Below are positions 1-21,491 of a stretch of 21,491 bases of DNA, piece after piece. The notes beneath the pieces were generated by a model. The model searched no databases, had not been told where the DNA came from, and saw only the letters and a program-made list of their open reading frames with translations. Source of the DNA: a virus; IMG/VR virus record IMGVR_UViG_3300017788_000207, positions 1-21,491 of that record. One strand, written 5' to 3'. Numbering within the stretch: the stretch's first letter is position 1; each line of letters begins with the position of its first letter. The translations under genes were made by a program, and so were the position numbers.

Positions 1-5
1 AAAAA

Positions 6-416
6 TTATACATCATCTTCTGCACGATTTTCAGAACGTGTTATTCTAAATTCACCTTCTGGATACCTAGCAGCAAGTTTTACACTATTTCTAATTGCAA
101 TATCATCAAAACGAACGCCAAGAGCGATACATGCTTGTGCCATATACCACATTACATCACCTAATTCTATAATAAGATGTTCTTGATTTTCTTTATTCCA
201 AGGTTTTCCTTGAAAAAGAATCTTTTTAACAATCTCAGCAAATTCTCCTGTTTCAGAAGACATTCCAATTGCAGCAGTAGTAAGACGAGATACATCAACA
301 CCAATTGACTTTAATTCATTAATCCTATCAATATATATTTCAGTATTTTTAGTATAATCACTAGTTACAATACTCACAAATTCTACATAACGATCAAAAT
401 CAGCATTAATAGTCAT
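6..416 (-). CDS. mazG: MazG-family nucleotide pyrophosphohydrolase
   Basis: 136 residues. The protein carries the all-alpha NTP pyrophosphohydrolase signature: a helix with SSETGEFAEIVKK (about residues 53-65) supplies the first ExxE-type metal ligands, and ELGDVMWYMAQA (about 84-95) supplies the second acidic set. Family members hydrolyse (d)NTPs to the monophosphate and pyrophosphate in the cytoplasm. In marine T4-like phages MazG is a common auxiliary gene, proposed to act on host nucleotide pools. It is the last gene visible in the minus-strand block and starts 8 bases after the gene 41 stop, so it is probably co-transcribed with the replication genes. A possible private promoter lies inside gene 41. 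The full domain is present. The family call is firm; the substrate is unknown from sequence. Confidence 0.88.
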   Translation of the reverse strand: MTINADFDRYVEFVSIVTSDYTKNTEIYIDRINELKSIGVDVSRLTTAAIGMSSETGEFAEIVKKILFQGKPWNKENQEHLIIELGDVMWYMAQACIALGVRFDDIAIRNSVKLAARYPEGEFRITRSENRAEDDV

Positions 417-424
417 ATTATTTC

Positions 425-1804
425 CTAAACTATAAAACCTTCAAAACTTTTTTTAGACTTTTGTTTTGGATTATACTCTTCATATTCTTGACCAGAATCA
501 ACAATATTACTTTGAGCATTATCTTCTACATCATACAACCTCATCTTTGATCTGTCAACACCTACAACAAACTTTTTATTTACAGTTAAATCATTATATC
601 TATTTTTAAGTTGTTTTACAAGAATTTGATTAAGACTTTCAAGTTGTTCTGAACTAATAAGAGCAAACATAAAATCCGCAGTAGCAGGAAGACCAAAACT
701 TTCTGAAGTATCTGTAATTTCTACATCAGAAGAACTAAATCCTGAACGTGTAGTTTGTGTAGCAGAAAAAACAGGAACATTTTTTTCTACAGCAAGTCCT
801 CTGAGTTCTTCAGCAATAGCTTTAACATAAGTATAAGAATTCACAATATTTTCTCTATATCTAGAACTTGCACATATATTTAGATAATCAATAAAAATAA
901 TATCAGGAATAAAAGATTTTTTAAGTTCAAGTTCATTTAATAATGACTTAAAATGTCCTACATGAGCAGATGCAGTAGGATATTCTTTTATAATTAATTT
1001 GCCAATAGATTTATTAGAAATGTTTTGAATACGATTTGTATAAATTGGTTTTGGAATATCAGACAACTTTTGAATATCTATATTCAATAAATTTGCATCA
1101 ATACGTTCGGCAATGCGTTCTTCAGACATTTCAAGAGTAATGTATAAAACATTTTTACCACTAAGAATTGATGAACTTGCATAGTGACACATAAACAAAC
1201 TTTTTCCAACACCAGTACCAGCAAGAGCAATATTTAATGTTTTATTTGACAAACCACCTTTAGTAATTTTATCAAAAAGATTTAAACCAAAAGGAATTTT
1301 TTCTTCTTTTTTATGATAAAATTCATATCTATCATCAGCATCATCTATATAATCATGACCAATATTATCATTAAAAGATACACTTAATGCATTAGAAAGA
1401 ATAGTAGGAATTGAATCTTCTTTACGATTTTTATCTTTACCATCAACAATTCTAATACTTTCCATTAATGCAATATATACTGCTTTTTCTTTACACCATT
1501 TTTCAGTTGCATCAATTAACCAATCATTATTTACATCAATATATTCAAGTTCATTTACAATAGAAATAATATCTTTAAAATTTTGTTCTGTAATATCATT
1601 TCTGTTCTCTACTTCAATAGAAAGAATAGATTTAGTGGGAATGTTATTATATTTATTAATGAACTTAGATATTTCTTGAAAAATAATTTTTTCATTTGTA
1701 TTAAGAAAATATTCTTCTTTGAGAAAGGGATAAACTTTTCTCATATAATCACTATTAAAAATTAAATTTGTTAATATTTTTTTTTCTAATTTTGTAATTG
1801 ACAT
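425..1804 (-). CDS. 41: T4 gp41-like replicative DNA helicase (DnaB family)
   Basis: 459 residues from the ATG at 1804. A longer reading from a TTG at 1822 adds six residues without a ribosome site, so the ATG is preferred. The N-terminal helical domain leads into a RecA-type ATPase core with Walker A AGTGVGKS (about 195-202), EMSEERIAERID (about 225-236), Walker B PDIIFIDY (about 300-307) and the conserved ESFGLPATADFMFAL segment. It matches T4 gp41 along its length, including KITKGG, NVLYI and VKAIAEELR. gp41 is the hexameric 5'-3' helicase that unwinds the fork and works with the primase. It follows uvsX after a 101-base gap holding a long inverted repeat and precedes mazG. The identification is very secure. 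Confidence 0.96.
   Translation of the reverse strand: MSITKLEKKILTNLIFNSDYMRKVYPFLKEEYFLNTNEKIIFQEISKFINKYNNIPTKSILSIEVENRNDITEQNFKDIISIVNELEYIDVNNDWLIDATEKWCKEKAVYIALMESIRIVDGKDKNRKEDSIPTILSNALSVSFNDNIGHDYIDDADDRYEFYHKKEEKIPFGLNLFDKITKGGLSNKTLNIALAGTGVGKSLFMCHYASSSILSGKNVLYITLEMSEERIAERIDANLLNIDIQKLSDIPKPIYTNRIQNISNKSIGKLIIKEYPTASAHVGHFKSLLNELELKKSFIPDIIFIDYLNICASSRYRENIVNSYTYVKAIAEELRGLAVEKNVPVFSATQTTRSGFSSSDVEITDTSESFGLPATADFMFALISSEQLESLNQILVKQLKNRYNDLTVNKKFVVGVDRSKMRLYDVEDNAQSNIVDSGQEYEEYNPKQKSKKSFEGFIV
530..558 (-). promoter_or_regulatory. possible internal sigma70-type promoter for mazG
   Basis: On the minus strand there is TTGACA (553-558), a 17-base spacer and TATGAT (530-535), five of six matches at -10. 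It lies in the 3' part of gene 41, about 115 bases upstream of mazG. It is inside coding sequence, where the bases are also constrained by the protein, so chance is a real possibility. Confidence 0.3.
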
Positions 1805-1848
1805 AATGCAAATTTTATCCAAAGATACTTAGTATCATTTACATATAT

Positions 1849-1906
1849 ATTTTATCACAGTATGTGAAAATTAACTAATATAAATTTTCACATACTGTGA
1901 TAAAAT
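1849..1906. repeat. 24-bp perfect inverted repeat between uvsX and gene 41
   Basis: Arms 1849-1872 and 1883-1906 are perfectly complementary with a 10-base loop. The right arm touches the uvsX stop codon at 1906-1908. Neither strand has a T-run right after the stem, so it is not a standard intrinsic terminator. It could be an RNA processing or stability hairpin at the end of the uvsX message, a weak terminator, or a dyad bound by a protein. Confidence 0.85.
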
Positions 1907-2955
1907 CATTTGATTATACTATCATTTTCTTCTGTTGAAATAACACCATATTTAAATTCTTGACTTGCAGCCCAATCTAATTGTTCCATTATTTCAGAAG
2001 TAAAATATTTTTTTGGATCTGATAAAATATTTTTTGCATAATATCTGCTTCCATCAATTTCATATCTTCCACCACTTTTAGTAAAAATATTATATTTTTC
2101 ACCCAATTCTAAAAGACCATAATATGGATCAAGACCCTTATCATAAAAAAGTCGAGTTTCTACTATAGAATTTTCTTTTGTAAAACGAGATTTTTGAGCA
2201 CGACACTTAATAATATTTCCAACTATTTCATTACCATCTTTTTCCTTTGTTTTAGATAAATATATAATTGTCGATGCTGTATATTTAAGACCAGAACCTC
2301 CACCCATATCTTTCATTGGAACATAAGAATTGCCAGAGATAACATCATATGTATGATTAGTAACAAGCATAGGAATATTAGCTTTTGCCAACTTCAGTGT
2401 CAAAATTCTAAACAAAGATTTGGTAATTTGCGCTCTACTCATATCCTTAGTTTCTTTACCCTCAGAAGAATCTTCAATTTCTTTTGTGGTGGAAAGATTT
2501 CCGAGTGAATCTAATACAAATAATAAAGGTTTACGTTCAGACTTTCTTTGATCTATATATTTATCAAGAATTTTAATAGATTGAGTTCTAAATTCTTGAA
2601 CTGTAACCACAGGAACAATAATCATTCTTGAAGAATCAATTCCTCTTTCTTCAATCATTTTACGAGTGATTGCTGATTCACTTTCAAAATAGATAACTCC
2701 TGCATCAGGATTATTTCTAAGAAAATGTTTAACTATACTGAGACAAAAAAAAGTTTTACCAGTAGATGATTCACCTGCAATAGCAGTTATTTTATTTGAT
2801 GGAATTCCTCCATAAATTGATCCTGATAATAAAGCATTGAAGATATAACTCCCACTATCAATGAAAGTTTCGCAATCGCCAGTAGAAACACCATCAGAAA
2901 CAAAACTAGCATATTCATTTCCAATTTCTGAAACAACAGTTTTTAAAAAATCCAT
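1906..2955 (-). CDS. uvsX: UvsX, RecA-like recombinase
   Basis: 349 residues, typical for UvsX. Walker A is GESSTGKT (61-68), and a FESES segment (about 90-94) gives the acidic residue after the beta strand. Walker B is LLFVLDS (144-150), followed by [16 protein letters not shown] loop (about 215-225) matches the DNA-binding L2 region. UvsX forms the presynaptic filament on ssDNA for strand invasion and recombination-dependent replication, loaded by UvsY (encoded at 15540-15974) against the ssDNA-binding protein. It starts 9 bases after the gene 43 stop, so the two are translated from one message, and it is followed by the 24-bp inverted repeat. No intein or truncation is seen. Confidence 0.96.
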
Positions 2956-2964
2956 TTTTATATC

Positions 2965-5511
2965 CTAAATAAAAAAACTTTCTAAATTACCTCGTTTCTC
3001 GACAACCCAGTCTATACAATTTAATACAGATTTGAGAGGTTCAAGAAAAGATTTTTCAAATTGCATATTATAGTCTACATAAGAATTTAGATTAAATTCT
3101 TTAGGTAATTCCTGAAAATATGCAATTATATTTTCTCCAATTGGATTTGGTGTTTTTAAATATACAAATTTAATTTTTTCTCCTTCTAAAATAAATGGAT
3201 ATTTATTAGTTATTTTTAATTTTTTTAAATAATAATTATAAAGAATTGCTCCCCTCACATGAATAGGAGTTCCTTTATTATACATAATACTTGAATCAGT
3301 ATATTTATCTAAATTATTCACACCTCTAGGAAATGAAATATCATTTATAGATTGGTTTTGAGTTTCTTTTTTTACATCTTCTATAAATTCAATAAGTTTA
3401 TCATTGTCTTCATTTAAAATTATTTTAAAAGCATTTTCTAATTTATCTCTAAAGTAAGCTGGTGTAGAAGAACGAGCAGTTTCCAAACCCATAATTTTCA
3501 TTTTTGGACTTGAATATCTGACACCTTCTTTATCCCATACATTGAGAATATATCTTTTTTTAGCAGTCCATATTCCTCTATCAGCAATACATTCTCTCTT
3601 CATTTTCATCATTTGAGAATATGAATTTAAATAATCTGATAGTTCTTGATAACATTCTTCAATGTAAGGTTCAAATTGTGTTTTACATATTTTATCAATA
3701 AATGAAATAACATTTTGTGTAATTTTATTTTTTTTATTATAAATACAATCTATAAGTGAACTCAGATTAAGAAAAATAGAATCTGTGTCAGAAGCAATAA
3801 CATAATCTATATTATTTGTTTTAAGAATTTTATTTAAATAAAGATTCATTTTATTTTCAATCCAACGAATAGCAACTTGTCCAGAAAGAGTAATTGCTTC
3901 AGCATTTTCAAGTTTATAATAACGAAAATAAACATTTCCAATTGCTCCATACAAACTATTCAATTGTATTTTTCTTGCCATTTGATTGTTTGTATATTTT
4001 GAAATATTTTTAATACAAATTTGACGAATATTATTTAATTCTTCTGTTGAATCTGCATTATTTTCTTTCAATTTATTTTCAATTTCTTCTAATTTAGATT
4101 TTTCTTTCAACATTTCTTTCTTGAAATATTGTCGATCATTGAAAATTTTTTCTACAAGTCTAGGAAATATTCCTTTTTTGGATGTATCGAAAATACATCC
4201 ATTAGCAGCTATACATTTTCCATCAATATTTTTAATATTAATATCTTTATTTAATATTCTATCAATAGATATACCAGAATATTTTTTATCACAAAGAGTT
4301 TCAGGAGAAATATTAAATTGCATAATAAGAGAAGGATATAGTGATGTTAAATCAAACGATACAATCCAATCATATTTTCCTGGAATAGGTTCTTTTACAT
4401 ATGCACCAGCATATTGAGAATCTTTCTGATGTTTTTTATTTGGAGGAACAACAATATTATTCTTCTTTAAGAAATTAAAAATAATATTATCCCAAGTCTT
4501 TACCTGTGAATATACATCCTCATAGTTTACTTTTGCGTCATATGCAAGAGTCATAATAAGTTCAATAAGTTTCATCTTTTCTTCTAAAAGAAAAACAATT
4601 TCTACATCATGAATATTATATTCAACAAATTTTTGCCAGTTCTGTGTATAAAAGTCTCTAAAAGTGTCAAATTCACTATGATTTAACTTAGAAATATTTA
4701 ATTCAACTGAACCAATATGATCGAGACTATAACTTTCTTGATTTGTATAAGTATATTTTCTATATAAGTCAATATAATCAAGAATACTTACTCCAAAAAT
4801 ATTATAATGAATATTTTTATTACCATATATAATAATCTCATTATAATCAACTTTATTCCATGGAGACAAAGAATTGGCAAATTTATTGCCAAGAACTTTT
4901 TTAATACGTCTATAAATATATGGAATATCAAAAAGTTTTATATTCCACCCAGTAACAATATCAGGTGTATTTTGAACCCACCAATCTATAAATGAAGAAA
5001 GAAGTTTTTGTTCATTTGTACATTCAATATAATTCACATCTTTAGAAGTATTTTTATATTCTTTTTGACCCCAGGTAATAATATTTTTTTTATTTAAATC
5101 TTTTATTGTAATACAAAGAATTTCTTCAATAGTTTCTTCAACATTGGGAAAACCATTTTCTGACGTAGTTTCAATATCAATTATAATAGTATTAATATAA
5201 TTTTTATCATATATAATTTCATCATCAGGAAATCTATCTGAAATATATTGATATAAAAATCTGTCATACCCATAAACTTCAAAATTTTGTACATTTTCAT
5301 ATGATGATATAAACTTCCTAGCTTCTTGAACAGTTTCAAATTTTATGGGTTTAACATAAGTATCATCTAAAGTTTTATATTTAGTTTTATTTTCACTGCT
5401 AATAAAAAGAGTAGGATATAGTTTATCTTTTTGTATAATTCGATTACCATTAGAGTAACCACAATACAAAATACTATTTCCTACTAGCTGCACATTTGTA
5501 TAAAAATCCAT
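2965..5511 (-). CDS. 43: T4 gp43-like DNA polymerase (family B)
   Basis: 848 residues, complete. The 3'-5' exonuclease motifs are DIETT (112-116), GWNIKLFDIPYIYRR (from about 188) and YNIHD (298-302). The polymerase motifs are DLTSLYPS (387-394, motif A), KIQLNSLYGAIGN (about 514-526, motif B), SDTDS (574-578, motif C) and KKRY (651-654). The C-terminus carries the usual clamp-contact-like tail ending in ESFFI. It copies both strands at the fork with the sliding clamp and clamp loader. It lies between an unknown 121-residue gene and uvsX. There is no good Shine-Dalgarno before its ATG, which points to controlled translation, as in T4, where gp43 represses its own mRNA. It is not split, unlike some T4-like relatives. 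Confidence 0.97.
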   Translation of the reverse strand: MDFYTNVQLVGNSILYCGYSNGNRIIQKDKLYPTLFISSENKTKYKTLDDTYVKPIKFETVQEARKFISSYENVQNFEVYGYDRFLYQYISDRFPDDEIIYDKNYINTIIIDIETTSENGFPNVEETIEEILCITIKDLNKKNIITWGQKEYKNTSKDVNYIECTNEQKLLSSFIDWWVQNTPDIVTGWNIKLFDIPYIYRRIKKVLGNKFANSLSPWNKVDYNEIIIYGNKNIHYNIFGVSILDYIDLYRKYTYTNQESYSLDHIGSVELNISKLNHSEFDTFRDFYTQNWQKFVEYNIHDVEIVFLLEEKMKLIELIMTLAYDAKVNYEDVYSQVKTWDNIIFNFLKKNNIVVPPNKKHQKDSQYAGAYVKEPIPGKYDWIVSFDLTSLYPSLIMQFNISPETLCDKKYSGISIDRILNKDINIKNIDGKCIAANGCIFDTSKKGIFPRLVEKIFNDRQYFKKEMLKEKSKLEEIENKLKENNADSTEELNNIRQICIKNISKYTNNQMARKIQLNSLYGAIGNVYFRYYKLENAEAITLSGQVAIRWIENKMNLYLNKILKTNNIDYVIASDTDSIFLNLSSLIDCIYNKKNKITQNVISFIDKICKTQFEPYIEECYQELSDYLNSYSQMMKMKRECIADRGIWTAKKRYILNVWDKEGVRYSSPKMKIMGLETARSSTPAYFRDKLENAFKIILNEDNDKLIEFIEDVKKETQNQSINDISFPRGVNNLDKYTDSSIMYNKGTPIHVRGAILYNYYLKKLKITNKYPFILEGEKIKFVYLKTPNPIGENIIAYFQELPKEFNLNSYVDYNMQFEKSFLEPLKSVLNCIDWVVEKRGNLESFFI

Positions 5512-5518
5512 TATTTAA

Positions 5519-5550
5519 TTTAGTGAGATATAGAATTATATTATACTAAA
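5519..5550 (-). promoter_or_regulatory. possible translational operator hairpin before gene 43
   Basis: The minus-strand leader has TTTAGT (5545-5550) pairing with ACTAAA (5519-5524), and a smaller ATATA/TATAT stem inside. It spans the stop of the upstream gene and ends 8 bases before the gene 43 ATG, which lacks a clear Shine-Dalgarno. T4 gp43 binds a hairpin in its own leader; sequence similarity to that operator is not evident, so the role is inference. Confidence 0.3.
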
Positions 5551-5906
5551 GTTTTGTAGTATTGTAAAATTTCTTCTTGTGGTTCATATGCAGTAAGAAT
5601 TTCATTTGAACATAATAAAAATTCATTACTGCGAGAATATAAAGGATATTTTTCAAAAACTACATATCGCCGAATTGTATATTGTTCATCATCAATATCT
5701 GTTTCTGTAGATAATAGTAAACTATTATGACCTAATTTACGAGATGGTGAAGAGTTTTTATAGTAACTTTCATGATAAACAATTTCATAAACATTCTTTA
5801 AATAACAAGATGGTTCTTCATCAAACTGTTCTAATTCAGCAATAAGATGCTTGTCATTCTTTAAGATAAAAATTTGAATTAAAGTTTCTAATTGTTCAGT
5901 TTCCAT
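5541..5906 (-). CDS. small unknown protein, family related to 5908-6228 and 13652-14068
   Basis: 121 residues, no named family recognised. It begins METEQLETLIQIFILKNDKH and contains LIAELEQFDEEP, a pattern like the first strands of the LSm-like small beta-barrel proteins common in T4-like phages. Its last 40 residues (YPLYSRSNEFLLCSNEIL, then EPQEEILQYY) line up with the C-terminal ends of the two other small proteins of this window. That suggests a paralogous family. It follows the 106-residue gene with a one-base gap, and precedes gene 43 by 29 bases, so it is likely co-transcribed with the polymerase. Function is unknown; a regulatory RNA-binding role is only a guess from position. Confidence 0.8.
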   Translation of the reverse strand: METEQLETLIQIFILKNDKHLIAELEQFDEEPSCYLKNVYEIVYHESYYKNSSPSRKLGHNSLLLSTETDIDDEQYTIRRYVVFEKYPLYSRSNEFLLCSNEILTAYEPQEEILQYYKTLV

Positions 5907-5907
5907 T

Positions 5908-6228
5908 TTATTTCCTATTTTCTAAATAACTATCAACAATATCTTTAACTGGATTAACAAGAGATACAACATAATCCCTATTAATAGTTATTGTATCATC
6001 CTCAGTAAAAAGAATCCACGGTGCAAATTTAACAGAAATTTCATTCATAGATTTATTATATGATAAATTGTTTGATGAAATTTCAATTTTTTCTGGTTCT
6101 GAAACCGTATAAATTATATATGGTTTACTTAATTGATAATACAACATTCCTGTTATATTGTCAATAGCTTGTTTTACATCTGATATTACATATTCACCAG
6201 ATTTCAATAATAATAACTTTATAGACAT
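5908..6228 (-). CDS. small unknown protein, possible LSm-like fold
   Basis: 106 residues. The N-terminus (IKLLLLKSGEYVISDVKQ) reads as a strand-turn-strand with the GEY/GEE turn seen in small phage LSm-like proteins. The centre is YQLSKPYIIYT, and the end is APWILFTEDDTITINRDYVV then NPVKDIVDSYLENRK. These blocks align by eye with the 138-residue protein at 13652-14068 (TGEEIIS, YPYKI, YPWFKL, HKNKIISI). It starts 3 bases after the nucleotidyltransferase-like gene ends, and a perfect late-promoter motif lies 35 bases upstream. No enzymatic motif is seen. The fold assignment is inference. Confidence 0.8.
   Translation of the reverse strand: MSIKLLLLKSGEYVISDVKQAIDNITGMLYYQLSKPYIIYTVSEPEKIEISSNNLSYNKSMNEISVKFAPWILFTEDDTITINRDYVVSLVNPVKDIVDSYLENRK
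6136..6164 (-). promoter_or_regulatory. sigma70-type promoter inside the 106-residue gene
   Basis: On the minus strand there is TTGACA (6159-6164), a 17-base spacer and TATTAT (6136-6141), 11 of 12 consensus matches. It lies about 230 bases upstream of the 121-residue gene and would serve that gene, 43, uvsX, 41 and mazG as an early transcription unit. It is inside coding sequence. Confidence 0.45.
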
Positions 6229-6231
6229 AAT

Positions 6232-6942
6232 TTACCTCAATGATAGTGATTGATCATGAATTTTATTTATATATTTATTCAATTTATTCAAATAACCTAA
6301 ATTACGCAATTCTTTGAATACTAAATTTTCTAAAGCATATTCACCTCCTTTTTTAATAGAAGATGTTCTCATTTCTCTAATCTTTTTTTTAATTTTATTT
6401 AATGAATGTTCATTATCAGATTGTGTATCTATTAAATAATCAATTTTATCAATAAAAGATTTTACTTTCTTTTTTATTAAAATATTATTATAATCTATTT
6501 TTTGTTTTATTGGTTTGTTAATCCATTTATTATGTTTCAAAGAAAAAGATCCTTGATTTTTTGGACTTACTTCTTTCATATCTTGAGCATATAATTCTAC
6601 ATCATGACCATAAATTGTTATATCATGTGTTAATGACCACAATTGTTTTTTATCTTTTAGATAATCATCTAATAAATCGGGACAATTAAATATTTTTTCT
6701 TTATCTACTATTATATGAACATCTAAATCTGAATATTGAGTATAATTATAATTTGCATTTCCACCTACTAAAATAATATCTTTTATAGAAGATAATGGAA
6801 TATTAGAAAATACAGCCCATTTTTTTGCTATATTTAATAAAGCAATTCTAACACTATTTTTTAAATTATCACTTTTCCAAAATTTAAGATTAAGTTTATC
6901 ATTATATTTTAATGTTGTTTCAAAATCTTTAAATTTAATCAT
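6232..6942 (-). CDS. nucleotidyltransferase-like protein (pol beta superfamily)
   Basis: 236 residues. The core is LVGGNANYNYTQYSDLDVHI (about 58-77), which fits the pol-beta nucleotidyltransferase signature hG[GS]-x(n)-SDhDhh with D72 and D74 as metal ligands. A third acidic residue is available in GHDVELY (D114 or E116). The rest is helical and lysine-rich, with KIDYLIDTQ and KKKIREMR segments. Such genes occur in many T4-like phages, but the substrate is not known; transfer of a nucleotide to RNA, protein or a small molecule is possible. A perfect late-promoter motif sits 24 bases before the ATG and an AGGA ribosome site follows it, so late expression is likely. The family call is good; the function is open. 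Confidence 0.75.
   Translation of the reverse strand: MIKFKDFETTLKYNDKLNLKFWKSDNLKNSVRIALLNIAKKWAVFSNIPLSSIKDIILVGGNANYNYTQYSDLDVHIIVDKEKIFNCPDLLDDYLKDKKQLWSLTHDITIYGHDVELYAQDMKEVSPKNQGSFSLKHNKWINKPIKQKIDYNNILIKKKVKSFIDKIDYLIDTQSDNEHSLNKIKKKIREMRTSSIKKGGEYALENLVFKELRNLGYLNKLNKYINKIHDQSLSLR
6264..6271 (-). promoter_or_regulatory. candidate late promoter for the 106-residue gene
   Basis: Exact TATAAATA on the minus strand, 35 bases before the ATG at 6228, inside the 3' end of the nucleotidyltransferase-like gene. In DNA this A/T-rich the motif also arises by chance. Confidence 0.4.
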
Positions 6943-6966
6943 TTGTTTTTCCTGTATACTTGTATA

Positions 6967-6974
6967 TATTTATA
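6967..6974 (-). promoter_or_regulatory. candidate late promoter for the nucleotidyltransferase-like gene
   Basis: Exact TATAAATA on the minus strand in the non-coding gap, 24 bases before the ATG at 6942, with AGGA between. It also lies just past the end of the long terminator hairpin, as expected for a new transcription unit. Confidence 0.6.
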
Positions 6975-6982
6975 AAAGATAA

Positions 6983-7076
6983 AAAAAGTTAATTAAATAA
7001 TTGACATTAATTAAAACTCCATTAAAGATAAATTTAATGGAGTTTTAATTACTGTTAATTATTTAATTAACTTTTT
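6983..7076 (-). terminator. very long hairpin terminator after hsp20
   Basis: Two nested perfect inverted repeats: outer arms 6983-7002 and 7057-7076 (20 bp), inner arms 7009-7026 and 7033-7050 (18 bp). The 6-base linkers pair except for one mismatch and one G-T. Together they make a stem of about 44 bp with a 6-base loop. On the minus strand it starts at the hsp20 stop codon and ends in a run of seven T, so it can terminate the hsp20 transcript. The length is far beyond a usual terminator. Confidence 0.75.
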
Positions 7077-7560
7077 ATACAGATTTAGTCTCAGATTCTA
7101 CAGAATTTATTTTCCAAACAGTTTTCTTTTTATGTTCTGGAATATTTTGTTCCAAATAAATTAAAAGAAGTCCATTCACAAATTTAACATCAGTTACTTT
7201 TAAATTGTCTTTTAATTGCCATGTTCTATTAATAGATCTTTTTGCAATACCTTTATATAGGTATGTTCTATTATCAGAAAAAGATGTTGATGTTCCAACA
7301 AAAAGAACATTATCCTGTGTTGATACTTCTAATTCTGAATAATCATATCCAGCCAAAGCAACTTCAAGTACATATTTAGATGTTTCTGAAACATCACCAT
7401 CTGATTTCTTTTCAGATTCTTGAATGATATTATACTTTGGATATCTATCTGATTGAGAATATGAATCAAGTCTTTGAAGCATTTCGCCAAGTCCAATTGT
7501 ATATGGAGTAAGTTCACTCCAACGTGTTGACTCATTGCTTATTTGCAATTTATTAGACAT
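7075..7560 (-). CDS. hsp20: Hsp20-family small heat shock protein
   Basis: 161 residues. It has an alpha-crystallin domain: YVLEVALAGYDYSELEVSTQ (about 63-82) and DNVLFVGTS, then a KRSINRTWQLKDNLKVTDVK stretch and the closing strand VNGLLLIYLEQNIPEHKKK (about 127-145). These match the IbpA/Hsp20 pattern, including the A-G-x-(n)-GxLxI features. The N-terminal PYTIGLGEMLQRLDSYSQS matches IbpA-like phage proteins. It is a cytoplasmic holdase that binds unfolded proteins. Hsp20 genes are widespread in marine T4-like phages, often near genes 43 and 62. The gene has its own promoter and a structured 5' leader resembling a ROSE RNA thermometer, and ends in the long hairpin. The start is supported by AGGAG nine bases upstream. 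Confidence 0.93.
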   Translation of the reverse strand: MSNKLQISNESTRWSELTPYTIGLGEMLQRLDSYSQSDRYPKYNIIQESEKKSDGDVSETSKYVLEVALAGYDYSELEVSTQDNVLFVGTSTSFSDNRTYLYKGIAKRSINRTWQLKDNLKVTDVKFVNGLLLIYLEQNIPEHKKKTVWKINSVESETKSV

Positions 7561-7607
7561 ATTTTTCTCCTAAAAGCAAGAATTTTAAGAAGCCCCGAAG
7601 CGACTTC
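7561..7607 (-). promoter_or_regulatory. ROSE-like RNA thermometer candidate in the hsp20 leader
   Basis: The predicted transcript begins near 7607. First comes a G/C-richer hairpin (7589-7607) capped by a cUUCGg tetraloop. Next, CUUGCU (7575-7580) can pair across a UUU loop with AGGAG (7567-7571), the ribosome site, leaving one G bulged; two more U-A pairs extend it. A UUGCU sequence masking the Shine-Dalgarno with a bulged G is the hallmark of ROSE elements before bacterial small heat shock genes. Pairing is read by eye, not folded. Confidence 0.6.
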
Positions 7608-7613
7608 ATTATT

Positions 7614-7642
7614 ATTATATAGTATATAATTCAAAATTTGAA
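7614..7642 (-). promoter_or_regulatory. sigma70-type promoter of hsp20
   Basis: On the minus strand TATAAT (7614-7619) lies 17 bases from TTCAAA (7637-7642, four of six matches to -35). Start is predicted near 7607, right at the first leader hairpin. A 13-base palindrome (7630-7642, arms TTCAAA/TTTGAA) overlaps the -35 box. Confidence 0.5.
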
Positions 7643-7681
7643 ATTGTAGATAACCGAATTTTATATGAGTATTTACCGAAT

Positions 7682-7693
7682 AATAAATAAATA
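7682..7693 (+). promoter_or_regulatory. candidate late promoter for the plus-strand small gene
   Basis: Two overlapping AATAAATA motifs (7682-7689 and 7686-7693), one base off the TATAAATA late consensus, lie about 60 bases before the ATG at 7754. The same variant is seen before gene 22 and before the small gene at 20339-20512. Confidence 0.35.
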
Positions 7694-7753
7694 TGAGATA
7701 GAAACCTCGATAAAAGTTCTTTTGTAATTCATTTTAATTTACAGGAGAAATAA

Positions 7754-7873
7754 ATGAATAAAAATCAATATCCAGATAGAAATACAGAATATATGAAAGA
7801 ACAATGGGGAACTACTCATTTAGTAACAGATTATATTTATATTCCACCTAAAAAAAATAAAAAAGACAAATAA
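7754..7873 (+). CDS. 39-residue unknown protein, the only plus-strand gene
   Basis: 39 residues, beginning MNKNQYPDRNTEY and ending in a basic KKNKKDK tail, with TTHLVTDYIYIPP in the middle. It has a strong AGGAG ribosome site seven bases before the ATG, upstream late-promoter-like motifs and a terminator hairpin directly after its stop. This complete set of signals supports a real gene although it is too short for most gene finders. It is hydrophilic and rich in K, Y and T, with no signal peptide or membrane segment. It is wedged between divergent hsp20 and convergent regA, in an otherwise minus-strand block. No family is recognised and the function is unknown. Confidence 0.7.
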   Translation: MNKNQYPDRNTEYMKEQWGTTHLVTDYIYIPPKKNKKDK

Positions 7874-7876
7874 ATA

Positions 7877-7921
7877 AAAAAATAGACAAAGAAAGTTTTA
7901 ATCTTTCTTTGTCTATTTTTT
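7877..7921. terminator. bidirectional intrinsic terminator
   Basis: Perfect 19-bp inverted repeat (7877-7895 and 7903-7921) with a 7-base loop, flanked by A-runs on one side and T-runs on the other. It can stop the plus-strand small gene and, on the minus strand, regA, whose stop codon overlaps its edge. Confidence 0.9.
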
Positions 7922-8351
7922 AATAGTTATTTTTCTTTTTACCAATATTATATTTAGATTCTAAAATCCAATCATTTTTTTCCTTAAAAGAAATAACTTT
8001 AATTTGACTTAATGGTGCAATATCTTCTATAAAATCTTTTTGTGAAATTTGTATTAATCCCCAGTCTTCCAGAAGTTGAATAATTCTATTTCTACGTTGA
8101 ATATCATTAAGAGAAATATTTGCATGTTTTCCATCTAAAGCAAAAAGTTCTTTAAAATGTACAATGTAATATTTACCTTGTTTATGTAAAATATGACAAG
8201 ATTGATAAATTTTCTTTTCTTTTCGTGAAGCAACACCAATACGTGTAAGTGTTTCTCGAACTTTTAAAAAATTGTCTGACTCATTAAGATTTACCTCCAC
8301 CATTTTATCAATTGACCACTTATATTCTAAAAGATTGTCAGTATTTGTCAT
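7920..8351 (-). CDS. regA: RegA translational repressor
   Basis: 143 residues. The match to T4 RegA is clear: FLKVRETLTRIG (about 29-40), YQSCHILHKQGKYYIVHFKE (about 49-68), LLEDWGLI (about 92-99), VISFKEKNDW and YNIGKK at the end. RegA binds A/U-rich start regions of early phage mRNAs, including its own, and blocks ribosome binding. The protein is 16 residues longer at the N-terminus than T4 RegA, whose first Met aligns with M17 here. The longer start is favoured because GAGG lies seven bases before the ATG at 8351, while no ribosome site precedes M17. It follows gene 62 after 64 bases and ends at the bidirectional terminator. Confidence 0.94.
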   Translation of the reverse strand: MTNTDNLLEYKWSIDKMVEVNLNESDNFLKVRETLTRIGVASRKEKKIYQSCHILHKQGKYYIVHFKELFALDGKHANISLNDIQRRNRIIQLLEDWGLIQISQKDFIEDIAPLSQIKVISFKEKNDWILESKYNIGKKKNNY

Positions 8352-8415
8352 TTTTTCCTCTTTTCAAATTTCATTAAATTTTATATATTTTTTAAAAAGT
8401 CATTCACTTATTAAT

Positions 8416-8817
8416 CTATTTTTTGTGTTGATTTTTAGAACCTCCACGATTTAATTTCAATTTAATATAATCAAGTTGTTCTTTATTTAAAATTTTAAGA
8501 ATATTTTTTGCCTTTTCATCACTATATCCATAATATTGTTTAACTAAAAGAATATCATTTTCTTGTTCTTTTTTTAACCAAGGAGAATATCTCTTCTTTT
8601 GTCTTACAATATTTATATAAAAATCATATTGTAATTTTTTATCCAAATGATGATTAATATTCATTTCATTTGCACATAAAATTGTATCTCTATAACTAGA
8701 CATACATTTATTGATAATAAATGGATTATAAGTTTTTTCAGAATCAGGAATTTCATCAATCAAATTTTTTTTAGTTTGATTGATAGAATTAAGCCAATCT
8801 TTTAATTCATAAATCAT
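8416..8817 (-). CDS. 62: gp62-like clamp loader small subunit
   Basis: 133 residues. Similarity to T4 gp62 is weak but position is decisive: it lies between gene 44 and regA as in T4. Recognisable features are SYRDTILCANEMNINHHLDK (about 40-60), the RQKKRYSPWLKK block (about 71-82), which parallels GKRYGKWAK of T4 gp62, and a C-terminal YYGYSDEKAKNIL segment. gp62 joins the gp44 tetramer to form the clamp loader that opens the sliding clamp. It is shorter than T4 gp62 (187 residues), as is usual in marine T4-like phages. The last residues (RGGSKNQHKK) are basic. It starts 58 bases after gene 44. Confidence 0.8.
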   Translation of the reverse strand: MIYELKDWLNSINQTKKNLIDEIPDSEKTYNPFIINKCMSSYRDTILCANEMNINHHLDKKLQYDFYINIVRQKKRYSPWLKKEQENDILLVKQYYGYSDEKAKNILKILNKEQLDYIKLKLNRGGSKNQHKK

Positions 8818-8875
8818 AAAAAGTTCTTTGATGTTGCAGTTTGAGAATTATAACACTTTTTCCAATTAATACAAA

Positions 8876-9820
8876 TCATTTGAATTGGCAATCGCACATT
8901 AATTCAGTAAAACATGCAAGAGTATTAATTTCTTGATCAGCACAAAAAGCAGCCTGATACTGATATTTAGCAAAAATTAAGACTGATTGAGGAATTGATT
9001 GTGGTGTTAAATTTAAATACATTGCATCATAAACATGACGTAAAATAGAATTTACATCATTATCTAGATTAGATACAATCCACTTTCTTACATTCAAAAA
9101 ATCTTTTTCTTTTAAAAATTTAACTAAATTATTAATATTTACATCTGATATTTGAGCAAGAATACCACTATCAATTTTTCCTCCAACACCATATCTTTGA
9201 CATTCATTTAAAACTCTGCGCCAATCAGGAAAATAAGAATTAATTAATTCTATAAGAACTTTTTCATCATAATCAATATTTTCTGCTTTAAGAATTTCAA
9301 GCAGTCGTATAAAAAATTTAGAAGCAAGATTTGTTTTTTCTTTTCCTTTAATTGTAAAATCAACAACAGCACAACGAGAATGAAGTGGTTCGATGATTTT
9401 GTTTTTATAGTTACAGGTAAAAATGAATCTGCAATTATTATGAAACGTCTCGATATTAGCCCGAAGGAGGAGTTGGACATCGTTGGTTGTGTTGTCAGCC
9501 TCATCAATAATAATGATTTTTGGTTTGCCATTAGTTTGAAGTGATACAGTTGAAGCAAAATTCTTTGCTTGGTTCCGTACAGTATCTAAAAACCTCCCCT
9601 CATCAGATCCATTGATAACATAAAAATCTACTTCTAATTCATTACACAAAGCTTTTGCAACTGTCGTTTTTCCAATACCAGGAGGACCTGCAAAAAGCAA
9701 ATTAGGAATTTCACCTTCATTAATAAAATTCTCAAAAATTTTTTTAATTGGTGATGATAAAATACAATCTTTGATTTTTTGTGGACGGTACTTTTCAACC
9801 CATATAAATGTATTTTGCAT
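8876..9820 (-). CDS. 44: gp44-like clamp loader ATPase
   Basis: 314 residues from the ATG at 9820. A TTG at 9838 would add six residues, but TAGG lies before the ATG and WVEKYRPQ then falls at the family's usual position. It is an AAA+ ATPase with Walker A AGPPGIGKT (44-52), Walker B IIIIDEAD (102-109) and the SRC arginine-finger motif (about 148-150, in LHSRC). gp44 forms a tetramer that with gp62 loads the clamp on primer junctions. Its own consensus promoter lies at 9908-9936. In T4 gene 45 (the clamp) lies immediately upstream of 44, but here gene 46 is directly upstream with only about 120 bases between. The family assignment is very secure. Confidence 0.95.
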   Translation of the reverse strand: MQNTFIWVEKYRPQKIKDCILSSPIKKIFENFINEGEIPNLLFAGPPGIGKTTVAKALCNELEVDFYVINGSDEGRFLDTVRNQAKNFASTVSLQTNGKPKIIIIDEADNTTNDVQLLLRANIETFHNNCRFIFTCNYKNKIIEPLHSRCAVVDFTIKGKEKTNLASKFFIRLLEILKAENIDYDEKVLIELINSYFPDWRRVLNECQRYGVGGKIDSGILAQISDVNINNLVKFLKEKDFLNVRKWIVSNLDNDVNSILRHVYDAMYLNLTPQSIPQSVLIFAKYQYQAAFCADQEINTLACFTELMCDCQFK

Positions 9821-9861
9821 TTTATATTTACCTATCAAAATTCATTTTATAAAATAAAAAA

Positions 9862-9907
9862 GTATATAGATAAAATTAATAAAAATATTAATTTATTATA
9901 TCTATAC
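9862..9907 (-). terminator. A/T-only hairpin in the gene 46-44 gap
   Basis: Inner arms 9873-9881 and 9886-9894 pair perfectly over 9 bp with a 4-base loop. Outer arms GTATA...ATA (9862-9872) and 9899-9907 pair with a small bulge. On the minus strand it is followed by six T and more T-rich sequence. The complete stem would form only in transcripts coming through from gene 46, because the gene 44 promoter starts inside it. It may be a weak terminator or attenuator; it has almost no G/C pairs. Confidence 0.4.
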
Positions 9908-9936
9908 ATTATACAAATAATATAATCATATGTCAA
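9908..9936 (-). promoter_or_regulatory. perfect-consensus sigma70 promoter for genes 44-62-regA
   Basis: On the minus strand TTGACA (9931-9936), a 17-base spacer and TATAAT (9908-9913), 12 of 12 consensus matches at optimal spacing. It sits just after the gene 46 stop and about 90 bases before the gene 44 ATG. It should be a strong early promoter read by unmodified host RNA polymerase. Confidence 0.85.
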
Positions 9937-9943
9937 GATAACT

Positions 9944-11665
9944 TTAAAATGTTTCTTTAACAACGCTAAAATTTTTATTCTTATCAAATTTTAAAACTCT
10001 ATCAAACTTATCTAAAATAGAATCTCCTTTATGTGATATTACCATAACATTAGTTTCTTCATCAAGACTTTTAATAATTCTCATAAAATCATCAGTACCA
10101 GAAACATCTAATGAACTATCAAATACCTCATCTAAAATAAGAATATTTGTATTTGCAGAATTTTTTAGTTTAGCAATAGATCTCCAAGTAAACATCAAAG
10201 ATAAATCAATTCTCATTTTTTCTCCTTCAGAAAAAGATGCATATGTAAAATCATCTCTATATCTTGATTTAATAGTTTCATCAAAATTTTCATCTAATGT
10301 AAAATTAATATAAAAATCCATTAATTGCAAATATTTATTAATTAATTGATTCATTATTGGTAAATATTTTTTAATAATTTGTGATTTAATACCTCCATCT
10401 TTAAAAAGATTATTTAATATTTCATAATTATTTTTTTTAATTTTAAAATTAGAGAATTTATCAGACATAATTATTCCTTCAGATATATATTGATTCAATT
10501 TTGTACTCTCATCAATCATATTATTATTATTATCATTTATTTCAATAATTTCTTCTCTAATATCACTCACCATTTTGATAATTTGTTTATTATTATTTAA
10601 AAGAGAATTTAAATCGATATTTAATTTCTGAATTTTTTTTAGTATATTATTTCTTTCATCTAATTTTAAAACAGTTTGATTTATCTCTGATTCTAATTTA
10701 GAAATTGTTTCATCTAATTTTTCAATCTGGTTCTTATTTTCTTGAATATGATATTGTTTAATATCATTTGTAATTTGTTGATTGCATTGAGGACAAATAT
10801 GATTTTCTTCAAAAAATTTTTTATAATTATTATGATTTTTCTTTTTACTATTAAATTTTATTTTAAAACTTTCTAATTCTTTTATGTTTTTGTCTATATT
10901 TTTTAATTTTTCATAATCTATATTGTATTTTTCGATTTTTAAATTATAAAGATTAATACCATCATTATTTGATTTTAATTCAGATTCTAATTCATTAATT
11001 TTTTCTTTCTTTTGATCAATATTTTTATCATTAATTTTTTTTAAATTTTCAATATATTTTTTTTGAATCTCAATTCTTTCCTTTATTAATTCAATATTAT
11101 GCGATAGATTATTAATTTCCTCTACAATTACTTTAATACGATCACGTATAATATTATGCATTGCAGAAAAAATTTTAATATCTAAAAGATCTTCAATAAT
11201 TTCTTTTCTATAAGATGCAGGTAATTGCATAAAAGGAACAAATGAACTAGAACCCAAAATAACAATTTGTGTAAAAGACTTATAATTTAATTTAAGAATT
11301 TGTTGTTCTAACCATCTTTGTTGATCTATAGATACAGAAGATTGATCTAATAAATTATTATTTTGATAAATTTTAAATATATTTGGTTTCATACCACGTA
11401 CTACTTTCCAAATATTATTTCCAATTTCAAATTCTATTTCGACTAAACAATCAGTTTCATTGATTGAATTAATGAGTTGATTTTTATTTACTTTACGAAA
11501 TGATTTATTAAAAAGTACAAATACAATTGCTTCAATGATTGTACTCTTACCTGATCCATTTGCACCAACAATTAAAGTATTTTTATGAGTATTTAAATCA
11601 ACTTCAATTGGATTATTTCCTGTTGAAAGAAAATTTTTATAAGTAATTTTTTTAAATAAAATCAT
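9944..11665 (-). CDS. 46: gp46, Rad50/SbcC-like recombination ATPase
   Basis: 573 residues. N-terminal ABC half: Walker A GANGSGKST (34-42). A long coiled coil (about 170-420) is interrupted by the zinc hook CPQC (291-294). The C-terminal half has the signature SFSEGEKMR (about 477-485) and Walker B ILILDEVFD (about 508-516), then a VISHKGD switch-like motif. It pairs with gp47 to resect double-strand ends for recombination-dependent replication and degrades host DNA. Its start overlaps the end of the DUF3110-like gene by 14 bases, which indicates translational coupling. It is followed at once by the gene 44 promoter. Length is close to T4 gp46 (560). Confidence 0.96.
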   Translation of the reverse strand: MILFKKITYKNFLSTGNNPIEVDLNTHKNTLIVGANGSGKSTIIEAIVFVLFNKSFRKVNKNQLINSINETDCLVEIEFEIGNNIWKVVRGMKPNIFKIYQNNNLLDQSSVSIDQQRWLEQQILKLNYKSFTQIVILGSSSFVPFMQLPASYRKEIIEDLLDIKIFSAMHNIIRDRIKVIVEEINNLSHNIELIKERIEIQKKYIENLKKINDKNIDQKKEKINELESELKSNNDGINLYNLKIEKYNIDYEKLKNIDKNIKELESFKIKFNSKKKNHNNYKKFFEENHICPQCNQQITNDIKQYHIQENKNQIEKLDETISKLESEINQTVLKLDERNNILKKIQKLNIDLNSLLNNNKQIIKMVSDIREEIIEINDNNNNMIDESTKLNQYISEGIIMSDKFSNFKIKKNNYEILNNLFKDGGIKSQIIKKYLPIMNQLINKYLQLMDFYINFTLDENFDETIKSRYRDDFTYASFSEGEKMRIDLSLMFTWRSIAKLKNSANTNILILDEVFDSSLDVSGTDDFMRIIKSLDEETNVMVISHKGDSILDKFDRVLKFDKNKNFSVVKETF

Positions 11666-11921
11666 AGTTTTTTAATGGTGGTATTACAAAATCATTGAGT
11701 TTAATTATAGTATAATAATATCCGAATTTTTTACATATATTTACAACTTGTTCATATACAATTTCTATAATTTCTAATTTTGGAAATCCTTCAGATTCTA
11801 AAAGATATGCATATCTCTCTGCATCATTTATATCTTCAAATATTTGAAGTACAGTAATACCATTAGAAAGTTTAATTGAATATGCACCTCTATCTCTTCC
11901 TTCAATAACTATAATATACAT
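11652..11921 (-). CDS. small DUF3110-like protein between genes 47 and 46
   Basis: 89 residues. The pattern YIIVIEGRDRGAYSI, then ITVLQIFEDINDAERYAYLL and ESEGFPKLEIIEI resembles DUF3110, a small alpha/beta domain known from cyanobacteria and from cyanophages, where a gene of this kind often sits between 46 and 47. Its function is unknown. It starts two bases after the gene 47 stop and overlaps gene 46 by 14 bases, so all three are one translational unit. That placement suggests a role with the gp46/47 nuclease, which is inference. The DUF3110 assignment is from recall of the pattern and should be confirmed by profile search. Confidence 0.7.
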   Translation of the reverse strand: MYIIVIEGRDRGAYSIKLSNGITVLQIFEDINDAERYAYLLESEGFPKLEIIEIVYEQVVNICKKFGYYYTIIKLNDFVIPPLKNYDFI

Positions 11922-11923
11922 TG

Positions 11924-12973
11924 TTAAATTTCATATGCTTCTACATAAACAGATTTTATAATATCTTTGAGATCACTTTTATTGCAATGAGTATTCATAT
12001 CTTCTATATAATTAGAAAGAATTGTAAGTGTATCTACAATTTCTGCATTATCTTCTATATTATCAATTTCGTAATTGAAATTATTATCTTCTACAATTTT
12101 AATTTCATGAACACCAATGTCGTATAAACGTTCTAAAAATTTATCAAAATTATAGAAATCTTTTTTACATTCTACAATAATTTTAATATAAGTATCTTTA
12201 TATTCTTCTATGTTTAAATGAAGATAATTTGTGTCAGTATCATCATAAAATATTTTTTTAAAAATTTTATATGGATTTTGAAAAAACTTTATTCTTTGTG
12301 TTGATAAATCGAATAAATGAAATCCTCTTTGTTCATTATAATCATTCCAATAAATTTCATAAGGATTACCCAAATAAAAAATATTTCCTTGTTGAGATTT
12401 ATGATGAAAATGTCCAGAAAATACTTTTTCATATTGAGAAAACATATCTGAATTTATTCCACCTTCAAAAATATGACCAGGATGTGCAATAAAACCATTT
12501 ATTTCCAAATGACCCATTGCAATTTTTGCATCTGTATTTGAAATATGTTTCATTACATGATCATGATTTTCAGAATTAATCCAAGGAATTAAAGTTATTT
12601 TAGTATCTTCAATAACAATGTCTTGTATTTCACTATAAGTTAAAATATTATCATAACAATCTAAAAGTAATTCTGGTGTATTTATTTTATTTGTATTTTT
12701 ATAATATGAAGTATGATTACCAACAATCATATGAATTGTAATATTCATAGATTTTAAAGTGTCATAATAATATCTTTTTATTCTATTTAAATTATAAAAA
12801 TCTATACTTTTACGATTATCAAAAGTATCACCCAAATCAATAATTGTTTTTATTTTATATTTTTCAAGATTTGGAAAAAATATATTATTATAAAATTTCA
12901 TAAAATATTCCCAAAAAATTTGAGAACCTTTTCTAGAATCTAAATGTTGATCTGTAATCAATGCTATAGTCAT
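11924..12973 (-). CDS. 47: gp47, Mre11/SbcD-like recombination nuclease
   Basis: 349 residues. The calcineurin-like phosphoesterase motifs are in order: DQH (8-10), GDTFDNR (about 48-54), GNH (85-87), GHLE (154-157) and GHFHH (187-191). Together they supply the two-metal site. The C-terminal third is a low-similarity capping region. It forms the end-resection complex with gp46 encoded downstream. It begins three bases after the gene 55 stop and ends two bases before the DUF3110-like gene, so 55, 47, the small gene and 46 form one tight operon. Length agrees with T4 gp47 (339). Confidence 0.96.
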   Translation of the reverse strand: MTIALITDQHLDSRKGSQIFWEYFMKFYNNIFFPNLEKYKIKTIIDLGDTFDNRKSIDFYNLNRIKRYYYDTLKSMNITIHMIVGNHTSYYKNTNKINTPELLLDCYDNILTYSEIQDIVIEDTKITLIPWINSENHDHVMKHISNTDAKIAMGHLEINGFIAHPGHIFEGGINSDMFSQYEKVFSGHFHHKSQQGNIFYLGNPYEIYWNDYNEQRGFHLFDLSTQRIKFFQNPYKIFKKIFYDDTDTNYLHLNIEEYKDTYIKIIVECKKDFYNFDKFLERLYDIGVHEIKIVEDNNFNYEIDNIEDNAEIVDTLTILSNYIEDMNTHCNKSDLKDIIKSVYVEAYEI

Positions 12974-12976
12974 AAT

Positions 12977-13462
12977 TTATTTGTTGGATTTATAATTTCT
13001 AGATTTTGATGTAATTTGTTGTTTTATTGAATTCATTGAAAAAGTATCATAACCCATTGCACTAGAATCTACACTAAAAACTTGTTCAAAACTAGACTTT
13101 TCTAATAATTTAATTTTAATTTCTAACTGCTTTTTTTCTTTTTGTATACGTCTTAAAAAAGCATAATAAGTAATTTGAGTAAAATATGCAAAAGGATTTG
13201 TAGATTTTTCAGGATCAAAATTATCTATACTACGAAGACAATTTTCAATTCCATCGCAAATCATATCATCTTTAAAAATATAATTAACAAAATTTGGTTT
13301 GTATGATAAATGTGTTGCAATCTTTAGAAAACAATGTCCTATATAATTTGTAATTTTTGGTTTTGATAAACCCTGTTTCTCAGCATCTATAATACTTTTT
13401 TTATAAAGAATTAAAGCTTCAAAAAACTCTTTATTATTAACATAATGTTCTTTTTTAGACAT
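12977..13462 (-). CDS. 55: gp55-like late-transcription sigma factor
   Basis: 161 residues, slightly shorter than T4 gp55 (185). The core NPFAYFTQITYYAFLRRIQK (about 91-110) and EKKQ that follow are the signature of gp55 and correspond to the sigma region 2 helix that contacts the late -10 box TATAAATA. ENCLRSIDNFDPEKSTNPF precedes it. gp55 binds the host core polymerase and, with the clamp and gp33, starts late transcription. It is the first gene of the 55-47-46 operon and has two well-formed sigma70 promoters and a palindrome upstream. No gp33-like gene is seen in the window. Confidence 0.92.
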   Translation of the reverse strand: MSKKEHYVNNKEFFEALILYKKSIIDAEKQGLSKPKITNYIGHCFLKIATHLSYKPNFVNYIFKDDMICDGIENCLRSIDNFDPEKSTNPFAYFTQITYYAFLRRIQKEKKQLEIKIKLLEKSSFEQVFSVDSSAMGYDTFSMNSIKQQITSKSRNYKSNK

Positions 13463-13492
13463 AAAATACCTTGATATATTATAATTAATTAC

Positions 13493-13521
13493 ATTTTAAC
13501 ATAATTTAATTATATTGTCAA
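13493..13521 (-). promoter_or_regulatory. gene 55 promoter P1 (sigma70 type)
   Basis: On the minus strand TTGACA (13516-13521), a 17-base spacer and TAAAAT (13493-13498), 11 of 12 matches. Its start would be about 25 bases before the gene 55 ATG. The -35 box overlaps a palindrome at 13519-13535. Confidence 0.75.
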
Positions 13522-13535
13522 TAATTAAATTATTG
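13519..13535. promoter_or_regulatory. palindrome overlapping gene 55 P1, possible operator
   Basis: CAATAATT (13519-13526), one base, AATTATTG (13528-13535): perfect 8-bp arms. It overlaps the first three bases of the P1 -35 box and lies just downstream of the P2 -10. Such a position would let a dimeric protein control both promoters. It is A/T-rich, so chance cannot be excluded. Confidence 0.4.
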
Positions 13536-13544
13536 TCATAAATT

Positions 13545-13572
13545 ATTTTATGATTCTTGTATTGTTTGTCAA
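13545..13572 (-). promoter_or_regulatory. gene 55 promoter P2 (sigma70 type)
   Basis: On the minus strand TTGACA (13567-13572), a 16-base spacer and TAAAAT (13545-13550), 11 of 12 matches. It lies upstream of P1 and is back to back with the plus-strand promoter at 13594-13622. Confidence 0.65.
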
Positions 13573-13593
13573 TTCTTATTTAACTACTGCCAC

Positions 13594-13622
13594 TTGACAA
13601 CTTTTTAAAATATGTGTATAAT
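13594..13622 (+). promoter_or_regulatory. perfect-consensus plus-strand promoter facing the late block
   Basis: TTGACA (13594-13599), a 17-base spacer and TATAAT (13617-13622), 12 of 12 matches. Transcription would run rightward, antisense to the 138-residue gene and uvsW. No convincing plus-strand gene follows: the 61-codon frame at 13674-13859 has no ribosome site and lies antisense to a real gene. Confidence 0.75.
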
Positions 13623-13651
13623 AACTATGTCAGAGTTTCAGATAAGTGTAT

Positions 13652-14068
13652 TTAGATATTATCTTTAGACTCTATGTTTAGAGTAAATATATTCTCCAAT
13701 AATAATCTAGCTTCTTCTATAGTAGTTTTTAATCCCATTTCTGATGATAAAGGCACTTCATTTAAATCTTTTACATTATTCATATTTTTTATTGTAATAT
13801 TATACATATTAGATAATTTATCTTCAGATTCACCTATACTTATTATTTTATTTTTGTGAATAAAAAATGATGAATTTTTACTAAGTTTAAACCAAGGATA
13901 AAGACTAATTCTACATGCAATACCTTGTGGTGTTTCAATAAAGTCGGTATTAATTTTATAAGGATATAGTAGTACAAATCCTTGTTCTTCATAATATGGA
14001 TAAATTTTAGAAATAATTTCTTCTCCAGTAATTATCTTTATAATTCCAAAAAAAGGTTCTTTTTCCAT
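13652..14068 (-). CDS. small unknown protein, possible LSm-like fold, paralogue-like
   Basis: 138 residues. FFGIIKIITGEEIISKIYP (about 6-24) and VLLYPYKIN (about 32-40) give the strand-turn-strand pattern with a GEE turn typical of small LSm-like phage proteins. YPWFKLSKNSSFFIHKNKI (about 57-75) matches the same block of the genes at 5908-6228 and 5541-5906. A helical C-terminal tail (KTTIEEARLLLENIF) is extra. Its ATG overlaps the uvsW stop by one base (TAATG), so it is coupled to uvsW. A variant late motif AATAAATA lies 16 bases upstream inside uvsW. No enzyme motif is seen and the function is unknown. Confidence 0.8.
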   Translation of the reverse strand: MEKEPFFGIIKIITGEEIISKIYPYYEEQGFVLLYPYKINTDFIETPQGIACRISLYPWFKLSKNSSFFIHKNKIISIGESEDKLSNMYNITIKNMNNVKDLNEVPLSSEMGLKTTIEEARLLLENIFTLNIESKDNI

Positions 14069-15540
14069 TAATTGTTTTCCTCAATATTTATTGGAATAAT
14101 TTCATAATTAAAATTTTCTTGTGAATAAATTTTTATTCTTTCTATTAAATGATTTAATGTATAGTTTTTTCTATTCTTTTTTGAAAAATCATCTGCAATA
14201 TCATAAAGACATGCTAATGTTTTATTATCACTTTTTCTCAGTACTCTACCAATACTTTGTAAAACTCTAATTCTAGATTTACTGGGAGATGCAAAAATAA
14301 CATTATGTAAATTTTTAATATTAATTCCTGTAGAAAAAGTACCATATGATGCAATTATAATTGCATTACTTTCTTTTTCTGTAATACTTCTGATTTCTTC
14401 TCTATCTTTAGTATCAGTATCTCCATAAATTAAAAATACTTTTCTATTTTGTGAAACATAATTATTTATAAGATCATAAAGTAATTTACCGTGCTTATCA
14501 ACATATGAAAATAGTAACAGTGTATTTCCTTGTATATCTTTACATAAATTACGAATAAATTTATTTCTTCTTTCGCACGAACAAATGTAATCAATCTCTT
14601 CTGGATATGAATTAAAAATGATACTATTATGTTTTAATACTAAAATTTTAATTTCCAGATCAGATAGATGTTTTTCATCAATAAGTTTTTTAGTTTCTGT
14701 TATTTGATTCATAGAACCAAATAATCCTTCTAATACTAATTTATTAGTATTACTTCCATCCAATGTTCCTGTAAATCCTATTCTAAATTTACAATTACAC
14801 ATTTTATTCAATATACCAATTAATGATTTTGCTTTAAATAAATGAGCTTCATCTCCAATTATTACATCATATTGTTCAAACCATTTTTTTGGAAGTTTAT
14901 AAATTGATTGCCAAGTGGTTATAATAACATCTTTATTAGAATTTTTATCTTTACCTGAATATATTTTATGACAATGTAAGTCTGAATTCCATCCATATTT
15001 TGAAAAATCACTTGACATTTGTTCTACAAGAGAAGTAGTAGGAACAATAATTATAATTCTTAAATTTTTTGCAATATAGTATCTAATTAGAGAATAAATC
15101 ATTAATGATTTACCAGATGCTGTTGGTGATATTAATAATTTTCTAATATTTTTTATAGATTCATATATTGCTTTATATTGATAATCTCTAACAGTAAATG
15201 GAACATTTAAATTTTTAACAAAATCTATAATACCTTCTAATGAAATATCATCAATAGTTTCACCTGGATAACCATAATATTTATTATTTAATACCTCATA
15301 TGTATAATTTTTTTCTTCCAACCATTTTATAAGATATTCAAATAGTCCACAATATAATTCTCCTGTTCCAGGACTATACAATCTGATTTTTCCATCCCAC
15401 ATACCAGATTTGTATTGAGGCATAAATTTAAAGTTTGGAACTTCAAATGTAAAATATTCAGATAATTCTTTTTTTACATGTGGCTCACCAGATACTGTTA
15501 AATATGTTTCATTTTTTTTTACAATACTTACTATTGTCAT
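14068..15540 (-). CDS. uvsW: UvsW, recombination helicase (SF2)
   Basis: 490 residues. An N-terminal DNA-binding domain (about 1-110), with PQYKSGMWDGKIRLY, precedes SF2 helicase motifs: the Q-motif region VRDYQYKAI (about 117-125), motif I SPTASGKS (138-145), motif II DEAH (230-233), motif III GFTGTLDG (about 255-262), and motif VI QSIGRVLR (428-435). UvsW unwinds R-loops and branched DNA and moves the phage from origin-driven to recombination-driven replication; in T4 it is made late. Its ATG overlaps the uvsY stop by one base (TAATG). Length is near T4 UvsW (503). The call is very secure. Confidence 0.96.
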   Translation of the reverse strand: MTIVSIVKKNETYLTVSGEPHVKKELSEYFTFEVPNFKFMPQYKSGMWDGKIRLYSPGTGELYCGLFEYLIKWLEEKNYTYEVLNNKYYGYPGETIDDISLEGIIDFVKNLNVPFTVRDYQYKAIYESIKNIRKLLISPTASGKSLMIYSLIRYYIAKNLRIIIIVPTTSLVEQMSSDFSKYGWNSDLHCHKIYSGKDKNSNKDVIITTWQSIYKLPKKWFEQYDVIIGDEAHLFKAKSLIGILNKMCNCKFRIGFTGTLDGSNTNKLVLEGLFGSMNQITETKKLIDEKHLSDLEIKILVLKHNSIIFNSYPEEIDYICSCERRNKFIRNLCKDIQGNTLLLFSYVDKHGKLLYDLINNYVSQNRKVFLIYGDTDTKDREEIRSITEKESNAIIIASYGTFSTGINIKNLHNVIFASPSKSRIRVLQSIGRVLRKSDNKTLACLYDIADDFSKKNRKNYTLNHLIERIKIYSQENFNYEIIPINIEENN

Positions 15541-15974
15541 TACACAACTCCATTCATAAATTTACGCCAATCAATGCAATTTTTTATCTGAAATCCTCTT
15601 ATATTAATATTATCTAGTACTTTTTCAAGAAAAAATATATACTCTTTATAATAGATTATTTTTCCCTGTAATATTTGAATATCTTTATCGGATTCAATAT
15701 AAATTGAAATGTCTTGTTTTAAAATTTTTAGATTGAAAGGTTTTTCTTTATATATTTCTTGACTTGATTTTCCAGAATAATATTCCCATTTTTCTTTATA
15801 TAAATTTTTGTAATCAAACTCACATTTACTTTTAATTAATTTTGCATCTGATAATAAATTTAAGTATTTTGAATGTAATTGTGGAATTTTAAGTGATTCA
15901 TTATCAAGAAGATCATCATCCATATGTGAATCTTCTTTCCACATTTCTTTAATTTTATCAAGAGTAATAATCAT
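15540..15974 (-). CDS. uvsY: UvsY recombination mediator
   Basis: 144 residues, close to T4 UvsY (137). Identifying blocks are WEYYSGKSS (about 64-72, as LDYYSGRGD in T4), ESDKDIQILQGKIIYYKEY (as SADKDVLKVDTSLQYW in T4) and the end INIRGFQIKNCIDWRKFMNG (as IKSRGFAIKHIQDMRAF). The N-terminal LDKIKEMWKEDSHMDDDLLD is typical as well. UvsY loads UvsX on gp32-coated ssDNA. Its start codon overlaps the stop of the preceding tail-tube-like gene by four bases (ATGA), and its stop overlaps uvsW. In T4 uvsY and uvsW are also neighbours. An exact TATAAATA lies only about 10 bases before the ATG, perhaps too near to serve it. Confidence 0.93.
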   Translation of the reverse strand: MIITLDKIKEMWKEDSHMDDDLLDNESLKIPQLHSKYLNLLSDAKLIKSKCEFDYKNLYKEKWEYYSGKSSQEIYKEKPFNLKILKQDISIYIESDKDIQILQGKIIYYKEYIFFLEKVLDNINIRGFQIKNCIDWRKFMNGVV

Positions 15975-16540
15975 TGAGAATTATTATTTATAGAAACAAT
16001 ATCATAAATTGTATATTTAAAAGTTGCATCTGCTATAATATAATTTAATTCTGTGGTAGACGAATCAAATACCATATCACTAATATATATAGGAAATATA
16101 TCTTTAAATATTATTTTAAATTTAGGTATAAAATTTGAATTTAATATTGTTAATGAAGCATCACTATAAATTGATCCATCTTTAGCATAACCTGTATAAT
16201 ATAATAATGATGTTTCTGTATTATTTTGAGCTGTATATAATTCTTGTAAATTATATGGATGTCCTAGATGTCTTATCCATCTATGAATTTCTAAATAATT
16301 AGTTATATTTTCATCTACAATAAATTTAATATTTAAATCATTATAAGAAACTTCATCACCAGGTATAGGAATTGCATTGTATCTAGTTGATTGTTCTGCA
16401 GTAGATAAAGTAATTCCTGGTACATTTGCTGATTGACAAAAGAATTGAACAGCAGGGCAATTAGTAATTTCAAATTTAAATTGTGTTGTTGATAAAAAAT
16501 TTATATTACTTGGTTGTTTATTAATCCATGTTGCAGACAT
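15971..16540 (-). CDS. tail-tube-like structural protein (T4 gp19 fold)
   Basis: 189 residues. The pattern FKFEITNCPAVQFFCQSANV then PGITLS, IPIPGDEVSYNDLNIKF and IVDENITNYLEIHRWI follows the gp19 tail-tube layout of T4: the N-terminal strand, an FQC motif, a PG turn, then V-x-G-D-x-x-(F/Y) and the long strand. Similar proteins are annotated as tail tube or gp19-like in marine T4-like phages, and some relatives label the gene after 23 as gp3. A tube, tube-initiator or terminator role is therefore possible. In T4 gene 19 is next to 18 and 20, so this copy after gene 23 may be a paralogue. It follows the gene 23 terminator. Confidence 0.7.
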   Translation of the reverse strand: MSATWINKQPSNINFLSTTQFKFEITNCPAVQFFCQSANVPGITLSTAEQSTRYNAIPIPGDEVSYNDLNIKFIVDENITNYLEIHRWIRHLGHPYNLQELYTAQNNTETSLLYYTGYAKDGSIYSDASLTILNSNFIPKFKIIFKDIFPIYISDMVFDSSTTELNYIIADATFKYTIYDIVSINNNSQ

Positions 16541-16566
16541 ACTTTATACCTTTTAAATTATTTAGT

Positions 16567-16593
16567 AAAAAAAAGGGATTCAATGAATCCCTT
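16567..16593 (-). terminator. intrinsic terminator of gene 23
   Basis: Arms AAGGGATTC (16573-16581) and GAATCCCTT (16585-16593) with a three-base loop, followed on the minus strand by a run of eight T (16567-16574, part of it in the stem). This is the most conventional terminator in the window and ends the capsid transcript. An ACTAAATA motif (16559-16566) in its tail could restart late transcription for the tail-tube-like gene, but the match is weak. Confidence 0.9.
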
Positions 16594-16619
16594 AGTAAAA
16601 TTATTTATTTTAATTTAAT

Positions 16620-18017
16620 TTAGAAAATATTTTTGACACTAACTCTTCTATAATAGATATTGGTATTGTTATTTAAAGCACCTTGACCTTGAGTTAAACC
16701 TTCAGAAAATGGATTGGAAACCATTCCATATCTTGTTTTAAATCCGATCTTGGGTTGAAAAGTATCTTGACCAATAGAACGAACCATTTGAAGAGGAACA
16801 TAAGGACAATAGAACAAACCTGCATCATAAGGAGAAGTTCCTTTATATCCAGCAACATAAAAATGTGTATCAACAATGTTTGCAGAATATGGATCAACAT
16901 ATACTTTAATACGACCGTTGATTACACCAGCAAGAGTAGATGCAGTATCATCTGGTAATTCTGAAGCTTTAGAATTAAATGGTGAATTATAATCTAATAC
17001 ACCAGCCATTGCAAGAGCAGAAGCAACATCGGCAGAACAGATAATAAAATTACCTTTTCCTCTACGAGTTAATTGTCCGATTGCATTACAATCTCTTTCA
17101 ATTTGAAACAACAAACCTTTAAATTTTTCAACACTCCATCTACCGTTAGAATCTATATCTAAATCAAAAGTACCTGCAGAAGCAACATTATTTTGTGCTC
17201 CAGGACGTGCAGTTAAGTAAATTGTACGAACAACTTCACGATTAATTTCAGCAAGAACTTCTGTTGACAAAATATTTGCTAGTTCAGTTTCTGCATCAAG
17301 ACCATGAATTGCCTTTAAATCTTGTGCAAGTTCTAGAGTATATTCTGCCTTTAAAGCACGAGATTTTGCAGAAACGGTCACTTTCTCAATCGAGAAAGAC
17401 ATTTCGCGGAAAGCACCACTGTCACCACCAAGAGATTCGGCAGTACCTGTATTCATACCACCAACATAACTGTAGTTATCAGAATTAGTTGCGCCTGATC
17501 CACCAGATACTGGATTTGTTGGATTGAGTAAACCTGGGTTTGTTTTGGTTTCACCAGCAGCAGCACTGTAAGCACCACCACCAGCAGAACGACCTGTTGG
17601 AATCTCGTTGTAGAATGTTTCGTTGTCATATACATTAGGTGAAGCACCAGTGCCGTCACGATCTGTACCAAAGTGCGAACGCATTGCAAAGATTAAACCA
17701 GAAGGACCACTCATTGGTTGAACACCGCAAATGTCATATGCCATTAATTTAGGCATAGATCTACGAATAAGAGAAATTAAAACAGGATCAAATCCTGCTA
17801 CAGGAGGAGAAGCTCCTGCAGAAGTAAATCCACCAGTACCAGCAGAGTTAGTAATAGGTGCTTCTGTTAAAAGACCCCGTTCTTGTTGCAGAAAAAATTC
17901 TTGATTTTCTAAAAGTTGAGCAGTTACAGCTTTTTTATAATTATCAGTAATAGAAGGAAGATCACTATGATTCAGAATAGGACTCCATTTTTCTACCAAA
18001 TGTTGAACATTAAGCAT
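16620..18017 (-). CDS. 23: gp23-like major capsid protein
   Basis: 465 residues. N-terminal helical propeptide (1-52) ends in LLTE before APITN, fitting the L-x-E cleavage rule of the gp21 protease. The body matches T4 gp23: PVLISLIRRSMPKLMAYDIC (about 77-96), GVQPMSGPSGLIFAMR, MSFSIEKVTVSAKSRALKAE, HGLDAETELANILSTEV, and the C-terminal GFKTRYGMVSNPF and TNIYYRRVSVKNIF. A Gly/Ser/Thr-rich stretch at about 143-195 is in the region of the gp23 insertion domain. Local G+C is visibly higher in this gene than elsewhere. Gene 23 forms the hexameric shell. It has a perfect late promoter 40 bases upstream, an AGGAG site and the strong terminator downstream. Confidence 0.97.
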   Translation of the reverse strand: MLNVQHLVEKWSPILNHSDLPSITDNYKKAVTAQLLENQEFFLQQERGLLTEAPITNSAGTGGFTSAGASPPVAGFDPVLISLIRRSMPKLMAYDICGVQPMSGPSGLIFAMRSHFGTDRDGTGASPNVYDNETFYNEIPTGRSAGGGAYSAAAGETKTNPGLLNPTNPVSGGSGATNSDNYSYVGGMNTGTAESLGGDSGAFREMSFSIEKVTVSAKSRALKAEYTLELAQDLKAIHGLDAETELANILSTEVLAEINREVVRTIYLTARPGAQNNVASAGTFDLDIDSNGRWSVEKFKGLLFQIERDCNAIGQLTRRGKGNFIICSADVASALAMAGVLDYNSPFNSKASELPDDTASTLAGVINGRIKVYVDPYSANIVDTHFYVAGYKGTSPYDAGLFYCPYVPLQMVRSIGQDTFQPKIGFKTRYGMVSNPFSEGLTQGQGALNNNTNIYYRRVSVKNIF

Positions 18018-18057
18018 TTTTGCATTGTCTCCTTATTTTTTATTTAAATCTATTAAT

Positions 18058-18065
18058 TATTTATA
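18058..18065 (-). promoter_or_regulatory. late promoter of gene 23
   Basis: Exact TATAAATA on the minus strand in the gap between genes 22 and 23, 40 bases before the gene 23 ATG, with AGGAG between. In T4-like phages gene 23 is driven by exactly this type of promoter, read by gp55. Confidence 0.8.
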
Positions 18066-18073
18066 TAATAAAA

Positions 18074-19627
18074 TTATTTAGACCATCTAGAAATAGCGGC
18101 AGAATATGCAGCCATAGGACCTTCAAGATTTTCATACGATCTATTAGACTCAATTAAATCTTCTACAGATTGTGTATGAGTTTTTGGAAAGTATGATTCT
18201 TTTAGTGTTTCAAGTTTTTGCGTATAATTATTTTCATCATCAAATGCAATAGATTCTGCCAAAGAAGCTAATTTTTCTTTCTGAGTATCTGCAAGATCTT
18301 CAGAAATTTTATTAAAAATTCCATACTTAATATAAGTATTTAATTTTTCATTTAAATTAATATTAACTTCATAAGCTTCATTGAGTTTACTTTCCATATC
18401 ATCTAATGTATTAGACATTTCTGATAGAACATCTACTTTTTCATCTGGAATATCAATATAATGTTCTACAAATACATCTTTGAGACTACGCATAAAATCT
18501 TCAGTCAATTCATTTCTGATGCCATAATCAATAGCAAGTTTATTTTCATTAATCCATTTATTAGTTGCATAATTTAATTGAGCATCAAGTTTTTCTTCTA
18601 AAAGGTCTGCAATAGTAACTATTTCTTCTTCTAATCTTTCTTGATAAAATTCATCAATTTTATCAATTACTTGTACAATTTTAGATTTTACTGCTGATTC
18701 AAAAATTAATTTTGCTCTTTCTTCAAATTCAGGAGAAAAATTTTCTCCTTCTAAAAGTGCTTTTACATCTTCAGTAACATCAATTTCAATATCTTCTTTT
18801 TTAATTTTATATTTTTTATCTTTTTGTTTTTCGTCATCATCTTCATCATCTTCATCATCTTCATCATCTTCATCATCTTCATCATCTTCATCTTTTTTAT
18901 TCTTTTGTTTTTTTTCAGAATTTTTATATTTAGAAAATTCCTTCTCTTCAGTTTCATCTTCTGAAATTGTTTCAGATTCATCATTATCATATTCTTCATC
19001 ATATTCTTCAGAAGTTAAATCTGATTTCTTTTTCTTAGAAGCATCAGACACTTTTTTTAGTTTACTACCAGCATTTAATATTTTTTTCCCCCATTCATAA
19101 TCTGGTTTACCATCAACATCAAGTCTAACTGTAGATATAGTTCCTTTATGTTGTTGTGGATCAGTATCAGATTTAAATGATTCTGTTTTAGTACTATTAG
19201 ATTTAGAAGCATCAGACACTTTTTTCAGTTTACTACCAGCATTTAATATTTTTTTCCCCCATTCAGGATCTGGTTTACCATCAACATCAAGTCTAACTGT
19301 AGATATAGTTCCTTTATGTTGTTGTGGATCAGTATCAGATTTAAATGATTCTGTTTTAGTACTATTAGATGCAGAAGATGGGTTAGTAGTTAAAGACTTA
19401 CTACCTTCATGTTTCATTTTAGCCGCAACTTTTTTGCCAATACTTTCTGTATCCATTGGTTTTAATACAGGACCGCCAAGATCTTCGCAGTCACTATTTT
19501 GCCCAGGAGTAGTACCTGTTAGTTTAGACATAGGTTCTCCTGATTTAGCATGAGCAGTTACTGCATTACTTTTTTTAGAAGTATATGTATTTGATTTTAA
19601 ATCTCCATCAATTGTATATGTAGGCAT
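18074..19627 (-). CDS. 22: gp22-like prohead core scaffold protein
   Basis: 517 residues, about twice T4 gp22 (269). Position between 21 and 23 and the C-terminal half identify it: a helical, charged region (about 270-500) ending in MAAYSAAISRWSK, as gp22 proteins do. The first half is unlike T4: low complexity, with two copies of a 56-residue unit (about residues 86-197) and an acidic D/E run (about 246-266). The unit contains TESFKSDTDPQQHKGTIS and RLDVDGKPD, then EWGKKILNAGSKLKKV. gp22 forms the prohead inner core and is cut to small peptides by gp21. A GGGAG ribosome site precedes the ATG. The extra length is the main oddity. Confidence 0.85.
   Translation of the reverse strand: MPTYTIDGDLKSNTYTSKKSNAVTAHAKSGEPMSKLTGTTPGQNSDCEDLGGPVLKPMDTESIGKKVAAKMKHEGSKSLTTNPSSASNSTKTESFKSDTDPQQHKGTISTVRLDVDGKPDPEWGKKILNAGSKLKKVSDASKSNSTKTESFKSDTDPQQHKGTISTVRLDVDGKPDYEWGKKILNAGSKLKKVSDASKKKKSDLTSEEYDEEYDNDESETISEDETEEKEFSKYKNSEKKQKNKKDEDDEDDEDDEDDEDDEDDDEKQKDKKYKIKKEDIEIDVTEDVKALLEGENFSPEFEERAKLIFESAVKSKIVQVIDKIDEFYQERLEEEIVTIADLLEEKLDAQLNYATNKWINENKLAIDYGIRNELTEDFMRSLKDVFVEHYIDIPDEKVDVLSEMSNTLDDMESKLNEAYEVNINLNEKLNTYIKYGIFNKISEDLADTQKEKLASLAESIAFDDENNYTQKLETLKESYFPKTHTQSVEDLIESNRSYENLEGPMAAYSAAISRWSK
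18834..18892. repeat. 9-base tandem repeat coding an acidic run in gp22
   Basis: CTTCATCAT repeats about five to six times and encodes alternating D-E-D blocks on the minus strand. Acidic runs are common in T4 head core proteins; the DNA repeat is prone to slippage and so to length variation. Confidence 0.9.
19035..19370. repeat. 168-bp tandem duplication within gene 22
   Basis: Copies 19035-19202 and 19203-19370 abut exactly and differ at about three positions by eye: one in the T-run near the start and two at the CATTCATAAT versus CATTCAGGAT site. The unit is a multiple of three, so the frame holds and 56 residues are repeated. The near identity, at synonymous sites too, points to a recent event. 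Confidence 0.92.
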
Positions 19628-19664
19628 TGAAAAAAACTCCCTATAATTATGTTTTTTCTAATAA

Positions 19665-19672
19665 TATTTATT
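19665..19672 (-). promoter_or_regulatory. candidate late promoter of gene 22 (variant)
   Basis: AATAAATA on the minus strand, one base from the TATAAATA consensus, 37 bases before the gene 22 ATG, in the short gap after gene 21. Confidence 0.45.
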
Positions 19673-19676
19673 AAAA

Positions 19677-20321
19677 TTATAAATTATAAAAAAAATCTTC
19701 AAATACATGAAGTTTTCTTTCTTGTAATTGTTTGTATGAAGACGAATTAATGTAATTTTTGTATCTATGTAATCTTTTTTCTGTTAGCAATCCATTTTCC
19801 CAAATCCACTCCTTACCTTCCATAATTCCTTGCACAAAGGCATCAGGGGCAGAAGGATCTGCAACAATATCAGCAGCAGTTGAAAGCATAAAATCATTTC
19901 TAACATAATTAATTCCATTTTTTTCTTCTATTGATCCCATACCTCTAGAAGAAACACCCAGAGTTACTTCTCCGTCTAACAAATTTTTTGCAATACAACC
20001 CATAGGTGTATCTAAAAGTTTTGCTTTACCAACAAAATTTTTTCCTTCCACGCGAAGTTCAATAATTTTATGTGATACTCTATCCAAATTAATTGCAGGA
20101 CCTGAAGGATGTCCTAATTCACCTAAAGCTCTACCTGTAGAAATATATTTTTCATTATAATTTTTAACTTCCTTTTCTAAAATAGGAAAGGGATAAAAAC
20201 GATTGTTTCTATTTGCAATTTCAGATTGAAGAAAAATTCCAGTTATGTATGTATTTTTTTTACCATTATTTTCTTCAAAAATAATTTCTATTTCATCAAT
20301 TGTTTCTGTGATTAGTTTCAT
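19677..20321 (-). CDS. 21: gp21-like prohead protease
   Basis: 214 residues, close to T4 gp21 (212). The catalytic blocks of the U9/S78-like herpesvirus-fold protease are visible: GRALGELGHPSG (about 63-74) with H71, and VTLGVSSRGMGS (about 119-130) with the serine at 124 or 125. NRNNRFYPFPILEKEV and DIVADPSAPDAFV are further family signatures. It is activated in the prohead, cuts gp23, gp22 and other core proteins after L/I-x-E, and then digests itself. It lies between the small core gene and gene 22, as in T4. AGG precedes the ATG. The call is very secure. Confidence 0.96.
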   Translation of the reverse strand: MKLITETIDEIEIIFEENNGKKNTYITGIFLQSEIANRNNRFYPFPILEKEVKNYNEKYISTGRALGELGHPSGPAINLDRVSHKIIELRVEGKNFVGKAKLLDTPMGCIAKNLLDGEVTLGVSSRGMGSIEEKNGINYVRNDFMLSTAADIVADPSAPDAFVQGIMEGKEWIWENGLLTEKRLHRYKNYINSSSYKQLQERKLHVFEDFFYNL

Positions 20322-20338
20322 TGAAAGTTACCTGATTA

Positions 20339-20512
20339 TTATGTATAATTTTCTTCATCAGTTTCTGTATTAAAAATTGAATTTGCAACTATATTTTTGC
20401 GAGAATTAATATAATTATTGGCATTCATATATAATGCTTTATTTATATTTTCAATTGTGCCTACAGTATCATTATTTGAAAAAGATAATAAAATGTCTTT
20501 TGAAAAATTCAT
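20339..20512 (-). CDS. 57-residue prohead-core-like protein (gp67/gp68 position)
   Basis: 57 residues, beginning MNFSKDILLSF and including NKALYMNANNYINSRKNIV then ANSIF, with an acidic end TETDEENYT. It lies exactly where T4 carries genes 67 and 68, between the portal and protease genes. The pattern of a helix with AL...A...I..RK..VA..IF recalls the small core proteins in this place in other T4-like phages. It has a GAGG ribosome site, although spaced about 7 to 8 bases from the ATG, a variant late promoter upstream and a 17-base gap to gene 21. Similarity to gp67 or gp68 is too low to choose between them. The reality of the gene is well supported by context. Confidence 0.72.
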   Translation of the reverse strand: MNFSKDILLSFSNNDTVGTIENINKALYMNANNYINSRKNIVANSIFNTETDEENYT

Positions 20513-20530
20513 ATGTGTACCTCAATTAAT

Positions 20531-20538
20531 TATTTATT
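20531..20538 (-). promoter_or_regulatory. candidate late promoter before the 57-residue gene (variant)
   Basis: AATAAATA on the minus strand, 18 bases before the ATG at 20512, in the gap after gene 20. It is the same one-base variant as the one before gene 22. Confidence 0.35.
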
Positions 20539-20549
20539 AAAAATTTTAT

Positions 20550-21491
20550 TTATTCTTTAGTAGGTTTAAAAGTATTTTTGAATTTAGCATCAAGATCACT
20601 CAATTTTTCATCATTTTTTCCATCATCTTTTTCACCATCTTTTTCATCTACTTCTACTGGAAATTCTTTACTTTGATTTTGTTGATTTGATTGTTCATTT
20701 GGATCTATTATTAATCCTAATTTTTTTTCATTTTTAATACGAATATCAATTTCTTCTATTTCTCTATCTGTTTGTTTTAGAAGTTGTTTTCTTATATATT
20801 CATGAGAAAAATATTTTCCTATATATGGTTCAACTAAACTAACACTTTCCATTCTTTCTTTCAACATTTCAATATTTTTCAATTCAGAAAAATGATTATC
20901 ATAAATATAATCATATTGAATATTTTCTTTTATATTTTCCCAATCATCAGCAGTAATAATACCTTTTAGTATTAATTGTGTTCTTAAAATATCTTGAAAT
21001 ATTTCACTAAATTTTTTGCGAAGTCTTCCTACAAATTTTGAAAATTTTAATTCATCTCTTGTGATTTCTGTAGTTCTTCCAAGATTAAATGTATTTCCTG
21101 ATTCTAATCTTGATATTGGTAAATTTAATGAAGAATATAATTTTTCTTTGAAATATTGTACATCTGCAAGTTCTCCTAGATTTTGTCCACCTGGAAGAGT
21201 AGTAATTTCAGTTCCTCTTCCACCTTCTCTTCGTGGTAGCCAAAAATCTTCAAGCATACTCATATGTTTTCTATCATCGCGTATTTCACCTGTAGAATTA
21301 CAAGTGTATATTCCTGCATCAAGAGCAAAGGTATGGTAATTATGATAAATTTCTTCTCTATCAATTGCAAGAGTTCCAACATCAATTGTATCTTCTAAAA
21401 ATTCAATAGATTTAATCTTATGATTTTTATAAGCAAATGAATTCTTATATTCTTTCCAAGAATTAAATCCAAGTTTTTTAGAAACATTGGT
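20550..21491 (-). CDS. 20: gp20-like portal protein, C-terminal half, with intein (5' end outside window)
   Basis: The frame is open from the right window edge to a stop at 20550 (314 residues visible; a reading begun at the Met at 21263 would be wrong). From residue S at 21294-21296 it matches T4 gp20: STGEIRDDRKHMSMLEDFW, PRREGGRGTEI, TLPGGQNLG, LNLPISRLE. Directly upstream, where T4 has VYDA before STGEIRDD, 65 residues bear no portal similarity and end like an intein (see next entry). gp20 is the dodecameric portal and packaging-motor dock at the head vertex. The C-terminal tail is charged, with EVDEKDGEKDDGKNDEK. The mature protein would need splicing. The portal call is certain; the 5' part is missing. 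Confidence 0.93.
   Translation of the reverse strand, partial: TNVSKKLGFNSWKEYKNSFAYKNHKIKSIEFLEDTIDVGTLAIDREEIYHNYHTFALDAGIYTCNSTGEIRDDRKHMSMLEDFWLPRREGGRGTEITTLPGGQNLGELADVQYFKEKLYSSLNLPISRLESGNTFNLGRTTEITRDELKFSKFVGRLRKKFSEIFQDILRTQLILKGIITADDWENIKENIQYDYIYDNHFSELKNIEMLKERMESVSLVEPYIGKYFSHEYIRKQLLKQTDREIEEIDIRIKNEKKLGLIIDPNEQSNQQNQSKEFPVEVDEKDGEKDDGKNDEKLSDLDAKFKNTFKPTKE
21297..21491 (-). other. C-terminal part of an intein inserted in gp20
   Basis: 65 in-frame residues lie before the portal sequence STGEIRDD. They contain HKIKSIEFLED and DVGTLAIDREE, which fit the penultimate beta-strand block, then YHTFALDAGIYTCN, which fits the terminal block with Asn as the last residue. The next residue is Ser, the usual +1 nucleophile. 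The penultimate residue is Cys instead of the common His. The N-terminal splicing block and any homing endonuclease would be outside the window. Confidence 0.82.

Follow-up and report, generated by a model that had tools for sequence, protein, structure and literature searches.

The 47-nt leader of a phage hsp20, the gene for an IbpA-type small heat shock protein, is read here, with a probability of about 0.8, as a compact two-hairpin ROSE-like RNA thermometer that would open with heat to permit translation of the chaperone. The gene lies in a fragment of a T4-like phage, a 21,491-base IMG/VR virus record referred to below as the window. ROSE-like thermometers are defined by a U(U/C)GCU stretch and a bulged G opposite the Shine-Dalgarno (SD) sequence; the leader has two to four hairpins, and this one is the last of them (PMC11182007, PMC3669281). 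In alpha- and gammaproteobacteria, more than 40 have been reported (PMC4166951). The window leader carries U(U/C)GCU against the SD, a bulged G, and this pairing in the last of two hairpins before a small heat shock gene, which bears out the ROSE-like label given to it in the first-pass annotation. At the level of sequence comparison, the structure of both hairpins and the pairing of the SD are established.

Hairpin II is the proposed thermosensor. At ordinary temperature it would keep ribosomes off the hsp20 SD; being weak and bulged, it would be the first to melt on warming and would release the SD. Hairpin I would stay folded on warming as a stable companion of hairpin II, with probable roles in guiding hairpin II folding and in shielding the 5′ end.

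Leader architecture in the window

The hsp20 leader occupies 7607-7561 of the minus strand and reads GAAGUCGCUUCGGGGCUUCUUAAAAUUCUUGCUUUUAGGAGAAAAAUAUG from 7607 (Table 1). Hairpin II is composed of UUCUU (7582-7578), the bulged G (7577), CU (7576-7575), a UUU loop (7574-7572), and AGGAGAA (7571-7565), and the hsp20 ATG (7560-7558) follows right after its end. The window places UUGCU (7579-7575) opposite the SD, while most homologues have UCGCU and some phages ACGCU or AUGCU. The linker between the two hairpins measures 2-15 nt in nearly all homologues. The first-pass annotation had described a UUCG-capped hairpin at the likely transcript start, a CUUGCU box facing AGGAG with one bulged G and a UUU loop, and a compact arrangement of about 47 bases. 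This sequence description is correct in every detail: the capped hairpin is present at 7607-7589 with a predicted +1 near 7607, the box and its pairing are read exactly so at 7582-7565, and the leader spans 7607-7561. A fourU thermometer was considered and rejected, as the UUUU of the window abuts AGGAG without a loop (7575-7567) and pairing is impossible.

Table 1. Positions of hsp20, its leader elements, and its probable promoter in the window
Feature	Position	Strand	Basis
Probable promoter TTCAAA-17-TATAAT	7614..7642	-	sigma-70-like, 10/12 consensus match; -10 box 7619-7614
Hairpin I, UUCG-capped stem GAAGUC[G]C-UUCG-G-GGCUUC	7589..7607	-	bulged G 7601; covariation in homologues
Linker UUAAAA between hairpins I and II	7583..7588	-	sequence
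Hairpin II, ROSE-like anti-SD/SD, UUCUU[G]CU-UUU-AGGAGAA	7565..7582	-	sequence; held-out model R1
Shine-Dalgarno (SD) AGGAG, within hairpin II	7567..7571	-	sequence
hsp20, IbpA-type small heat shock protein, 161 aa	7075..7560	-	Pfam HSP20 PF00011, E 2.4e-9; tree

Transcription probably starts near 7607, the first base of hairpin I, as predicted from the promoter in Table 1. Promoter matches of 10/12 arise at chance rate in this AT-rich stretch of the window. Of 125 phage leaders, 111 have a box of TATAAT type or of the late TAAATA type immediately before hairpin I, in most cases at a distance of 3-7 nt; such a box is present in 26 of 395 control stretches. It is therefore probable that hairpin I forms the very start of the transcript.

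On window evidence alone, hairpin II is unremarkable. When the upstream bases were shuffled, an equally long bulged hairpin (7 bp) arose in 163 of 5000 cases (about 3%), and the folding energy of the leader is ordinary (z-score -1.06). Across homologues, the same hairpin is far beyond chance.

Conservation, covariation, and distribution

Homologous loci were gathered through RegA, an Hsp20 profile, and annotated phages; a search of viral contigs with the window Hsp20 protein alone gave no close relatives, and regA and the Hsp20 profile were used instead. A strict test required the bulged G to be flanked by at least three outer and at least two inner pairs, in a hairpin that includes the SD. 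It was passed by 140 of 141 distinct hsp20 leaders, by 4 of 391 SD-bearing leaders of other genes at the same loci, and by 41 of 2820 shuffles. These sequences are related and not independent, so covariation weighs more than the count.

Covariation was assessed on a seed of 36 length-matched leaders that contained neither the window nor contig L087, a viral contig described below; length matching was adopted because the 3′ arm came out misaligned when full leaders were aligned with MAFFT. In this seed, 94% of cells are paired, and 9 of 14 pairs have changes on both sides. Its covariation score is 0.50; shuffles give 0.18 and slid controls no more than 0.12. None of 500 shuffles equals the seed in the percentage of paired cells, in covariation score, or in the count of double-changed cells. 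RNAalifold, with no structure supplied, recovered both hairpins and both bulged Gs. Across homologues, 5 of the 7 pairs of hairpin I show covariation and its bulged G is retained, and in hairpin II the bulged G is unpaired within a conserved GCU core in 36/36 seed sequences. A 61-sequence alignment that includes SAR11, and that was fitted to the model, gives the same picture.

The compensatory sets in hairpin II include CUC/GAG, UCUC/GAGA, AGAC/GUCU, GAC/GUC, GUC/GAC, UUUUAC/GUAAAA, AUC/GAU, and GUCUU/GGAGAC. Compensation persists where the SD itself changes, as in the GUC/GAC set, in which the SD becomes GGAC. The first-pass annotation had made its reading depend on whether the UUGCU/AGGAG pairing is kept in homologous leaders, and UYGCU/SD pairing is indeed retained there with compensatory changes. 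The middle outer pair of hairpin II is A-U or U-A in 61/61 sequences, and the outermost is G-C or C-G in 59/61. Stem strength thus seems to be kept as well as pairing, at positions that the SD also constrains.

The exact 19-mer of hairpin I occurs once among 2.9 million viral contigs, in L087, directly before an hsp20. The gene neighbourhood of L087 differs from that of the window, and its hairpin II, GUCUU[G]CU-UUA-AGGAGAC, is a compensated version. In this part of L087 (6535-6645), the leader hairpin stands about 20 bases behind a tRNA gene and has a U run at its end; it may double as a terminator.

R1 is a covariance model built without the window. It finds a sole match in the window, at 7606-7566 (both strands of 21.5 kb; 13.0 bits, E 0.032), a modest score that falls short of E 0.3 when 306 kb are searched; the L087 leader scores 11.5 bits. 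About 80 related contigs each contain one strong R1 site, at hsp20, as do genomes such as Syn9, S-PM2, P-SSM3, P-SSM4, S-RSM4, and S-CAM3. By inspection, hairpins of like kind are present in the hsp20 leaders of Pelagibacter phages HTVC008M, Mosig, HTVC115P, and HTVC103P, phage C48C1, and Pseudomonas jumbo phage MIJ3, and the inspected hsp20 leader of Vibrio phage IBT_VpB-34 is without one.

Among bacteria, R1 matches occur in 44 of 147 Pelagibacteraceae (SAR11) genomes, one each with a single exception. Each of the 12 matches that were inspected stands immediately before hsp20, and some of the contigs concerned are about 1 Mb long. The hsp20 leaders of SAR116 and other alphaproteobacteria also contain a CUC[G]CUU/AAGGAG hairpin, preceded by a further hairpin that resembles a bulged-G copy. 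In the SAR116 leaders of L176 and L178, this extra upstream hairpin has its own UUGCUUUGAAGGAGA-type core and no start codon, an apparent copy of the SD hairpin. In 151 picocyanobacterial genomes, the only matches are in one phage contig and at one marginal site, and 14 (pico)cyanobacterial hsp20 leaders that were checked contain no credible ROSE hairpin.

The Rfam models ROSE, ROSE_2, and ROSE_3 gave no match in the window at the gathering threshold or at E values up to 10, and they stay below the gathering threshold in the phage and SAR116 relatives. Of the Rfam comparison proposed in the first-pass annotation, membership in a curated model thus falls away and the diagnostic ROSE features stand. 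As judged from sequence, the window element is best read as part of a phage/SAR11 ROSE-like branch that reaches no Rfam threshold.

Predicted temperature response and alternative explanations

Computed alone, hairpin II of the window has a folding energy of -2.4 kcal/mol at 20 °C and -0.1 kcal/mol at 37 °C, and reaches zero near 38 °C. The same model places this crossing near 53 °C for the phage median and near 68 °C for the validated E. coli ibpA ROSE hairpin, with ΔG37 values of -0.1 kcal/mol for the window, -1.9 for the phage median, and -4.1 for E. coli. On these energies, the phage switches, and that of the window most of all, would open at lower temperatures than the E. coli switch, which fits cooler habitats. 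Hairpin I is more stable than hairpin II by about 4.5 kcal/mol on average, and the energies of hairpin II vary less (sd 1.1 kcal/mol) than those of hairpin I (sd 2.4).

The median unpaired fraction of the SD at 20 °C is 0.07 in hsp20 leaders and 0.35 in control leaders. An SD mostly unpaired at low temperature would have counted against the first-pass reading, and in the window the SD is not free there: the probability that four SD bases are all unpaired is approximately 0 at 10-37 °C, although the SD as a whole is predicted to be only about half paired at every temperature tested, with no temperature trend. Folding at several temperatures, also proposed in that annotation, did not yield a clean switch. 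Nearest-neighbour models predict gradual and incomplete opening over 10-47 °C with no sharp melting, and pairings with the coding sequence compete in some folds. The same models over-stabilise the validated E. coli ROSE hairpin, which makes them poor judges of melting.

That hairpin II is a fixed translational damper, or answers another cue such as magnesium or ribosome loading, is quite unlikely as an alternative to a physiological temperature switch. Such a damper would agree with the little SD opening that folding models predict up to 47 °C; however, these models misjudge the validated E. coli hairpin, making it even more stable. A protein-controlled translational operator, in which Hsp20 itself or RegA binds the hairpins and represses translation while temperature acts indirectly, is unlikely. 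The translational repressor RegA is encoded next door to hsp20, and a conserved structured operator would leave the same covariation. Against it stands the presence of the element before hsp20 in SAR11 genomes, in several cases on contigs about 1 Mb long; a phage RegA would not be expected in these genomes. The specificity for hsp20 and the design shared with the E. coli ibpA hairpin both favour ROSE. E. coli IbpA is reported to repress its own translation, and Hsp20 self-repression could operate alongside thermosensing.

It is very improbable that hairpin I is only a 5′ stabiliser or a terminator remnant and that the SD pairing arose by accident in a leader rich in pyrimidines. In the window alone such pairing is a 3% event, but conservation in 140 of 141 leaders against a 1% background, together with the compensatory changes in hairpin II, argues against accident. 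A terminator would fit the hairpin of L087, which stands behind a tRNA gene and ends in a U run, but hairpin I of the window has no U tract after it. Covariation refutes this explanation as a full account, and 5′ stabilisation is possible as an added role of hairpin I beside the thermometer.

The ROSE-like thermometer of Pseudomonas ibpA is the closest in build, with a 61-62 nt leader, two hairpins, and a stable hairpin I (PMC3669281). It shares with the phage leaders an SD paired with U(U/C)GCU in hairpin II, a small heat shock gene, and an unpaired AUG. The phage element differs in being shorter (about 47 nt) and phage-borne, with a weaker hairpin II, a hairpin I that combines a conserved bulged G with a UNCG/GNRA-type tetraloop, and arm sequences that drift widely, even in the SD. 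The E. coli ibpA element, identified by Rfam RF01832 ROSE_2 at 100 bits, has a hairpin (CUC[G]CUG-AUUU-CAGGAG) that is nearly the same as the CUC[G]CUU-N3/4-AAGGAG of phages, whereas its leader is longer, its 5′ hairpin is different, and its SD hairpin is more stable in the same energy model. RF02523 ROSE_3 gives weak sub-threshold matches exactly at the hsp20 leader in two relatives, with 26.8 bits (E 0.026) in C48C1 and 21.8 bits in a genome of SAR116; neither reaches the gathering score of 43, and the window gives no match.

Recorded phage thermometers are those of lambda cIII, SPbeta blyA, and a gut-phage sigma70 (fourU) (PMC11182007, PMC4166951). They are likewise phage mRNAs whose ribosome site is under RNA structure and temperature control, but they involve other genes and folds, and none is ROSE-like or precedes hsp20. 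The Synechocystis hsp17 thermometer (PMC4477652) also serves a small heat shock gene with a short leader hairpin; unlike the window leader, it has only one hairpin, which contains a 1x3 internal loop. Some marine ibpA genes are reported to be preceded by the manA motif (PMC2864571); this motif was rejected as the identity of the element, as it is absent from the 20 hsp20 loci searched. No earlier report of an hsp20 thermometer in phages was found in the open-access literature searched.

Probable origin of hsp20 and its leader, and genomic context

The Hsp20 tree comprises 69 rows. Phage Hsp20s group with those of SAR11 and SAR116 and with E. coli IbpA, and a 100/100 branch separates them from all cyanobacterial Hsp20s; the window protein lies inside the cyanophage clade (support 97/85) on a long branch. 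Together with the distribution of the leader, the tree makes the gene and its leader look like one proteobacterial-type cassette. Most likely, a proteobacterium was the source from which phages took hsp20 together with its leader, or the pair is common to phages and SAR11; transfer may have run in either direction. An HSP20 domain is absent from 28 of 41 picocyanobacterial genomes, and T4-like phages of such hosts carry hsp20. It is a little short of an even bet that T4-like marine phages bring a portable proteobacterial cassette, in which an IbpA-type hsp20 comes with a ROSE thermometer of its own, into cyanobacterial hosts, most of which have neither.

Among the core genes of T4-like cyanophages, hsp20 is one with no established role; the core-gene paper lists it, suggests a role in capsid maturation, and in the passages searched makes no mention of a leader structure (PMC3037559). 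If the portable-cassette reading is true, a core phage chaperone, and perhaps virion yield, would be directly tied to seawater temperature by a virus-borne sensor tuned cooler than the enterobacterial one. A conserved thermometer would imply a temperature-gated dose of hsp20 during infection in very abundant ocean viruses and a like control in SAR11 bacteria, and a link from sea temperature to phage production would become testable. The very small set of known phage thermometers would gain a whole clade, and the ROSE family would reach past its curated models.

The window phage resembles Kyanoviridae such as S-CREM1 and S-H38 in its major capsid protein (MCP, 70% identical) and UvsX (77%). Despite these cyanophage-like proteins, its GC content is only 20-33%, which is unusually AT-rich; most cultured cyanophages lie far above this range, and the host of the window phage is uncertain. 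As in cultured cyanophages, hsp20 is flanked by the RegA gene and by genes leading to DNA polymerase. An AT-rich inverted repeat at 6980-7079 (47 bp, 94% complementary) overlaps the hsp20 stop codon. It is the probable terminator of hsp20, which thus looks to be transcribed as a single gene. An unlisted plus-strand ORF at 7754-7873 (39 codons, good SD) is divergent from hsp20 and had no match in a Pfam search. Between this small ORF and regA lies an AT-rich stem of 19 bp (7877-7921), almost perfect and with U tracts on both strands, that is probably a two-way terminator. A perfect 24-bp AT-rich inverted repeat separates the helicase and uvsX genes (1849-1906), and long AT-rich hairpins seem to be the usual terminators of this phage. 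At 5541-6228, two DUF6561 paralogues lie side by side and adjoin a nucleotidyltransferase-like protein.
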